A stretch of 64,000 bases of DNA from Candidatus Dormiibacterota bacterium (GCA_035544955.1 DASZZN010000009.1:1-64000), one strand, 5' to 3'. Shown: positions 1 to 64,000, counted from the stretch's first letter. Made by a program: numbers and translations. The notes: generated by a model not told the origin, from the sequence alone.

Positions 1-169
1 CGCTCGCATGGCACTAAAGCGCCGCTCGCGTGGGCCGGCGGGCCCGGCGCACTCGGCCGAAATCACGATGGCCTCGTGTGCGCGTACAGGCCGCATGCGA
101 CGCCGGCCCTGTTACGCGCGAAAGCGCGGGCGGCCTGACGGCCGCTGGACGACGCACCCGCCCGCCCGG
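1..169. other. No gene seen; GC-rich hairpins downstream of the PBP gene
   Basis: This stretch lies after the stop of the minus-strand penicillin-binding protein gene. It contains a perfect six-pair inverted repeat (GCGGCC, four-base loop, GGCCGC) near 133-148 and a second short GC palindrome, but no T-tract follows on the minus strand, so a terminator is possible but unproven. A short reading frame on the plus strand has Arg/Ala-rich composition and no ribosome-binding site, and I do not accept it. Confidence 0.3.
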
Positions 170-2164
170 TTAGTCACCGCCGCCGCCGCCACCGCCACCA
201 CCATGGCCGCCGCCCCCGCAGCCCTCATCGCAGCGCGATGGTGGTGGGGGAGGCGGGAGTTGCGACTGCGCAACTAGCTCGGTGCCCGGAAGGAGGTAGG
301 CGACGTATCCATTCATGCTGACCGGATTGAGACCGCCCGGCACGGCAAACCAGCTGTCGGGCTGGCCGTTGAGGGCTTCCGTCATGAAACCGTGGAAGAT
401 CGGTGCGGCGCCCACGATCCCACTGACATTGCGCATCGGCGTCTGATCGGCGTTCCCGACCCAGACGGCAACCGCCAGGTTGGGCGTGAAGCCGACGGTC
501 AGGTTGTCGCGGAAGTCGTTCGTCGTCCCGGTCTTGGCGGCGACATGATGGCCGGCCACCACCAGGTCGCTGTTCCGGCCGAACTCGAGCGACCGGTTGC
601 GATCGTCCGAGAGCATCTGCGCCATGATGAAGCTGACCTGCGAGGTGAGCGCCGGCTTGCCGTTTCCGCGCGGGTCGTAGCGATAGAGGGTGCTGCCGTC
701 ATGCGCCGTGATCTTGAGGATCGGTTGCGGGTGTTCGTAGATGCCCTGCGCGGCCAGCGTGCTGGCGCCGACGGCCATGTCGATCAACGGGACTTCGTAC
801 CCGCCAAGCGTCAGGCTCGGCTGATAGCTGCTGGCCGGCTGGTTGAGCGTCGTCACGCCCATGCGGCGGGCGACATCCACGACCCGGTCGGTTCCAGTGC
901 CCAGCTCGACTTTCACGGCCGGAATGTTGAGCGAGTTGCCCAGCGCGAAGGGGAGGGGCTGCCAACCGTGATACCAGCCGTCGTAGTTCTGGGGCGTGTA
1001 GCTGCTGCCATCGCTCAGCCGGACGTTGATCGGCTCGTCCAGTACCCAGGAGCCCATCGTGAATTTCTGCGACTCGATGGCAGCCGTGTAGGTGAACATC
1101 TTGAACGCCGACCCAGGTTGACGCGGGACGACCGCCATGTTGTACTGCCCGCCCGGCACGTCGGCGCCCGCCGACCCGACCATCGCCAGCACCGCCCCGG
1201 TTTCCGGATCGAGCGCGACCAGCGCGCCGTCGGTGACGTGCTGCCCCTGCAGCGCCATGACTTTCTCCCGAACCTGGCGCTCGGCGATCGACTGCAGGTT
1301 CCAGTCGAGCGAGGTGATGACCGTCAGTCCGCCGTTCTTGAGCAGCTCCCCGCCGTAGGTTTGCTCCAGTTGCGACGCGACCCAGTGCACGAATCCGGGA
1401 GCTTTGACGTCGTCGGCCGTCGAGGGTTTTTGCGGGCTGAGCTTCTGCGCGTACGCCGACTGCGCCTGGGCTGCGGTGATCGCGTGGTTGCGGACCATCG
1501 CATCCAGCACCACGCGCTGCCGTGCCTTCGACCCGCTGAAATTGGTGATCGGATCGAGCTCGGTGGGTGCCTGTGGCAGTCCGGCGAGCAAGCTCGCCTC
1601 CGCGAGGGACAACTGGCTGGCGGATTTGCCAAAGTAGGTCTGCGCCGCCGCTTCCACACCGTAGGAGCGATTGCCGTAATAGATCCGGTTCAGGTAAGCC
1701 TCGAGGATCTGTGCCTTCGAGTACTGGTGCTCGATCTCGACGGCGAGGATCGCCTCGTCCAACTTGCGCAACACCGAGCGGTCCTGCGAGAGGTAAATGT
1801 TCTTGACGAGCTGCTGAGTGATCGTGCTGCCACCCTGGTTGAAGCGCAGATGCAGCAGGTCGTCGAGGCCGGCCTGACCGGTGCGCAGCAGGTTGAGGCC
1901 GCCGTGCTGATAGAAGCTGCGATCTTCGACGGCGATGGTCGCCTGTTGCATGGCGGGTGCCACCTTGGTCAAGGGCACGATGTGCCGCCGCTCCGATCCC
2001 TGGTGGATCTCGGCGAGCAGGACGGTTCCGGTGCGGTCGTAGATGCGGGTCGAGAGCGGCAGGCGGGCAGTGCTGAGATTCGCGGTGGATGGGAGTCCGG
2101 CCCACACGTAGAGCACACCGGGGAGTAAGACGAGGAGGAGGGCCAGGAGGACGGCCGGGCCCAT
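170..2164 (-). CDS. Class A penicillin-binding protein (GT51 transglycosylase + transpeptidase)
   Basis: Bifunctional peptidoglycan synthase that polymerises lipid II and cross-links stem peptides outside the membrane. From the first ATG the protein is 664 residues. It has a membrane anchor at about 4-22, a GT51 domain with the catalytic EDRSFYQH motif near residue 80, and a transpeptidase domain with SAFK (serine near 352), SLN (near 410) and KTGTT (near 542). The tail is Pro-rich and then almost pure Gly/His. The reading frame continues upstream of this ATG to about 2287 and encodes a typical zinc ribbon (CTAC, ten residues, CSSC), so the true protein probably starts there; see the finding on its unusual start codon. 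A TATAAT box lies at 2295-2300. Confidence 0.93.
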   Translation of the reverse strand: MGPAVLLALLLVLLPGVLYVWAGLPSTANLSTARLPLSTRIYDRTGTVLLAEIHQGSERRHIVPLTKVAPAMQQATIAVEDRSFYQHGGLNLLRTGQAGLDDLLHLRFNQGGSTITQQLVKNIYLSQDRSVLRKLDEAILAVEIEHQYSKAQILEAYLNRIYYGNRSYGVEAAAQTYFGKSASQLSLAEASLLAGLPQAPTELDPITNFSGSKARQRVVLDAMVRNHAITAAQAQSAYAQKLSPQKPSTADDVKAPGFVHWVASQLEQTYGGELLKNGGLTVITSLDWNLQSIAERQVREKVMALQGQHVTDGALVALDPETGAVLAMVGSAGADVPGGQYNMAVVPRQPGSAFKMFTYTAAIESQKFTMGSWVLDEPINVRLSDGSSYTPQNYDGWYHGWQPLPFALGNSLNIPAVKVELGTGTDRVVDVARRMGVTTLNQPASSYQPSLTLGGYEVPLIDMAVGASTLAAQGIYEHPQPILKITAHDGSTLYRYDPRGNGKPALTSQVSFIMAQMLSDDRNRSLEFGRNSDLVVAGHHVAAKTGTTNDFRDNLTVGFTPNLAVAVWVGNADQTPMRNVSGIVGAAPIFHGFMTEALNGQPDSWFAVPGGLNPVSMNGYVAYLLPGTELVAQSQLPPPPPPSRCDEGCGGGGHGGGGGGGGGD

Positions 2165-2215
2165 CGTCCAGGGTCGGAAGCGGCGTGGCCGCCTCGATGC
2201 GACCGCCCGGCCACA

Positions 2216-2287
2216 ACTCGAGCAGTACCGGCTATCGGGCCTCAGCCCAGAGCCGCAGGCGGTGCAGAACGAGCCGGTAGTATTGAC
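2216..2287 (-). other. In-frame zinc-ribbon extension of the PBP with no standard start codon
   Basis: Read on the minus strand, the PBP frame stays open from a stop at 2291-2293 and encodes VNTTGSFCTACGSG followed by a second CxxC pair (CSSCG), spaced exactly as in zinc_ribbon_2 domains. The stretch is therefore coding in character. The first sense codons are CCC and GTC. The GTC at 2285-2287 sits 7 nt after a TATAAT box, the geometry of a leaderless GTG start. A GTG-to-GTC sequence error or a non-canonical start are both possible. Confidence 0.6.
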
Positions 2288-2294
2288 GGGTTAC

Positions 2295-2300
2295 ATTATA
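2295..2300 (-). promoter_or_regulatory. -10 box (TATAAT) for the PBP gene
   Basis: A perfect TATAAT on the minus strand, seven bases before the GTC codon that opens the zinc-ribbon extension of the PBP. No good -35 hexamer lies 16-18 bases upstream. The spacing matches a leaderless transcript. Confidence 0.5.
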
Positions 2301-2329
2301 GCGAGAGGCTCAATAAACTCCCGCCCCGA

Positions 2330-2350
2330 CCCTCCCCCGAGGGGGGAGGG
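2330..2350 (-). terminator. Hairpin terminator after pncA
   Basis: Inverted repeat CCCTCCCCC / GGGGGAGGG with a two- to three-base loop just past the pncA stop. On the minus strand it is followed, after about ten bases, by GTTTATTG. The position between two co-directional genes fits termination of the fabH-to-pncA run before the PBP promoter. Confidence 0.6.
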
Positions 2351-2355
2351 AGATC

Positions 2356-2889
2356 TCAGACGACGTGGGCGCCCAATACTCCCCGGAGATGGGCGAGCGC
2401 CCAGTGCTGGACGTCGTCGCCGGGGTGGCCGGGGCCATCGAAGGTCTCCACGGCCGAGGCCGGCACGAACACCCGGTAATCGCGGTTGCGCAGGTCGGCG
2501 ACCGTGTGCAGGACACAGATGTCGGTGCAGACACCCACCACCGTGACCTGCTCCGGTTGGGCGGCGAGCAGGCGGGCGTCGAGGTCGGTTTCGAAGAAGC
2601 CGGAATAGCGCCGTTTTCGGATCAGGGTTGCGTCGTGGAGCAGCGGCTGGAGTTCCGGGACCACCTCCGACTCGGCCGTCCCGCGCACGCAGTGCACGGG
2701 GAAGACCTCGAACTCGCGGTCGTTGGGGTCGTGCGTGTCCGCCAGGAAGATGAGGTGGTCGCCGGCCTGGCGGCGTTGCTCGATCACCTCGCGAATTCGG
2801 GGGATGGCGGCGTCGCAGCGAGGGGAGGCGAGGTTCCCCTGCTTGCAGAACCCGTTGAGCACATCGACTACGATCGTGACGTTCGGCAC
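2356..2889 (-). CDS. pncA: Cysteine hydrolase, probable nicotinamidase
   Basis: Isochorismatase-superfamily hydrolase of 177 residues, the usual size for nicotinamidases, which convert nicotinamide to nicotinate in the cytoplasm. Visible signatures are the N-terminal VVDVLNGF with the catalytic Asp near residue 9, a DTHDPND metal-site-like segment near 50, and GVCTDICV with the nucleophilic Cys near 122. It starts two bases after the stop of a nicotinate phosphoribosyltransferase gene, so the pair forms a complete two-step NAD salvage route. The family also contains other amidases; the neighbour makes nicotinamidase the best reading. Confidence 0.85.
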   Translation of the reverse strand: MPNVTIVVDVLNGFCKQGNLASPRCDAAIPRIREVIEQRRQAGDHLIFLADTHDPNDREFEVFPVHCVRGTAESEVVPELQPLLHDATLIRKRRYSGFFETDLDARLLAAQPEQVTVVGVCTDICVLHTVADLRNRDYRVFVPASAVETFDGPGHPGDDVQHWALAHLRGVLGAHVV

Positions 2890-2891
2890 GG

Positions 2892-3980
2892 TCAGGTAAC
2901 CGGCTCGAGGCGCGGATTCGGCCGGTAGCGGCGCCCGGCCTTGGCACAGGGGCGGCCCTCGACCATCACGACGTCGGCCGTATAGTCATAGATCCCCTGG
3001 AAGAAGGCGCTGCCGACGCCGTAGGCATCGACCGGCACCCGCGCGGCCTCGAAGCGCTTGATCTTGTCGACGTTGAAGCCGCCACTGGCGACGATCTTGA
3101 CGTGCTCGAAGCCCTCGCGGTCGAGCGCCTGCCGAACCAGGTGGCAGAGTTGGGGGTTGACCCCGCGCGGGTCGAAGTCGCCCATCAGTTTCTGGACGCT
3201 CACGTCGACCACCGTCTCCGAGGTGTCGAGGCGAACTCCCCACAGCCGGTCCTTGAGTGCGCGCGCAACCTCGAGCGAGGTCCGCACGCAATCATTCTCC
3301 CAATCGACCAGAACCACCAGGTTCGCCGCCGGTTCCATGTATTCCGCGTATTTCTTCGCCGCCAGCACGGTGTCGCCGTGGTAGGCGGCAATCAATCCGT
3401 GTGGCACCGTTCCGATCCCCTGGCCGCCCCACCATGAGGCCTGTGCGTCCGTGGAGACGCCGATCGCGCCCGAGACGTGGGCCGCGTAGCCGTCGCCGGT
3501 CTGGACCAGGTGGTGGTCGTGACGAGCGGGGAAGAACATGATCTGTTTGCCGTTGGCTGCCTCCACGACGCGCCGAACGTTGGTGGCGACCTTCGTCCGG
3601 CGCGAGAGCACGCCGAGATAGACCGTCTCCAGGCGGGCGAAAAGCGTGTAGTCCCCCTCGATGGTCATGGTGGTCTCCCAAGGCGCCGCCTCGTCGCCGT
3701 CGTAAAGCGCATGGACGCGAAGCTGCGTGAAGTCTTCCGAACACAGCTTGACGATGGCGATCGCTTCATCCATGCCGCCCACAACGGCCTGGTTCTTCTG
3801 GAAGACCTGCATCAGGACGTGCGGGTGCTGGTTGTCCGCCTTGAGGACGTCGACGGTGCGGTTGAAGTAGACGTCGCTGTAATAGCCTTCGCGAATCCGC
3901 TCGACCGGCAGCCGAAAGACCGACGGGTCGAGACGTTCGCGTTTACGCGTTGGGGCTTGGGTTATCGCTTCCGTGGCCAC
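2892..3980 (-). CDS. pncB: Nicotinate phosphoribosyltransferase
   Basis: Type II phosphoribosyltransferase of 362 residues that makes nicotinate mononucleotide from nicotinate and PRPP. Characteristic segments are GYYSDVYFNR near the N-terminus (substrate loop), FFPARHDH, GTVPHGLIAAY in the middle, and VKIVASGGFN near the C-terminus (phosphate-binding loop of the barrel). It is followed two bases later by the nicotinamidase gene and preceded 16 bases earlier by accA, so it probably shares a transcript with the fatty-acid genes. No frame damage is seen. Confidence 0.93.
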   Translation of the reverse strand: MATEAITQAPTRKRERLDPSVFRLPVERIREGYYSDVYFNRTVDVLKADNQHPHVLMQVFQKNQAVVGGMDEAIAIVKLCSEDFTQLRVHALYDGDEAAPWETTMTIEGDYTLFARLETVYLGVLSRRTKVATNVRRVVEAANGKQIMFFPARHDHHLVQTGDGYAAHVSGAIGVSTDAQASWWGGQGIGTVPHGLIAAYHGDTVLAAKKYAEYMEPAANLVVLVDWENDCVRTSLEVARALKDRLWGVRLDTSETVVDVSVQKLMGDFDPRGVNPQLCHLVRQALDREGFEHVKIVASGGFNVDKIKRFEAARVPVDAYGVGSAFFQGIYDYTADVVMVEGRPCAKAGRRYRPNPRLEPVT

Positions 3981-3996
3981 GGCAGGTGTTCAGATA

Positions 3997-4806
3997 TTAG
4001 GCGCCGATCTTGCGATACCGTTGGTAGCGCTCCTCGACGAGACGATCGATATCGATCGTCTCGAGCGCGCCCAGATGGCGCCGCAATGCCGCGCCGGCGG
4101 CGTCGGTGGCCACGCCGAAGTCGTTGTGGGCGCCGCCCGGCGGCTCCGGCACGATCTCATCCGCCAGGCCAAGCCGTTTCAAATCCGCCGCCGTCAACTT
4201 GAGGGCATCGGCCGCCTCGACCTTGCGGGCAATGTCGCGCCAGAGGATGGAGGCGCAGGCCTCGGGCATGGCGACGCTGTAAATGGAGTGTTCCATCATC
4301 AGCAGGCGATCGCCTACGCCGATGCCGAGCGCTCCGCCGCTGCCGCCTTCGCCGATCACCAGCGTCACGATCGGCACGCGCGCCTGCGATAGCGCCACCA
4401 GGTTGTCCGCGATCGCCCAGGCGATGCCACGCTCTTCCGCGCCCGCGCCGGGAAATGCCCCCGAGGTGTCGACGAAGGCCACGATCGGAAACTGGAATCG
4501 TTCCGCCTGCCGAATCAGCCGCAGGGCCTTGCGGTACCCCTCAGGGTTGGCCATGCCGAAGTTGCGCATGGCCCGTTCCGCCGTGGTGCGGCCTTTCTGC
4601 TGGGCAATCACCATGACGGTCCGCTGGTCGAAGGCGGCTGGGCCGCCGATGATCGCATGGTCGTCACCGAAGACGCGATCTCCATGCAGTTCGAAGAAAT
4701 CGCTGAAGATCGCGTGGATGTAGTCGAGCGCGTAGGGCCGGTCTGGATGCCGGGCGAGCTCGACCTGCTCCCAGGTTGCTGCCGCGACCGAACCGTTCTC
4801 GCTCAC
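3997..4806 (-). CDS. accA: Acetyl-CoA carboxylase carboxyltransferase subunit alpha
   Basis: 269-residue alpha half of the carboxyltransferase that moves CO2 from carboxybiotin to acetyl-CoA, giving malonyl-CoA for fatty-acid synthesis. Recognisable segments are ARHPDRPYALDYI near the N-terminus, FGMANPEGYRKALRL, and the crotonase-fold oxyanion region GEGGSGGALGIGVGDRLLM followed by YSVAMPEACASILW. The ATG overlaps the stop of accD by four bases (ATGA), indicating translational coupling of the two subunits. Biotin carboxylase and BCCP genes are not in this window. Confidence 0.95.
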   Translation of the reverse strand: MSENGSVAAATWEQVELARHPDRPYALDYIHAIFSDFFELHGDRVFGDDHAIIGGPAAFDQRTVMVIAQQKGRTTAERAMRNFGMANPEGYRKALRLIRQAERFQFPIVAFVDTSGAFPGAGAEERGIAWAIADNLVALSQARVPIVTLVIGEGGSGGALGIGVGDRLLMMEHSIYSVAMPEACASILWRDIARKVEAADALKLTAADLKRLGLADEIVPEPPGGAHNDFGVATDAAGAALRRHLGALETIDIDRLVEERYQRYRKIGA

Positions 4807-5717
4807 CGGGGGACGACGACGGACGCGGGCGCGGGCGTCTTCGCCTGGTGCTGCAGCTCGAAGTCGCCGGCGATGCCGTTCCTCGTGTAGAGGTCGAGCA
4901 GCTGGCGCAAGACGGCCGGCAGCTCGGGCCGGGGGACGACGAGGTCGATCATGCCGTGATTCCAGAGGAATTCCGCCGTCTGAAATCCCTCAGGCAACGT
5001 CTCATAGGTCGCCTGCTGGATGACTCGGGCGCCGGCGAAGCCGATCATTGCGCCGGGCTCGGCAATGATGATGTCGCCCAGCGAGGCGAAGCTGGCCGTC
5101 ACGCCGCCCATCGTCGGGTCGGTCAACAGCGAGATGTACGGGACACCGGCCGCGTTCAGCCGGCCGAGGGCCGCCGACGTCTTCGCCAGCTGCATCAAGG
5201 AAAGCATGCCCTCTTGCATCCGGGCGCCGCCCGACGCGGAGATGATCAGGAGCGGCAAACGGTTTTGCAGGGCCCGCTCAATGCCGTTCGTGATCTTTTC
5301 GCCGGTTGCCGCGCCCATGCTGCCGCCCATGAAGGCGAAGTCGAGGCAGACGATGACCAGCCGGTGACCGGCCAGCATCGCTTCGCCCCAGATGACCGCC
5401 TCGTTCGCACCCGTCGCCGCACGACTCTGCTCGATCCGCTTGGTGTAGGGCTGCGAGTCTTTGAAGCCAAGGACGTCCTTCGCCACGATCCCCTGGTCCT
5501 CTTCCCGGAACGAGCCGGGTTCCACCAGCATTGCCACCCGCTCGGGAGCGCGCAGCCGGAAGTGGTAGCCGCAGCGATAGCACACGCCCAGGGCCGCCGT
5601 CAGGCGGGCGGGTTCGAGTGAGGTATCGCATTTGGGACAGGTGAGGCGGTCGATCTCCTCGCCGACGCCGGCACGCGGCGACGGCAGAGCGACATAACGG
5701 GTTTTCGGACGAAACAT
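4803..5717 (-). CDS. accD: Acetyl-CoA carboxylase carboxyltransferase subunit beta
   Basis: 304-residue beta half of the carboxyltransferase. The N-terminal zinc finger is complete (CPKC near residue 28, CYRC near 47), and the catalytic crotonase fold follows with SGGARMQEGMLSLMQ and DPTMGGVTASFA. It lies three bases after fabH and overlaps accA by four bases, so fabH, accD and accA form one tight operon for initiation of fatty-acid synthesis. Confidence 0.95.
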   Translation of the reverse strand: MFRPKTRYVALPSPRAGVGEEIDRLTCPKCDTSLEPARLTAALGVCYRCGYHFRLRAPERVAMLVEPGSFREEDQGIVAKDVLGFKDSQPYTKRIEQSRAATGANEAVIWGEAMLAGHRLVIVCLDFAFMGGSMGAATGEKITNGIERALQNRLPLLIISASGGARMQEGMLSLMQLAKTSAALGRLNAAGVPYISLLTDPTMGGVTASFASLGDIIIAEPGAMIGFAGARVIQQATYETLPEGFQTAEFLWNHGMIDLVVPRPELPAVLRQLLDLYTRNGIAGDFELQHQAKTPAPASVVVPR

Positions 5718-5720
5718 GGG

Positions 5721-6704
5721 TCAGGCCGCGGCCCTGACGGGCGCGCCTTCCCATTTGATGACGCAAGCACCCCAGGTCAGCCCGGAGCCGAACCCGACGA
5801 GGACGAGATGATCACCGGTTTTCAGGCGGCCAGCGGCCAGCGCGTCTTTGAGGGCGAGCGGAATCGAGGCCGTCGAGGTGTTGCCGTAATTGGCGATCTC
5901 GTTGACCATCACGTCGGCGCCCACACCCAACCGCTTGCCGGCCGCCTCGATGATGCGGGCGTTAGCTTGATGCGGAACGATCAGTTTGACGTCCTCCAGC
6001 GAAACGTTGGCCTTCTCTAGCGCCTCGAGTGTCGCCGAGGCCAGGATCTCGGTGGCGAAGCGGAACACTTTGCGACCGTCCATGCGGATCTCCGGACGGC
6101 CGCGGCCTTCCGGGCCGTCGGCGCCGGGTGCGACATAGATCAGGTCGCCGCCCGAGCCGTCCGATCCGAGCACGCAGGACTTGATGCCGGCGCCGTTCGA
6201 GCTCGGCCCCAACACCACCGCACCGGCGCCGTCACCGAAGACGACGCACGTGCCGCGGTCCTTGAAGTTGATGATCTTGGTGAGCGTCTCGCTGCCGATC
6301 ACGATGGCTTGCTTCGACTCGCCCCCACTGACGAATCGGTCGGCAATGCTCATCCCGTAAAGGAAACCGGTACACGCCGCCTGGACATCGAACGCCGGGC
6401 CGTGGGCGCCCAGTCGCTCCTGCACACGTGATGCGACCGAGGGAAACATCGAGTCCGGCGTGGACGTGCTGCACACGATGAGGTCGGTGTCCTCCGGGCG
6501 CAACCCGGCTGCGGTCAGCGCGTCCCTGGCGGCATTAGCGGCCAGGTCGGTCGCGGTCTCGTCGACCGCGGCGATGTGCCGCTCGTGGATACCGGTCCGT
6601 TCGCGGATCCAGGTGTCGGACGTCTCGACCATCTTCTCGAGGTCGGCGTTGGTCAGGATGCCGGACGGAACATAGCTGCCGACCGACTTGATGCTGGTAA
6701 GCAT
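5721..6704 (-). CDS. fabH: Beta-ketoacyl-ACP synthase III
   Basis: 327-residue KAS III that condenses acetyl- or branched acyl-CoA with malonyl-ACP to start fatty-acid chains. The triad is visible: Cys in AACTGF (near 110), His in VPHQANARI (near 244) and Asn in NYGNTST (near 273). The ATG is preceded by GGGGAG at good spacing. First gene of the fabH-accD-accA run. A second, more divergent thiolase-fold gene at 53.5 kb is OleA-like and clearly distinct from this one. Confidence 0.95.
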   Translation of the reverse strand: MLTSIKSVGSYVPSGILTNADLEKMVETSDTWIRERTGIHERHIAAVDETATDLAANAARDALTAAGLRPEDTDLIVCSTSTPDSMFPSVASRVQERLGAHGPAFDVQAACTGFLYGMSIADRFVSGGESKQAIVIGSETLTKIINFKDRGTCVVFGDGAGAVVLGPSSNGAGIKSCVLGSDGSGGDLIYVAPGADGPEGRGRPEIRMDGRKVFRFATEILASATLEALEKANVSLEDVKLIVPHQANARIIEAAGKRLGVGADVMVNEIANYGNTSTASIPLALKDALAAGRLKTGDHLVLVGFGSGLTWGACVIKWEGAPVRAAA

Positions 6705-6817
6705 GCGTCTCCCCGGCTGAAGAATCTGGCTGACCAGTATATACCGGCATCCCCAGACTAGTTACGCTTTTTCACCGACCGTCAACAGGACCGTTGCCGC
6801 CGCCAACGGCGCGTGTT

Positions 6818-7228
6818 TCATGCGAGCACGGTGACCTGGAAATGGCGCTCGCGTGGGCCGTCGAAGTCGGCGAAGAAGATCCCCTGCCACCGTCCCAGCG
6901 CGAGCCGGCCGTTGCGCACCGGGACGACCTGCGAGGTGCCCACCAGGCTCGCTTTGATGTGGGCCGCGGCGTTGCCCTCGGCGTGGCGGTAGCCGTTCTC
7001 CCAGGGCACGAGCGCCTCCAGCGTTCGAAGAATGTCGGTCAGGGCGTCCGGGTCGGCGTTCTCGTTGATGAAGACGCCGGCGGTCGTATGCGGCACGTAA
7101 ACCTGGCAGAGCCCGGTTTGGACGCCGCTCTCGCGGACCACCTGCTGCACGCGATCCGTGATGTCGATGGCATCGGCGCGCTTGCCCGAGCGGACCTCGA
7201 GTACGTCGATTTTGGCCGCGCTCCCCAT
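6818..7228 (-). CDS. YjbQ/UPF0047 family protein
   Basis: 136-residue member of the YjbQ family, small trimeric beta proteins some of which show thiamine-phosphate synthase activity in vitro; the true role is unsettled. Family signatures are VPHTTAGVFINENADPD, HAEGNAAAHIKASLVG and LGRWQGIFFADFDGPR. I place the start at the ATG at 7226-7228 (MGSAAKID) because a TACGAT -10-like box ends seven bases before it, the leaderless geometry seen elsewhere in this window, and because this gives the usual family length. A start ten codons upstream is possible. Confidence 0.85.
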   Translation of the reverse strand: MGSAAKIDVLEVRSGKRADAIDITDRVQQVVRESGVQTGLCQVYVPHTTAGVFINENADPDALTDILRTLEALVPWENGYRHAEGNAAAHIKASLVGTSQVVPVRNGRLALGRWQGIFFADFDGPRERHFQVTVLA

Positions 7229-7235
7229 GCACAAC

Positions 7236-7241
7236 ATCGTA
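7236..7241 (-). promoter_or_regulatory. -10-like box for the YjbQ-family gene
   Basis: TACGAT on the minus strand with exactly seven bases before the chosen ATG, consistent with a leaderless transcript. No clear -35 element. Confidence 0.35.
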
Positions 7242-7282
7242 ACAACGGATTCTTCCATCTCCCAAGTTGGAGACCGGCACCC

Positions 7283-7288
7283 GATAAT
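7283..7288 (+). promoter_or_regulatory. -10 box for the GH15 gene
   Basis: GATAAT, eight bases before the GTG start of the GH15 gene. There is no Shine-Dalgarno between them, which supports a leaderless mRNA. Confidence 0.45.
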
Positions 7289-7296
7289 GGCGCAAC

Positions 7297-9306
7297 GTGT
7301 CTCGCGACTTACCGATCGGGAACGGGGCCCTGCTGGTCAACTTCGATCGCAACTACCAGCTGCGCGACATCTATTACCCGCGCGTCGGGCAGGAGAACCA
7401 TACCAGCGGCGAACCGTGCCGCTTCGGGATCTGGGTCGACGGACGGTTCACCTGGCTGGACGACCCGGCCTGGTCGCGCAATATGGTCTACCTTCCGGAC
7501 ACGCTGGTTACGAACGTTACCCTTCGTCATCCGGATCTCGCGATCAGCCTGACCTTCAACGATGCGGTCGACCTCGGCCGCGACATGCTCCTGCGCCGCG
7601 TGAAGGTCTTGAACGAGGGGCCCGAGCGCGAGGTCCGCCTCTTCTTTCATTACGACTGGCACATCTACGGCACCGAGGTCGGCGACACCGTGATGTACTA
7701 CCCCGCGGTCAAAGGGTTGGTCGCCTACAAGGGCCAGCGCTGCTTCGCCGCCTGCGGTCAGGTTGGTGATCGCATCGGGCTGGACGGGTACGCCTGTGGC
7801 AAGAAAGACGTCGGGGGTGCGCAGGGGACCTGGCGGGACGCCGAGGATGGCGAGCTCAGCAACAACCCGATCGAGCAGGGGTCGGTTGACATGACGATCG
7901 CGCTCAAAGTCGGCCGCATCGCCCAGGCAGAGACCGCCACCGCCTACCACTGGCTGATCGCCGCGCGCAACCTTGCCGAGCTGCAGACGGTCGCCGACGT
8001 CATCACGCTGCGTGGACCGGAGGCGTTTCTCGAGCGTACGCGCTCCTACTGGATGGCCTGGGTCAACAAGGAAGAGCGCGAGTTCGGCGATCTCTCGCCG
8101 CAGGTGGCGGACCTCTTTCGCCGCAGCCTGCTGGTGGTGCGCACCCAGATCGACAGTGGTGGGGCCGTGCTCGCCGCCAACGACACCGACATCATCAAGT
8201 TCGCGCGCGACACCTATAGCTATATGTGGCCGCGCGACGCCGCGCTGGCCGTCTACGCGATGGACCAGGCCGGCTATGTCGACGTTCCCCGACGGTTCTT
8301 CGAGCTCTGCGCGAAGATCGTGACCAAGGAGGGGTACTTCCGCCACAAGTACACGCCGGCAGGCGACCCCGGCAGCAGCTGGCACCCATGGGTCGATGCC
8401 ACCGGGAAGCCGCAGTACCCGATCCAGGAGGACGAGACCGGCCTGGTGCTCTTCGCCCTCTGGCAGCACTACGACCACCATCGGGACTTCGAGTTCTTCA
8501 AGGCCTATTACCGCCCTCTGATCATCCTGGTCGGGGATTTTCTGGCGAGCTACATCGACCCGCTCACCGGGTTGCCGCAGCCGAGCTATGACCTTTGGGA
8601 GGAACGGCGCGGCGTCATGAGCTTCACCGTGGCCACTGTCTGGGCCGGGCTTCAAGCCGCCGCCAACTTCGCCGCGCTCTACGGGGAGATGACGCTGGCC
8701 GCCCGCTACCGGGGCGTGGCCGACGGGATCAAGCAGGGAACCCTGCGCTTCCTCTTCGACCCGGAGCTGAACCGCTTCATCCGCCGGATCTACGTTCGAG
8801 CGGATGGCACGACGGCGCGCGACCTGACGATCGACTCCAGCGTCTACGGGCTCTGGTACTTCGGCATGTTCACGGCCGACGATCCGCAGATCGTGAGCAC
8901 GATGAAGGCGGTCTACGAGCGGCTCTGGTGCAAGACCGAGGTCGGCGGCATCGCCCGCTACGAGAACGATTGGTACTACCAGGTGAGCCAGGACATCGGG
9001 AACGTCCCCGGCAACCCGTGGTTCATCTGCACCATGTGGTACGGACAGTGGCTGGTCAGCCAGGCCCGGTCGCTCGACGACCTCAAGAAGGCCCGTGACA
9101 TCCTCGACTGGGTGGCGGCCGCCGCCTTGCCCAGTGGGGTGCTATCGGAGCAGTTGGACCCCTATAGCAAGGCGCAGCTCTCAGTCTCGCCGCTGACCTG
9201 GAGCCACGCCACGGTCGTCTCGCTCGTTCACGAGTACGTGCGTAAGCTGAGGGGCCTGACAGGGAGTCCGGCTCCGGTGCCGCGCCTCACCGACGAGCGA
9301 GCCTAG
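7297..9306 (+). CDS. Glycoside hydrolase family 15 (glucoamylase/trehalase-like)
   Basis: 669-residue GH15 enzyme with the two-domain architecture of bacterial glucoamylases and actinobacterial trehalases. An N-terminal beta-sandwich starts IGNGALLVNFD and a C-terminal (alpha/alpha)6 barrel carries YSYMWPRDAALAV near 309-321 (first catalytic Glu region) and PSGVLSEQLDPYS near 612 (catalytic base region). No signal peptide, so it acts in the cytoplasm, probably on trehalose or short alpha-glucans; sequence alone does not settle the substrate. It stands alone, divergent from the YjbQ gene and upstream of the respiratory operon. Confidence 0.9.
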   Translation: MSRDLPIGNGALLVNFDRNYQLRDIYYPRVGQENHTSGEPCRFGIWVDGRFTWLDDPAWSRNMVYLPDTLVTNVTLRHPDLAISLTFNDAVDLGRDMLLRRVKVLNEGPEREVRLFFHYDWHIYGTEVGDTVMYYPAVKGLVAYKGQRCFAACGQVGDRIGLDGYACGKKDVGGAQGTWRDAEDGELSNNPIEQGSVDMTIALKVGRIAQAETATAYHWLIAARNLAELQTVADVITLRGPEAFLERTRSYWMAWVNKEEREFGDLSPQVADLFRRSLLVVRTQIDSGGAVLAANDTDIIKFARDTYSYMWPRDAALAVYAMDQAGYVDVPRRFFELCAKIVTKEGYFRHKYTPAGDPGSSWHPWVDATGKPQYPIQEDETGLVLFALWQHYDHHRDFEFFKAYYRPLIILVGDFLASYIDPLTGLPQPSYDLWEERRGVMSFTVATVWAGLQAAANFAALYGEMTLAARYRGVADGIKQGTLRFLFDPELNRFIRRIYVRADGTTARDLTIDSSVYGLWYFGMFTADDPQIVSTMKAVYERLWCKTEVGGIARYENDWYYQVSQDIGNVPGNPWFICTMWYGQWLVSQARSLDDLKKARDILDWVAAAALPSGVLSEQLDPYSKAQLSVSPLTWSHATVVSLVHEYVRKLRGLTGSPAPVPRLTDERA

Positions 9307-9342
9307 GGCCGAGACCCGATGTTTCAGTTCGCCTCGCTTTGT

Positions 9343-9348
9343 TATTCT
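9343..9348 (+). promoter_or_regulatory. -10 box at the head of the respiratory operon
   Basis: TATTCT followed by exactly seven bases and then a GTG start. This is the most likely promoter for the operon that runs to about 18.8 kb. No -35 consensus is evident. Confidence 0.45.
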
Positions 9349-9355
9349 CGACTCC

Positions 9356-9490
9356 GTGCACGGCGTGCTGGCGGCGATCAAGGCTGACTTCGGCTGCCTG
9401 CTCGTCGCCGCGCTCTTCATCATCATCATGGCGTCGGCGATCATCTTCGCGACGATCTTGACGCCACCAGCCCACAACCCGTTCGTGTGA
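9356..9490 (+). CDS. 44-residue single-span membrane microprotein
   Basis: GTG-initiated frame encoding one strongly hydrophobic helix (LLVAALFIIIMASAIIFATI) with a short charged N-terminus and the tail TPPAHNPFV. Its TGA overlaps the ATG of the Rieske gene (TGATG), so the two are translationally coupled. Position at the head of the bc-complex genes suggests a small accessory subunit or assembly factor of the quinol oxidase. I do not recognise a family. The start is supported by a -10 box seven bases upstream. Confidence 0.6.
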   Translation: MHGVLAAIKADFGCLLVAALFIIIMASAIIFATILTPPAHNPFV

Positions 9491-10062
9491 TGGCCTCCTC
9501 CTTCAAGCGCCTCATCGAGGACAGCCGCGAGATGTCACGGCGAAGCTTCCTGGCGATCGCCGGCTGGGTCGGCTTTACCGGCGCCTCGGCGATCGCCCTC
9601 TACCAGAGCCTCAAGTTCGTGTACCCGAACGCCACCTACGAGGACCCGCCGGCGTTTAAGGCGGACCCGCCCACCACGTATGCGGTCGGGTCGACGACGG
9701 TCCTCATCGACAAACGGGTCGTCATCAACCACGATCCGGACGGCTTCTATGCGATCAGCCTGATCTGCACCCACCTGGGTTGCACGCCCCGTTACTTTGA
9801 CGACGTCACCAGCGACCTGGTCGCCGCCGGCACCTCGATCTCCAAGGACCCCGACACGGGCCAGCAGGCGACGAAAGCCAACCCGGCCCTGAAGGGTTTC
9901 AAGTGTCCCTGCCACGGTAGCCGATACTTCCGAGACGCCATCAATTTCTTTGGGCCGGCGCCCCGGCCGATGGACCGTGTCCACCTCGAGGTGGCCCCGG
10001 ATGGGAAACTGTTGATCGACCGCTCTGTCATTGTGGATCGCAGGTTCCGCCTGAAAGTCTGA
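9490..10062 (+). CDS. qcrA: Rieske iron-sulfur protein of a menaquinol:cytochrome c reductase
   Basis: 190-residue Rieske subunit carrying the 2Fe-2S centre of the bc complex. A Tat-like SRRSFLAIAGWVG segment precedes a single membrane helix near residues 15-40. Cluster ligands are CTHLGC (near 93) and CPCHGSRY (near 140). Forty residues separate the two ligand loops, about twice the usual spacing. The ATG at 9490 overlaps the preceding microprotein stop; a GTG one codon earlier is the alternative. Cytochrome b follows 20 bases later behind GGGGAGG. Confidence 0.92.
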   Translation: MASSFKRLIEDSREMSRRSFLAIAGWVGFTGASAIALYQSLKFVYPNATYEDPPAFKADPPTTYAVGSTTVLIDKRVVINHDPDGFYAISLICTHLGCTPRYFDDVTSDLVAAGTSISKDPDTGQQATKANPALKGFKCPCHGSRYFRDAINFFGPAPRPMDRVHLEVAPDGKLLIDRSVIVDRRFRLKV

Positions 10063-10082
10063 TCAGCTAACGGGGAGGATTC

Positions 10083-10814
10083 ATGACCGTAATCCGTGCG
10101 GCGCTGGACGAGATGTTCTCTGTCATCGGCCAGATGGTTGGCTCCGTCTTCCGCCACGGTCTTCCACTCACCGACAAGATCGCCGCCCGCACGGCCCTCA
10201 CCAACTTCTTCCTCCACATCCACCCGGTCCGCGTGCGGCGCTCCTGGATCCGGATGTCGTACACGCTGTGCCTTGGCGGGCTGTCCTTCTTCCTCTTCAT
10301 CGTGTTGACCGTCACCGGGCTCTTCCTGATGTTCTATTACGTACCCTCTACCCACCAGTCCTACCAGGACATGCGCGACCTGCAGTTCGTCGTCACCTTC
10401 GGTGGGGTCATCCGCAACATGCACCGCTGGGCGGCGCACGCGATGGTGATCACGGTCTGGCTCCACATGGCGCGCGTGTTCCTGACCGGCGCCTACAAGA
10501 AGCCGCGCGAGTTCAACTGGGGCGTCGGCACGCTCCTCCTGCTGATCACGCTGCTGCTGAGCTTCACCGGTTACCTGCTGCCCTGGGACCAGCTGTCCAT
10601 CTGGGCGGTCACAGTCGGTACAAACATGGCGAAGTACGCGCCCATCGCCGGTCCCTACACCCGCTACCTGCTGATCGGCGGGCGTGTGGTCGGGGACAAT
10701 GCCCTGCTGCGCTTCTACGTGCTGCACGTCGTGGGCTTGCCGCTGGCGGCGTTCCTGTTGATGGTCGTCCACTTCTGGCGAGTCCGAAAAGATGGCTTCA
10801 GCGGGGGGCTCTAG
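10083..10814 (+). CDS. qcrB: Cytochrome b N-terminal (b6-type) subunit
   Basis: 243-residue, four-helix cytochrome b6-like protein that binds the two b hemes and the quinol sites of the bc complex. Heme-ligand histidines are visible in [15 protein letters not shown] (helix II, near 112-126) and in [17 protein letters not shown] (helix IV, near 214-230). The amphipathic N-terminus and the [18 protein letters not shown] lead-in fit the family. The split b6/subunit IV arrangement resembles Firmicutes, cyanobacterial and Chloroflexota complexes rather than a full-length proteobacterial cytochrome b. Confidence 0.92.
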
Positions 10815-10820
10815 CTAACT

Positions 10821-11363
10821 ATGGCTACTGAGGCGCGCGACCGGATCGCGGCCCGCGAGCGGGTCGAGCAGCGCCGGCGTCAGGCCGAAGCACCATCGAC
10901 CGTCCGGGACGACAGCGAGGACGAGATGGTCGTCTCGTTCCCCGAGTTCGTCTTCAAAGAGTTCATCGCGGCGGTCGCGATGACGGTCTTCCTGATCATC
11001 GTCTCGATCTGGTTGCAGGCTCCTCTCCTGGGCCAGGCCAACCCGGGGATGACCCCGAACCCCTCCAAGGCGCCCTGGTACTTCCTCGGCCTGCAGGAGC
11101 TGCTCTCACGCTTCCCGCCGCTGATGGCCGGCGTCGCCTTTCCGACCTTTGTGATCGTGCTGATGATCCTGGTGCCGTTCCTGGATCGCAACCCAAGCCG
11201 GCGGCCGGCTGAGCGGAAGGTGGCCATCATCCTGTTCGCGCTCTACACCGCGATCGTGGTGGCGCTTGTCATCATCGGCACCTTCTTCCGCGGCCATGAG
11301 TTCGTCTGGGACTGGGGTTGGGTGCTGGGCAACCCGCAGACCTGCGGAGGCAACCCGTGCTAG
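10821..11363 (+). CDS. Cytochrome b subunit IV-like (PetD/QcrC-type) membrane subunit
   Basis: 180-residue, three-helix protein equivalent to the C-terminal half of cytochrome b. PNPSKAPWYFLGLQELL is the diagnostic PEWY-region variant of the quinol-oxidation site. A charged, coiled N-terminal arm of about 35 residues precedes the first helix. Its stop (11361-11363) overlaps the start of the cytochrome c gene, whose GTG lies at 11357, so the two are coupled. Confidence 0.9.
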   Translation: MATEARDRIAARERVEQRRRQAEAPSTVRDDSEDEMVVSFPEFVFKEFIAAVAMTVFLIIVSIWLQAPLLGQANPGMTPNPSKAPWYFLGLQELLSRFPPLMAGVAFPTFVIVLMILVPFLDRNPSRRPAERKVAIILFALYTAIVVALVIIGTFFRGHEFVWDWGWVLGNPQTCGGNPC

Positions 11364-12391
11364 GGCGCGCCTTCCTGGTGGTGAGCGTCGCCTTCCTGCT
11401 GTTGCTCGGCTTCGCCTTCTACCAGGACCTGAGCCGGCCGTGGGCGCCGGTCCAGCAAAAGTACGCGGCGCAGTATGGCCAGGACTTTCCGATCCAGGTG
11501 CAGCAACTCTTCCCCAAGGTCCAGGTCAACGGGCAGTTCATGGTGGAACGGTGCATCACCTGCCATGTGCCCGACATCGCCAAGATCGGTCCGCAGCAGG
11601 CTGCCCAACGGCTCGGTCCCAACCATCCGGCGGTGATCAGCGATGCGGTCTTCGCGAAGTACGGCCAGGAGACGCTGATCTGCCGGCCGGTCACGGCAGC
11701 GGCCAGTCCCTCGGCGAGCCCCTCGGCCGCCGCGTCGCCGTCGGCCTCGCCATCTGCGAAGGCCTCCCCGTCGGCCTCGCCATCTGCGAAGGCCTCCCCG
11801 TCGGCCGCCGCCTCGCCGTCGGCGGCGCCGTCACCGTCGCCCGCCCAATCCGGGACGGTGACGACGGCGGCGAGCTGCCTGGATCCGCGGGCCCAGCCCT
11901 ACTACGTGCTCGACACCAACGGCAAAGTCGTCAACGACCCCGCGACGAACAAGCCTGTGGTGGCGCAGCTCACCGGGTTCATCCCGAATGCCTACAAAGG
12001 GTTGGGGATCGATGAGAGCGGCTGCATCATCTGCCACAACGGCAACCGCCAGGCCACGGACCAGGCGGGCGCGCATCAGAACCTGGTGGCCAACCCCTTT
12101 GGGACCTTCGCCACGGCGCCCCAGCTCTATGAGAACAACTGCGCGCAATGTCACGGGGCTACGGGTGAAGGCGGCAAAGGGCCGCCCCTCAATGACCAGA
12201 ACCGGCTGGGCTTCTTCAACAGCGACTATTACTACCGCTGCATCTACCTCGGCAATACCGGCGAGGAACACAAGGGCACGATCATGCCGGCGTGGGGCGT
12301 CAACAAGCTGCTGCCCCAGCCCATCAACGACAACATCAACCTGCTGGTGCACTGGATCCGGATGTGGCAGCAGTACACGAGCCTGCCATGA
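11357..12391 (+). CDS. Membrane-anchored triheme cytochrome c of the bc complex
   Basis: 344-residue cytochrome c with an uncleaved N-terminal helix (VLGRAFLVVSVAFLLLLGFA). Three heme-binding motifs are present: CITCH near 66, CIICH near 223 and CAQCH near 262, the last followed by a likely axial Met in IMPAWG near 310. An Ala/Ser/Pro linker (about residues 114-170) separates the first motif from the others and contains a perfect 30-bp tandem duplication. I start at GTG 11357 because CGGAGG lies six bases upstream. It would pass electrons from the Rieske protein to the copper sites of the oxidase encoded downstream. Confidence 0.85.
   Translation: MLGRAFLVVSVAFLLLLGFAFYQDLSRPWAPVQQKYAAQYGQDFPIQVQQLFPKVQVNGQFMVERCITCHVPDIAKIGPQQAAQRLGPNHPAVISDAVFAKYGQETLICRPVTAAASPSASPSAAASPSASPSAKASPSASPSAKASPSAAASPSAAPSPSPAQSGTVTTAASCLDPRAQPYYVLDTNGKVVNDPATNKPVVAQLTGFIPNAYKGLGIDESGCIICHNGNRQATDQAGAHQNLVANPFGTFATAPQLYENNCAQCHGATGEGGKGPPLNDQNRLGFFNSDYYYRCIYLGNTGEEHKGTIMPAWGVNKLLPQPINDNINLLVHWIRMWQQYTSLP
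11741..11800 (+). repeat. Perfect 2 x 30 bp tandem repeat in the cytochrome c linker
   Basis: Positions 11741-11770 and 11771-11800 are identical and add ten codons each to the Ala/Ser/Pro/Lys linker. The repeat keeps the frame, so linker length is likely to vary between strains. Confidence 0.95.
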
Positions 12392-12428
12392 ATCACCCCG
12401 TCGAATCTGCGATTCTCCGGGGGGCCCG

Positions 12429-12560
12429 ATGAGACGCCAGCAGCTCAAGAACCTGATCGGGACGGTCATCGCCTTTGCGGTCCTCGTGGGATTCACCGCG
12501 CTCGTGATCGTGGCGGAGAACCTGCTGGACGTGACCAAGGCCCATAAGGCGGGTGGCTGA
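12429..12560 (+). CDS. 43-residue membrane microprotein
   Basis: ATG-initiated frame encoding RRQQLKNLIG, one transmembrane helix and a polar C-terminus (LLDVTKAHKAGG). Its TGA shares a base with the ATG of the next microprotein (TGATG). It sits between cytochrome c and the oxidase genes and is probably a small subunit of the respiratory complex. No family recognised. Confidence 0.55.
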   Translation: MRRQQLKNLIGTVIAFAVLVGFTALVIVAENLLDVTKAHKAGG

Positions 12561-12694
12561 TGGCGCCCGCCCTCGTCGAGCTGATCAATCTCAGTCGTGA
12601 CCCGGGGGCCGGCGATTTCTTCTTCGTGCTCGTCTGGGCCGTCTGCACGCTGCTGCTGGTCGCCTACTACTGCTATCGAATGTTCCAGCGGTAG
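12560..12694 (+). CDS. 44-residue membrane microprotein
   Basis: Starts inside the stop of the preceding microprotein, which implies coupled translation. The product has a polar N-terminus (APALVELINLSRDPGAG) and one aromatic-rich helix ending YYCYRMFQR. Probable small respiratory subunit; function not known. Confidence 0.55.
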   Translation: MAPALVELINLSRDPGAGDFFFVLVWAVCTLLLVAYYCYRMFQR

Positions 12695-12708
12695 CAGGTC
12701 GAGCGCCT

Positions 12709-13107
12709 GTGGTCGAGCTGCATCGTCCCCCGGTCGTGACGGCGTCCCGACGCCGGGCGAGTGTCCGGCTGGCGACCTGGCTCTCGGCGGTGCCAGGCCT
12801 GGGTCAGCTCTACAACCGCCAACCGACGAAGGCACTGATCTTCCTGGTGGGCGTGGTCGGCCTCTTCCTGGTGACGCTGAACATCCCGGGCGCCACCGGC
12901 GAGCTGCTGGCGTTCTGGAAGCCACGCGGCAGCGCGATGGTGCTGCTCTCGCTGCTGGTGGAAATGCTGTCCTTGCTGGTGTTCATCAGCACCTTCCTTC
13001 TGGCATTGACCTTCTGGTACGACGCCATGCACGATGCCCGCCGGACCGCGCAGGAGCGGAACGGCCAGCGGGAACCAGGCGGCCGGTGGTGGCTCTTTCA
13101 CCGATGA
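12709..13107 (+). CDS. Small multi-span membrane protein
   Basis: 132-residue protein with a basic N-terminus, the PGLGQLYNRQPTKALI motif typical of TM2-like/DUF5683-type membrane proteins, and about three helices. GTG start assumed. It lies in the respiratory operon between the microproteins and coxB, and its role there is unknown. Alternative: an unrelated membrane protein carried along in the operon. Confidence 0.65.
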   Translation: MVELHRPPVVTASRRRASVRLATWLSAVPGLGQLYNRQPTKALIFLVGVVGLFLVTLNIPGATGELLAFWKPRGSAMVLLSLLVEMLSLLVFISTFLLALTFWYDAMHDARRTAQERNGQREPGGRWWLFHR

Positions 13108-13132
13108 TCACCGAGCCGGTCGGTACACTGTC

Positions 13133-14074
13133 GTGAGCGTGCCTGCGGTCAATGTCAGTCCGCTGAATTGCGCCGGCCCGAACGCCTGCGACATCGTGAG
13201 CACGTACACCAGCATCTTCTGGATCGCGATGGCGGTGCTCGTCATCGTGGGCGGTCTCCTCGTCTACGCGGCGCTGCGATTCCGCCGCAGGGATGATCGC
13301 GAGCCTGCGCAGGTGCACGGCAACCCGCGACTGGAGATCCTCTGGACCGCAATCCCGGTTCTGATCGTCTCGTTTGTCTTCATTCGGACCACGCTACGGA
13401 TGGATTACGTGCGAAACGGACCGCCGCCGCAGCAGACCATCCAGGTGACGGGCATCCAGTGGGCGTGGTCATTCAAGTACCCGAACGGCAAGACTAGCGT
13501 CACCACGTTGACGATCCCGACCGGCCAGGTCGTGCGGCTGCAGGTCACCAGCAAAGACGTACTTCATTCCTTCTGGGTGCCGCGGCTGGGCGGCCAGATC
13601 TATGCTAAGCCGGGTTTTCAGAACAGCGGCTGGATCGAGGCCAGCCAGCCGGGCCAGTACTTTGGCCAATGCAACGAGCTCTGCGGGCTCAATCACTACT
13701 CCATGCTCCTGGAAGTGGACGCCCTGTCGGACGCGGATTACCAGGCTTTCCTGAGCGGCGCGCCCCCACCGGGCGGTGCCGTCGCACAGAAGGTGAATGG
13801 GGTGCCGGCCACCGATAATGTCGGCGAGACGGACGAGCTGAAATTTGTGCCCGCGGCCCTGACGGCGAAGGTGGGCGACGTCATCAAGTGGAAGAACGGC
13901 GGGACCGCGGTCCACAACGTCGTCTTCGACAACCAGGCGGTGCCGAGCTCGGACCCGATGAACCAGGGCGACACGTTCGAGGTCAAGTTCAGCAAGGCCG
14001 GGACGTACAGCTACGTCTGCAAATTCCACGAGGCAAACAACATGCGGGGCACCATCACGGTGTCCGGAGGATGA
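13133..14074 (+). CDS. coxB: Cytochrome c oxidase subunit II with a C-terminal cupredoxin domain
   Basis: 313-residue CoxB. Two N-terminal helices (near 22-45 and 68-88) are followed by the CuA domain with HSFWVP, then GQCNELCGLNHYSM near 178-191, giving the two Cys, His and Met copper ligands. After a short linker (from about 220) comes an additional type-1 copper cupredoxin domain with VHNVVF, YVCKFHE and a downstream Met. Most fused CoxB proteins carry a cytochrome c domain here, so the cupredoxin probably serves as the electron entry site. The start is taken as GTG 13133; upstream in-frame codons overlap the previous gene. Confidence 0.9.
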   Translation: MSVPAVNVSPLNCAGPNACDIVSTYTSIFWIAMAVLVIVGGLLVYAALRFRRRDDREPAQVHGNPRLEILWTAIPVLIVSFVFIRTTLRMDYVRNGPPPQQTIQVTGIQWAWSFKYPNGKTSVTTLTIPTGQVVRLQVTSKDVLHSFWVPRLGGQIYAKPGFQNSGWIEASQPGQYFGQCNELCGLNHYSMLLEVDALSDADYQAFLSGAPPPGGAVAQKVNGVPATDNVGETDELKFVPAALTAKVGDVIKWKNGGTAVHNVVFDNQAVPSSDPMNQGDTFEVKFSKAGTYSYVCKFHEANNMRGTITVSGG

Positions 14075-14083
14075 AGGAGGCAT

Positions 14084-15721
<1,638 letters not shown>

Positions 15722-15728
15722 CCGCGGG

Positions 15729-17519
15729 ATGAAGGCCTTCCGGGCGCTGAGCGTCGCGACCGCGCTCGTAACCTACGCCCTCGTCGTGCTCGGCGGCGTC
15801 GTTCGCGTTTCCGGATCCGGACTCGGCTGTCCGGACTGGCCGCTCTGCCACGGCCGTCTGCTGCCGCCACTCGATGTGCACGCCATCATCGAGTACTCAC
15901 ACCGGACCACCGCCTCGCTGACGAGCACGCTGGTCGTGCTCACAGCGGTCGTCGCCTGGATCGCGTGGCGCCGGCGCCGCGACATCGTGATTCCGGCGAC
16001 GGTCGCCCTGGTCCTGCTGGTGGTGCAGGTGGTGCTGGGCGCGATCACGGTGCGGCTCGAACTGCCCCCAATGATCGTGCTGGCTCATCTCGCGACCGCG
16101 ATGGCGCTGCTGGCGGCGGTCTGCGTTACGGCGGTCGCGGCGATCATTCCCCGCCCTGCCACGCCGGCCGATCGGGGCCCGGTTAGGCTGGCGCGCGCCG
16201 CCGCCGGCGGCACCTACCTTCTGATCCTCAGCGGCTCACTGGTGGTGGGCAGCGGCGCGAGCGGCAGCTGCAGTGCCTGGCCGCTCTGCGGCGGCGGCTT
16301 CAGCCTTGCCTTCGACGGGTACCCGGCGATTCAACTGCTGCATCGAGGCCTGGCCACCGCGGTCGGGCTGCTGATCATGGTCAGCTTGCTGGCCCTGCTG
16401 AACCGCTACCGGGACCAGCGCGCCGTCCGAGCCACGGTTGCGCTGACCCTGGCGGCGCTCGCCTTCCAGGTTGCGGTCGGCGCCGCGGTCGTCACCCTGC
16501 ACCTGCCGGCAGCGCTGCGAGGTCTCCACCTGGCGCTCGCCAGCGCGGTCTGGGCCGGCACCGTCGTGCTCGCCGTCATTGCGGACCGTCTGCCGGCCGC
16601 CGGTGGATCCGTTGCCGTCACTGATTCGGCCAACCGGCCGCCCCGGCCCGCGCGAGAGGCCGTGCTCGACTATGTCAGCCTGGCCAAGCCGCGGATCATC
16701 CCGCTGTTGCTGATCACCGCGCTGGGCGGAATGATGATGGCCGAGCGCGGTTGGCCGTCGACCGGCCTGGTCGTGCTGACCCTGGCCGGCGGGGCGCTGG
16801 CCGCTGCCGGCGCCGGCGCCATCAATTGCTGGATCGACCGCGACCTCGATGGCGCCATGCTTCGCACCCGCCGCCGCCCGCTGCCCGACGGACGGATCGC
16901 GCCCAGCCACGCGCTGCTGTTTGGCATCGCGCTCGGCCTGGCCGCATTCATCCTGCTGGCGTTCTGGGTCAACGTGCTGGCCGCCACGCTGGCGATCAGC
17001 GGCCTGCTCTTCTACGTCTTCGTCTACACGCTCTGGCTCAAGCGCTGGACGGTGCAAAACATCGTGATCGGCGGCGCTGCCGGCGCCGTGCCGCCGGTGG
17101 TGGGGTGGGCCGCCGTCACGCACCGGGTCGACCTGACGGCCATCTATCTCTTCGCCGTCATCTTCCTCTGGACGCCACCACATTTCTGGGCACTGGCCCT
17201 CCGGCTGAAGGGAGATTACGCGCGAGCGCAGGTCCCCATGCTGCCGGTCGTGCGCGGCGAGGCCGCCGCCCGCCGGCAGATCCTGGTGTACACCGTGATC
17301 CTCGTGGGTGTCACGCTCGCCGTCGTGATGACCGGCGCGCTGGGGTTGCTCTATCTCGGCGGGGCCGTCGTTCTGGGCGGCGCCTTCATCGCGCTCGCGC
17401 TCGTCAACCTGCGCTCCCACCGGCAACGCTGGTCACGACTGCTCTTTGATTACTCGATCGCGTATCTCGGGTTGCTCTTCGCCGTGATGGTGGCCGATCG
17501 GATGGTCGGGAGGCTATAG
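15729..17519 (+). CDS. Fused heme A synthase and heme O synthase (CtaA-CtaB)
   Basis: 596-residue fusion of two consecutive enzymes of heme A maturation. Residues 1-310 are CtaA/COX15-like with GCPDWPLCHG, EYSHRTTAS, LAHLATAMALL, CSAWPLCGGG, LLHRGLATA and LRGLHLALA, giving the paired cysteines and heme-ligand histidines of both halves. From SLAKPRIIP (near 315) it is CtaB/COX10 protoheme farnesyltransferase with CWIDRDLDGAMLRTRRRPLP and TPPHFWALAL. The ATG lies eight bases after the ctaD stop. The order CtaA then CtaB is the reverse of the reaction order. Similar fusions are known in Thermus. Confidence 0.92.
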   Translation: MKAFRALSVATALVTYALVVLGGVVRVSGSGLGCPDWPLCHGRLLPPLDVHAIIEYSHRTTASLTSTLVVLTAVVAWIAWRRRRDIVIPATVALVLLVVQVVLGAITVRLELPPMIVLAHLATAMALLAAVCVTAVAAIIPRPATPADRGPVRLARAAAGGTYLLILSGSLVVGSGASGSCSAWPLCGGGFSLAFDGYPAIQLLHRGLATAVGLLIMVSLLALLNRYRDQRAVRATVALTLAALAFQVAVGAAVVTLHLPAALRGLHLALASAVWAGTVVLAVIADRLPAAGGSVAVTDSANRPPRPAREAVLDYVSLAKPRIIPLLLITALGGMMMAERGWPSTGLVVLTLAGGALAAAGAGAINCWIDRDLDGAMLRTRRRPLPDGRIAPSHALLFGIALGLAAFILLAFWVNVLAATLAISGLLFYVFVYTLWLKRWTVQNIVIGGAAGAVPPVVGWAAVTHRVDLTAIYLFAVIFLWTPPHFWALALRLKGDYARAQVPMLPVVRGEAAARRQILVYTVILVGVTLAVVMTGALGLLYLGGAVVLGGAFIALALVNLRSHRQRWSRLLFDYSIAYLGLLFAVMVADRMVGRL

Positions 17520-17535
17520 TTTCCGGTGGTCGTTG

Positions 17536-17655
17536 ATGCATAGAGAAGAAGCGCGCAAGAATGTTCGTCTCGGGGTGCTGCTGTTCGTGACGGCCCTGAT
17601 CATGTTCGGCCTGGCCTTCGCCTGGGCGCTGATCTACAACAACTTCGGCGCATGA
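17536..17655 (+). CDS. 39-residue membrane microprotein of the oxidase operon
   Basis: Encodes HREEARKNVRLGVLLFVTAL and a continuing hydrophobic stretch ending WALIYNNFGA: one helix behind a charged N-terminus. Its TGA overlaps the ATG of the next gene (ATGA). The size and topology resemble small oxidase subunits of the 2A/IV type, but no specific family can be assigned by eye. Confidence 0.6.
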   Translation: MHREEARKNVRLGVLLFVTALIMFGLAFAWALIYNNFGA

Positions 17656-17873
17656 CCGAACCTGAGCAGGGGTCGCACGCGGAAACCCACGAGGCCATCC
17701 ACCTGCCGCCGCCGAGCATCTGGCCGGCCGTGCTGGCGGTGGGGATCGCATTCCTCCTTACCGGACTGGTCCTCAACCTCGTCCTGTTGACCGCGGGCGT
17801 GGTCATCTCGGTGGCCGCGACCGCGCTCTGGGTGCGCGATGCACGCCGAGAGTTCGAGGCGCTCCCCGAGTAG
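17652..17873 (+). CDS. Small two-span membrane protein, cytochrome oxidase subunit IV-like
   Basis: 73 residues with an acidic, His-containing N-terminus (HLPPPSIWPAVLAVG) and two closely spaced helices, ending WVRDARREFEALPE. The HLPxPSxWP lead-in to a membrane helix is typical of small subunit IV-type proteins in actinobacterial and Chloroflexota oxidase operons. Coupled to the preceding 39-residue gene by an ATGA overlap. Function inferred from context. Confidence 0.6.
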   Translation: MTEPEQGSHAETHEAIHLPPPSIWPAVLAVGIAFLLTGLVLNLVLLTAGVVISVAATALWVRDARREFEALPE

Positions 17874-17982
17874 TACGGTCGACACCCGATTCTGTGGCGC
17901 CGGGCGCGATTCCGTGGTGATGTCGCGTAATCGCCCCGTAGACTCAGTCGAGGGTAAACCCGTTCGGACAAGGAGGCAATGT

Positions 17983-18381
17983 GTGAGCGTTTGGAAGATG
18001 GCAATCGTTGCGGTTGGGAGCGCCCTTGTGCTGGCCGCATGCGGGAGCTCGACCAGCGACAATGGCGGCGGTGGCGGCTGTACGCTAAAGGGCGGGACGT
18101 CGAGCGGCACCGCCTCCCAGACTGTCAAGATCAACCCCGACCCGAACACGGTCGGCAAATTCGAGCCGTCGACGGTGAGCGTCACCAAGGGCCAAACGGT
18201 CGAGTGGGATTGGGTCGATAACTCCGCCCAGCACAGTGTCACCGCGGACGACACCACGACCTTTGACTCCGGGCTATGTAGCGCGGGCGCCAAGTTCTTC
18301 GTGAGCTTCAACACCGCGGGGGATTTCAAGTATCACTGCACGATCCACGCGGCGATGACGGGCGACGTCAAAGTCAGTTAG
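17983..18381 (+). CDS. Blue-copper (cupredoxin) lipoprotein
   Basis: 132-residue lipoprotein. AGGAGG at 17971-17976 sets the GTG start; a short hydrophobic signal ends in the lipobox VLAAC. The mature part is a plastocyanin-like domain with type-1 copper ligands in QHSVT, YHCTIH and a following Met. It ends the oxidase operon and probably carries electrons between the bc complex and the cupredoxin-fused CoxB at the outer membrane face. A separate promoter is possible because about 110 bases separate it from the previous gene. Confidence 0.85.
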   Translation: MSVWKMAIVAVGSALVLAACGSSTSDNGGGGGCTLKGGTSSGTASQTVKINPDPNTVGKFEPSTVSVTKGQTVEWDWVDNSAQHSVTADDTTTFDSGLCSAGAKFFVSFNTAGDFKYHCTIHAAMTGDVKVS

Positions 18382-18386
18382 TTCGG

Positions 18387-18418
18387 CTAGGGGAGGAATC
18401 AGGCGATTCCTTCCCTAG
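18387..18418 (+). terminator. 14-bp stem hairpin after the cupredoxin gene
   Basis: CTAGGGGAGGAATC and GATTCCTTCCCTAG form a near-perfect stem with a four-base loop. No U-tract follows, so it may act as an mRNA 3'-end stabiliser or intrinsic-like terminator between the cupredoxin and DUF3465 genes. Confidence 0.5.
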
Positions 18419-18428
18419 ACTCTCGGAG

Positions 18429-18830
18429 ATGAAGCGCGTTGCCGTCGGCTTGGTCACACTCTGGCTGGCCGCGTGTGGCGGGTCGGCGCAGCCGGATGAC
18501 GCGGCCATCGTCTCCGACTTCAATAATCACCAATCAACCGTCGAGGTGACCGCCGATGGCACCGTCGTGCGGCTGATGCCCGACCGAACCAGCTCAACCG
18601 GTACGCACGAACAGTTCATCGTCAAGCTCTCGTCGGGCGACATCACGGTCGAGGTGGAGCACAACATCTCGATCGCGCCGCGCGTCCCGGTTGCGCTCGG
18701 CGACCACGTCATCGTGCATGGCGAATACGTCTGGAACTCGCAGGGTGGGCTGATCCACTTCACCCACCATGATCCGCAGGGGACCCATGAGGGCGGCTAC
18801 ATCCAGGACAACGGCAAGACCTACGACTAG
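18429..18830 (+). CDS. DUF3465 lipoprotein
   Basis: 133-residue exported protein with lipobox LAAC near residue 16. The mature domain shows the DUF3465 pattern: HEQFIVKL, EHNISIAPRVP, GDHVIVHGEYVWN and the C-terminal IHFTHHDPQGTHEGGYI, an OB-like fold of unknown function. The stop (TAG at 18828-18830) interlocks with the stop of the convergent biotin-ligase gene. Confidence 0.8.
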   Translation: MKRVAVGLVTLWLAACGGSAQPDDAAIVSDFNNHQSTVEVTADGTVVRLMPDRTSSTGTHEQFIVKLSSGDITVEVEHNISIAPRVPVALGDHVIVHGEYVWNSQGGLIHFTHHDPQGTHEGGYIQDNGKTYD

Positions 18831-19594
18831 GGCGTGCGCATGCGCTCGACTTCCCCAGCGACGACGCTGATCCGCGAGCCGTCGTCGAGGCGGACCCGGA
18901 GCGCTCCGTCCTCCGTCAGATCTTCGGCGATCCCTCGAATCAACGCGCCGTCACGATGGAACGCCACCGCGTCGCCCAGCATCGAGCTCCGGCTGCGCCA
19001 GCCGGGAACGATCCAGCTGACGCCTTCGCGGTCCGCGCGCTCGTAGGCGTTGCCGAGGTCGTTGAGGATGGCGGCCAGCAGGGGTTCACGTTCGAGCTCA
19101 TGACCGATCTCGCTCGCCAGCGAGGTGGCGCCGTCTGGCAGGTCACCACGCGATTGGTTGACGTTCAGGCCTACCCCCAGCACAACGTCCGCTCCCGCGG
19201 GCCGTTCCAGCAGAATGCCCGCCAGCTTCTTGCCGTTGAGGAGGACGTCGTTCGGCCACTTGAGATCGGGCACGGCCCCGGTGGAGGCCTCGATCCCTCC
19301 CGCGACGGTGAGCGCCGCCAGCAGCGGCAGTAACGGGAGGACGTCGCGCGGCGGGCGCAGGATGGTGGAGAAGAGGAGCGCCGTTTCGGACGGAGCGATC
19401 CAGGACCGACCCTGGCGCCCTCGGCCTTCGAGTTGCAGGTCGGTGACGATCGTCCAGCCCTGTTCGGCGCCGCGCGCGCTGGCGGCACGGGCCAGGTCCT
19501 GCGTGCTGCTACAGGAGGGCTCGTAATAGAGGTTCCAGGTGACCTCACCGGCGACGAGCCGGGTGCGCACTCGCCCGAGGTCGATCGCGCTCAC
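18827..19594 (-). CDS. birA: Biotin-[acetyl-CoA-carboxylase] ligase, no repressor domain
   Basis: 255-residue monofunctional biotin protein ligase that attaches biotin to the BCCP subunit of acetyl-CoA carboxylase. Signatures are SCSSTQDLAR, the biotinyl-AMP loop GRGRQGRSWIAP, LKWPNDVLLNGKKLAGILLE and GVGLNVNQ. It lacks the N-terminal winged helix of E. coli BirA, so it should not act as a repressor. GTG 19594 is chosen because it overlaps the TGA of the upstream transporter frame (GTGA). It serves the AccA/AccD system encoded at 4-5.7 kb. Confidence 0.9.
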   Translation of the reverse strand: MSAIDLGRVRTRLVAGEVTWNLYYEPSCSSTQDLARAASARGAEQGWTIVTDLQLEGRGRQGRSWIAPSETALLFSTILRPPRDVLPLLPLLAALTVAGGIEASTGAVPDLKWPNDVLLNGKKLAGILLERPAGADVVLGVGLNVNQSRGDLPDGATSLASEIGHELEREPLLAAILNDLGNAYERADREGVSWIVPGWRSRSSMLGDAVAFHRDGALIRGIAEDLTEDGALRVRLDDGSRISVVAGEVERMRTP

Positions 19595-20418
19595 TGGATG
19601 GGCGCCACCGTGACCCCCGCATCGTTGCTCCCTGTCTGGGTTCGCACCGCCAAAACGAAAAGGCCGTACGCCACCAGAGTGCCCACCAGGCCCAGCAGTG
19701 CCATGGCGACCCAGATCCGCCAGTTTGTTGGTAGGTGGGTGCCGCTCACGACATCGAACGCCGCCCACAGCAGGCTGCCGGCGCCGAAGCCGTATAGCAG
19801 CAGTGTCCAGGTATCGAGCCGGCGGGCCAGCGTCGACGCCCGCAGGATATAGAAGGCAAAGAACCCGGCCGCCACCAGGCCCAGCATGACACCCGGAAGG
19901 TTGACCCGGAAGAGTTCCGGTTGGTAGGCTCCGACCGCGAAGAAGGCCCCGACCAACACCATGGCGAGGGCGACCCAGACCTGAGCGGGCACGGCCTGGC
20001 GCCGGTGATACCGTTCGAAGGCCGTCACCGCCACCAATCCCAGGTATTGGACGAGAGGGCGACCGCGATGTTGATTCGGGCGATCGTGAGGTAGTAGCTG
20101 AGCTGGACCCCGGCCAGCCCGATGGGGAAGCTCACGAAGCTTGACGCGGAGCAGCGGCGGCCGGACGGTGAGGAGGATGACCACGAGCCAGGCGAACGCC
20201 CACCAGATTCGGAGTTGAGACAGCACCAGCGGCGAGTAGCCCAGCTTGAACAGGGCCTTGACGGCGTTGCCGCCGGCGGCGAAGAGGAACGCGGAGAGGA
20301 CGACGAGCAGGTAGCCAGGCTTAGTTGATCTCAGCGAGGGCCCATTGGTGAATCGGATATCTGTTCGAGTTCTTGACCAACTCCGTATTCGGAAGTAATG
20401 TAAACCCTCGGGAAGCAT
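19591..20418 (-). pseudogene. DMT/EamA-family transporter with compensated double frameshift
   Basis: Homologous to ten-helix drug/metabolite transporters. The N-terminal part (LVVLSAFLFAAGGNAVKAL) and C-terminal part (ALLGLVGTLVAYGLFVLAV) read in one frame. In between, the open frame gives a hydrophilic PHRAGRGPAQLLPHDRPNQH segment, whereas the next frame gives the expected FPIGLAGVQLSYYLTIARIN. One extra base near 20130 and one missing base near 20055/20056 restore a continuous transporter. It may be two sequencing indels or a real inactivating pair. The start is uncertain; ATG 20418 overlaps the start of the divergent gene. Confidence 0.65.
20373..20401 (+). promoter_or_regulatory. Sigma70-type promoter (TTGACC-17-TAATGT)
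   Basis: A -35 TTGACC (five of six) and a weaker -10 TAATGT separated by 17 bases, ending 15 bases before the ATG of the 117-residue hypothetical gene. Confidence 0.45.
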
Positions 20419-20770
20419 GGCTCGGACAACCCTCGGTAGTGGACGGATGATCGAGCAGACCTCGGTCCAGATCACCGCGCAACGCGAGCGATGGCAAGCA
20501 GAGCGCGAGTTGCGCTATGCGCGCCGGAACCGGATCCGCCACATCGATCGGCTGCTGGACGAGCTCGAGATGCTCAATATCGCCGAGGAGACCCAGTTGC
20601 CTGCTGACCTGGCGTTCCGCGTGCAGCGGCTCGCCGCCGAGATGGAGCACCCGCTCGGCAACCGGGCCCCCGAGGATATCTCCATCGGGGAATCGATGGA
20701 CGCGCTCTACGACCTCCAGGATGGGCTGATGCTCACGCTTGAAGGGGTGCAGGACGACGAAGAGGTCTAG
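20417..20770 (+). CDS. Hypothetical charged helical protein
   Basis: 117 residues, soluble, rich in Arg/Glu and predicted helical (REELR/RHIDRLLDELEML pattern), with an acidic C-terminus. No known domain recognised. An alternative start is the ATG ten codons later (MIEQTSVQ). It has its own promoter-like sequence and diverges from the damaged transporter gene. Confidence 0.6.
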   Translation: MARTTLGSGRMIEQTSVQITAQRERWQAERELRYARRNRIRHIDRLLDELEMLNIAEETQLPADLAFRVQRLAAEMEHPLGNRAPEDISIGESMDALYDLQDGLMLTLEGVQDDEEV

Positions 20771-20788
20771 AGTCCGAAACCCGCGCGG

Positions 20789-21538
20789 CTAGTCGCCTTG
20801 TTTCGGCTTGCCGTCGTCGCCCTTCGGGTTCGCGCCGTGGCCCTTGTCGGTTTTGACATTGGCCTTCGCCTTGGCCTGGCCTGCGGCGGGTTTGGTGGCG
20901 GCAACCACGATCGTCGGCTGGGCCGCGTCGTTCAGCAGGCCGGCCAGCCCATCCGAGGCGATGGCCACGCCCTTGATCTTCACCAGGAACGCGCCTTCAC
21001 GATCGGCATTCGTGGCCCAGAGCGCGACGAGGTCGTTGCGGCCCGCCACGTGAAGATCGCGCTGCGCCGCGGCGTGCTGCGACCGGTAGTCCTTGAGCAG
21101 TGACTGCACGATGTCCGTCGTGGAACCACGGCCTTCCAGGGTGAGCAGGGATTGATTGGCCCAATTCAGCACCGAGCCGATCGGTGCCTTCGCATGCGAG
21201 CCCGTGATGAAGTTGTAGGTACCGGCGAGGAAGGGGTCGATGACCGCGACCGGCTGCGGTCCAGCGCCGCTGCGCTTCTGCTGGAGCAAGGTATAGGCAC
21301 TGAGCAGATCCGCATTGGACTGAGCGAGCTCAGCGAGGCCACGCTGGGTCGGATCGCTTTGCGTGCCGCGCGTCACTCCGTCCCACCATTCCTGGACGAC
21401 ATAGAAGGCGCTGTCGACGCTGACGCCCTGTGGCTGGTTCCAGAGCGCGTCGACATCGGCTGCGCCAGCGGCCTGAGCCGTGAGCGGAACCAGTGAGAGC
21501 GCCGCAACAACGCATGCGGCGGCAAGACGACGTTGCAT
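20789..21538 (-). CDS. Hypothetical exported protein with Lys/Gly-rich tail
   Basis: 249 residues from the ATG that places RR and a hydrophobic core (LAAACVVAALSLVPLTAQA) in signal-peptide position. The mature part is Gln/Ala/Leu-rich and helical and ends in a low-complexity tail of Lys, Gly, Asp and Pro from about residue 215. Cell-surface or secreted protein of unknown function; no family recognised. An ATG seven codons earlier is possible. Confidence 0.65.
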   Translation of the reverse strand: MQRRLAAACVVAALSLVPLTAQAAGAADVDALWNQPQGVSVDSAFYVVQEWWDGVTRGTQSDPTQRGLAELAQSNADLLSAYTLLQQKRSGAGPQPVAVIDPFLAGTYNFITGSHAKAPIGSVLNWANQSLLTLEGRGSTTDIVQSLLKDYRSQHAAAQRDLHVAGRNDLVALWATNADREGAFLVKIKGVAIASDGLAGLLNDAAQPTIVVAATKPAAGQAKAKANVKTDKGHGANPKGDDGKPKQGD

Positions 21539-21646
21539 GACACAACCTACAGGGAGCATTGCGGCCTCGGAACGATCATGCGACGGCTACATTAGGGAGC
21601 CGCCCACGTGCTAGTCGCAGACCGTTGACGGTGCTGCCGCGGGCAG

Positions 21647-22840
21647 CTAACGCTGGAGGTTTTCGACGACGGTCGAGATGCCCTGCCCCACGCCGATGCA
21701 CATGGTCGCCAGGCCGTAACGGGCCTTGCGGCGGACCAGCTCGTGGACCAGGGTGGCGATCAGGCGCGCCCCGCTCGCGCCCAATGGATGACCGAGCGCG
21801 ATCGCCCCGCCATTCTGGTTGACGCGCTCGGGGTCGAGTTCGAGGTCGCGCACGCAGGCAAGCACCTGCGACGCGAAGGCCTCGTTCAGCTCCACGCAGT
21901 CCAGGTCGGAAACCCGTAACCTGGCGCGGGCGAGGGCTTTGCGCGACGCCGGAATCGGCCCCAGGCCCATCAACGAGGGGTCGACGCCGGCGCTGGCGGC
22001 GGACAGGACTCGCGCCATGGGCCGCGCACCGATCCGCTGCGCATGCGATTCCGCCATCATCACCAGGCAAGCGGCTCCATCGTTGAGCGGTGAGGAGTTG
22101 CCGGCCGTGACGGTTCCGTCCTTTTCGAAGGCCGGCTTGAGGCTCGCCAGCTTTTCAAAGCTGGTGTCCGCTCGCGGCCCTTCGTCCTTTTCGACCTTGG
22201 CGCCATCGGCGAGCGCCACGGACACCAGCTCGTCGCGAAAGTGACAGGCCTCCTGCGCCGCGACCGCCTTGCGATGGCTGCCCAGCGCCCATTCATCCTG
22301 CGCCTCGCGGGTGATGCCGTAGCGGCGCGCGACGAGCTCGGCGGTCTGTCCCAGGCTGATTGGCGGATATTTCTCCGCCAGCCTGGGATTGACCATGCGC
22401 CAGCCCAGCGTGCTGTCGTGCAGCGTCTGGGCGCCGCGCGCAAATTCACGGTGCGGTTTCTCCAGGATGTAGGGGGCACGCGTCATGCTCTCGACGCCGC
22501 CGGCGAGAAAGCAGGCGCCGTTTCCGGTCTCGATCTCGCGTGTCGCCGCCACGACTGCCTGCATCCCCGAGCCGCAGAGCCGGTTCATGGTGGCCGCCGG
22601 GATCTCGACCGGCAACCCGGCCAGCAGGACCGCCATCCGGGCGACGTTGCGATTGTCCTCGCCGGCCTGGTTGGCATCACCGAAGTAGACGTCCTCGATG
22701 CTCGCCGGATCGAGCTGGTTGCGGCGCACCGCCTCGCTGACGATCAGGCCGGCGAGGTCGTCCGGGCGGACGTCTTTGAGGGCGCCGGCATAGCGCCCGA
22801 TCGGGGTGCGGAGCGCGTCGATGATGACCGCTCTCTCCAT
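21647..22840 (-). CDS. Thiolase family acetyl-CoA acyltransferase
   Basis: 397-residue thiolase II that cleaves or forms beta-ketoacyl-CoA. Catalytic features: Cys in NRLCGSGMQAV near 90, VESMTRAPY, the His region NQNGGAIALGHPLGASGARL, and Cys in TMCIGVGQGIS near the C-terminus. It most resembles acetyl-CoA acetyltransferase/3-ketoacyl-CoA thiolase (AtoB/FadA type). The open frame continues upstream but without thiolase sequence; ATG 22840 gives the standard N-terminus ERAVIIDALRTPIGRY. Start alternative: ATG 22849. Confidence 0.92.
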   Translation of the reverse strand: MERAVIIDALRTPIGRYAGALKDVRPDDLAGLIVSEAVRRNQLDPASIEDVYFGDANQAGEDNRNVARMAVLLAGLPVEIPAATMNRLCGSGMQAVVAATREIETGNGACFLAGGVESMTRAPYILEKPHREFARGAQTLHDSTLGWRMVNPRLAEKYPPISLGQTAELVARRYGITREAQDEWALGSHRKAVAAQEACHFRDELVSVALADGAKVEKDEGPRADTSFEKLASLKPAFEKDGTVTAGNSSPLNDGAACLVMMAESHAQRIGARPMARVLSAASAGVDPSLMGLGPIPASRKALARARLRVSDLDCVELNEAFASQVLACVRDLELDPERVNQNGGAIALGHPLGASGARLIATLVHELVRRKARYGLATMCIGVGQGISTVVENLQR

Positions 22841-22900
22841 CGACGACATGCTACACGCGGGAATCCCGCGACCCTGCACCACACTAAAATGTTGCCGATC

Positions 22901-24301
22901 ATGAATGATCTCGCCCGCCAGTATGACGCGGTGAACCTGATGGCCGATCCACTCCACGGCTACATCAAGATCACGAAGCGGGTCCACGGGGACAGCGTGG
23001 CCGCGGAGCAGGACCTGCTCGATCACCCATGGCTCCAGCGACTGCGGCGCATCCACCAGCTCCAGTCGGCGTGGTGGGTGTTTCCTGGAGGCGAGCATTC
23101 GCGCTTCCAGCACGCGCTGGGTGCGATGCACCTGAGCGGCGACTGGGCCCGCCGGCTCTATCCGAACCTCGGCGCTCTGGTGGCCGATGTGCCGTCGCTC
23201 GCGTGCGTCGAGGAGACGCTGCGCGTCGCGGGCCTGCTACACGACGTTGGCCATGGGCCCTTCGGTCATTTCTTCGACCAGAACTACCTCGATCGCTTCT
23301 CGATCGACCACGAGGTGATCGGCCGCGCCCTCATCGGCGGGGAGCTGGCATCGATCATCGCCGCCCTGGGCGCCAGCCCTTCAGGTCCCTTTGCCGCCGG
23401 GGAGCGGATCGATCCGCGCTGGATCGCGGAGCTGATTGCGGAGCCCGAGCTGCCCGGCACGGCGGCCCCGGCCTGGGTCCGGGCGCTCAAGCCGGTGCTC
23501 AACGGCATGTACACCGCCGACAACCTGGATTACGTGCCGCGCGATGCCTACATGTGCGGCGTGAAGGTTGGGCCGGTCGACATCGAACGGCTGCTGCACT
23601 ACTCGTTTCTCGGGCCGGAGGGGATGCTGCTCCACCAGCACGGAAGCCAGGCGCTGCTCCTCTTCCTGAACGCGCGCCTCTACCTCTACAACAACATCTA
23701 TTACCACCGGACGGTGCGCCGCATCGACCTCCACATGCGCGAGATCTTTCGTGAGACGATCGACCGGATTCTTCCTGGCAACCCACTCGACCACCTCGAC
23801 CACTACCGGGAACTGACCGACTGGTCGCTGATCGACAGCGTCGACCGCTGGCGCCACGAGGGTGGCCGCGCAGCCGAGCTCTCGCACGAGTGGGGCCGGA
23901 TCGTCCGGCGCGAGCTCAAGTGGCGCCTGATCTTCGAGGATTACTACGAGTTCGCCAACCTGCCCGATGCCCTCCTCTACCCGCAGCCGTCCGACTACGT
24001 GCGCCGCATCCGTGAGGCCCTGCCGCCCTCACTGAAGGGGGCCTCCTTCGAGGTCGACCTCGCTTCCGTCGACCCGCGACCGCAGAACCCGTTCAAGGAT
24101 CCGTTCCCCGTGAACATCTACAACCCGGTGAGCCGCGCGGTGGAGCGCAGCGCGGTCGCCGAGCTGTTCCGCCGGCTACCGATTCGCACCACCCTGGTGC
24201 GCGTCTTCACCGATGACACGTCACAGGTCGAGGCGCTCCGTGGGGCCGTGGAGCGCGCGCTCTACCGTCGCGACTCGGATCTTTTGGAGGCGGTCCCCTG
24301 A
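22901..24301 (+). CDS. HD-domain phosphohydrolase (SAMHD1/dGTPase-like)
   Basis: 466-residue HD-superfamily hydrolase. Metal ligands: EHSRFQHALG (first His), LLHDVGHGPFGHFFD (HD) and DHEVIG, then DNLDYVPRDAYMCGV (last Asp). The layout matches deoxynucleotide triphosphohydrolases and the YdhJ/SAMHD1 group rather than the shorter Dgt enzymes. Start chosen at ATG 22901, ten bases after a TAAAAT box; an in-frame ATG at 22889 lies within that box. The stop overlaps the xseA start (TGATG). Confidence 0.88.
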   Translation: MNDLARQYDAVNLMADPLHGYIKITKRVHGDSVAAEQDLLDHPWLQRLRRIHQLQSAWWVFPGGEHSRFQHALGAMHLSGDWARRLYPNLGALVADVPSLACVEETLRVAGLLHDVGHGPFGHFFDQNYLDRFSIDHEVIGRALIGGELASIIAALGASPSGPFAAGERIDPRWIAELIAEPELPGTAAPAWVRALKPVLNGMYTADNLDYVPRDAYMCGVKVGPVDIERLLHYSFLGPEGMLLHQHGSQALLLFLNARLYLYNNIYYHRTVRRIDLHMREIFRETIDRILPGNPLDHLDHYRELTDWSLIDSVDRWRHEGGRAAELSHEWGRIVRRELKWRLIFEDYYEFANLPDALLYPQPSDYVRRIREALPPSLKGASFEVDLASVDPRPQNPFKDPFPVNIYNPVSRAVERSAVAELFRRLPIRTTLVRVFTDDTSQVEALRGAVERALYRRDSDLLEAVP

Positions 24302-25656
24302 TGGCGGTTCAGCCCCAGGACGCGATCAAGCCGCTCACGGTACTCGAGCTCAACACCCGCATTCGCGACCTGCTCGCCGCCCGCTTCCAGAGCGTGGTCG
24401 TCAAGGGAGAGGTCAGCGGAGTCTCCTTGCGGGGCGGCCACATCTGGTTCACGCTCAAGGACGCGGCGGCTGCCGTAGGGGCCGTGATCTTCAGCAGCAC
24501 CGCTCGCCGGCTCCCATTCCTGCCGGAGAATGGGCAGGAGCTGGTGCTCACCTGCCAGGTCGACTATCACGCCCAGTACGGGCGGGTCAACCTCGTGGTC
24601 AGCAAACTCGATTACGACGGCGCCGGCAAGCTGCGAGCGGCGATCGAGTTGCTCAAACGTCGCCTGGAGGGGGAAGGTGCCTTCCGGCCGGAACGCAAGC
24701 GGGCCCTCCCGTTCTTGCCGCGCTGCATCGCCCTGATCACCTCGCCGAGCGGGGCGGTGATCCATGACCTGCAGCAGGGGATCTGGGAACGGTTCCCCAA
24801 CACCCGCCTCGTCGTGTACCCGGCGCGGGTGCAGGGAACGGCGTCGCAGCGGAGCCTGGTGGCCGCCTTGCGGCAGTGCGACGAGGACCAGCTGGCGGAT
24901 GTCGTCATCGTTGCCCGCGGCGGCGGCAGCTTCGAGGAGCTGATGGCCTTCAACCAGGAGGCCGTGGTGCGCGCCATTCAGGCGATGCGCATCCCTGTTG
25001 TCACCGCCCTCGGCCACACTTCTGACCGGACGCTGGCCGACCTCGTTGCGGACCGGGAGGCCCGAACCCCAACGGCAGCCGCGGAAATCGTAGTCCCCAA
25101 CAAAGCGGACTTGCTCCGGCAGTTGGGCGAGCGCGGCCAACGGCTGCAACGCGCCGGGCTCACTGCCTTGATCGCCCCGGCGCACCAGCTGCAGCGGCGC
25201 CGCCAGTCCCTGCAGCGCCTGGCCCTCGATGCCTACGTGCGACGCCGTGACCGGATCGCCCACCTGGAGGGGATGCTGCGCCAGCGCGACCCACGGGAGG
25301 TGTTGCGGCAGCGCGAACGATCCCTGGAGGAGTGCCGCCGGCGGCTTCAGCGCACCTGGCAGGTGATCGCGAGTCGGATCGAGACGGGTCGCCTCGGAAA
25401 GGACGGCCTGCGGGAGCGACTGGTCGCGCTGGCGGGCCGCGGGGTGCGGGAGCGGGCGAGCAGCTTGCAGAGCCGTGCCGCACGGCTGAGCTCGCTGGCG
25501 CCCGAGCAGACGCTCAAGCGCGGTTACAGCATCACCCTGGACGTGAACGGCGGCGGCATCATCAGGGGCGCGGACCAGGCCCGCAAGGGACAGCCGGTCA
25601 AGGTGCTGCTGGCAGCGGGCCGGCTGGAGGCCACGGTCGACGAGGCGATCCCATGA
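24301..25656 (+). CDS. xseA: Exodeoxyribonuclease VII large subunit
   Basis: 451-residue large subunit of the single-strand exonuclease VII. N-terminal OB-fold (VVVKGEVSGVSLRGGHIWFT) at about 10-105, then the catalytic domain with ITSPSGAVIHDLQQ and VIVARGGGSFEELMAFN, then a long coiled coil and a C-terminal LKRGYSITLD segment. It starts within the stop of the HD gene and overlaps xseB by ATGA, forming an obvious operon. Confidence 0.95.
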   Translation: MAVQPQDAIKPLTVLELNTRIRDLLAARFQSVVVKGEVSGVSLRGGHIWFTLKDAAAAVGAVIFSSTARRLPFLPENGQELVLTCQVDYHAQYGRVNLVVSKLDYDGAGKLRAAIELLKRRLEGEGAFRPERKRALPFLPRCIALITSPSGAVIHDLQQGIWERFPNTRLVVYPARVQGTASQRSLVAALRQCDEDQLADVVIVARGGGSFEELMAFNQEAVVRAIQAMRIPVVTALGHTSDRTLADLVADREARTPTAAAEIVVPNKADLLRQLGERGQRLQRAGLTALIAPAHQLQRRRQSLQRLALDAYVRRRDRIAHLEGMLRQRDPREVLRQRERSLEECRRRLQRTWQVIASRIETGRLGKDGLRERLVALAGRGVRERASSLQSRAARLSSLAPEQTLKRGYSITLDVNGGGIIRGADQARKGQPVKVLLAAGRLEATVDEAIP

Positions 25657-25949
25657 GCCTCGACGAGTCATTGACGTACGAGCAGGCCCTGGCCCAGCTC
25701 GATGCGACGCTACACGCCCTCGAGGACGGCAAGCTGAGCCTGGAGGACGCGATTGCGGCCGTCGCCCGCGGGCGCGACTACTTGCAGCTCTGCGAGCGCA
25801 AGCTGGAGGAAGCCCGGCAGCGGATCGAAAGCCTGCCCGTCAAAGAGGACCCCGATCTGGAGGAGCCGCCGCATCCGGCGACCGTCGCCGAATTACGATC
25901 CGAGCGAGGCGCAGCGCCCGGGACGCCCCAGGGCGAGATTCCCTTCTAA
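25653..25949 (+). CDS. xseB: Exodeoxyribonuclease VII small subunit
   Basis: 98-residue small subunit with the family core LTYEQALAQLDATLHALEDG and LEDAIAAVARGRDYLQLCERKL, a two-helix hairpin that binds XseA. The C-terminal 35 residues are a Pro/Glu-rich extension. ATGA overlap with xseA. Its TAA interlocks with the stop of the convergent BldD-like gene. Confidence 0.93.
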   Translation: MSLDESLTYEQALAQLDATLHALEDGKLSLEDAIAAVARGRDYLQLCERKLEEARQRIESLPVKEDPDLEEPPHPATVAELRSERGAAPGTPQGEIPF

Positions 25950-26479
25950 CGCTCTTCTTCCGATTCGGCGGGTGGCTGTCGCTCCAATTCGGGCCGCTCG
26001 GCGGGTGGCTGACCACCGCGAAAGACGCCCCAGTCGTTCAGCGAGCGGCGCAGCATCTCCGGGGTGGTCTTGTAGGCGGCCGCCAGCTGCTCCAGGTCGT
26101 CGGCGCGGAACGTCACGACCGGGGTGTTGAAATCCTGTCGCTGCTGCTGCAGCCGAGCCACGTGGCGGGAAAGGATCGACCCCTGCCGTTCGGGCAGCCC
26201 CTGCAACTGGGTCAGGTCGATCGCCAGCTTGGGCGGGAGCGCGGGCTCGCCCACGCCTTCGATCTCTTCCGGAAGGAGTTGATTGACGGGGACGCTGTAC
26301 AGGGTCGCGATCTGGTGCAGCCGGGTGACCGAGATATTGCGGTCGCCGCGTTCGTAGGCGGCGAGCAGCGAGCCCTTCAGCCGCTTGCTCGACAGGACTT
26401 CGACCTGCTGGAGTGTGAGGCCGCGCTGCTTTCGCAGGCTGCGCAGCCTAGCTCCGACTTTTCGCGAATAGCCGTCCAT
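25946..26479 (-). CDS. BldD-like XRE-family transcriptional regulator
   Basis: 177-residue regulator with an N-terminal helix-turn-helix: VGARLRSLRKQRGLTLQQVE, SSKRLKGSLLAAYERGDR and RLHQIATLYSVPVNQLLP. These segments and the overall two-part layout closely resemble actinobacterial BldD, whose C-terminal domain binds cyclic di-GMP. The C-terminal half here has a PVVTFRADDLEQLAAAY helix pair but not obviously the full BldD ligand motif. The ATG has AAGGGGG before it. A TAGACT box at 26505-26510 with TTGGTC 16 bases upstream may be its promoter. Confidence 0.8.
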   Translation of the reverse strand: MDGYSRKVGARLRSLRKQRGLTLQQVEVLSSKRLKGSLLAAYERGDRNISVTRLHQIATLYSVPVNQLLPEEIEGVGEPALPPKLAIDLTQLQGLPERQGSILSRHVARLQQQRQDFNTPVVTFRADDLEQLAAAYKTTPEMLRRSLNDWGVFRGGQPPAERPELERQPPAESEEER

Positions 26480-26648
26480 CAATCCCCCTTGACTGTGTGT
26501 GATCAGTCTATCGCAGAATGCGACGCGACCAAAGCTTTTGGCGTGTTCTAGCCGGATGGTGGCGGGGGGATCGTTCTCGAAGAACGACACCACCTTCCGT
26601 GGTCGTCATTGTGGGACATTTGCCCACCGTATGTCAAGTAGGGCTTAC

Positions 26649-28010
26649 TTAGGCGTCGAGCTCACTTACTGCGCGTAGCCGAGTTCTCTCGCCCCGGCCG
26701 GCCTCATACGCCTGCCGAAAACGTAGCGCCGCCTGGGCGTTGTCGCCTTCGGCTTCGAGGGCGCGGGCGAAATCGTAGGTGACGCGGGCGCGCAGGTCAG
26801 GGCTGTCGATGGTGACGGCGACTTCCAGGGCCCGCTCGAAATGGCGGTGCGCGGACTCCCACCGCCCGCGCGTATGGGCGATCCGTCCGGCGACCCGGTG
26901 GACGGCCACCGTCGCCATCGGATCGCTGGAGTGCGTCGAGAGGTCGATCGCCTCCTCGATGAGCTCGTTGGCTCGCTCGATGTCCTTGCGCTCCAGAGCC
27001 GACTCAGCCATACCCGTGACCAGGTGCGGCAAGAGCTCGCGATCGCCGAGTCGCCGCAGGTGCTCGGCGCCCTCGCTGAAGAGCCGGTCCGCCTCCGCCA
27101 CGCGGCCCTGCTGCAGCAGCATGTCGCCCATATTGAGCCGCAACTGTCCGGCCATCCGCACGTCGCGGAGCGTCTCGAAGATGCGCAGGCCTTTCTGCGC
27201 GTAGGAGAGCGCCCGCGCATACTGGCCTGTCTCCTGCAGCGACAGGGCGAGCCCCTCGTAGATGCCGCCGAGTGCCGGCATATCGAGCACCTGCTGCGCC
27301 GCCGCGATCGCCGATTCGTATGCGGAGATCGCCTCGATCGGCTGGCCCGCCACGTAGTGGAGGTTGGCTCGATGGCCGAGGATCCGGGCCTTCAAGACGG
27401 GATCGGCCAGGCCGCTCGACTGATAGCGCTCCAGGGCTTGATCGAACCACTGGCCGGCGGCATGCGGCCGGCGTAGCAGGTAGTGGACGCTGCCCATCCG
27501 GTCATACAGCTCGACCAGGAGCTGGTGCCACTGCGCCCGCTCGGCGACGGCGATCGCCTCCTCCAGGACGGGCTTGGCATCTTGCGGGCGCCCCAGCTTG
27601 AGTTGGGCCGCCGCCAGCGCCAGTTGCGCGCGCGTGCGCAGCTCGATGGAGATGGTCCGGGCGAGGATCCGCGTCATCAGTGACTCGGCCCGGGCGGCTT
27701 CGCCGTGCAACAGGCTCATCTCGGCTTCCGCGAGCGCCAGCTCGAGCGCGGCGCTGGAGTCGCCTGGCTCTTCGAGAAAGTACTCGATCGGCCGTTGCAG
27801 CCGGTGGGCGATGATCCGCAGATTCTGCGTCGACGGCTGGGCGCTCCCCAGCTCGACCTGGTTGAGGAAGGCCCGACTAAAGTCGTCGCCGGCGACGGCG
27901 GCCAGGCTCAGCCCGAGTTCCTGCCGCGCCTGCCGGATCCGCCGTCCGAGCGGACTCGGCGTTGCGGGGTCATCCGCTAACGGACGCCCCGCCCGCCGTT
28001 TGTTAAGCAC
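26649..28010 (-). CDS. XRE-type HTH regulator with TPR repeats
   Basis: 453 residues: an N-terminal helix-turn-helix (LGRRIRQARQELGLSLAAVA, FLNQVELGSAQPSTQNLRIIAHRL, about 20-80) followed by eight or so TPR-like helical repeats up to the C-terminus. This architecture is that of peptide-responsive or stress-linked regulators; the ligand is unknown. The start is a GTG at 28010, directly at the expected transcription start of a good promoter, so the mRNA is probably leaderless. Confidence 0.82.
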   Translation of the reverse strand: MLNKRRAGRPLADDPATPSPLGRRIRQARQELGLSLAAVAGDDFSRAFLNQVELGSAQPSTQNLRIIAHRLQRPIEYFLEEPGDSSAALELALAEAEMSLLHGEAARAESLMTRILARTISIELRTRAQLALAAAQLKLGRPQDAKPVLEEAIAVAERAQWHQLLVELYDRMGSVHYLLRRPHAAGQWFDQALERYQSSGLADPVLKARILGHRANLHYVAGQPIEAISAYESAIAAAQQVLDMPALGGIYEGLALSLQETGQYARALSYAQKGLRIFETLRDVRMAGQLRLNMGDMLLQQGRVAEADRLFSEGAEHLRRLGDRELLPHLVTGMAESALERKDIERANELIEEAIDLSTHSSDPMATVAVHRVAGRIAHTRGRWESAHRHFERALEVAVTIDSPDLRARVTYDFARALEAEGDNAQAALRFRQAYEAGRGERTRLRAVSELDA

Positions 28011-28017
28011 AGCCTAC

Positions 28018-28047
28018 AGTCTATCAATACGAACTTGACAGTGACAA
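28018..28047 (-). promoter_or_regulatory. Promoter of the HTH-TPR gene (TTGTCA-18-TAGACT)
   Basis: On the minus strand TTGTCA (28042-28047) and TAGACT (28018-28023) are 18 bases apart, and the GTG start codon begins seven bases after the -10 box. Confidence 0.6.
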
Positions 28048-28052
28048 ACCGC

Positions 28053-28139
28053 TTAGGTTGGGTTCGGCCAGACGCCGGCGAAGGATAGTAAGGCCGCCAA
28101 GAGGACAAACAGAAGCCAGGGGTTGAGAAGACGCCGCAC
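28053..28139 (-). CDS. 28-residue hydrophobic microprotein
   Basis: GTG-initiated frame reading RRLLNPWLLFVLLAALLSFA and then GVWPNPT, a single short membrane helix. A strong Shine-Dalgarno (GGAGGT) lies six bases upstream. It occupies the gap between the HTH-TPR gene and the tRNA. It could be a leader peptide, a small membrane effector or a toxin-like peptide; nothing in the sequence decides between these. Confidence 0.4.
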   Translation of the reverse strand: MRRLLNPWLLFVLLAALLSFAGVWPNPT

Positions 28140-28283
28140 GGTCCCACCTCCAAAACAGGCGGCTCGCTCCGATCGGCCTGTCTGCTGCCAGCTTATGAGC
28201 GGCCGTCACTCAAGGGGGTCACGTCTGTAACGGATTCCGTAAGGCCGGTCGCGAACCCCTGACTGCCCTGCCACCGGCGTATC

Positions 28284-28289
28284 TATAAT
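28284..28289 (+). promoter_or_regulatory. -10 box of the tRNA-Arg gene
   Basis: Perfect TATAAT 14 bases before the mature tRNA 5' end, with a weak TGACTG about 18 bases upstream. Confidence 0.55.
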
Positions 28290-28303
28290 CGGGTTCCGCT
28301 TGT

Positions 28304-28380
28304 GTCCCCGTAGCTCAGCCTGGATAGAGCACTGGCCTCCGGAGCCAGGAGCACAGGTTCAAATCCTGTCGGGGACACCA
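28304..28380 (+). tRNA. tRNA-Arg (anticodon CCG), CCA encoded
   Basis: Complete cloverleaf: acceptor GTCCCCG pairs with CGGGGAC, anticodon stem CTGGC/GCCAG around loop CTCCGGA (anticodon CCG, reading CGG), T arm ACAGG-TTCAAAT-CCTGT, discriminator A and encoded CCA at 28378-28380. Downstream of its 3' end the sequence turns AT-rich and gene remnants begin, as expected for a tRNA used as an integration target. Confidence 0.96.
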
Positions 28381-28467
28381 CCCATTCCGGGTGTAAATAC
28401 TTATTAGTGTATTTGTATAAACAACGTGAACGGAGCCACGAGGCGCTCCCAATCAGGCCGGTGGAGC
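28381..28467. other. AT-rich stretch after the tRNA
   Basis: Unusually low G+C for this window. It contains a small palindrome (AAATAC ... GTATTT) around 28394-28415 that might end the tRNA transcript. No gene seen. Confidence 0.4.
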
Positions 28468-28650
28468 TCACACGAGATCGCTACTTGTACTTTCTCGAAT
28501 GCAATGCCCGATCCTCGCTAGATCCTCTGGCGTGCGGTGAAACTGGGCCTCGTTGCTGATAGGGCGGCCCTCGTAGGGATCTCCCGCATAGCGTGGATAG
28601 AGATGCATGTCTAGATGCGGAATCGTGTTGCAACGAAATGGGGCGCCCAA
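28468..28650 (-). pseudogene. C-terminal remnant of a HIT-family protein
   Basis: 60 residues resembling the C-terminal half of HIT hydrolases: TIPHLDMHLYPRYAGDPYEG is the catalytic His-triad region followed by the usual PRYxGDP loop. The middle His of the triad is Asp here, the upstream half of the domain is missing, and a stop lies in frame about 20 codons before the TTG used as nominal start. Probably a decayed gene. Confidence 0.55.
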
Positions 28651-28734
28651 CGTATTCAGCCAGTGCTGATGGTCGACCGCAACGGCAGAAATCGATCTTC
28701 AGGGATCGGCTGTTTCCCAGACACCTCGGCCTCT

Positions 28735-28830
28735 ACAACGAGTCAGGCTGCGGAACATCACCTCCGGGCAACCCTGATGAAGGTATTTCACAAGCTCGGC
28801 GTCACGTCTTGCACCCAGCCGGACCAAGTG
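28735..28830 (+). pseudogene. Remnant of a LuxR-type helix-turn-helix
   Basis: The frame reads QAAEHHLRATLMKVFHKLGV and then TSCTQ, matching the recognition helix and end of LuxR HTH domains (typical form TVEHHLRxVFRKLGVxSRTQ) with a small insertion. No LuxR sequence is found on either side. Confidence 0.45.
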
Positions 28831-28946
28831 CCGTTGCTGGAACTGGTCGCGGAGGGCTTTGACCGACATCGGGCGGGCTCGGACGACTCGCCTCGTTTGG
28901 CCGAAGCTCGTGAGGATGCCGTCATCGCCGCCGGGCAGCCAGTTTG

Positions 28947-30017
28947 TTAGAAGAAGCTGGTGCTGAAGCCCGGGACGATCGGGCCGCTCAGAATCCGGCG
29001 TCCGTGCTGTCCGGTGACCACCCAGAGGTCGACGCCCTGATTGCTCGGGGTGCTCCCTCGATAGATGGCCACCGCCAAGTCGGAGCCGTCGGGGCGGCCC
29101 AGGACCGATACCACTAGCGGCTTGCCCTGCGGCCAATCGGCCGGGTAGGGCGTTGACCAGGTCGCGACATTCGTGCGCCACAGGATCGCGGCGACGGTTC
29201 GACTCGTGTCGCTGATGGTGAGCGCCACCGAGCCGTCCCACGAAAACCCGATGATGCTCAGGTTCGCGAACTGGGCCAGCACCTGGCCATCGGTTAGGCT
29301 GCGGATGACCGTCCCGCCCCCCGGCTCGCCGGTATTGCCTGACACGCTTCGATCCTCAACCAGGAACATGCCGTCGCGGGAGGCCAGGACTCGAGCCATC
29401 TCCTGCGCGGGATAGCTGTGCTGGAAGACCCGGGCGCCGGTCGACAACTTGAAGACCGAGACGTCGGTGACCCACGCGAACGCGCGCTGCGCCACCACCA
29501 CTCGGTCGACGCTGAGGCTGCAGGCGAGGATCTCTGGTCCAGCATTGCCGGTTACCGTGCCATATGTCGCGACGACGCGAGCGCCTCCGGTCGGGTCCTT
29601 GAGCCAGATCTTCTGCGATCCCTCCTGCCCATAGGTGGTCCCCGCCGCTACGAAGGTGCACCAGTGATTGCTGTCGTCCGCCCAGACGGGGCCGGGTCCC
29701 TTTGTTAGGTCCGTGTGCCCGACCAGTTTGCCCGTCACGTCGTAGACCTCGCCTCCCAGCGCCGATAACTTGGATCCGTCCGGTGTCTGGTTGTAGGCGC
29801 TGAGGGCAAGCTGCCCGGCGTGCTTCCCACTCCAATCGAGCGCCACCATCTGGCCTGAGGACGGGCTGTACCAGATCAGCGGCTCCCCCCTCGACGGGGG
29901 AGAGGATGGAGGCGGAGTTGCTGTGGTCTGGGGTTGGTTGCCCGTCGGCCGACCACCGCAGGCAGCGATCAGGATCACCATCGTCGCCACCGCCGCCCGA
30001 AAAACATAGCGATTCAT
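28947..30017 (-). CDS. Lipoprotein with beta-propeller-like repeats
   Basis: 356-residue lipoprotein: signal VFRAAVATMVILIAAC with lipobox IAAC, a Thr/Pro/Ser-rich linker, then repeated Trp/Asp/Gly segments (LDWSGKHAGQLALSAY, FSWDGSVALTISDTS) typical of WD40/TolB-like blades. It has the same overall plan as the lipoprotein at 45.4 kb, so the two are probably distant paralogues. Surface-anchored, function unknown. ATG 30017 chosen for the signal peptide; it follows GGGGGTGG. Confidence 0.72.
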   Translation of the reverse strand: MNRYVFRAAVATMVILIAACGGRPTGNQPQTTATPPPSSPPSRGEPLIWYSPSSGQMVALDWSGKHAGQLALSAYNQTPDGSKLSALGGEVYDVTGKLVGHTDLTKGPGPVWADDSNHWCTFVAAGTTYGQEGSQKIWLKDPTGGARVVATYGTVTGNAGPEILACSLSVDRVVVAQRAFAWVTDVSVFKLSTGARVFQHSYPAQEMARVLASRDGMFLVEDRSVSGNTGEPGGGTVIRSLTDGQVLAQFANLSIIGFSWDGSVALTISDTSRTVAAILWRTNVATWSTPYPADWPQGKPLVVSVLGRPDGSDLAVAIYRGSTPSNQGVDLWVVTGQHGRRILSGPIVPGFSTSFF

Positions 30018-30234
30018 CGTCCACCCCCGTCTGGCTAACGCACTGGTATCACGTTTGATAACACTCTCAACGTCGAACACCCCCACAAGGTTTCACTCGG
30101 AACGATGCATCTGCTATTGCCAGGCGAACGCGAAGTTGATTGGGAAGGTCCGGGCATACTGTGCTGAGCGGCGGAACGGGAGCGGAGCCTGAAGCTGGGG
30201 ATGGAGTTCGCCGTGCGTCCGCGGACCGTCCGCT

Positions 30235-30350
30235 GAGCGTCCGCTAGAACGCGATCGACGAATCCCAGGCGTTCATCTCGGTTGGCAGGTGGAGTTCATA
30301 ACTTGTACGGTGGGGGACACCACTCAAAACAAGTTTTGAACCGGGCTGGG
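30235..30350 (+). repeat. Dispersed repeat copy 1 with hairpin (second copy at 35.5 kb)
   Basis: About 115 bp resembling 35465-35580 in the same orientation, starting GAGCGTCCGCT. It contains a 13-base inverted repeat (30294-30306 and 30329-30341, one mismatch) around a core at 30310-30326 that matches the tRNA-Arg 3' end (28368-28384) at all but two of 17 positions. On the minus strand both copies read as related peptides (SYELHLP-E--AW), so a decayed coding origin is also possible. Confidence 0.6.
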
Positions 30351-30895
30351 CGAATTCGAAAAGCTGCTGAAAAGGATCATTAAGAGCCCATCCGCGCAGC
30401 CGAGAGTTCCGTCGACGGTCACCCTGGAGAACAGGAGTTTTGCAAACTGCCGGCGCTGCTGAACCGTTCCGCACGGTCCCAGATCAGGCTAAGGTTGGAG
30501 AGGATCCCCAGTTCGGTCTTGACATCGCGCTGCTCCTTCTCAAACCCGGCCGTGACGTGGTCTAGTCGCTCGCGGACCTCCCGCTGAGCCGCCTCGTTGA
30601 GTGACCGGACGCTGCTGTGTTCTAGGTTTCTGCGCCTCGGCCTCTTGCTGGCCCGGGATGCGTCCCCTCAGCCGATCCAAGAGCGGTTGTTGCACCCCTC
30701 GGCCAGCTCCGGCTTGATCTCGATCCTTGCAAGCAATCGACGGAACTCGGACTCGACCGAACTTGCCGCTGCCCATGGCAGATCTCCAGGATCGATGGCC
30801 AGGTTCCTGCGGTCTGAAAGTCAGCCTGCTGGCGCGCAACATCTTTTATGACGCCCTGGGTCGCTAGCTATTCTTGGTAGACCGCGCCGGAATCT
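30351..30895. other. Non-coding or decayed stretch
   Basis: No intact gene. On the minus strand between about 30430 and 30620 one frame gives a plausible amphipathic segment (NEAAQREVRERLDHVTAGFE, LIWDRAERF) that breaks into stops and other frames upstream, which looks like the tail of a lost gene. I cannot identify it. Confidence 0.4.
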
Positions 30896-31186
30896 TCATG
30901 CCTCCTTCTGTGAACGGCCCGCGGCCGGGCCAACATCAACCACTTCAACAAGTCGCTCGAACGGTAGACCGGAACGCGTGACGACGTCCTCGACGACCTT
31001 CCTCGAGGGCGCGTCGAAAATGCAGAACAGCGAGTCCTCGGCCGGGACCAGGGTGGATTCGATAATGCGAATCTCGATGCCGCTCACCCGCAGCTGCGCG
31101 GCAACGTCGGCTGCGCGCATCAAGGCGGCTGCCAGCTGCTCGCTGGAGATGCCCACCGGATAGCTCTCTAGCATGAAGCGCGCCAC
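30896..31186 (-). CDS. DUF4242 (nickel-binding SCO4226-like) protein
   Basis: 96-residue small ferredoxin-fold protein matching DUF4242: FMLESYPVGISSEQLAAAL, an IESTLVPAEDSLFCIFDAPS core and GLPFERLVEV. Streptomyces SCO4226 of this family binds nickel; the physiological role is unclear. It is the last gene of a four-gene co-directional run headed by the LuxR regulator. Confidence 0.78.
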   Translation of the reverse strand: MARFMLESYPVGISSEQLAAALMRAADVAAQLRVSGIEIRIIESTLVPAEDSLFCIFDAPSRKVVEDVVTRSGLPFERLVEVVDVGPAAGRSQKEA

Positions 31187-31197
31187 CTGTTTCCTCC

Positions 31198-31686
31198 TCA
31201 GCTGGAGCTCTTTGGGAGGAGCTCAGCGAAGTTGACATGGGGGCGCGCGCTCGTTGTGGTGCCCACGATGTTTCCGGCGTGGTCGATCCAGACATAGTTC
31301 GGACTATTGTCAACCTCATAGGTCGCGTTGGTGTGCGGGTCCACCACGTCGACGACCCCGCGGATGTCTTTCGAAATCGATGTCGAGACCTCGTCTTGGA
31401 TCGCCACCTTGCCGGCATACGGCTGATCGAAGATCTGGTGCATGGCTTCCCCTTCCGCGCCGATGATCCTGGCCTGCGCAAGCGTGGTCCGCCCCTGTTG
31501 GGCGACCCACTGAGGGTCGACACGGATGGAGGCAGCCGCATGCTTGAGCACGGCTCCGGCCTCACCGAGCCGGCCTTCGGGTGCCTCGAGCACCTGCCGC
31601 TTCGGGCTGCGCAGGCCTGGGAGCCGCTTCGACTGCGCGAGGCTCCAGCGAAAAAGCGATGTCCAGACACGCTGTGCGGCTTTCAT
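31198..31686 (-). CDS. Hypothetical protein with a C-terminal WxDxxG domain
   Basis: 162 residues. ATG 31686 overlaps the stop of the upstream lipoprotein gene (ATGA), so this start is preferred over one 11 codons upstream. The N-terminal half is basic; the C-terminal half (VVDPHTNATYEVDNSPNYVW, then IDHAGNIVGT) resembles small beta domains found at the ends of bacterial secreted and cell-surface proteins. No signal peptide. Function unknown; co-transcribed with the lipoprotein and DUF4242 genes. Confidence 0.6.
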   Translation of the reverse strand: MKAAQRVWTSLFRWSLAQSKRLPGLRSPKRQVLEAPEGRLGEAGAVLKHAAASIRVDPQWVAQQGRTTLAQARIIGAEGEAMHQIFDQPYAGKVAIQDEVSTSISKDIRGVVDVVDPHTNATYEVDNSPNYVWIDHAGNIVGTTTSARPHVNFAELLPKSSS

Positions 31687-32264
31687 GACCGGTGAAACGT
31701 GATCGTGCAGGCGGGGCACACCGCGTTCGAGAGCGTCAGCGTGTTGTTGTCGGCCATGCGGTAGTCGTCGGTTTCGGAGGTGCCCGCCAGGTACGGTTGT
31801 CCGTTTGGAAGTTTCTCGGGGTCGGCCTTCATGTCAGTGAAGTGGATCTGTCCGGTTGCCGCAAGGACTTGGTAGTTCCCCGTGATCAGGATTCGATACG
31901 TGCTTGGGCCGTAGATCCCGCTGCACATCGTCGTCTGCGAGTAGGAGTGGTTTGGGCTGAAGAGCATTTGCACCGTCTCTTGGCTACCATCGAACAGGCA
32001 GGTGCCCATGCCATTCCAGCCGCCCCACAGCACGCGAGCGGGGTCGGGAGGCGCGGTGGGGGCCGGCGCCGGTGACGGCGCCGGAGCCGGGGTGGGCGTC
32101 GGAACCGGCGTCGGCGCGGGCGTGACGGTGGGCGTCGGTGTCGGTGTGACGGTTGGGCTTGGCACGACCGCTGCGCCCCGGTTAGAACATGCGACGAGCC
32201 CGGCGCCAATGATGAACCACCCGAATAGAGCGATTGGCAATCGCAGCTGGCCGGCGTACTTCAC
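31683..32264 (-). CDS. Hypothetical lipoprotein with Pro/Thr/Val-rich linker
   Basis: 193 residues. Signal peptide (LPIALFGWFIIGAGLVAC) with lipobox LVAC, then a 45-residue Pro/Thr/Ala linker, then a compact domain with six Cys/Trp-rich beta segments (WGGWNGMGTCLF, MCSGIYGPSTYRI, CPACTITFH). AGGAGG lies six bases before the GTG start. The pattern resembles lipocalin-like secreted domains that also appear, truncated, at 41.5 kb. Function unknown. Confidence 0.68.
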   Translation of the reverse strand: MKYAGQLRLPIALFGWFIIGAGLVACSNRGAAVVPSPTVTPTPTPTVTPAPTPVPTPTPAPAPSPAPAPTAPPDPARVLWGGWNGMGTCLFDGSQETVQMLFSPNHSYSQTTMCSGIYGPSTYRILITGNYQVLAATGQIHFTDMKADPEKLPNGQPYLAGTSETDDYRMADNNTLTLSNAVCPACTITFHRS

Positions 32265-32334
32265 AGTGATCCTCCTCTTCCGTTGAATGCCGCTATGGTG
32301 CGGCGACCGGCCGCTCCACGAAATAGAGGAATCC

Positions 32335-35193
32335 CTAGGAGTGCGCTGGCGTCCCCCCACTACGGCTGTCCCGCACGGGCGAGGAGGGAGATTCTTGCAG
32401 GCGTAGGGCAAGCTCCGTTCGCGATCGGAGCGCCAACTTGGTATAGATCCGCGTCAGATTCGCTTCGACGGCCTTGACGCTGACGAACATCGCACTGGCG
32501 ATCTCGCGGTTGGTGCGACCCTCCGCGACCAGCCGTGCAACTCGCTCCTCGGTTGCGCTGAGCTCATCTGGCCCAGCGGGATGGAGGCCGAGACGCTGGG
32601 TTTCTGCCTCGACCTGGGCCGCCCATCCCAACGCCCCCAGGTTCTGAAAGAGTCCTAGGGCGCGCTCCAGGGAATCCCGCGATGCTCGCTTCTGCCGGGA
32701 GCGGCGCTGGATGTTGCCTTGTATAAGAAGCGTGCGTCCGAGTTCGAATGGCTCGACAAGCCGGTCATGCGCAACGAGCGCTTGCGCCAGCGCGATCTGC
32801 GCTCCGGCCAGGTCCCCATGCGCAGCGGCGAGCAATGCCCGGCACCTTGCGGCCATCGCAAGCGCCCAGGCTCGATTGAGCCGTCGCCCGCGCTCCTCTA
32901 GCGTTTCGAGCAGGTTCATGGCCTCCTCGAGTCGCCCAAGCGCAATCAGGGCCTCGATGGCATCGTGTCTGCTGCGAAGGACGGTCGGCTCGTCGAACCC
33001 TCCGCGCTCCTCGAGCTCGGTCACGCGTTGGAGCCAGCCGTTCGCGGACTCCGGATCACCACGTGAGAGCTCGATGAAGCCGAGCAGAGCCCAGATTCTG
33101 CCTTCGGCCAGGCGCGTTCCCGATTTCTTGTTGAGGGTCAGCGACTCGGTGGCGAGGCTGCAGGCGGTGTCCAGGCGACCGCGCCGAGCCATCACCAGGG
33201 CACGGGCGAGCAATAAGAGGGGGATGCGAAACAGCTGCTCGGTGCGTGCCGCCGCCTCCAGGCCGTCCGTTACGCAGCGATCTGCAAGGTCCAGGTCACC
33301 GGCCCGGCACTCGAGGTCGCTCACAAAGAAATAGAGAAGCGGCAAGGAGATGTCGAGGCCATGGTCATGCGCCTGTTGGCGCAAGGCGCCGAACGCCCGT
33401 CGAGCCAGGTCAGGCGTCTCTCCAAGCTGGGAAATCATCCAGGCCCATGCCATTCGCGGTGAATTCTCGAGCGGGAGATGCTGGGTGGCCCGTTCGACGG
33501 CCAGGCAGCGGTCAATCAGTTCGGGCGTTAGACCCTCTCCCGACATGTACCCCACCCACAGCACCGCCGTGCAGGCGAGCCCGACCACCGTCGGATCCGT
33601 TTGGGCCTCCGCCAGCTCGAGGGCAGCCTGGACATGGGCTTTCGCACGGCGCGCGTTGGCGCCGCCCCATGCAAACGACAGGCCAAGCGTGTGGTGGATT
33701 GCGGACTTGAGGGCAACATCGGAGCCGGCCTCCCCCAGGGCCCGATCCATGGCCGTGATCTGCTGCTCGACTTCCACCGTCGAGTGGCGAAACTCGCTGA
33801 GATACCAGAGCGCGCGAGCTCGCACTGGCCCGGCCGGTGCCGAGCGCTCGATCTCTTCCCACAGCTCACGCGCCCGCTCCGTGTTGCCCGCGAGATAGTG
33901 ACACATCGCGCCGTCGGTCATCCGCCGCCACAACGCGTCGGGTTCGCCTGCCGGCGTCAGCCGTCGTGCCTCTTCAAGAAGGACGGCCGCTGTCTCCGGC
34001 GCACCGCGGGCACGCGCGCGCTGCGCGGCTTCGTCGATCGTCTGCGCAATCTCCTCGTCGGGGTCGGTGGTCGCGAGGGCCAGGTGCCGAGCCCGTTCCT
34101 CGACGTCGCTGACCACCTCAGCCAAGCGGCGATGTAGCGCACGCCGGTGCGCAGCTGATGCGGTCGCGTAGTGCACTGATGCCAGCAACGGGTGGGAGAA
34201 CCGGACCCGATCGGCCTCGATTTCAATGACGCCTGCCCGCTCGGCGCGCTTCAGTTCGGCCTCGACCGTTTGCGGACTCTCCGCTGCCGACGTGATGATG
34301 GTCACGGTCGGACTCGAGAGCGCGGCCACCGTGAGGAGGGCGTCTCGGGTCTTACGCGGGAGACGTTCGAGCCGACCCTCCACCAATTCGCGCAGACTCT
34401 TAGGAACGGGGATGGTCCCTACTGGATGGTCGGTGTCCTGGGCCAGCAGATCGCGCGCGATCTCGAGGGCATAGAATGGGTTGCCCCCCGAGATCTGATG
34501 TAGCTGGACGAGCACTGGGCGAGGTAACTCGGCACCGAGACGCGAGCGAACCATGTGGTGCAGTGCCCCGAGGCTGAGTGGCGCCAGCTCGAGTCGGGAG
34601 AACCGATCGGCCGGGAGAGCCCGATCGAGTCCTAGGCTGACACTGCGATCCTCGCGTGTGCGCTGGACGAGAAGCACGCCGATCGGCTCGACCTGTAGCC
34701 GACGGATCGCAAATTGCAGCACCCGTGCGGATGGCTGATCGAGCCAGTGGGCATCATCGATCCCCAGCAGGACCGGCGTAGATTTCGCGAGCGTACGCAG
34801 GCTGGCGAGGACGGCGGCCGCGACCGCTCGCGAGTCCAGCGTTTCACCCGGCTCGGCTTCACGCAGAAGAGCAACTTCCAGGGCATGCCGCTGGGGGGCG
34901 GCCAGCGCCGAGAGGCTCTCCTCCACAACGCCTTCGAGGAGATCTGTCAGCGCGGCGTACGAGAATTTGGCTTCCGCCTCGGCCGATCGGCATGACAGCA
35001 CCCGGAACCGCCTGGCGGCCTCCTCGAGCGACCAGCGCCAAACGGTGGTTTTTCCCATCCCGGGCTCGCCCTCGACGAGCAGCGCCTGAGGCCCTGCGGG
35101 GATGGCGTTGAGGAAGCCCGAGATGCGGACCAACTCCTCATCCCGGCCGAAGATGCTGGTCGCAGATGGGGCGGCCACCCGCCCGACATTCAT
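32335..35193 (-). CDS. Large ATP-binding LuxR-family regulator (LAL/MalT-like)
   Basis: 952-residue STAND-type regulator. An N-terminal ATPase has Walker A GEPGMGKTT near 43 and Walker B VLLGIDDAHWLD near 140; the long central region is TPR-like helical; the C-terminal LuxR helix-turn-helix is LSATEERVARLVAEGRTNRE then SVKAVEANLTRIYTKLALRS (about 880-935). A ligand binding to the central region would drive ATP-dependent activation. GGGGAGGGG precedes the ATG. It heads a run with the downstream lipoprotein genes (71-base gap), which are its likeliest targets. Confidence 0.9.
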   Translation of the reverse strand: MNVGRVAAPSATSIFGRDEELVRISGFLNAIPAGPQALLVEGEPGMGKTTVWRWSLEEAARRFRVLSCRSAEAEAKFSYAALTDLLEGVVEESLSALAAPQRHALEVALLREAEPGETLDSRAVAAAVLASLRTLAKSTPVLLGIDDAHWLDQPSARVLQFAIRRLQVEPIGVLLVQRTREDRSVSLGLDRALPADRFSRLELAPLSLGALHHMVRSRLGAELPRPVLVQLHQISGGNPFYALEIARDLLAQDTDHPVGTIPVPKSLRELVEGRLERLPRKTRDALLTVAALSSPTVTIITSAAESPQTVEAELKRAERAGVIEIEADRVRFSHPLLASVHYATASAAHRRALHRRLAEVVSDVEERARHLALATTDPDEEIAQTIDEAAQRARARGAPETAAVLLEEARRLTPAGEPDALWRRMTDGAMCHYLAGNTERARELWEEIERSAPAGPVRARALWYLSEFRHSTVEVEQQITAMDRALGEAGSDVALKSAIHHTLGLSFAWGGANARRAKAHVQAALELAEAQTDPTVVGLACTAVLWVGYMSGEGLTPELIDRCLAVERATQHLPLENSPRMAWAWMISQLGETPDLARRAFGALRQQAHDHGLDISLPLLYFFVSDLECRAGDLDLADRCVTDGLEAAARTEQLFRIPLLLLARALVMARRGRLDTACSLATESLTLNKKSGTRLAEGRIWALLGFIELSRGDPESANGWLQRVTELEERGGFDEPTVLRSRHDAIEALIALGRLEEAMNLLETLEERGRRLNRAWALAMAARCRALLAAAHGDLAGAQIALAQALVAHDRLVEPFELGRTLLIQGNIQRRSRQKRASRDSLERALGLFQNLGALGWAAQVEAETQRLGLHPAGPDELSATEERVARLVAEGRTNREIASAMFVSVKAVEANLTRIYTKLALRSRTELALRLQESPSSPVRDSRSGGTPAHS

Positions 35194-35464
35194 CAGACCC
35201 CTCCCCGTCGAAGCACGGGCCCCCCGGTGAAGCTAACCTGCGATATCAGCGGTTGTCAAGCAGGCGGGCGTCCTTGCCGTGCGGGCCTGTGTCGCGTCTT
35301 GAACAAGCATTCGTATCAGCTTTGAAGGTTTCAGCGGGACAAGGTGTCGTTTCGTGTGGGCCTTGCTTGAGCGAGACGACTGAGGCCGGCGGTCCCAAGC
35401 AGACGGATCCGCGTAGCCGCATGGGTGCTCCTGTATGGAACCCTCAAATTGGTAGGCGCCCACC
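35194..35464. other. Intergenic, no gene seen
   Basis: Upstream region of the LuxR regulator. No convincing reading frame, RNA or promoter pair was found; the regulator's ribosome-binding site lies at its start edge. Confidence 0.4.
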
Positions 35465-35580
35465 GAGCGTCCGCTGGAGCTCGACCGCTGAATACCAAGC
35501 GCCCAACTCGACGGGCAGGTGGAGTTCATAACTCGTACGGTTGGGGACACTCCCAGAACAAGTTATGAGCCGGGCCGCAC
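35465..35580 (+). repeat. Dispersed repeat copy 2 with hairpin
   Basis: Direct-orientation partner of 30235-30350, about three quarters identical. The inverted repeat (35524-35536 with 35558-35570) is kept, with one G-T wobble, around the core GTTGGGGACACTCCCA that again resembles the tRNA-Arg 3' end. A one-base indel and a stop codon relative to copy 1 break the minus-strand peptide frame. Confidence 0.6.
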
Positions 35581-35608
35581 ACCGGCCTGGAATCAGGGCT
35601 AACCGGAC

Positions 35609-36421
35609 TCATCTCGCCGCAGGCTGTGGGGCTGGCGCCAGGAAGACCGGTCGCGCCCGTGGCACCCGGGTGCGCCTGGCAAAGATCAGCATGCCCAGGC
35701 CAATGAATACCAGCGGCCAGACGAGAGCGACCCCTAGGTAATCCCATGGCACCATGTGCGTGAAGCCGCCGGCAACATACGCCTGGGTGGCTCCAAACGA
35801 GGGGAAATAGGTGAGGACGTCCTTGTTGGCCAACGGGTTGCCCACCGGGTTCTGCATGAACGTATCGATGAGGCTGACCATGATGATTACGAAGAAGCCC
35901 TCGAGCTCGCCGCGGACGAGCACGCCGAGGAGAAAGCCGAGGGCTCCGTAGGCGATGCCGGTCGAGGCCAGGCCAAGAAAGACGACCAGGACCGACTCCG
36001 GTCGGAAGAAGAGCAGCAGCACAAGTGTTGCGTAGCCGGTGACCGCACATGTGGCCACCGCCACTGCGGTGAGTTTGGCGGCCAGGAGGATGCGCTGCGG
36101 GTAGCCGCAGAGCACCAGGCGGTGGTCGAAGCTGATGCCTCGTTTGGTGGTGCTGAAGATGAGAAAGCCGACGATGATCGTGATCGCGTTCAGTCCCGCG
36201 GTGAGTACCGTAATCTCTTGCGAGTCGACGCTCAGGAAACCTCCCGTCGGACGGAAGCGGAACGAGACGGGGTCGTGCGGCATGATCGCCACCATCAGCA
36301 CGTACCAGATCGGGACGAAGACGACGAGGAGGAAGAGCGCGGTTCGGTTGCGCAGATACTCCGCGGTGATGAAGCGAACCGCCGTGCGATAGCGGTGAGG
36401 ATGCGGTAAGGGATGCCTCAT
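35609..36421 (-). CDS. ABC transporter permease (ABC-2 type)
   Basis: 270-residue membrane protein with six hydrophobic segments (first ALFLLVVFVPIWYVLMVAIM, near 28-48), the layout of ABC-2 permeases used for drug, polysaccharide or lipid export. The ATG overlaps the stop of the ATPase gene (ATGA), so the two proteins are made together. Substrate unknown. Confidence 0.82.
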   Translation of the reverse strand: MRHPLPHPHRYRTAVRFITAEYLRNRTALFLLVVFVPIWYVLMVAIMPHDPVSFRFRPTGGFLSVDSQEITVLTAGLNAITIIVGFLIFSTTKRGISFDHRLVLCGYPQRILLAAKLTAVAVATCAVTGYATLVLLLFFRPESVLVVFLGLASTGIAYGALGFLLGVLVRGELEGFFVIIMVSLIDTFMQNPVGNPLANKDVLTYFPSFGATQAYVAGGFTHMVPWDYLGVALVWPLVFIGLGMLIFARRTRVPRARPVFLAPAPQPAAR

Positions 36422-37089
36422 GGCCTGTCCTCCTGAACCCGACCGGACCGGAGCCGCAGGATCCGGTCGAAACGCTCGCGCTCGAAGAGCAGATGGGACA
36501 CCACCACGATCGAACGGCCCTCTTTGGTGAGATCCCCGACCAGCTCCCAGAAGCAGAGGTAAGTCTCCCAGTCGAACCCCTGGTATGGCTCGTCGAGGAG
36601 CAGCACCGGGGGACGCTGCATCAGCGCCAGGGTGAGATTCAGCTTCTGGCTGGTGCCTCCGCTGAGTGCCCTGACCGCGGTGGCGCGATACTCGGAGAAG
36701 CCGAGCCGGGCGATCAGCTCGTCGGCGTAGCCGAGGTCCAGGGTGTCATAGGCCGCGGCGAAGTAGGCCAGGTGCTGATCGACGGTCAAGGCCTCGTTGA
36801 GCACGGGTCGCTGCGGGCAGTAGCCGAGTGGAGCGTGGCGGATCACCGCGCCGCCAGTGGGGCGAAGCTCGCCGGCGAGGATGCGCAGCAGCGTCGACTT
36901 GCCCGATCCGTTCTCGCCGACGATTCCAACCAGGGTGCCGGGCGCGATGGCGAAGCTGAGGCCGTCGAGGACGGTCCGCCGTCCGTAGGCGTGGCGAAGG
37001 CCCTGTGCCTCGAGCACGCTGGCTGCCAGCGATGTCCGGGCCGCCCGCGGCTGGTCCGGCGGAGTGGTCACCATTCCCTGCACCGGCAT
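36418..37089 (-). CDS. ABC transporter ATP-binding protein
   Basis: 223-residue ATPase with Walker A GENGSGKST near 69, a CPQ Q-loop (LGYCPQRPVL), signature LSGGTSQKLNL, Walker B VLLLDEPYQGFD and the switch His (VVVSHLL). LSGGTSQ and the DEPYQGFDW switch are typical of exporters of the drug-resistance group. Partner permease follows directly. Confidence 0.88.
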   Translation of the reverse strand: MPVQGMVTTPPDQPRAARTSLAASVLEAQGLRHAYGRRTVLDGLSFAIAPGTLVGIVGENGSGKSTLLRILAGELRPTGGAVIRHAPLGYCPQRPVLNEALTVDQHLAYFAAAYDTLDLGYADELIARLGFSEYRATAVRALSGGTSQKLNLTLALMQRPPVLLLDEPYQGFDWETYLCFWELVGDLTKEGRSIVVVSHLLFERERFDRILRLRSGRVQEDRP

Positions 37090-37204
37090 GGGTGCAGCCT
37101 ATGCCCGCCTCGTCCAGTGTGGAAAGGGCGCGGACATCCCTGTTGCTGCACATGCAGTCATCCGCTGCCTTCGCAGGGCAGCCCCGACGCAGGATGGTTG
37201 AACC

Positions 37205-37399
37205 GAGTCCATCGTTTTCGGGCACGGTGCCCCTTTGATCCCGGCGGCGGCCCGCGCCGAGGCGATCCGCGACATCACCGCCGCCCTCGAGGCGCGCCGC
37301 GACATCACCGCCGCCCTCGAGGCGCGCGAGCTCCCAACCATGGATTTCACGCGCTTTCCGCTCGACCGGATCGCTGCCGCCCACGATGCGGTCGAATGA
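37205..37399 (+). pseudogene. C-terminal remnant of a zinc-type alcohol dehydrogenase/quinone reductase
   Basis: The frame reads APLIPAAARAEAIRDITAAL and ends TRFPLDRIAAAHDAVE, the C-terminal helix pair of MDR-family NADPH:quinone reductases. A stop lies in frame just upstream and the rest of the enzyme is missing. The final GKVVL strand is also lost. The segment contains a 30-bp tandem duplication that repeats RDITAALEAR. Confidence 0.6.
37268..37327 (+). repeat. Perfect 2 x 30 bp tandem repeat
   Basis: 37268-37297 and 37298-37327 are identical; the unit begins CGCGACATCACC. It lies inside the dehydrogenase remnant and preserves its frame. Confidence 0.95.
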
Positions 37400-37436
37400 A
37401 GCGCGGTCGGCAAAGTCCTATCGACATCCCCTAGCG

Positions 37437-40235
37437 TTAACTCCCCTCGCCCTGGATTAGATCCTCGAGCAGGACCGTGGCGACCGGCCCGCACTCGGGC
37501 GACAGCTTCAGGGTCGTGATCGTCATTTCGCCTCGACCCTGCCTGAAGGTCCAGAGCAGCGCGGCGGGGGCATGCAACCAGGCGACGAACACGCCGGCCG
37601 GCACCTCGTCCGCGTGCCGAAGCGGTTGATAGCCGCGCAAGACGTGGTCAGGGATTACCTCCTGATAGGCGAAGTCCAGCGGGTTGCGCTCCGGCAGGTC
37701 CGGGAAGCGTCCCGGCAGGATCCAGTTGAATGTGCTGATCCAGTCCCCCTCCCAGGGGTTTGGCGGATCGCAGTCTGGATCGGACATGCGACGCGGCCAG
37801 ATCCGGACCTCACGCTCCAACGCGACCCCCCCTGGAACCGCGGCGCGGCTTCGCACCAGGAGGAGCACCCGTCCACCACCGTCGGCGAATTCCCGCGCCT
37901 CGGCTGTGAGCTCGGTCGTGATCAACAGCCGTGCTCCGTCGCGCGCGACCCGCTGATGGCCGAGCTCGCGCAAACGCTCGTCCAGTTTCCAGATGCCGAG
38001 CGGATCTTCGATCGCGATATGGCGCGAGGCTCCGGTGCGCTTCCGAGATGATGGCAGGACTGCCAGCGACCAGCTGCCCCGCGCCACCGCGCTGCCCTGC
38101 GCATCGACGCACGAGAGTCCAAGGTTCGCGCCGGTCTCCCCCGCCACCTCGGGCAGGCTGACGCGGAGCCGCACGCTGTGGTGCGTCCGGGCCGCGAGCG
38201 ACGCAATCGGCAGCACGCCGTCGACCCGATGCCCGCCGTCGAGGGTCAGCGTCCAGGTGACCTGCAAGCCGGACTGGTGCGTGGCGGGTGACGCAACCAC
38301 GATCTCGCATGTCACCTCGTCCCCTCCCCAGTAATCGCGACGGGGCAGGTCGGCGATCAGGACGGTTGGGCCATTCAGCTCCGCGAGGCGATCGTGAAAG
38401 ACCTTGCGTCCCCTCGCCAGGTCGAGCAGCCCGTTCGCTTCCCAGTACGCGTCCGTCAACTCCGTGATGACATGGCCGCGGATCTCCGGGTGACGGCGCA
38501 ATTCGCCGATCTCATACTGCAGCGCCTCGAACTGCCGCCACTGGGTGGCCGCCGCGAGCGCCGGCCAATCGCGCCAGATCCGCCCCAGCCCCAGGTCATG
38601 AAATCGCTGCTCGACGCCACCCGGCCGGCACAGTTGCCGCCCGGTCTCGAACCACCAGGGTGCCGTACCGTCGGCGTCGCGCATCCTCGAGATATCGGGC
38701 AGCCCCCAATTGCCGAACTCACTCATCATCAGCGGCTCGTCGCCTCGCGGGCGGGCGTCCCCGTATGGGCTCCACAGCCAAGCTGGCCGGCGGACCATGT
38801 CACCGACGAGGTTCCGCCAGCGCACCGCGCCATCCGGCATGGAAGAGTACGCGTGAAAGTCGGCGATGTCGGTCGCCAGGTGAAAGTTCGGCTTAGCGCT
38901 GGTATCGCAGGCGGAGTTGTCGACGACCAGGCGGGTGGGATCGAGCTGCTTCAGCCAGTCATACATCTCCAGCAGCCAGCGCCGGTCGCGCGCCTCCTCC
39001 TGCAGGCGCGTCCCCCAGTCTTCATTGATGATCGTCCAGATCACGATCGACGGGTGATGGGCCATCGCCTCCACCATCGCCTGCAGCGTCGCCTTCCCCC
39101 GGCTTGCCGCTGCCGTGCTGAAGCGGCTCCAGCTCGGCAACTCGCACCAGAGCAGCACGCCGGCCTCGTCGGCGGCATCGAGATAGGCAGGGTCGGGAAC
39201 CTTGATGTGGCAGCGCACGAGATTCAGCCCCATCTCTTTCACCCGCTGAAATTGCTCGCGGTAGTAGGCCTGAGCATTGCCGGGCACCGACATACCGTCT
39301 GGAAAGACATCCTGGTCGAGCGCGCCGGATAGATAAATCGGTTCGTCATTCAAGAGAAAGTCGCCGTCGCGCGCCTCGATGCTGCGCATGCCGAACCGCA
39401 TCGACAGCTCGTCACGAGCGCCGCGCTGGCTGAAGAGCTGAGCCCGCAGACGATAGACGTTGGGTGCGCCGATCCCCCACGGGCGTGGCGACGGCACGTC
39501 GAGGCTGGTCTCGCCGCCGTCGGCATCGGGAGGCACCGGGATCTCTTGCTCGGCGACCGCCTGTCCGCTCGGGTCGATGACGCGCAGCCGCAGACTGGCG
39601 GGCTCGTTGGCAGCGCGCACCGACCAGCTGACACGGACCCGGTGGTTTGGCAAATCGGGCCACACTTGCAGCCGCCGCAGCGCCGGTCGTGTCAGACATT
39701 CCATCTGGACCGATTGCCAGATGCCGCTCAGGCTCGTGTACCAGGTCTGCTTGCCGTGGGGGACCTCGGCCATCGGCAGCGCCGCCTGCCCCGAGACGAC
39801 GACCTGGTCAAGCGGCAGCGTCGGGTAGTCGCGCAGCGCATTCAGCGGGCTGCTGACCCGGACCACCAGCTGGTTCTCGACCCCATGGTGGAGGGCCCCC
39901 GTGATGTCGATTTCAAACGGCGTATAGCCGCCTTCGTGGTCCCCGACCAGGATCCCGTTAAGCCAGATTCGCGCCATTAGCATCACGGCTCCGAACGTGA
40001 TCAGAACCGTGCCACCCGTCCAGTCGGCGGGGATCTCGACGTTGCGCCGATACCAGCCGGTCACGATCCCGAAGCGACCGGGCAGCTGCGCCTCCCATGA
40101 GCCGGGCACGCTGATCGGCACGCCAGCCGGCAGCTGGTCGATGGTATGGGTCTCGCGCGGATCCGCAACGAACGCCCAGATCCCATCGAGATCCAGCACT
40201 TGCCGGCCCCAGGCGGCTGTCGGTCGCACCGTCAT
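37437..40235 (-). CDS. Glycoside hydrolase family 2 (beta-galactosidase/beta-glucuronidase-like)
   Basis: 932-residue GH2 enzyme without signal peptide. N-terminal sugar-binding jelly roll (VPGSWEAQLPGRFGIVTGWY, about 45-65), immunoglobulin-like domain, then TIM barrel with acid/base Glu in IINEDWG (near 403) and nucleophile Glu in MMSEFGNWG (near 504). A C-terminal beta-rich extension of about 300 residues follows. Substrate (galactoside, glucuronide, mannoside) cannot be told by eye. A TATATC box just before the ATG raises the possibility that translation starts at the GTG two codons in. Confidence 0.88.
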   Translation of the reverse strand: MTVRPTAAWGRQVLDLDGIWAFVADPRETHTIDQLPAGVPISVPGSWEAQLPGRFGIVTGWYRRNVEIPADWTGGTVLITFGAVMLMARIWLNGILVGDHEGGYTPFEIDITGALHHGVENQLVVRVSSPLNALRDYPTLPLDQVVVSGQAALPMAEVPHGKQTWYTSLSGIWQSVQMECLTRPALRRLQVWPDLPNHRVRVSWSVRAANEPASLRLRVIDPSGQAVAEQEIPVPPDADGGETSLDVPSPRPWGIGAPNVYRLRAQLFSQRGARDELSMRFGMRSIEARDGDFLLNDEPIYLSGALDQDVFPDGMSVPGNAQAYYREQFQRVKEMGLNLVRCHIKVPDPAYLDAADEAGVLLWCELPSWSRFSTAAASRGKATLQAMVEAMAHHPSIVIWTIINEDWGTRLQEEARDRRWLLEMYDWLKQLDPTRLVVDNSACDTSAKPNFHLATDIADFHAYSSMPDGAVRWRNLVGDMVRRPAWLWSPYGDARPRGDEPLMMSEFGNWGLPDISRMRDADGTAPWWFETGRQLCRPGGVEQRFHDLGLGRIWRDWPALAAATQWRQFEALQYEIGELRRHPEIRGHVITELTDAYWEANGLLDLARGRKVFHDRLAELNGPTVLIADLPRRDYWGGDEVTCEIVVASPATHQSGLQVTWTLTLDGGHRVDGVLPIASLAARTHHSVRLRVSLPEVAGETGANLGLSCVDAQGSAVARGSWSLAVLPSSRKRTGASRHIAIEDPLGIWKLDERLRELGHQRVARDGARLLITTELTAEAREFADGGGRVLLLVRSRAAVPGGVALEREVRIWPRRMSDPDCDPPNPWEGDWISTFNWILPGRFPDLPERNPLDFAYQEVIPDHVLRGYQPLRHADEVPAGVFVAWLHAPAALLWTFRQGRGEMTITTLKLSPECGPVATVLLEDLIQGEGS

Positions 40236-40255
40236 CCGATATATTCCAACACTCG

Positions 40256-40444
40256 GTGCACTACCGAAACCCGGTTTGGCCGGAGTACATGGCCGACCCG
40301 TTCATCCTCAGCTTCAGCTACCGAGGCAGCTACTACGCCTACGGGACGGGAAGCACCAATGTGATTATTCGTCCTGTCGCTGGGGTTGGCGCTCTAGCCG
40401 GGTTGGTCTTGGCCGCAAGCGCATTACTGCTCTTGTCTCGGTGA
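40256..40444 (+). pseudogene. N-terminal fragment of a GH43-type glycosidase
   Basis: Reads HYRNPVWPEYMADPFIL and RGSYYAYGTGS, the first blade of GH43 five-bladed propellers (typical form YRNPVWPGYFADPFVL...YYAYGTG), with the catalytic-base Asp of ADPF. After about 40 residues the sequence changes to an unrelated hydrophobic stretch and stops at 62 residues, against about 300 or more for the family. It diverges from the GH2 gene, which suggests a former sugar-degradation pair. Confidence 0.65.
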
Positions 40445-40613
40445 GCAATATTGAGCTCAGCGTCAGGAAGAGACCTGCGCTGCTAATAGTCAGATTCCGA
40501 CCGAGGCGTGACCGGCGGCCCGTGCGAGTGGTCCACACGTGAAAGTAAAGTGCCAAACACGCGGCGTTGGCGATGAGAGCTGCGAGGAGCAAGAAGTACA
40601 CGAATCGATCCAT
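40365..40613 (-). CDS. Small two-span membrane protein
   Basis: 82 residues with two helices (FVYFLLLAALIANAACLAL and GLFLTLSSILL) separated by a basic loop TRTGRRSRLGRN, the layout of small holin-like or phage-derived membrane proteins in actinobacteria. No family assigned. It overlaps the end of the GH43 fragment on the other strand. Confidence 0.4.
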   Translation of the reverse strand: MDRFVYFLLLAALIANAACLALYFHVWTTRTGRRSRLGRNLTISSAGLFLTLSSILLTETRAVMRLRPRPTRLERQPQRQDE

Positions 40614-40716
40614 GTTGGGATCATCTCACCGAGCCTGCGGTTCGGGCTAGTTGGTGCCTCAGGCTGGCCTGCTTAGACGCGGGTGACGGGAGCGCCAGCC
40701 GCTATTTTCGGATAAG

Positions 40717-40823
40717 CCTTCCGGGCCTGCGAGTGACTGATCGACGAGCTGAAGAGGATCGTGCCGATCTCGAAGAAAGAGACCTACACCGAAGGCGAGG
40801 CCTGGCTCGACGATCGCACCTAA
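40717..40823 (+). pseudogene. C-terminal fragment of molybdopterin synthase MoaE
   Basis: The frame AFRACE-stop-LIDELKRIVPISKKETYTEG and AWLDDRT matches the last 35 or so residues of MoaE, including the lysines of KKE near the active site. An in-frame TGA (40734-40736) splits it and nothing upstream is MoaE-like, so this is a dead fragment. Confidence 0.55.
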
Positions 40824-40847
40824 TGGACTGCGGGGTGGTAAATACCA

Positions 40848-41229
40848 GTGTTTCGTAGCGTCCTGAAGTTCGCCTTTCTGTTGTTAGTTGTGACGGTACT
40901 TCCGGAAGTCCTCCTTATTCACATCCTCCCGACCACGTGGACGGTATGCCATCGTCGGCGTCGGCACGCTCGTGGGCTTGGCTTTGAGCTGTTTTATTGC
41001 CAGCCGCCTGGGATGGTTGACGGTCGGCAGGGGATGATTGTCGGGCGGGCTATTCCGACCCTATCTGGTCCAGCGCGCTTGGAGCGGCGGGTCCCAACAA
41101 CACAAGAAATGGGCCAATTCGTGGGCCTGGACCTCACCGTTTTCAGCGATCCCCCGTGGGGCATCGCGCCACTTGCATTTCATCAGCTCAGTCCCGATCG
41201 TTTCACACGGACCCTTCTGGCGGCAAGCC
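40848..41229 (+). pseudogene. Decayed membrane-protein sequence
   Basis: One frame begins FRSVLKFAFLLLVVTVLPEV, then loses hydrophobic character; the neighbouring frame continues with YAIVGVGTLVGLALSCFIAS. This looks like a frameshifted membrane protein. No family recognised. Confidence 0.35.
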
Positions 41230-41388
41230 ATGCTTAGAATCCCGCGGGGCGCAGCATGGACAGCCGGCTACGCCTTCGGAATAGTGGTCGTTGGCGCTGG
41301 CCTCGCGTTCTTGACGCATATTCTGGTATTAGTCCCGGTGGCAGTGTTCTTCGGCGTCCTTTTCGTCTACCGAAGAAAGAAGGCCTAA
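41230..41388 (+). CDS. 52-residue membrane microprotein
   Basis: LRIPRGAAWTAGYAFGIVVV leads into a continuous hydrophobic hairpin and ends VYRRKKA. Small two-span or long one-span membrane peptide; may be the last piece of the decayed gene upstream. Function unknown. Confidence 0.35.
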   Translation: MLRIPRGAAWTAGYAFGIVVVGAGLAFLTHILVLVPVAVFFGVLFVYRRKKA

Positions 41389-41519
41389 GTGAGTCACCCA
41401 AGATAAGGGAAAACATCCGCGGTTGTGATTCACTCCTGATTCCTTCATGACCCATGCGAGCGCTGACGCGAGCTGCCCCTGCTCGTTGTGGTCCTCCAAG
41501 TGTTTGGTTAGCACCTCAG

Positions 41520-41852
41520 TCAAGGCGTGCGGGCCCAGTTCTGGAGCGTCAGCAGGCCGGAGCGGCCGCACGGATCTGAGATCAGCGTGAGGTGTAAGAG
41601 CCCGCTCGGAAGCGTCCACGTGTAGCGTCCAACGCCATCACAGCTGATGCCGTTGAAGAAGTCAATTTCGCTGTTATTGTCGACAAGGTTTCCGCTGCCT
41701 TGTTGTAGCTCCTTTCCGATATAGAGGTGGTACGCATTGGCTGCGAACGTGCTCATCCGGCCGTCACGTTCCGCCAGCCAACGCCGCACGCCGGCACGCC
41801 GGAGGCGCCGCAGTGGGACCTCTCCTTGATAATCCCCTGGTGTGCCGTTCAT
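41520..41852 (-). pseudogene. Truncated lipocalin-like secreted domain
   Basis: 110 residues. The C-terminal part (SEIDFFNGISCDGVGRYTW, LISDPCGRSGLLTLQNW) resembles small lipocalin-like domains of actinobacterial lipoproteins, but there is no signal peptide and the N-terminal segment is Arg-rich and atypical. Probably the 3' part of a former lipoprotein gene. Confidence 0.4.
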
Positions 41853-41867
41853 TTGGATACCAAACGC

Positions 41868-42515
41868 ATGAGTGAGGTCTTCGTACCGGTGCGGATCGAA
41901 GTGATGACGCTGGGCGAGGCGTGGATAGCGATCGCGGCGGCGATTCTGAACGACGGTGTCGTCGGGAGCTGGGAGGGACTGCCAATCGTCGAGGTCTTCC
42001 GCGCGACGCTCGACGTGTATTCACCGAGCGTGGACGACCCGATCATTGCCCAGCATGGCGATCCCGAACGCCTGGCCTGGATGCATGCGAACTTTACTGA
42101 GGACTCCCAAGTGGCAGAGGTCGGTGACGCCGACAGCTATGCGACGCGGCTGTACGACTACGCCCACGCGGGCCGCGACCAGATCCGCTGGGTGATCGAC
42201 CGACTAGCCGCCAATCCATGGACGCGCGACGCGACGGTCACGACGTTCCAGCCACTAACCGACACCAGCTACATCCCATGTGTCAGCCTGCTCGACTTCT
42301 GGCTCGTCGAGGGCAAGCTGCAGCTCGGCGTCTACGCTCTCGCGATCGACTTCGGAACGAAAGGCTACGCCAATCTCGTCGAGCTCGCGGCGCTACAAAC
42401 TCGCGTGGCTAGCGAACTCGGCGTTGGGGTCGGCACGCTGACGATGACGGTGAAGTCGGCCCACATTTATCAGACCGAGCTCGGCCAGATGCGACGCATC
42501 ATCGCGGGGACATAG
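41868..42515 (+). CDS. Thymidylate-synthase-superfamily protein
   Basis: 215 residues. The pattern PCVSLLDFWL (catalytic Cys near 138), DFGTKGYANLVELAALQTRV and SAHIYQTELGQM corresponds to the nucleophile, Asn/dUMP-binding and DAHIYxNH regions of ThyA, but the N-terminal third is unlike ThyA and the whole is shorter. Divergent members modify dUMP or dCMP; here the reaction is unknown. ATG 41868 is preceded by a weak GATACC box seven bases upstream. The gene stands alone among remnants. Confidence 0.7.
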   Translation: MSEVFVPVRIEVMTLGEAWIAIAAAILNDGVVGSWEGLPIVEVFRATLDVYSPSVDDPIIAQHGDPERLAWMHANFTEDSQVAEVGDADSYATRLYDYAHAGRDQIRWVIDRLAANPWTRDATVTTFQPLTDTSYIPCVSLLDFWLVEGKLQLGVYALAIDFGTKGYANLVELAALQTRVASELGVGVGTLTMTVKSAHIYQTELGQMRRIIAGT

Positions 42516-42537
42516 GGTTAACCACGCCGAGGAGAAC

Positions 42538-42711
42538 CTATCTAACTGACGGGCTGGCGACCAGGACCTTTTGCCCGCCACAGGACGGACACGCATGAAC
42601 GGTCACGACCGTTGCGGCGACCAGGCTGACGGCGTGCCTTGTCACGGGGCGAACCATTTCCTGGCATCCCTCGCACAGAACGAGGTCGCTGTCGCTCTTC
42701 TCGTCAGGCAC
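42538..42711 (-). CDS. Small zinc-ribbon protein
   Basis: 57-residue GTG-initiated frame with two CxxC pairs (LCEGCQEMV near 14 and HACPSCGGQK near 42), enough for one structural zinc site. Ends VLVASPSVR. Only a weak GAGG precedes it. Small adaptor or regulator; function unknown. Confidence 0.5.
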   Translation of the reverse strand: MPDEKSDSDLVLCEGCQEMVRPVTRHAVSLVAATVVTVHACPSCGGQKVLVASPSVR

Positions 42712-42738
42712 CGGTGAAAGCCTCAGTCAGAGGGTAGA

Positions 42739-42894
42739 TCACTCCGGGAAAGGCGTCAAGGCTGCCCCAGCTTTAGAAGCGAGGAGCGTCGTCGGTACCA
42801 AGAATGCCGCCATCATGGGCACGGCGATATCGGCCCAAACGCCGAGCACCATCAATAGGGCCGCGATCAGCAGCCCGACGCCGGTCGGCCAAGG
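42739..42894 (-). pseudogene. Probable DoxX-like membrane-protein fragment
   Basis: The frame gives TGVGLLIAALLMVLGVWADI and AFLVPTTLLASKAGAAL, reminiscent of the second half of DoxX-family proteins (AAFLVPTTLL). The upstream half reads as unrelated, Ser-rich sequence. Assignment is tentative. Confidence 0.35.
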
Positions 42895-43066
42895 CGACGA
42901 AGAGGACTCGACCGACCAGGAGGATCGCGCTTTGCCGTCGTGCTCATGGCTACTGATTCTCGCCGAGATTGATGGTACGCACGGTACACGACGCGACCAG
43001 ACGGCGCGGTGGTGGTTCATAATTTGGGTGGACGGCGGTTCAGGGGTTAGAGGAAGGGGCAATACG

Positions 43067-44932
43067 GTGGGGACATCCTTTTCACGGCGGCTTTTCAAGA
43101 CCCTCGTCGCCGGCATCCTGGTTGTGGCGAGCTCCACCGCGGGGGCTTCGGCGGCGCTAGCCGAAGACCAGCATGGCTCGGCGCAGCCTGACTTCGGACC
43201 CAACGTCTTCGTCTTCAGCCCCAGCACGCCACAGAGCGAGATCCAGGCAAAGGTCGATGCCGTGGCCAGCCTGCAGGTCTCCAACCAGTTCGGAACACAA
43301 CGTTACGCGCTGCTTTTCAAGCCGGGCACCTACGGATCGAAGGCCAATCCCCTCAGTTTCCAACTCGGCTACTACACCGCGGTAGCGGGCCTTGGTCTCT
43401 CACCCAACGACGTCGTCATCAACGGCTCGATCGATGTCTACAACCAGTGCGCTGGCAACTTCTGCACCGCGCTCAACAACTTCTGGCGCTCGATGTCCAA
43501 CCTCACGATCAACGTAACCAAGCCGGCCGGTTGCCGAGAGCGCGAATTCTGGGCAGTCTCGCAGGCGGCCCCAATGCGACGGGTCCAGGTCAATGGCCCG
43601 TCGACCCTGATGGACTATTGCACCGGTCCGTCCTACGCGAGTGGCGGCTTCATCGCCGATTCGGGGTTCAGCGGCCTTGTGGTCAACGGTTCGCAACAGC
43701 AGTGGATGACGAGAAACAGCACGCTGGGCGGCCCCTGGACCAACGCGGTCTGGAACCAGGTCTTCTCCGGCGTCGTCGGCGCGCCGGCCCAGAGCTTTCC
43801 GAATCCGCCCTACACCACGTTGCCGGCCAGTCCGGTGACCCGCGAGGCCCCCGTCCTCTACGTGGACTCGCGCGGCAACTACAACGTGTTCGTGCCGGCG
43901 GTGCGGCGCAACTCGGTGGGCACGACCTGGGGCAGTGGCCCTGCCGCCGGTTCGTCCATCCCGCTGGAGCGCTTTTTCGTTGCCCTCCCGAGTGACTCGG
44001 CCCGCACGATCAACCGGCAACTGGCGAGAGGCAAGAGCCTGCTTCTTACCCCAGGGATCTATCACCTGGACCGAAGCATCCAGGTCGGGCGCGAGGGCAC
44101 CGTCGTCCTGGGTCTTGGCTTCCCCACATTGATTCCGGAGGACGGGACCGTTTCCGTGAAGGTCGTCAACGGCGTTGTCCTTTCCGGGCTGATCTTCGAC
44201 GCCGGGCCGGAGAACTCTCCGGTGCTGCTGCAGGTGGGGACTCAAGACGACAACCCGGGCGAGGATAACGCCTCGCGATCGGCCCAGTCGGGCAACGAGA
44301 ATGGTGGAAGATTTGCTGGCCCGACCTCGCTGCACGACATCTTCTTCCGCATTGGCGGTGCCACACCCGGCAGAGCGACGACCAGCCTGGTGGTCAACAG
44401 CGACAACACCATCCTCGACAACATCTGGGCCTGGCGCGCCGACCACGGCAGCGGCGTCGGCTGGACCAGCAACACGGCCGATACTGGTGTCGTCGTCAAC
44501 GGTGACAACGTGATCGCCTACGGCCTATTCGTCGAGCACTACCAGAAGACCGAGGTGATCTGGAACGGGAATGGCGGCACCGACGTCTTCTTCCAGAACG
44601 AGATGCCGTACGATCCGCCGAGCCAGGCGGCGTGGATGGAGGCGCCCGCTGTCGACGGCTGGGCGGCGTTCAAAGTTGCCGGCGAGGTGGATCGCTTCGC
44701 CGGTTACGGGATGGGCAGCTACAGCTTCTTCAACCAGGGTGTCAACATCTACGCCGCGCACGCGTTCGAGGTTCCGACGACCCTCCCGCCGTCCAGCCTC
44801 CACGACCTGCTCACCATCTTCCTCGATGCCACGCACGGGAAAGGCGGCATTTTGCACGTTGTGAACGACGCGGGCGGATCGTCGACAATCGCCAATCCGG
44901 ACGTCCCGGTGACCGTGGTTGCCTACCCCTGA
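43067..44932 (+). CDS. Secreted right-handed beta-helix protein (carbohydrate-active-like)
   Basis: 621-residue exported protein. The signal peptide spans the first 35 residues (LFKTLVAGILVVASSTAGAS). The mature part begins FGPNVFVFSPSTPQSEIQAK and continues with the family hallmarks RYALLFKPGTY, FWRSMSNLTINV, FWAVSQAAPMRRV, TPGIYHLDRSIQV, DNIWAWRADHGSGVGW and FQNEMPYDPPSQAAWM, a two-lobed beta-helix common in Streptomyces and often mislabelled adenylyl cyclase. Similar proteins usually carry an F5/8-type carbohydrate-binding domain, absent here. AGGAAGG precedes the GTG. Substrate unknown, probably a polysaccharide. Confidence 0.75.
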   Translation: MGTSFSRRLFKTLVAGILVVASSTAGASAALAEDQHGSAQPDFGPNVFVFSPSTPQSEIQAKVDAVASLQVSNQFGTQRYALLFKPGTYGSKANPLSFQLGYYTAVAGLGLSPNDVVINGSIDVYNQCAGNFCTALNNFWRSMSNLTINVTKPAGCREREFWAVSQAAPMRRVQVNGPSTLMDYCTGPSYASGGFIADSGFSGLVVNGSQQQWMTRNSTLGGPWTNAVWNQVFSGVVGAPAQSFPNPPYTTLPASPVTREAPVLYVDSRGNYNVFVPAVRRNSVGTTWGSGPAAGSSIPLERFFVALPSDSARTINRQLARGKSLLLTPGIYHLDRSIQVGREGTVVLGLGFPTLIPEDGTVSVKVVNGVVLSGLIFDAGPENSPVLLQVGTQDDNPGEDNASRSAQSGNENGGRFAGPTSLHDIFFRIGGATPGRATTSLVVNSDNTILDNIWAWRADHGSGVGWTSNTADTGVVVNGDNVIAYGLFVEHYQKTEVIWNGNGGTDVFFQNEMPYDPPSQAAWMEAPAVDGWAAFKVAGEVDRFAGYGMGSYSFFNQGVNIYAAHAFEVPTTLPPSSLHDLLTIFLDATHGKGGILHVVNDAGGSSTIANPDVPVTVVAYP

Positions 44933-44961
44933 TGCCAGATAGGAGCCGAGCGATTGTCGCT

Positions 44962-45246
44962 TTAGGAGCGCTTGCGGTCGGACTGCGTCTTCGAGCGTGA
45001 GACGACCGATAAGACGAAGATGATGGCGGCCGCGCCCAGGATGGCCGTGAGGACGGGCACGCCGCCGGCGGTCATGTCGCCCGGGATCTTCCAGCGGAAC
45101 ATTTCGACGAGGAGCCAGGAGCCGATCAGGGCCCCAAAGATCGCTCCTACCAGACCGTACGGCAGTCGACCCTGGGTCATCCGCTCGGCGACGAAACCGC
45201 AGACCGCAGCGATAAGGACGAGCACGACCAGGTTCTCAAGGTTCAT
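44962..45246 (-). CDS. GlsB/YeaQ/YmgE family membrane protein
   Basis: 94 residues with three helices and the family glycine pattern (AAVCGFVAERMTQGRLPYGL, VGAIFGALIG). Members are stress-induced small membrane proteins once called transglycosylase-associated; biochemical role unknown. An acidic/basic tail SRSKTQSDRKRS ends it. Confidence 0.82.
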   Translation of the reverse strand: MNLENLVVLVLIAAVCGFVAERMTQGRLPYGLVGAIFGALIGSWLLVEMFRWKIPGDMTAGGVPVLTAILGAAAIIFVLSVVSRSKTQSDRKRS

Positions 45247-45376
45247 TCAATAGCCTCCACCGCGAGTAACCGCAGGGCTTGATGCCTCCTGTTGCTGGCG
45301 GCCATCTTCCACAGAGTTGTGGCCGCGCCGCGACTGGCTCGTCACGGGCGAACGTTTTGCCTTATCGTTGGCCATC

Positions 45377-46549
45377 GTGCGCAACCGGGCACGCAGCGTG
45401 GGAATCGCACTCCTCGTGATCCTCCTGGTCGGGTGCGGCCAGCCCTCCCTGACGTCTAGTCCGACCGCGAGCACGGGCCCTTCGCACGCCGCCTCGCCGT
45501 CACCCACCCCGCTGTTCGGCTTTCCGGTGGCGAGCGGGGTCACCTGTCGGGACCTGAGATCTCTCGGCCTGGAACGGGCGCTGCTGTACGCCTCCGATCA
45601 AAACCAGCCGGATCGGCGCGATGTGGTCCTGTGCGATGCTCGAGATACCGCGCGTCCCAGGAGTCTCCAGGCGCTCGTTGGCTCCTCTGATCAGCGCTTT
45701 CTCGGCAGGGACCTGATCGGCTACGTTGCTCTCAAGGGCGGCGGACCGTCATCGCCCACCGACCAGTTCACGTCGGTTGTGACGACTCTCAACCTGACAA
45801 CCGGCCAGACCGCGGAGCTCGCCAGCAGCCGGGGCGTGGCATTGGCCGCCGGCTGGAGCGCTGATGGCTCGATGGTTGCCTACTTCACCGATTCCGGAGG
45901 GGTCCATCACTTCTGGTTGAAACGAGGAGGCGCGGCCCCAGTCGCCTTCAGCACGCCGGCGCAAGTCGCGGGAAGAGGCGGGTCACGAGACGATATGCTC
46001 CTCGTCGCGTTCTCCCCCGACGGCCAATACGTTCTCGTGGTCGACACGTTCGTCTATCGTTTACAGCTCTTTCGGACATCGGACGGCACCATGGTGTACG
46101 CGGCGCCGTCAGGCGGTGCCGGCGGCCTGCGCACCGGGGCGGTGTGGGCCCACACCGGCGACCGCTTCTACTTCCGCAACAACAGCGGCGTCTACCAGTG
46201 GGACGCGTCCTCTGGCATCTCCAGCTTCATCCCGGGCCTCAGTTGGAGTACCCCGTCGCTGACGACTGATGACCGGTTGGTCGCGTATGCGCTCGGAACG
46301 AATACCGCGCCTCACGTTGAGACACGCCTGATGAGCTCCGGCGCCACGACGGCCTATGCACCGTGGCGAGACTCGCCGGTCTTCGTCGCTCCGACGACAC
46401 TCCTCGCCCACGAAGAGGCGCCGTGCGATAACTGCATGGGCATCTACAACTGGACGGGGAAGACGCTGCTCGTCCACACGGACACGCGTGCCGAGTCAGA
46501 CCTGGGGATCACCGGGTGGCTATTCGGCGCCTTCTGGCCGAACAACTAA
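45377..46549 (+). CDS. Lipoprotein with beta-propeller-like repeats
   Basis: 390-residue lipoprotein: signal SVGIALLVILLVGC with lipobox LVGC, Ser/Pro/Thr linker (to about 50), then WD40/TolB-like blades (AAGWSADGSMVAYFTDSGG, VAFSPDGQYVLVVDTF, GAVWAHTGDRFYFRN) and a final LLAHEEAPCDNC segment. Same design as the lipoprotein at 28.9-30.0 kb. GTG start chosen for the signal peptide. Function unknown. Confidence 0.72.
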   Translation: MRNRARSVGIALLVILLVGCGQPSLTSSPTASTGPSHAASPSPTPLFGFPVASGVTCRDLRSLGLERALLYASDQNQPDRRDVVLCDARDTARPRSLQALVGSSDQRFLGRDLIGYVALKGGGPSSPTDQFTSVVTTLNLTTGQTAELASSRGVALAAGWSADGSMVAYFTDSGGVHHFWLKRGGAAPVAFSTPAQVAGRGGSRDDMLLVAFSPDGQYVLVVDTFVYRLQLFRTSDGTMVYAAPSGGAGGLRTGAVWAHTGDRFYFRNNSGVYQWDASSGISSFIPGLSWSTPSLTTDDRLVAYALGTNTAPHVETRLMSSGATTAYAPWRDSPVFVAPTTLLAHEEAPCDNCMGIYNWTGKTLLVHTDTRAESDLGITGWLFGAFWPNN

Positions 46550-46603
46550 GCACCCCGCAATTCGGCGTAGTCTGGCCGGTGGGCTGCTGGCGATAATCAG
46601 GAC

Positions 46604-47767
46604 ATGCCTCAACTCCGCGAAAAGGCACGTGCCCAGTTACCAGACAGCGCCTTCGCTTATATCGATTCCCGCGGGATCCGGCGTCTGCCCATCAACGACG
46701 AGGCCCACGTCCGCAACGCGCTCGCGCGCTTCAACCAGGTCCGCTTCGAGGACGAAACGGCGAGAGATCGGGCGCGAACGAGGCTGCTGAAAGCCGCCAA
46801 GAAGTACGGCATCGTGCCGGTCGGCTTCATGACCGGCCAGTTGCGTGCGCAGAGCCTGCAGGCGGCGGCGGGGAAGGCCGTCATCGAGCTCGGCGGCCTT
46901 GGGACGGCGGAGCAGCTGGAAGCGCGGCTGCGCACCGTGCTAGGCGATCCGACGCTTTCGGTGCTCTACTGGTCCGATTCGGTCGCCGCCTACCTCGATG
47001 GTGAAGGTCAGGCTGTAGCGCTTCCGGGCGAGGGGGCTGATCGCGCCGTGACCCTACTCCAGCGTCAGGGCAAGCCCATGACCGCCCTGGTCCACGCGCG
47101 CTCGGTGCTCAGCGATCCGGACCTGGCCCGAACCGTCACAGCCGCCGTAACGCTGGCCATCGAAAACCAATGGATGAACAGCGAAATCCAGGCTCGCGCC
47201 ACGGAGGTGCGCACGCTGCCGACCGGCGTCGTGACCTTTCTTTTCACCGACATCGAGGACTCGAGCGGTCTCGTCCGACGTCTTGGCGACCGGTATGACC
47301 GGTTCCTCGCCGATGTGCGACGCCTCCTGCGCGCGGCGATCCGCGAGAGCGGTGGCCGCGAGGTCGAGACCCGCGCTGATGAAATGTTCGCCGTTTTTGA
47401 GCGGGCCGCCTCTGGCCTCGAGGCGGCCCTCACGATCCAGCGCAAGGTTCGCGCTCGCGCCTGGCCGGATGGTCTTCCGGTACAAATTCGCATCGGCCTG
47501 CACACCGGTCGGCCAACCCTGACCGATACGGGCTACATCGGCCTGGCCGTCCACACCGCGTCCCGAATCTGCTTTGCAAGCCATGGCGGCCAGATCCTTC
47601 TGTCAGGCGCGGTTCGGGAGGCGGTTGCGGGGTCTGAGCCGGTGGGGGTTGGCTTCAGGGACCTCGGTCTGCATCAGTTTCATGGGTTGCCGGCGCCCGA
47701 GGCTCTTTTCCAGGTCGAGGCCGCGGACCTGCCGGCCAAATTCCCGCCGCCGAGAACGTTCGGCTAA
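46604..47767 (+). CDS. DUF6582 domain-sensor-class III nucleotide cyclase fusion
   Basis: 387 residues in three parts. 1-70: DUF6582-like (LPDSAFAYIDSRGIRRLPIN, HVRNALARFNQVRFED). 85-200: a segment like the sensor region preceding actinobacterial histidine kinases (LRTVLGDPTLSVLYW ... ALVHARSVLSDPDLARTV). 208-375: class III cyclase homology domain with metal Asp in FTDIEDSSGL, RADEMFAVF and IRIGLHTG. The transition-state Asn of the VNxxxR motif is His here (AVHTASRI), so catalysis is doubtful. Ends interlocked with the convergent SDR gene. Confidence 0.75.
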   Translation: MPQLREKARAQLPDSAFAYIDSRGIRRLPINDEAHVRNALARFNQVRFEDETARDRARTRLLKAAKKYGIVPVGFMTGQLRAQSLQAAAGKAVIELGGLGTAEQLEARLRTVLGDPTLSVLYWSDSVAAYLDGEGQAVALPGEGADRAVTLLQRQGKPMTALVHARSVLSDPDLARTVTAAVTLAIENQWMNSEIQARATEVRTLPTGVVTFLFTDIEDSSGLVRRLGDRYDRFLADVRRLLRAAIRESGGREVETRADEMFAVFERAASGLEAALTIQRKVRARAWPDGLPVQIRIGLHTGRPTLTDTGYIGLAVHTASRICFASHGGQILLSGAVREAVAGSEPVGVGFRDLGLHQFHGLPAPEALFQVEAADLPAKFPPPRTFG

Positions 47768-48735
47768 GGACCTGGGGCGGCCTGGGCGGCCACCGCCACC
47801 TCGCGGAACGCATCACGGTAACCGCGCTGCGGCTGGTAGCCGAGCATCGTGCGGGCCCGGCGGGTATCGAGCACGCAATCGGAGGCGAGTTGCGAGACAA
47901 CGTAGCGGGTGAGGAGCGGAGGGCGACTCGCCCGAACCGTTAGAAAGACTGACTCCATGGCCGACGCGATGGGCCATGCCGCACGTCGTGGCAGATAAAA
48001 GATGTCGGGCGGAAGCCCGAAGGCGACCAGCAGCGAGCTGAGCAGCACGCCAAGCGGTTCCGCTTCCGAATCCGCGACGTTGTAGACTCCCGCAGGCGAT
48101 CGCGGCAAGAGCGCGAGCTCGATCGCATGGACCAGGTTGTCGATATGCGTGAGCGACATACGGTTGCGACCGTCACCGACCGCGAGGAGGTGGCCGAAGC
48201 GTCGCGCAGCCAGCAGCCGGGGTAACAGCTTGGTCTCGCCCGGGCCATAGATGGCATGCGGTCGAAGAATGATCGCCTGGCGTCCACTGCGCAGCACAGC
48301 GTGCTCCGCCGCAACCTTCGTCCGCACATACGCGTTGAGTGGTCGGCGGGCGTAGGCCGCGGTCTCATCGATTGGCTCGGCTGGACGTCTGTGGTCGTAC
48401 ACGCTCGAGGTGCTGAGGTGCACGAAACGCGCCTCAGCAGTGAAGCTCGCGAGCACCGCCTCGGTTCCTCGGGCGTTGACCGCGTCGAACTCGGTCGTTG
48501 GCCCCCAATCGGTCACCGTGCCGGCACAATGCACGACGGCATCGATCGGCCGCAACGCTAGCGCCGGCCTGGGGCCCTCCGCGATGTTCCACTGGGTGTA
48601 CTCGGCCAGCTCGCCATGGCGAAATGCCTCGCGTGGCCTGCGGCCGAAGGCCAGCACGTGGTGACCACCTCTGGCAAGGGACTCCACGACCCGGCCGCCC
48701 ACAAACCCGGTGGCGCCGGTAACAGCGATCAGCAA
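47764..48735 (-). CDS. OleD-like NAD(P)-dependent dehydrogenase (3-beta-HSD-type SDR)
   Basis: 323-residue extended SDR: Rossmann motif TGATGFVGG near 7-15, active site STSSVYD and YVRTK (Tyr near 135). Segments such as LRPHAIYGPGETKLLPRL and VGDGRNRMSLTHIDNL, the C-terminal RPPLLTRYVVSQLASD and LGYQPQRGYRDAF align well with OleD, which reduces 2-alkyl-3-ketoacids to beta-hydroxy acids. It overlaps the stop-start of the ligase gene by seven bases and ends the P450-ligase-SDR operon. Confidence 0.82.
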   Translation of the reverse strand: MLIAVTGATGFVGGRVVESLARGGHHVLAFGRRPREAFRHGELAEYTQWNIAEGPRPALALRPIDAVVHCAGTVTDWGPTTEFDAVNARGTEAVLASFTAEARFVHLSTSSVYDHRRPAEPIDETAAYARRPLNAYVRTKVAAEHAVLRSGRQAIILRPHAIYGPGETKLLPRLLAARRFGHLLAVGDGRNRMSLTHIDNLVHAIELALLPRSPAGVYNVADSEAEPLGVLLSSLLVAFGLPPDIFYLPRRAAWPIASAMESVFLTVRASRPPLLTRYVVSQLASDCVLDTRRARTMLGYQPQRGYRDAFREVAVAAQAAPGP

Positions 48736-50294
48736 GGCGGCGTGCTGCCAACGAAGAAGGGTAGGCGGCCCAGGGCGGCGAGGACCGCCGTGCGGTCAAC
48801 CTTTCTCGACCGGACCGAGAGAGGGATCGGCATCACAATGATGCGGTCGGGCAGGGCGGCCGCATCGATTCGATGCGGTCCCTGGCGAAGCTCAAGCCTA
48901 ACGCGGGCGGTCAGCGCCGACTCATCGACTCCCGGATCGGGCTCGATGCAGAGGACGACCTCTTCATCGGCCCGTTGATCCTGATATAGCCCGACGAGGC
49001 AGCAGCGACGGACACCGGCAATCCCCGCGATCGTCGACTCGAAGAGCTCTGGATAGATGTTCTCCTGGCCTCGGATGATCATGGCCTTCTTTCGCCCGAG
49101 CAGGATGACCCGGCTGCTCGCGTCCAGCGAGCCAAAATCGCCCGTCCGGACCTCGGTGATCGGCTCATCACCCCAGTAGCCGGCGCACACGTTAGGTCCA
49201 CGGACAATCAGCTCACCGTCGGCCGCGGTCCTGACGTGGACGCCTGCGACCGGTGCACCGACCAGGTCTCCATCGGCGTGGAAAGCGAGTTTCGCGTCGA
49301 GATCGACGAGGCAGACGGGGATCACCTCTGTCATGCCGTAGACGCATGTCACCTTCGTGCTCAGCGGGAGCACCGGGACGAGACGGCGGAGGAACGTGGT
49401 GGGTACGGCCGCGGAGCCCAATAACACCTTGCGCAGTGAATCGGGGAGTCTAAGCCGGTGAGACACGGCGTACTCGACCAGCTCCTGGTACTCACTCGGA
49501 ACCCCGAAGGTATGGGTGACGCGATAGCGACGGAGGTGATCGAGCAGGCGAGGGGCACGAAATCGGCCGCGCGGAATAACGGTGGGTACGCCGGCGAGCA
49601 GGGCCGGCAGTATGAGGTGTAGCTGGTCGCTGTAGAGGACGTCGCCTGACGCAAAGCGCGCCTCTCGTGACATGATCTCGAGCGCCGCCCCAATCGAGGC
49701 GTTGGTGTGCACGACAGCCCGTGGCGCCGCGGTTGTCCCCGAGGTGAAGACGATGACCACCGGGTCATGAGCTTCTCGTGGGACGACAGGATCGATGGAT
49801 CGGCCCGCGCGGACCAGCGAGCGGATACCGATCATGTGCGGCCGGCCCCACATGGGCGGCCCAACCCGCACGAAGCGCCTCGCGGGAACGGCGCCGAGGT
49901 CGGGCAGCACGGGGAGGCGGCGGAGTAACAAAGGGCCGCGGTGCCGGCCGAGCAGGTACACGAGGGAGGTGGCCATCACCCAGCTCGGCTCCATCAAGCG
50001 GATGCGGCTGGCAAAGACCTCGGGGCCCATCAGCGGGTTGGCGGCGATGACGACGCCACCGGCGCGCACGATCGCCAGGATGAGGACAATCGAGTCGATG
50101 CCAGGGGGCACCGTGAACAGCACGCGGTCGCCCGGACGCATGCCCTCGGCCAGCAACCCGCTGGCAACCCTTCCGATTCGCCGATGGAGCTCCGAAAACG
50201 TGAGTCGCCGTCCGCTTGTCTCGCGCAGCGCGAGCGCGTCCGGGCGCTCGATCGATTGTCGCTCGAGCTCATTGAGCACGTCGAGGGCGGTCAT
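48729..50294 (-). CDS. OleC-like AMP-dependent ligase (possible beta-lactone synthetase)
   Basis: 521-residue ANL-superfamily enzyme with P-loop FTSGTTAAPRAVVHT near 180, VYGMTEVIPV and GRKKAMIIRGQENIYP, and a Lys (SRKVDR) near the C-terminus. Gene context next to OleA- and OleD-like genes and the YGMTEVIPV adenylate region suggest an OleC-type role, which cyclises beta-hydroxy acids to beta-lactones with ATP. A fatty-acyl-AMP/CoA ligase role cannot be excluded. GTG/ATG start overlaps the P450 stop (ATGA). Confidence 0.78.
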   Translation of the reverse strand: MTALDVLNELERQSIERPDALALRETSGRRLTFSELHRRIGRVASGLLAEGMRPGDRVLFTVPPGIDSIVLILAIVRAGGVVIAANPLMGPEVFASRIRLMEPSWVMATSLVYLLGRHRGPLLLRRLPVLPDLGAVPARRFVRVGPPMWGRPHMIGIRSLVRAGRSIDPVVPREAHDPVVIVFTSGTTAAPRAVVHTNASIGAALEIMSREARFASGDVLYSDQLHLILPALLAGVPTVIPRGRFRAPRLLDHLRRYRVTHTFGVPSEYQELVEYAVSHRLRLPDSLRKVLLGSAAVPTTFLRRLVPVLPLSTKVTCVYGMTEVIPVCLVDLDAKLAFHADGDLVGAPVAGVHVRTAADGELIVRGPNVCAGYWGDEPITEVRTGDFGSLDASSRVILLGRKKAMIIRGQENIYPELFESTIAGIAGVRRCCLVGLYQDQRADEEVVLCIEPDPGVDESALTARVRLELRQGPHRIDAAALPDRIIVMPIPLSVRSRKVDRTAVLAALGRLPFFVGSTPPC

Positions 50295-51526
50295 CGCACG
50301 AGCTCGATTTCCAACAGGGAATACGCCGGGATGAAGACGCGTCGGGCGTAGCGCCGACGCACAACCCGGACAGGCTGGGGAAGCCCGAGCAGACCAGTGA
50401 GTACGGCGCGGAGCTCGCGCTGTGCCAGCGTATACCCGATACAGAAATGCGCGCCGGCGCCAAACCAGAGGTTGCGAACGCGCCGGTCGACGCGACGGTC
50501 GACGTCGAAGCTTCGCGGCCGGGGAAACCAGGCGGGATGCTTCATAAGGTTGTAGGTGTGAATCATCACCCGGCCGCCGTGCCGGAAGCGATGGCCGCGA
50601 ACGATCGTGTCGCGCTCGACGCTGCGAAGCATGATGGGCGTTGGGACCGTCAGTCGAAGGCCTTCATCGATAGCCGGTATCAGCAGCGCGCGATCTTCGC
50701 GAAGGCGCCCCAGTTCGCCACTGTCGATCAGCAGGGCGACCAGCCGCGGCAGGGCGGTCGAGATCGTCTGGGTTCCCGCCAGGAACAGTGACGCCGTGAC
50801 CCCTTTGACCTGTTCAAACGGCAATCCCAGCATGCGAAGCCGCTGGATGAGGGAATCCGACCTGGGGCCGGCGTCGTACGCCGTTCGCATGTAGACGGCT
50901 AACCGCTCGAGCACCAGCTGTCGCTCGCGGACCTGCCGCTCGCTCAACCGCCGGGTCGACAGCCGCAGCACGGAGACCAGTTCCTCGCCGAGTTGCCACA
51001 TGTCGAGGGCGATTCGTTCGTCCGCCGCATCGATCCCCAACATGTGGCACATCAGGCTTCCGGTCAGGACGTGAACGAACCGCACCAGGTCCACGCGCTC
51101 ACCGGCAGCCAGCTCGAGGCGCAGGGCATCCACCGCGGGCTCGAGGACAGCGGCATCGAGCCGATCGAGGTAGGTCCGCGAAAAGAGGTCGGTGAGCTGG
51201 GCTCGCAATTCGTGATGCGGCCCGCCGTGCATGTTGAAGAGCGCGAAAGGACCCATGACCTGCGTGATCACGACCCCCATGCTGCCGGGGCCCGTCTTGC
51301 TGAAGTGCCGCTCGTCCTCGAGGATCTCGCGAGCCAGTTCCGGATCATTGACGATGCTGCCCATCACCGGCAGCCTCACGACCGGTCCCAGGCGCCTCAC
51401 GAGTTCGGAGAAGACCAGTGCCAGCGGGTGGCTCGCGGCGTAGATGCGCAGTTCGTGCCACGCGGCCGCGCGCTGAACCCGGCGCTTGTCACGCGACGCA
51501 GTCCGCGTGGATAATCGGCTATCCAC
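50291..51526 (-). CDS. Cytochrome P450
   Basis: 411-residue bacterial P450. Heme-binding loop LWFGAGAHFCIGYTLAQREL with the thiolate Cys near 361, ExxR pair in DEGLRL near 288, and I-helix LFLAGTQTIS, where the usual acidic residue before the Thr is Gln. GTG 51526 gives the normal length; the open frame beyond it overlaps the MFS gene and is not P450-like. First gene of the operon with the ligase and the OleD-like SDR, so it probably hydroxylates or desaturates the pathway product or its acyl precursor. Confidence 0.85.
   Translation of the reverse strand: MDSRLSTRTASRDKRRVQRAAAWHELRIYAASHPLALVFSELVRRLGPVVRLPVMGSIVNDPELAREILEDERHFSKTGPGSMGVVITQVMGPFALFNMHGGPHHELRAQLTDLFSRTYLDRLDAAVLEPAVDALRLELAAGERVDLVRFVHVLTGSLMCHMLGIDAADERIALDMWQLGEELVSVLRLSTRRLSERQVRERQLVLERLAVYMRTAYDAGPRSDSLIQRLRMLGLPFEQVKGVTASLFLAGTQTISTALPRLVALLIDSGELGRLREDRALLIPAIDEGLRLTVPTPIMLRSVERDTIVRGHRFRHGGRVMIHTYNLMKHPAWFPRPRSFDVDRRVDRRVRNLWFGAGAHFCIGYTLAQRELRAVLTGLLGLPQPVRVVRRRYARRVFIPAYSLLEIELVR
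51486..51515 (+). promoter_or_regulatory. Promoter of MFS-GT2 genes (TTGTCA-18-GATAAT)
   Basis: Both hexamers match five of six positions and are 18 bases apart. The promoter lies inside the first codons of the divergent P450 gene, so transcription of the two arms of the cluster would interfere or be coordinated. Confidence 0.6.
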
Positions 51527-51553
51527 CCCCGAGAGCCCGGAACGCGCCTGATC

Positions 51554-52711
51554 ATGCTGCTCGGGCTGCTCACGTTCACCGACACCTTCGGCTATGCGAT
51601 CGTGCTGCCGGTGCTGCCGTTCGCCGCCCAGCGTATGCATCTCGGCGCGTTGGTCATCGGTGGGGTCTTCGCCACCTATTCGTTCTGCCAGCTGCTGGCC
51701 GCTCCCGTGCTCGGATCGTTGAGCGATCGGTACGGCCGCCGGCCCTTGCTGCTGGTCAGCCAGGCGGGCAGTATTGTCGGATTCATCGTCCTGGCGCTCG
51801 CCAACTCGGCCGGCTGGTTCTACCTCTCGCGGTTGATCGACGGACTGACGGCCGGCAACATCGCGATCATCTGGGCCGCGGTGCTCGATCACTATCCCCG
51901 CTCCGAGTGGGGTCGGCGCTTCGCCAACCTCTCGACGGCGACCGGCATCGGCATCCTGCTGGGGCTGATCGTCAGCTCGTTGCTGGCTCGGTACGGCCTC
52001 GCCCTGGTGGCGGCGGTGGCGATCGCATTGACCGTGATCAACATGGCCGTCACGCTGTTCGCCTTTCCAGCGGCCAACGTTGTCCCTGCCCGAGCGGGAT
52101 GGGGAATCCGGTTGGCGGGTGCCCGCTTTATCGAGCTGGTCACGCGGCCGTCGAACGCGGTAACGCGGCGGGTCGTCTTCGCGGGCCTGCTGTCGACCAT
52201 CGTGCAGAGCGCATTCCTCCTCGCCTTCCCGCTGTTCCTTTTTCGGCTGCTCCATTTCGACGCATCGCAGGCCGCGCTCACCCTCACCGTCTTGTTTGGC
52301 TTCGCCGCGGCGTTCCAGGTCCTGGCGCTGGCGCCGCTCGTGCGCCGGCTGGGTGACCGAGGCGCGGCAATCGCGGGATTTGCCCTGGTCGTCCCGGGGG
52401 CCGTGACGATCGCCATGGTGCGAACGTTTCCGCTAGTGCTGCTTGCCGGCACCATCATCATGTGGGGCATCGTTCTCCTCAACCCATCGCTGACCGCGCT
52501 CCTCGGCCGCGCCAATCGGACGCTGGACGAAGGCGCGATCATGGGCGTCAACCAATCGATCGCGAGCGCCGGCCAGATGCTGGGACCGCTGGCGGGGTAC
52601 GCGGCCCTCGCGCTGGCGTCGACCGCGGGGTACGGCGCGCTGTGCGCGGTCCTGGCCGCCGCGGGTCTTATCATGTCGCTCCAAATCCGGGTGCGTGATG
52701 ACCGCCCCTGA
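51554..52711 (+). CDS. MFS transporter (TetA/drug-exporter type)
   Basis: 385-residue, twelve-helix major facilitator with the A motif GSLSDRYGRRPLLL between helices II and III and GYAIVLPVLPF in helix I, the pattern of drug:H+ antiporters. It diverges from the P450 operon and overlaps the glycosyltransferase gene by 17 bases. In this context it probably exports the cluster's product. Confidence 0.85.
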   Translation: MLLGLLTFTDTFGYAIVLPVLPFAAQRMHLGALVIGGVFATYSFCQLLAAPVLGSLSDRYGRRPLLLVSQAGSIVGFIVLALANSAGWFYLSRLIDGLTAGNIAIIWAAVLDHYPRSEWGRRFANLSTATGIGILLGLIVSSLLARYGLALVAAVAIALTVINMAVTLFAFPAANVVPARAGWGIRLAGARFIELVTRPSNAVTRRVVFAGLLSTIVQSAFLLAFPLFLFRLLHFDASQAALTLTVLFGFAAAFQVLALAPLVRRLGDRGAAIAGFALVVPGAVTIAMVRTFPLVLLAGTIIMWGIVLLNPSLTALLGRANRTLDEGAIMGVNQSIASAGQMLGPLAGYAALALASTAGYGALCAVLAAAGLIMSLQIRVRDDRP

Positions 52712-53459
52712 CTTCTGGGTGGTCGTGCCTTTCTTCAACGAAGCCGGGTGGATCACTGCCACGCTCGAGGCGCTGGCGGCGCAGACCGATCGGGCCTTTA
52801 GCCTGCTGCTTGTCGACAACGGCAGCACGGATGCCGGTCGCGCCGAGATCGAGGCCTTCCGCGGCCGACACCCCGAGATGACGATCGAGGTCATCGCTGA
52901 ACTGGAAAAGGGGACCGGGGCCGCCGCCGACACCGGCTTTCGCTACGCGATCGCGCACGGAGCGCGCTACATTGCGCGCACGGATGCCGATTGTCTCCCG
53001 CGGCGCGACTGGGTCGCGAGCATCAAGCGAGCCTTCGGGGAAGAACTCGAGTTCGTGATCGGCACGATCAAGCCACGGGCGGATGACTTCCCGCTGAGTT
53101 GGGGTGACCGGATTGCGATCCCCGTGCTGATCTTCGTGGCATCGAATTGGGGAAAGATCTACCGTCGGGGCCGGCCCGGCCAGTTCCGGTACGCCTACAT
53201 CATGGTGGCCGGGAACAACCTCGCCATTACCGCATCGATGTACGAACGGGCGGGCGGATTTCCGCGGTCCCGCATCGAGGACGTGCACGAGGACCGTGTC
53301 CTCGGCGACCGCATCAGAATGCTGACGCGGCGTACGCGGAGAAAGCGCAACGTCGTGGTCTACAACTCGACTCGCCGGGCGCGCCGCTACGGCTTCATCA
53401 ATACGTTGCTGTGGTACTGGGAGCATCGCTACCGTCCCCAGGAGATCGACGTGCGATAG
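52695..53459 (+). CDS. Family 2 glycosyltransferase
   Basis: 254-residue GT-A fold enzyme: WVVVPFFNEAGWITATLEAL, LLLVDNGSTDAGR, the metal-binding DADCLPRRDW and an EDVHEDRVLGDR acceptor-side motif. No membrane helices. GTG 52695 or ATG 52698 are both possible starts. Overlap with the MFS gene implies co-translation. It may glycosylate the cluster product or act as a lipid-linked sugar transferase. Confidence 0.85.
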   Translation: MMTAPDFWVVVPFFNEAGWITATLEALAAQTDRAFSLLLVDNGSTDAGRAEIEAFRGRHPEMTIEVIAELEKGTGAAADTGFRYAIAHGARYIARTDADCLPRRDWVASIKRAFGEELEFVIGTIKPRADDFPLSWGDRIAIPVLIFVASNWGKIYRRGRPGQFRYAYIMVAGNNLAITASMYERAGGFPRSRIEDVHEDRVLGDRIRMLTRRTRRKRNVVVYNSTRRARRYGFINTLLWYWEHRYRPQEIDVR

Positions 53460-53470
53460 GGCATCGGCCC

Positions 53471-54499
53471 TCAGTACTCCATCAGCATCACGCCCATGCT
53501 GATGCCGCCCGCCAGCCCGATCCACATCAACCGGTCGCCCCGGTGAATCTCGCCGCGCTCTTCGGCGATCGCGAAGGCGACGGGCAGCGAGGCGGCGCCC
53601 ATGTTGCCGAGCTCCGGCAGGGTGAGGACGATTTTTTCCTGCGGGACACCGCTCATCTCGAGGAACGTTCGGATGAACGGCATCGAGACCTGATGCACCA
53701 GAACCCGCTGATAATCCGCGCAGGCCGTGCCTGTCGCCGCCAGCGCGTCCTGGAGAATGCCCGGGCCCACCTCGAAGAATGCGTCCTTGAGTTGGCTGCC
53801 ATCGCCCTGGATGTAGGTCCATTCATCGCCGCGGGGGTGCATCGATCCGCCGCCCGGAATCACGCCCAGGTCCCAGAAGCGGCTGGCGGTCTGGAAGGAC
53901 CGGTAGTAGATGCCCCGTCCGCTCTCAGAGAGTTGCAGCACGGCCGCGGCTCCGGCATCGCCAAGGGTGTAGCCGGGAAAGCTGAGGCGCAAGTCCCTGC
54001 GGTCGCGGACCGACCACTTGATGCAACGCGACGGCAGCTCTCCGACCGTGACGAGGATTGTCCGATAGGTGCCGTTTTGGATCAGCGCCTCCGCGACCTG
54101 GAGCGCATTGAGGAAGCTGTTGCAGGCGTTCTTCAGGTCGAAAACCGGGCTGTGAGTTCCAAGCTTTTCTTGGACGATGTTGGCGGTCGCCGGTTCCACC
54201 AGGTCCTGGCTGACCGAGGCGTAGATCAGCAGATCGACGTCCGCCGGATCGATGCCAGTTTTGTCGAGGACCCGGCGCCCGGCGGCCGCGGCCAGGTCGG
54301 AGGCGTTGACACCATCGGCCGCGACCCTACGGCAGCGAATGCCCGTCATCAGCTCGACGATTCCGCGTGGCACACGAACCTGCGGGCTCGACGCCGCGAT
54401 GAGGGACTCGACCTCGGCGCTGGAGCGCTGCTGCGGCGGCAGATAGGCGGCAATACCCGTGAGAGCGACGCGCGAGTTCGTCGATATCAGCGTCGCCAC
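53471..54499 (-). CDS. OleA-like thiolase-fold condensing enzyme (KAS III superfamily)
   Basis: 342 residues. Catalytic triad Cys in KNACNSF near 125, His in VHQVSMPF near 267 and Asn in LGNMGAASLP near 298. The segment GIVELMTGIRCRRV and then LLIYASVSQDLVEPATANIV resembles OleA (typical SVxRDYLEPSTA, with the Glu that OleA uses for decarboxylative Claisen condensation) more than FabH. OleA joins two fatty acyl-CoAs head to head. GTG start. Convergent with the MFS-GT2 arm, 11 bases apart. Confidence 0.82.
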   Translation of the reverse strand: MATLISTNSRVALTGIAAYLPPQQRSSAEVESLIAASSPQVRVPRGIVELMTGIRCRRVAADGVNASDLAAAAGRRVLDKTGIDPADVDLLIYASVSQDLVEPATANIVQEKLGTHSPVFDLKNACNSFLNALQVAEALIQNGTYRTILVTVGELPSRCIKWSVRDRRDLRLSFPGYTLGDAGAAAVLQLSESGRGIYYRSFQTASRFWDLGVIPGGGSMHPRGDEWTYIQGDGSQLKDAFFEVGPGILQDALAATGTACADYQRVLVHQVSMPFIRTFLEMSGVPQEKIVLTLPELGNMGAASLPVAFAIAEERGEIHRGDRLMWIGLAGGISMGVMLMEY

Positions 54500-54577
54500 G
54501 AATACCTTAACGCCACAGGGTTGGGCAAAGTATCGGCCAAAAAGGGCCTGCGTGCACGCGATCGACGGGGCTCGCCT

Positions 54578-55336
54578 CTAGTGCGTTCCGGACGCCGCCT
54601 GCCAGTGGGCGGCGATGCGGTCTGCCGATAGCGCGGTTGCGTAGATCGCGACGTCCGCCAGGGCTGCATCGTTGAAGAGCCCGTCCATTCGGCGGCCGAG
54701 AAATAGCGGGTCGGCCGTCTGCTTGGGGACGGCGGTGACCTTGAGCGTGCCGTCGGGCTTGCCGTTGACGTAGAGCTTGGCCGTGGAGCCGTCGTAGGTC
54801 GCGACCACGTAGTACCAGGTGTTGAGCGCCAGCGTTGAGTTGGAGACGACGGCCGGCGAACCGTCGGAGGTCACTCGAAATTCCAACTTGCCGTTGTGAT
54901 GGCTGTTCAGCAACTGGAACCAGCTGCTGCCGGCACCGCCCCCCGGTTCGACGTTCTTGGCGACGTAGACCCCGTACTCGGTGTCGGCCCGCTTGTTGAT
55001 CCAGGCCTCGATCGTCACCGTGTTCACCTGCAGGCTGGTTGAGCTCAGCACGCTGGCCGCGCCACTCTGCCCATCAAAGGCGACCGCGGCACTGCCGCCA
55101 CCAATGGCGCCCGGCTGCCCGAGCGTATAGATACCCGCGTAGTGACCATTGTTGGCATTGCCGGTGGCGTCGGCCATGGTGGTGCCGGTTGTCTCATCCA
55201 TTCGCCAGTAGGCCACGGGGTGGTCCGCGAGAACCGTAGCGCTATAGGTCCTGGCAGTCGTGGCGGACGCGGGCGTCGCGCTCCCGCAGCCCAACATTAC
55301 GAAGGCAACGGCGAAAAGAAGAAGCTCCCTCCTCAC
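54578..55336 (-). CDS. LamG-domain lipoprotein (copy 2)
   Basis: 252-residue lipoprotein: signal with lipobox MLGC near residue 17, then a concanavalin/LamG sandwich (YWRMDETTGTTMADATGNAN, TIEAWINKRADTEYGVYVAK, LNTWYYVVATYDGSTAKLYV). Such domains bind carbohydrate or other surface ligands. The upstream neighbour at 55432-56196 is a clear paralogue, so the pair arose by tandem duplication. Confidence 0.85.
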   Translation of the reverse strand: MRRELLLFAVAFVMLGCGSATPASATTARTYSATVLADHPVAYWRMDETTGTTMADATGNANNGHYAGIYTLGQPGAIGGGSAAVAFDGQSGAASVLSSTSLQVNTVTIEAWINKRADTEYGVYVAKNVEPGGGAGSSWFQLLNSHHNGKLEFRVTSDGSPAVVSNSTLALNTWYYVVATYDGSTAKLYVNGKPDGTLKVTAVPKQTADPLFLGRRMDGLFNDAALADVAIYATALSADRIAAHWQAASGTH

Positions 55337-55431
55337 ACCTGTTCAAACGGAGGTCGGCGGGGGGCCCTTGCAAGCACGCGCCGGTGACGACCGATCTCGA
55401 CCCAGGGCACAATTCAGGCGCGAGGAGCTCG

Positions 55432-56196
55432 CTAGTGCGTTGCGGAAGCGGCCTGCCAGTGCGCCGCGATCCGGTCCGCCGAGAGCGCGGTCGGGTAGAT
55501 CGCGACCTCAGCGAGCTGGGCGTTCGTGAAGAAGCCATCCGCTCGCCGGCCAATGTAAAGCGGATCGCTATTCTGCGCCGGGGAGACCACGGCCGCCAGC
55601 GTACTGTCCAGTTTGCCGTCGATATAGAGCTTGGCGACGACCCCGTCGTAGGTCGCAACCACGTAGTACCACCGGTTCAAGTCCAGCGTCGCTGTCGAGA
55701 CAAGCACTGGGTCAACGTCGCCGGTGACGCGAAACTCCAGCCGGCCGTTGTTGTGATTGTTCAGCAACTCGAACCACCCGGTGCTCGCGCCGCCTCCGCC
55801 CACCACGTTCTTGACGACATAAAACCCGTAGTCCGAGTGGGCCCGTTTGTTGATCCAGAGCTCGATCGTGACCCAGTTCATCTGGAGAGTGGTCGAGCTG
55901 GGCACGATGGCTCCACCGGTCGCCCCATCGAAACCGACCGCTGTGCTGCCGTCAGAGGTGAAGGGGCCTGGCTGGCCGGGCAAGACGATGCCGTCATAGT
56001 GGCCGTTGTTGCCATTCTTGGTGGCGTCGGCCATCGTCGTTCCCGTGGTGTCGTCCATCCGCCAGTAGGCCGCCGGGTGGTCCGCCAGCACGACGGCGCT
56101 GTAACTCTTCGGGGTACTGGCGGGAGCCGCTCCCGTGGTCCCTCCGCAACCCGATATCGCCACGGCGACAAACAACACGAGGAAGGTTCGTCGCAC
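55432..56196 (-). CDS. LamG-domain lipoprotein (copy 1)
   Basis: 254-residue paralogue of the downstream gene with the same order of motifs: lipobox ISGC near 17, YWRMDDTTGTTMADATKNGN, TIELWINKRAHSDYGFYVVK, LNRWYYVVATYDGVVAKLYI and the shared C-terminus LSADRIAAHWQAAS-TH. No catalytic residues expected. 95 bases separate the two copies, which leaves room for a promoter in between. Confidence 0.85.
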   Translation of the reverse strand: MRRTFLVLFVAVAISGCGGTTGAAPASTPKSYSAVVLADHPAAYWRMDDTTGTTMADATKNGNNGHYDGIVLPGQPGPFTSDGSTAVGFDGATGGAIVPSSTTLQMNWVTIELWINKRAHSDYGFYVVKNVVGGGGASTGWFELLNNHNNGRLEFRVTGDVDPVLVSTATLDLNRWYYVVATYDGVVAKLYIDGKLDSTLAAVVSPAQNSDPLYIGRRADGFFTNAQLAEVAIYPTALSADRIAAHWQAASATH

Positions 56197-56253
56197 GCCT
56201 ATTCAAACGCGGCTGAGCAGAGGCTCCTTGCCACTCTGGGAGACAATCGATCG

Positions 56254-56901
56254 GTGACGGCGAGCCTTGCCCGACTTCACCTCGAGATCCTCTCCTGCTC
56301 CCGATGCGTCGAGGCGGGTTACCTGCCACAGGCGGCCCCGGTCTTGAGCGGCCGTGCGGACAACCGCATCATGCTCATCGGCCAGGCGCCCGGCGCGGTC
56401 GAGGCCGTCCGCCGGCTGCCCTTCCAGGGACGGTCGAGGCAGGTGCTGATGGGATGGTTGATCCGTGCGGGTTTTGCCTCGGAGACGCAGGCACGGCGGC
56501 AGATCTACCTGACCTCCGTCACCATGTGTTTTCCCGGCAAAGGTACCGGCGGAGGAGACCGACGCCCCAGCCGGGCTGAGGTTGACCTCTGCCGTTCCCA
56601 CCTTGATCGGCAGCTGGCTCTCATCAAGCCCGAGCTGGTGATCCTGGTCGGCGGGCTGTCCCATGAGCGTTTCCTGCCTGGTCGCCCGCTCGACGCGCTG
56701 GTCGGCCGGGTCTTCGACCTCTCCGGCCGCGAGGTCTCAGGTCGCGGCCGCGCCCGGCCGCTGCTGGTGCCGTTGCCGCATCCGTCGGGTGCGAGTCGGT
56801 GGCTCAATGCGCCCGAAAACCGGGTACTGCTTGACCGCGCACTGTGGCGGCTCAGTCCGATTGTTCGGACGTTGCTTGACGGTCAATTGGTGGGCGCCTA
56901 A
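56254..56901 (+). CDS. Uracil-DNA glycosylase family protein
   Basis: 215 residues. GQAPGAVEAVRRLPFQGRSR is motif A of the iron-sulfur UDG families (4/5-like), LVILVGGLS the central strand and LPHPSGASRWLN motif B with the active-site His. Four Cys (CSRC near 17-20, CFPG near 91 and one near 110) can hold a 4Fe-4S cluster. It would excise uracil from DNA. GTG start; the open frame upstream is unrelated. Paired with the next gene 13 bases downstream. Confidence 0.8.
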   Translation: MTASLARLHLEILSCSRCVEAGYLPQAAPVLSGRADNRIMLIGQAPGAVEAVRRLPFQGRSRQVLMGWLIRAGFASETQARRQIYLTSVTMCFPGKGTGGGDRRPSRAEVDLCRSHLDRQLALIKPELVILVGGLSHERFLPGRPLDALVGRVFDLSGREVSGRGRARPLLVPLPHPSGASRWLNAPENRVLLDRALWRLSPIVRTLLDGQLVGA

Positions 56902-56914
56902 ACTTCCGACAACA

Positions 56915-57439
56915 ATGCCGCGAGATCGGGAGCGCGACGCCGTCGAGCCAGAAAAGGCGCCGCCCGTCCCCCGCACGGAACCGGACGAAGCCCCCGCCGT
57001 CGGCAAGTCGGCCGAGGCCATCCTCGCGTCCATCTTCAGTCCCGTCGCCGAAGCGAGCCCGCTGGAGCAGCTGGAGCAGACGATCCGTCACCCCAAGAAG
57101 CTGGTCTATATCGCCATGTCGAACCGCAACTTCTACTGGCGGATGCACGTCTCGAAGCTGGTCCTCGACGAAGGGTACGTGCCCATCAACCCCTTCATGC
57201 TCTTCGATTACTACCTGCTGCACACGGTGCCCAAGCAGCTCGTGCGCGAGGCGATCAACAATCTGCTGGCGCGCTGCGACGAGGTCTGGGTCTTCGGGAC
57301 GATGAGCCTGGGTGTGAAAGTGCAGCTGGGGATTGCGAAGCGACTCAAGAAACCGTTGCGCTTCTACGACATCGCGGACCTGCCGGAGCAGGTCTACCGC
57401 ATCTCCGAGAAACTCGCCCAGGAAGAGGGGCGCGACTGA
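56915..57439 (+). CDS. Nucleoside 2-deoxyribosyltransferase-like (DUF4406-type) protein
   Basis: 174 residues with a disordered Pro/Glu-rich N-terminal 45. The core LVYIAMSNRNFYWRMHVSKL, EGYVPINPFMLFDYYLLHTV and ARCDEVWVFG has the Rossmann-like layout of deoxyribosyltransferase relatives, where the Asp/Glu of DEVW is usually catalytic. Downstream of the uracil glycosylase gene, so a role in nucleotide salvage or DNA-base repair is plausible but unproven. Confidence 0.65.
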   Translation: MPRDRERDAVEPEKAPPVPRTEPDEAPAVGKSAEAILASIFSPVAEASPLEQLEQTIRHPKKLVYIAMSNRNFYWRMHVSKLVLDEGYVPINPFMLFDYYLLHTVPKQLVREAINNLLARCDEVWVFGTMSLGVKVQLGIAKRLKKPLRFYDIADLPEQVYRISEKLAQEEGRD

Positions 57440-57445
57440 CGCCCG

Positions 57446-59818
57446 TTAGACGCGGGTGATCAGGTCGCGCTCGAGGCTCTCGCGCGCCTTGAGCACGAGC
57501 TTGCGAAGCGTGGGCCGATCGGTCACGGCCCATTCGATCTGGCGCAGCGCGCTGTAGAGGCCCTTCAGCGCTTTGACGGCGTCACCCAGCTCGACGTCGG
57601 TCGGCGCTTGCATCTCGGTCAGCGGGCGGCCGCTGCACCAGTCGTAGGTGAAGTTGACGTAGTCCGTTGAGATCGGTCGCAGGTTCTCTTCACCCCGTTC
57701 CTTCTCGCGCGCAGAAAACCGGTAATAGATGATGCGGAGCCGCTTCTGGGCGAGAGCCACCCCGCTCGTCGGAAGGCGCCGCCGCGGCCGCGGGCGGTCG
57801 CGATTGCGGTCCTCGGCCGTGACCATCACCAGCGAGGCGGCCAGCTCCGCTGGCGTCAACTCCTCCAGCCAGCCGTCGGCGATGGACTGCGTGATGATCA
57901 AGCTGTTCTCCCCGTAGATCCGAGACGCGAGCAGGCCTTTCTCGGTTGGGACAGCCCCGTCCAGGAAGCCGATCTCGCCCAGAACGCCGCGCAGCGCGTG
58001 CATCCGCCGCCGGTATTCTCCCTGGCTTCGTTCCGCGTCCTGCTCGGACGCGCGGATCCGTGCCTGCAGCTCGCGGACCTCGGCATGGTGGGCCCGATGC
58101 TCGGCGACAAACGGGCACTTGCGGCAGGGAAGCTCGCTGAGTTTGTGCTGCCACGTCTGCAGCTCCTCCTTGAGCTGCGCGAGCGTGCGGCCGCCAACCT
58201 CCCGCGTCGAGCCGCCGCGGCGCCGCCGGCCCCGATGCCAGTGCTCGCTGCGCAGCCGTCGCATCCGAACCCGCAGTGAGGCGATCTCCTCCTCGGCGCG
58301 GACGAAGGCACTGAAGGTCGGCTCGGTGCAACACGGCTCGCCCTGCGCGTTGAAGCGACTGGCGAGGACATCGGCCAGGCGCTGCCGGAGGTTCGCCAAG
58401 CGGTCATCGAGCGATCGGCGGGCCACCGTCTTCTGGTACTGGCCGAAGGAGCGTTCCATGAGGAGGTCGACCTCTTCCGGCGGGTGGTAGCGCAGCAGGT
58501 TCAGCGCCATGTTGTAGGTCGGGGCGAACTTACTTTCCACCGTCATTTCTTCGCCGGTGGCCGCCTCGTACACCACGCCGATGTCGATGTCGGGCTCTTT
58601 GAGGATCACGCCGTGCCCGATGGGGTCGATCCCTCGTCGACCGGCCCGGCCCATGAGCTGGGTCAGCTCGCCTGAGGTGAGCGGCGCGAAGTCGCGGCCG
58701 TCGAACTTGGTAAATGACGAGACCACGCAGGCCCGCGCCGGCATGTGGATGCCCAAAGACAGGGTCTCCGTGGCGAAGACGACCTTGATCAGGCCGCGCT
58801 GGAAGAGGTCTTCGACGAGTTCCTTGAGGTAGGGGAGGAGACCCGCATGGTGCATCGCCAGCCCCCGCCGCAGCATGTCCCCATCGAGGAGGTTGCGGTA
58901 CACCTCGGCCTCATCGGCGTCTTCGATCTGGTCCAGGCGATTTTGCATCGTCGCGTCGATTTGGGCTTTCTCGGCATCACTGGTCAGGTCGAAGCCGTGC
59001 ACCGCGCAGCGCGCCAGCGCCTCGCGGCATCCGCGCCGCGAGAAGATGAAGTAGATCGCCGGCAGGAATTCTCGGCGCCGAAGACGATCGACCACGGGGA
59101 GCAGGTCATTTTCCGGCGGCCGTCGCAGCTGCGACAGCCGGAAATCGGACGCCGCCTCCGCCTGCGCCCGCTGGCGCGTCTCGCGCGGGATGCCGCCCTG
59201 CTCGTCGAGCAAGGGATAAAACTCGTTGCGCATCGCCAGCCACAGTCGAAGCTCGACCGGACGTTTGGTGACGCTCACGGTCGCGACGTCCCCACGTTGC
59301 AGGCTCATCCACTGCGCGACTTCCTGGAAGTTGCTGATCGTCGCGGAGAGTCCGATGAACTTGATGTGCGGTGGCGCCTGGATGATGATCTCTTCCCATA
59401 CCGCCCCGCGCGGGAAGTCATCGATGTAATGGACTTCGTCGAGGATGACGTAGCGAACGCGCTCCAGCCGCTGCGGGTCCTCATAGATGAGGTTGCGCAG
59501 GATCTCCGTCGTCATCACGACCACTGGTGCACCCGGGTTGATGGTGTTCTCGCCGGTGACGAGTCCGACATACCCATCGCCATGGAGCCGCCGGTAGTCG
59601 TGGTATTTCTGGTTCGACAGCGCCTTGAGCGGCGTCGTGTAAATCGTGCGCGCGTTGGTTTCAAGCCCACGGAAGACGGCGTAATCCGCGATGACGGTCT
59701 TGCCCGAGCTGGTCGGTGCCGAGACCAGGACACCCTGGTGTGCGTCAAGCTTTTCGATGGCCTCCATTTGAAATGGATCGAGCGGCCATGGCAGCGTTGC
59801 CTGAAAGGCGTCGATCAA
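57446..59818 (-). CDS. Ski2-like DEAD/DEAH-box RNA helicase
   Basis: 790-residue superfamily 2 helicase: Walker A APTSSGKTV near 33, DEVHYI (motif II) near 127, SATISNFQE (III), ETLSLGIHMPARACV (IV-V) and QLMGRAGRRGIDPIG (VI), followed by a Cys-containing insertion (CCTEPTF, LPCRKCPF) and the C-terminal helical domain. It resembles HelY/Dob1-type RNA helicases of actinobacteria and Chloroflexota. Third gene of an operon with DUF503 and HEAT-repeat genes, with no gap to the HEAT gene. Confidence 0.88.
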   Translation of the reverse strand: MIDAFQATLPWPLDPFQMEAIEKLDAHQGVLVSAPTSSGKTVIADYAVFRGLETNARTIYTTPLKALSNQKYHDYRRLHGDGYVGLVTGENTINPGAPVVVMTTEILRNLIYEDPQRLERVRYVILDEVHYIDDFPRGAVWEEIIIQAPPHIKFIGLSATISNFQEVAQWMSLQRGDVATVSVTKRPVELRLWLAMRNEFYPLLDEQGGIPRETRQRAQAEAASDFRLSQLRRPPENDLLPVVDRLRRREFLPAIYFIFSRRGCREALARCAVHGFDLTSDAEKAQIDATMQNRLDQIEDADEAEVYRNLLDGDMLRRGLAMHHAGLLPYLKELVEDLFQRGLIKVVFATETLSLGIHMPARACVVSSFTKFDGRDFAPLTSGELTQLMGRAGRRGIDPIGHGVILKEPDIDIGVVYEAATGEEMTVESKFAPTYNMALNLLRYHPPEEVDLLMERSFGQYQKTVARRSLDDRLANLRQRLADVLASRFNAQGEPCCTEPTFSAFVRAEEEIASLRVRMRRLRSEHWHRGRRRRGGSTREVGGRTLAQLKEELQTWQHKLSELPCRKCPFVAEHRAHHAEVRELQARIRASEQDAERSQGEYRRRMHALRGVLGEIGFLDGAVPTEKGLLASRIYGENSLIITQSIADGWLEELTPAELAASLVMVTAEDRNRDRPRPRRRLPTSGVALAQKRLRIIYYRFSAREKERGEENLRPISTDYVNFTYDWCSGRPLTEMQAPTDVELGDAVKALKGLYSALRQIEWAVTDRPTLRKLVLKARESLERDLITRV

Positions 59819-60745
59819 CTAGCGCTTCTTCAGCGGACCAACCAGCTCAGCCGTGGCAGTGCGGTCGCGATCCTTGAGCCAGCGAAGCCGTGTCTCTTCG
59901 ACCTCTTCGGTGTAGCGCTGACGGCTGCGGCGCATCGCTTTGGCGACCGCATTCCGCACGAGCGGTTCCGGCCCCTTCGCCAGCCGCTCGAGGATCGACT
60001 TGGCCGCCGGCCAGTGGAAGGAGCCGATGGCGCTGGAGAAGGCCATCGCGACATTCCATCGGACGATGTGGTCGCGGTCCTTCGACCATTCCCGCAGGCA
60101 CTTCAGGGTCTCCTCCGGATCAACCCGCAGCAGGCCGTCGCCGATCGCCGAAGGGCCGAGGTTGCGGCGGACGTAGGGCTCCTCATCGCGCATGAGCGGC
60201 TGCAGCAGCGACAGCAATTGCGGAACGCGCTCGGGCTTGTCGCGACGGGCCGCGTACTTCACCGCCAGCACGACCGACCGCCGGAGATTCTCGGAGCGGG
60301 ATGAGCGAAGAACTTCCAGGCGTCCGCGGATCTTGGCGAAGTCGCGGTCGAGCAGGGTTCCGAGCAGCCCGCCGGCCGCTTCGCGCACCTCCCAATGTGG
60401 GTCGTCGGCGAGGGCCTCGGCGGTTCGCAGGACGCCGGCGGGGTCCTCGGGATAGCGGCCCGCGAGCAGCAAGCAGGCGACCTGGCGGCCGGTCGGCGAT
60501 GGCGAGGTGGCGAGCGCGTCGATCCAGCGGGTGACCCGCCCAGTCTGTGCGGCGAGGGCCGTGGCGAGCCGTTCTCCGACCTGCTGGCGGAGGGCAGCCG
60601 GGCTTCCAGGGCGCCCATGGTGGAGCTGGCCGTCGAGGGCGGTCACGACGCCGCCCGGATCGTCCCGCGCCAATGCGGCGAGGATGGCGGAGAGTGGGCC
60701 TTCCTCTACCGTGCCGAGGTCGTCGGCCCTGGTGGCGGGACTCAT
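59819..60745 (-). CDS. HEAT-repeat protein
   Basis: 308 residues made almost entirely of paired helices with HEAT-like spacing (DPHWEVREAAGGLLGTLL, ENLRRSVVLAVKYAARRD, RDHIVRWNVAMAFSSAIG). Such solenoids bind proteins or nucleic acid; DNA glycosylase-like AlkD proteins share the fold but the AlkD active-site residues are not apparent. Overlaps the DUF503 gene by ATGA and abuts the helicase gene, so it is likely a partner of one of them. Confidence 0.75.
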   Translation of the reverse strand: MSPATRADDLGTVEEGPLSAILAALARDDPGGVVTALDGQLHHGRPGSPAALRQQVGERLATALAAQTGRVTRWIDALATSPSPTGRQVACLLLAGRYPEDPAGVLRTAEALADDPHWEVREAAGGLLGTLLDRDFAKIRGRLEVLRSSRSENLRRSVVLAVKYAARRDKPERVPQLLSLLQPLMRDEEPYVRRNLGPSAIGDGLLRVDPEETLKCLREWSKDRDHIVRWNVAMAFSSAIGSFHWPAAKSILERLAKGPEPLVRNAVAKAMRRSRQRYTEEVEETRLRWLKDRDRTATAELVGPLKKR

Positions 60746-61032
60746 GTCCTGAGGATCTCGATGTGGTGCTGGTGCAGGAGGGCCCCGCCGTTGTGATCTG
60801 CGACGAAGTCGACGATCTTACTCAGCACCTCGTCGGCATGCCGGCTGTCGTTGCTGACACAGCTGACCCCGATCGACAGAGTTTGCCAGCTGTCCAGGTC
60901 GGCCACCTCGGCCACGGACACGTTGAACCGGCCGCGGATTTGTTGCACCAACGAACGGCTCACCTGGCGTTTTCCCTTGAGGCTGTGATTTTCCGGCAAC
61001 TGGAAAATGAGCTCGCAGGTGCCCACAACCAT
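60742..61032 (-). CDS. DUF503 (YlxP-like) protein
   Basis: 96-residue DUF503 member: VVGTCELIFQLPENHSLKGK, QQIRGRFNVSVAEVADLD and SIGVSCVSNDSRHADEVLSK. The family (YlxP) lies near ribosome-maturation genes in many bacteria and is structurally like RbfA, which suggests RNA or ribosome binding. The upstream open frame is not homologous; ATG 61032 gives the standard N-terminus. It heads the DUF503-HEAT-helicase operon. Confidence 0.85.
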   Translation of the reverse strand: MVVGTCELIFQLPENHSLKGKRQVSRSLVQQIRGRFNVSVAEVADLDSWQTLSIGVSCVSNDSRHADEVLSKIVDFVADHNGGALLHQHHIEILRT

Positions 61033-61095
61033 CTCTATCCCATAAGAATACGTAACAACTCGCCAAAGGCTTATGGCAAGCCGGCGGAGTTCTCT

Positions 61096-61101
61096 TATAG
61101 T
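61096..61101 (+). promoter_or_regulatory. -10 box of the acyl-CoA synthetase gene
   Basis: TATAGT followed by six bases and then the ATG, again the geometry of a leaderless mRNA; no Shine-Dalgarno is present. Confidence 0.5.
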
Positions 61102-61107
61102 GGCGGC

Positions 61108-62922
61108 ATGAGCGCGGCCGTTCGTGCGCCGGAGCCTGCCGCGACGCCTGGCGAGCTGCCCGAAACCGTGCCGGCACTGTTCCAGCGCACCGCGCAGCGT
61201 CGGGGCGACGCGCCCGCCCTCCACTTCAAGACGGGGCAGCGTTGGACGCCGATCAGTTGGACCGACTACCGCCGGGCCGTGAACCGGATGTCCAATGCCC
61301 TGCTCGCCGAGGGGCTGAATCCCCAGGACCGGGTGGCGCTGTGGTCCTCGAACCGGCCGGAATGGCAGATCGCCGACATCGGGATCGCGCACGCCGGGCT
61401 GGTGACCGTCGCCATCTACCAGTCCGATTCCGCGGAACAGGTCAAGTACTTGTTGAATCACTCTGAGTCGAAGGTTCTGATCGTCGAGCATCGGAAACTG
61501 CTCGACCAGGTCATTGCGCTGCGGGGCGAACTGCCGGGATTGCAGCGGGTGATCCTCGTCGAGGGCGATGCGCCGGAGGGGGAGGGCTGGGTCGTGACCT
61601 GGGAGCAGGCGCTGCGGCGGGGTGATGATTTCGGCCGCGGCCGACCGGGGCTGTTTTCCAGCCGCTGGCAGGCGGTTAGGCCCGAGGACACCGCCAGCCT
61701 GATCTACACTTCGGGCACCACGGGTCTTCCGAAAGCCGCAATCCTGACGCACCGCAATCTCACCTGGACCGCGGTCGCGACGTTGCAATGCTTCCGCGGC
61801 GACCCCAACGACCGAGTCGTTTCCTATCTGCCGCTGGCGCACGTGCTCGAGCGCGTGGTCAGCGAACTTCGCCAGCTCTGCACCGGTTGCGAGGTGTACT
61901 TCTGCCCGAGCATCGACCAGGTGATGGCGGTCGTCGCGGAAGTCCATCCCACGTACTTCACGTCGGTGCCAAGGCTTTGGGAAAAGATCTACGCGGGAAT
62001 TCGGGCCAAGATGGAGAAGGTCACCGGCCCTCGCCGCATGCTCCGCGACTGGGCGCTGCTGACGGGCGCGCTGCGCACCGCGGCGTATGAGCAGCACAAG
62101 CCAATGGCCCCCTGGGCGCGGTGGCAGTGGTCGCTGGCCGACAAGCTCGTCTTCTCAAAAATCCGCGAGACATTGGGCTTCGACAAGATCGAGGTCTGCA
62201 TCAGCGGCTCGGCTGCCGTCTCACCCGACATGCTCCGTTTCTTCTACGGCCTCGGCATCGAGATCCTGGAGGGCTATGGGCTCACCGAGACCACCGCGCC
62301 GGCGACGTTCAACCGACCCGGCGACGCGCGATTCGGCACGGTCGGGCTGCCGTTGCCCGGGGTCGAGATCCGCATCGCCGACGACGGCGAGATCCTGGTC
62401 AAGGGCAACAACGTCTTCGAAGGGTATTTCAAGGATCCGAAGACGACCAAGGAGACGCTGGTGGATGGTTGGCTGAAAACCGGCGATATCGGCGAGCTTG
62501 ACAGAGACGGCTTTCTGAAGATCACCGACCGCAAGAAGGACTTGTTCAAGACCTCCGGTGGAAAGTATGTCGCGCCAGGCGCGATGGAGACCCAGCTCAG
62601 AAGTCGGAGGGGCATTGCCCAGGCGGTAGTGCTTGGCGATCGCCGCCCCTTCGTGGCGGCGTTGTTCACCCTCGACCGCGACGCTCCCGAAGCCATAGGT
62701 GGTCCCAACGATCCCGTCGCGCAGCGGCTCGTCGATGAGGCGGTCCAGAGTGTCAACCGGGGCCTATCGCACCCGGAGCAGATCAAGAAGTGGCGCATCC
62801 TCGACGGCGACTTCCTGGTCGGCGATGAACTCACGCCCAGCATGAAGGTCAAGCGCAAGCGGATCGCCGAGAAGTACGGCGCCGAGATCGAAGCGATCTA
62901 CGCGGAGAAGAAGACCGCCTGA
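61108..62922 (+). CDS. Long-chain acyl-CoA synthetase (AMP-dependent)
   Basis: 604-residue FadD15/FAA-type ligase that activates long-chain fatty acids. Motifs: YTSGTTGLPKAAILTH near 195, a GYGLTETTAPATF adenylate motif near 390, and DRKKDLFKTSGGKYVAPGAM near 475. The C-terminal catalytic Lys is in TPSMKVKRKRI. A leaderless start follows the -10 box. It could feed acyl-CoA to lipid synthesis and to the OleA-like enzyme. Confidence 0.92.
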   Translation: MSAAVRAPEPAATPGELPETVPALFQRTAQRRGDAPALHFKTGQRWTPISWTDYRRAVNRMSNALLAEGLNPQDRVALWSSNRPEWQIADIGIAHAGLVTVAIYQSDSAEQVKYLLNHSESKVLIVEHRKLLDQVIALRGELPGLQRVILVEGDAPEGEGWVVTWEQALRRGDDFGRGRPGLFSSRWQAVRPEDTASLIYTSGTTGLPKAAILTHRNLTWTAVATLQCFRGDPNDRVVSYLPLAHVLERVVSELRQLCTGCEVYFCPSIDQVMAVVAEVHPTYFTSVPRLWEKIYAGIRAKMEKVTGPRRMLRDWALLTGALRTAAYEQHKPMAPWARWQWSLADKLVFSKIRETLGFDKIEVCISGSAAVSPDMLRFFYGLGIEILEGYGLTETTAPATFNRPGDARFGTVGLPLPGVEIRIADDGEILVKGNNVFEGYFKDPKTTKETLVDGWLKTGDIGELDRDGFLKITDRKKDLFKTSGGKYVAPGAMETQLRSRRGIAQAVVLGDRRPFVAALFTLDRDAPEAIGGPNDPVAQRLVDEAVQSVNRGLSHPEQIKKWRILDGDFLVGDELTPSMKVKRKRIAEKYGAEIEAIYAEKKTA

Positions 62923-62926
62923 CGGG

Positions 62927-63766
62927 CTACAACCGAAGGAGGATGTCGGGCCGGATGATCGCGGTCAGGCCCAACATCACACAGGCGGCGCCCGCGACGT
63001 AGGAAAGCATGATGCCATGCTGCCACGCTTTCTCCAGGAAGAACACCGCCGCAACGACAGCCATTAATGGCAGGTTCATCAAGCCGAGAACGGCAAGCAC
63101 CGCCATGAGCGCCCCGCATGACCCCGCGCACTGGAGACCGTGTAAGAGTCCGGTGCGCGCCGCGGCAGACGTGCCGACACCGACGTCATGCGAGAGGATG
63201 AAGCTGAGCGGCGACCGACACGCTCGCAAGCAAGCGTTGTTGAGCGGCGTCAGCTGGTATAAGCCCGCGAGGACCACAATGGCCCCACCGAGGCGGGGCA
63301 GCCAGCCGTCCAGCGGGGCGGCGATCGATGATCCAAGAAGCTGGATAACGCCAAACAGGACGACCCCGGCCGCCGTCCAGACCACAAGGTAGCCGACCAC
63401 AAACGCGACTGTCCGGATCTTTCCTTCGCCGCGCGACCGGACGACGCCGGCGTGAGTCAGCACCATCGGTGCCACGGCCGGAAACATCATGGCCACCATC
63501 ATCACGACCCACGTCCCGAGAAAGAGCCCGCCACCCACCATCGCCATCCCGCCCATGGCGGCCATCGAGGCCGCCTGCTGAGCGATCACCAGCCAGGCAG
63601 CGGCGGCAAAGCCGAGCAGCGCGGCAATGATTGCGGTCGCAACGGGGCGCGGCAGAGCGACTTCGGGTGACAGTGTGCCTATCTGTTGGCTCCGTAGTCG
63701 AGTGCTGGCCCCCAGTCTTTGCCTCGACCCTCGGGCGTGCGGTCGAAGACCAACCACAGCGGCCAC
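62927..63766 (-). CDS. DUF2182 metal-binding integral membrane protein
   Basis: Seven or eight hydrophobic segments with the DUF2182 motifs FLGTWVVMMVAMMFPAVAPM, LYQLTPLNNACLRACRSPLS and GLLHGLQCAGSCGALMAVL (paired Cys/His probably binding metal). The start is uncertain: GTG 63766 overlaps the DUF899 gene by 88 bases, while a CTG at 63671-63673 just after that gene would give 249 residues and fits the family better. Often found beside DUF1326 or DUF899 genes; function unknown. Confidence 0.78.
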   Translation of the reverse strand: MAAVVGLRPHARGSRQRLGASTRLRSQQIGTLSPEVALPRPVATAIIAALLGFAAAAWLVIAQQAASMAAMGGMAMVGGGLFLGTWVVMMVAMMFPAVAPMVLTHAGVVRSRGEGKIRTVAFVVGYLVVWTAAGVVLFGVIQLLGSSIAAPLDGWLPRLGGAIVVLAGLYQLTPLNNACLRACRSPLSFILSHDVGVGTSAAARTGLLHGLQCAGSCGALMAVLAVLGLMNLPLMAVVAAVFFLEKAWQHGIMLSYVAGAACVMLGLTAIIRPDILLRL

Positions 63767-64000
63767 ATGAAGTCGACGTGCCGCATGTCCTGGCCGGGGT
63801 CGGGCGCTACCAGGAATAGCTCGCTGCTCCAGAAGTGGTAGATCCTCCCGTCTCGTCGAATAAAGACCGTCGCCATCGGAGTTTGCTCGCCGTCGGGCTC
63901 CTCGGCCTTGTAGTCACGGTTGTAGGTGTTGTTGGCGGAGGAGAGCAGGCGCGCGTGGCGCCAGCCCCGCGACTGCGCGTGGGCGCGGAAGCGCTCGATC
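63679..64000 (-). CDS. DUF899 thioredoxin-like protein, 5' part beyond the window
   Basis: Partial gene: 106 codons of the C-terminal half are present and the frame is open to the window edge. FIRRDGRIYHFWSSELFLV and the C-terminal LWLVFDRTPEGRGKDWGPAL, with LDYG just before the end, are diagnostic of DUF899, thioredoxin-fold proteins whose N-terminal half (not seen) holds the redox motif. Its stop precedes the DUF2182 gene, with which it probably forms an operon. Confidence 0.82.
   Translation of the reverse strand, partial: IERFRAHAQSRGWRHARLLSSANNTYNRDYKAEEPDGEQTPMATVFIRRDGRIYHFWSSELFLVAPDPGQDMRHVDFMWPLWLVFDRTPEGRGKDWGPALDYGANR

Follow-up and report, generated by a model that had tools for sequence, protein, structure and literature searches.

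Described oleACD systems

Beta-lactones are reactive enzyme inhibitors that are used as drugs. Published oleACD clusters without oleB, such as those of lipstatin and nocardiolactone, make beta-lactones (PMC7064751). Smith, Robinson, Molomjamts and Wackett (mBio 2020; PMC7064751) described OleA, a glycosyltransferase, OleC, a P450 and OleD in Actinoplanes atraurantiacus, whose genome has no oleB, and a hydroxylated, glycosylated beta-lactone was predicted for this cluster. The A. atraurantiacus OleA hydrolysed p-nitrophenyl esters, and the acyl-CoAs tested were not condensed (PMC7064751). No later work on the OleACD-GT-P450 combination was found in the literature searched.

The window analysed here is a 64,000-nucleotide stretch of DNA from a Candidatus Dormiibacterota bacterium, taken here as a soil bacterium of the Chloroflexota. 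It resembles the A. atraurantiacus cluster in having OleA-, glycosyltransferase-, OleC-, P450- and OleD-like genes with no oleB beside them. The original prediction held this combination to be not known; however, the same set without OleB had been published in 2020 with the same inference (PMC7064751). The A. atraurantiacus order (OleA-GT-OleC-P450-OleD) is found exactly in two Actinomycetota loci (L141 and L142), whose genes are homologs of those in the window; homology between the A. atraurantiacus cluster and the window is judged from matching order and content. Compared with that cluster, the window has an MFS exporter, the P450 gene lies before OleC, and the MFS-GT2 pair is inverted.

The oleABCD olefin pathway (Xanthomonas, Shewanella and the Chloroflexota family f15) also has a Glu-bearing condensing enzyme and the same ligase and SDR superfamilies, and its first steps would be the same as those of the window cassette. 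However, the window has no OleB, carries an extra P450, GT2 and MFS, and its ligase motifs are different. The window proteins are about 27-31% identical to OleA, OleC and OleD of family f15. The lipstatin (lst) and nocardiolactone (nlt) clusters share the oleACD-like logic without oleB, and their product is a secreted lipid beta-lactone; lipstatin depends on a LstA/LstB heterodimer (PMC7064751). The window instead has one OleA-like protein, together with GT2 and P450; lst and nlt are compared here by description. The lipstatin pathway also uses an NRPS and a formyltransferase.

OleA-OleC-OleD trios were also observed in Bacteroidota (L055, L056, L057, L059, L068, L069 and L077). Their condensing enzyme is closely related to that of the window, and their ligase is a sister lineage of the window ligase. 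Beside these trios, the search found nothing homologous to the GT2, P450 or MFS of the window.

Gene organization of the locus

Six ORFs lie between 47764 and 54499, at the positions and on the strands originally given for them:

47764-48735, minus strand: OleD-like extended SDR, 323 aa, with TGxxGFxGG and YxxxK motifs
48729-50294, minus strand: OleC-like AMP-forming ligase, 521 aa, predicted beta-lactone synthetase
50291-51526, minus strand: cytochrome P450, about 411 aa from GTG 51526 (PF00067, 1.1e-20)
51554-52711, plus strand: MFS efflux transporter, Tet(A)-like, 385 aa (PF07690, 4e-36)
52695-53459, plus strand: GT2 glycosyltransferase, 254 aa, with a DxD motif (Pfam PF00535, 4.7e-19)
53471-54499, minus strand: OleA-like condensing enzyme of the thiolase superfamily, 342 aa, with predicted Glu102, Cys126, His269 and Asn299

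The P450, ligase and SDR genes form the tight minus-strand run that had been noticed, with overlaps of 4 bases between P450 and ligase (ATGA) and 7 bases between ligase and SDR. On the plus strand, the end of the MFS gene (52711) overlaps the beginning of the GT2 gene (52695). The condensing enzyme gene is convergent to GT2, as had been noted, with 11 bases between the two genes. The six genes fall into three separate transcription units. The P450 ORF was listed with 654 aa from 52255; the realistic start is GTG 51526 (411 aa), which is probably the translation start, and only 27 bp separate it from the MFS start. The MFS-GT2 pair had been credited with its own promoter. A single consensus match was found (51486-51515, 10/12), and 0.6 such matches are expected by chance in 7.1 kb; a dedicated promoter was rejected, since one match is close to the chance expectation.

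The genes flanking the set on either side encode an adenylate-cyclase-domain protein, a laminin-G protein, a uracil-DNA glycosylase and a helicase, and do not belong to it. A recent horizontal insertion, as judged by composition, was rejected because the GC content of the cluster (0.66) equals that of its surroundings. The six genes are best explained as a cassette for biosynthesis and export, of the oleACD type that lacks oleB.

Condensing enzyme and SDR

The best NCBIfam model of the condensing enzyme was PRK09258 (197.7 bits), compared with 148.3 bits for FabH TIGR00747. The score is below the curated PRK09258 cut-off of 285, and a genuine Chloroflexota OleA reached 451.6 bits. Alignment with the OleA structures PDB 3fk5 and 3row gave the residues Glu102, Cys126, His269 and Asn299; Glu102 aligns with Glu117 of the X. 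campestris OleA, and the Cys-His-Asn triad is also present. Among 55 sequences, the OleA-type Glu was found in all cluster members, in the Bacteroidota and Streptomyces relatives and in genuine Chloroflexota OleA, and in none of the FabH controls (0/17). In the careful tree, the 29 Glu-bearing rows, including the genuine Chloroflexota OleA, were separated from FabH and two Glu-less synthases with support of 100/98.8. Within the Glu-bearing set, a sister placement of the cluster lineage and canonical OleA had low support (63/48).

A single-sequence PDB search of the condensing enzyme returned two FabH structures first (E 6e-40 and 2e-35) and OleA third (2e-30); this search alone would be misleading for the identity of the enzyme. 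The fold, too, does not distinguish OleA from FabH, or OleC from FadD. An assignment as FabH or an ordinary FAS II synthase was rejected, because the Glu is present and the enzyme is placed outside the FabH group in the tree. The sequence comparisons support an OleA-like enzyme of a sister lineage rather than a canonical OleA. The FabH of this genome is encoded elsewhere in the window (5757-6695, minus strand).

The best NCBIfam model of the SDR was OleD NF042422 (156.7 bits), followed by the Shewanella sister model (127.4) and HpnA (72), so that the OleD score is 85 bits above the best non-OleD model. The score is below the curated NF042422 cut-off of 580, and the 334.8 bits of a genuine Chloroflexota OleD are likewise under it. 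SDR orthologs with 40-47% identity adjoin the ligase gene in Gemmatimonadota and Chloroflexota loci. These results support an OleD-like SDR, which would belong to a sister lineage rather than to canonical OleD.

OleC-like ligase

The best NCBIfam model of the ligase was PRK09274, at 173 bits against a cut-off of 478; the same model was also the best for four other sister-lineage ligases. On the Xanthomonas OleC model NF045786 the ligase scored 98.8 bits against a cut-off of 900. Genuine Chloroflexota OleC gave 588-690 bits with PRK09274, which passes, and 521-588 bits with NF045786, which fails this Xanthomonas-specific cut-off. The careful tree placed the cluster and Bacteroidota ligases together with genuine OleC, apart from 11 further adenylating ligases encoded in the window's genome (100/100). 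The AU test rejected a grouping of the ligase lineage with either of two ordinary FadD ligases (p 0.0003 and 0.0013).

The A8 region of the ligase is of the acyl-CoA-ligase type (GRKKxMIIRGxxNIYPEL), and the orthologs keep such a motif. The C-terminal motif of genuine Chloroflexota OleC, GRKSxRVxTxxxxxFTEx (GRKSQRVxTxxxxLFTEP), is absent; the ligase shows GRKKAMIIRGQENIYPEL, like acyl-CoA ligases. Given both its grouping with OleC in the tree and its acyl-CoA-ligase-type A8 region, the ligase is a diverged sister of OleC rather than a proven OleC, and its role as a beta-lactone synthetase is predicted.

These motifs also bear on the main alternative, in which no beta-lactone is formed and the product is a glycosylated 2-alkyl-3-hydroxy fatty acid, such as a mycolate-like glycolipid or surfactant. 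On this reading the ligase, acting as an acyl-CoA or acyl-AMP ligase, would either supply the OleA-like enzyme or prepare the acid for ester transfer. The acyl-CoA-ligase motif KDMII-R-x-NIYP, lost in genuine OleC, is retained by the ligase and its orthologs, and the ligase scores far under the OleC cut-offs. Smith et al. 2020 (PMC7064751) also count functionalised hydroxy acids as a third kind of end point for OleA pathways. However, the ligase belongs phylogenetically with OleC, and its grouping with ordinary ligases is rejected. It also lies directly before the OleD-like gene in the Chloroflexota and Gemmatimonadota loci, just as genuine oleABCD loci have OleC beside OleD. The hydroxy-acid product is a possible but less probable reading.

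The OleA/C/D-like identities of the original prediction stand, in the form of a sister lineage: the Glu and the OleA tree, the OleC tree with the AU test, and OleD as the best SDR model all agree with them.

Search for OleB

In genuine Chloroflexota ole loci (L143, L144 and L146), an alpha/beta hydrolase OleB of 294-301 aa is encoded near or adjoining OleC, and these proteins are 62-81% identical among genomes. NCBIfam showed no OleB model, and the comparison was made with these Chloroflexota OleB sequences. None of the cluster loci, whether in Gemmatimonadota, Actinomycetota, Chloroflexota or the window, gave an OleB match. The organism's own genome, about 95% complete, gave 23 alpha/beta-hydrolase matches and no close OleB homolog; the best match (L092) is 33-34% identical to Chloroflexota OleB. 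The predicted lack of OleB was thus borne out for the locus, and for close homologs in the genome.

The L092 protein is named haloalkane dehalogenase, which is the fold family of OleB. A title cited in PMC7158056 refers to features shared by OleB and haloalkane dehalogenases, and L092 is therefore a caveat on the absence of OleB. An ordinary olefin (hydrocarbon) pathway with OleB elsewhere in the genome could draw on L092 or another of the 23 hydrolases. However, such a pathway would need no P450, sugar transferase or exporter, yet P450 and GT2 are present in every complete cluster; moreover, the oleB of genuine Chloroflexota loci lies close to oleC or adjoins it, and is well conserved. With only distant haloalkane-dehalogenase-like matches in a genome about 95% complete, an OleB encoded elsewhere, and with it the olefin pathway, is considered improbable.

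P450, GT2 and MFS

The heme motif of the P450 is intact (FGAGAHFCIG); the I-helix (AGTQT) lacks the acid of the usual acid-alcohol pair. This acid is missing in nearly all cluster P450s (AGTQT, AGTLT, AGALT and AAVAT). P450 orthologs with 39-45% identity occupy the same place in related loci. The absence of the acid suggests unusual chemistry, and the P450 accompanies clusters without OleB; these could indicate that the P450 replaces OleB by oxidative decarboxylation or cleavage of an intermediate. However, the closest solved structures are ordinary bacterial P450s (E ~1e-19), and the matches included no recognisable peroxygenase (CYP152). In addition, hydroxylation by the P450 would provide the hydroxyl that GT2 requires as its acceptor. 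A P450 acting in place of OleB is thus very unlikely.

The GT2 resembles solved enzymes weakly. Its DxD motif, ARTDADC, is invariant in the cluster loci, with RTDADC in L054, and GT2 homologs with 41-57% identity lie beside OleA in the Gemmatimonadota, Actinomycetota and Chloroflexota cluster loci. The MFS protein scored 115 bits on NCBIfam NF012174 (cut-off 475), and a homolog with 40% identity is found at the same place in the Chloroflexota genome G100 (L084). MFS proteins of another subfamily lie beside GT2 in a Thermoleophilia genome (L054 and L149) and beside OleA in the genome G313 (L083); this suggests that an exporter was recruited repeatedly.

Conservation of the gene set

In Gemmatimonadota, the order OleA-GT2-P450-OleC-OleD is found on a single strand in five loci (L050, L136, L138, L139 and L140). 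Three further loci (L051, L052 and L137) end at contig edges, with the ligase on another contig of the same genome. The Actinomycetota loci L141 and L142 have the order OleA-GT2-OleC-P450-OleD. A GT2-OleC fusion in these two loci (ORFs of 740-745 aa) was rejected, since the matches start 734 bases apart and in different frames. G100 carries P450-OleA-MFS-GT2-P450-OleC-OleD as a continuous run of 8 kb. In the minus-strand direction the window has the order OleA-[MFS-GT2 inverted]-P450-OleC-OleD; a single inversion and the lack of the first P450 set it apart from G100. The inversion of MFS-GT2 relative to G100 accounts for the divergent and convergent layout of the window.

OleA orthologs were detected in 7/298 Gemmatimonadota genomes (51-61% identity), with nothing else above the threshold, and in 2/397 Actinomycetota genomes (44-45%); a third Actinomycetota match (G415) comes from a Streptomyces relative that lacks the ligase. 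Other Streptomyces OleA-like matches (L060 and others) were rejected as this cassette, because the genomes of L060, L064 and L080 have no ligase ortholog. In a draw of 400 Chloroflexota genomes, OleA orthologs above 50% identity occurred only in the window's genome, a congener, G100 and G313. G313 has MFS-OleA-OleD only, and no ligase or GT2 ortholog was found in its genome. Within the genus, the OleA gene is present in two of the 15 genomes, the window's own and G011 (a fragment), and the readable flank of the G011 fragment differs from that of the window. On these comparisons, the cassette is accessory in its genus.

Conserved synteny was observed: the set recurs in three phyla in near-identical order. 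The same genes lie together in Gemmatimonadota, Actinomycetota and Chloroflexota, and the gene set is therefore not a chance neighbourhood. The opposite view, in which a FabH-type synthase, an ordinary CoA ligase and a generic SDR are unrelated neighbours, might appeal to the FabH structures ranking ahead of OleA and to the three transcription units; it was rejected on the Glu column, the two trees and the synteny, and its probability is negligible. A FabH-like condensing enzyme with an ordinary ligase and no synteny, the outcome named in advance as contrary to the original prediction, is not what was found.

Proposed pathway

The sequences directly give the gene identities, the catalytic residues, the co-occurrence and the OleB-free loci. 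In the proposed pathway, the OleA-like enzyme would join two fatty acyl thioesters head to head to form a 2-alkyl-3-keto acid, which the OleD-like SDR would reduce to a 2-alkyl-3-hydroxy acid. The P450 may then hydroxylate a chain, and the GT2 may add a sugar to a hydroxyl. The OleC-like ligase would adenylate the carboxylate, and the 3-hydroxyl would close the beta-lactone; the MFS protein would export the product. We infer the reactions themselves, as well as the order of the third to fifth steps, the sugar, the chain lengths and the ring-closing job of the ligase.

The probability of this pathway to a glycosylated, exported beta-lactone (condensation, reduction, hydroxylation, glycosylation, lactonisation and export) is estimated at roughly 0.55. 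Condensation and reduction have the strongest evidence of the six steps, and lactonisation is about as likely as all the alternatives together. The scores of the three Ole-like proteins, far under the curated cut-offs, count against the beta-lactone reading: 157 of 580 bits for OleD, 173 of 478 for PRK09274 and 198 of 285 for PRK09258. The acyl-CoA-ligase-type motifs of the ligase, the A. atraurantiacus OleA result with acyl-CoAs and the haloalkane-dehalogenase-like L092 protein weigh in the same direction.

Significance

The gene combination itself was already known; new here are the MFS, the occurrence in three phyla, the inversion and where the ligase is placed. Tentatively, the cassette might represent a lineage in three phyla that is separate from the olefin and known beta-lactone pathways, that makes an exported glycosylated beta-lactone or mycolate-like glycosylated 2-alkyl-3-hydroxy acid, and that involves unusual chemistry by a P450 without the usual I-helix acid. 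For this gene combination, a single published prediction was found; it concerns one actinobacterium, whose OleA did not condense the acyl-CoAs tested. The spread over three phyla shows that the pathway is no actinobacterial oddity. With candidates whose proteins may behave better, the conserved cassette opens the prediction to testing.

Cytochrome P450s of the cassette

The cassette P450 of the window (50291-51526, minus strand) lacks the acidic residue in the acid-alcohol pair of the I-helix, as do its orthologs in the cassette loci of Gemmatimonadota (L050, L051, L136 and L138-L140), Actinomycetota (L141 and L142) and the Chloroflexota genome G100 (L084). The I-helix variants of these acid-less enzymes are AGTQT, AGTVS, AGTLT, AGALT and AAVAT. 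Among the cassette P450s compared, only that of the Thermoleophilia locus L054 has kept the acidic residue (AGIDT). The G100 operon also contains a second P450:

L084 1030-2361: additional, more distant P450 (34%), first in the operon

Related enzymes and loci

Two other genes of the window encode enzymes of the ligase and condensing-enzyme types:

61180-62430, plus strand: further AMP-binding ligase, open frame of 795 aa
5757-6695, minus strand: second KAS III (PF08541, 119.6 bits), which is the genome's ordinary FabH

The ligase is placed on a long branch among the ordinary ligases of the genome. The KAS III groups with FabH, and the Glu aligned with OleA Glu117 is absent.

This Glu is also missing (GEQAIPDTG) from the condensing enzyme of two Chloroflexota family f8 loci, which groups with a FabH-like protein:

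L145 8189-9214 and L150 13492-14616: genuine OleC and OleD with a Glu-less condensing enzyme

No recognisable OleB was found in either locus; this is an ole locus of a different, odd kind.

OleA-OleC-OleD trios of a related lineage occur in Bacteroidota (L055-L057, L059, L068, L069 and L077), and no homologues of the window's P450, GT2 or MFS were found next to them. In actinobacteria, OleA-like genes occur in pairs spaced about 2-3 kb apart (L062, L064, L065, L075, L079, L082 and other loci), with the Glu and a KNACNGV motif, and some are accompanied by a P450. No ligase ortholog was found in those pair-carrying genomes that were tested. These pairs possibly represent a heterodimeric condensing enzyme from a different pathway.
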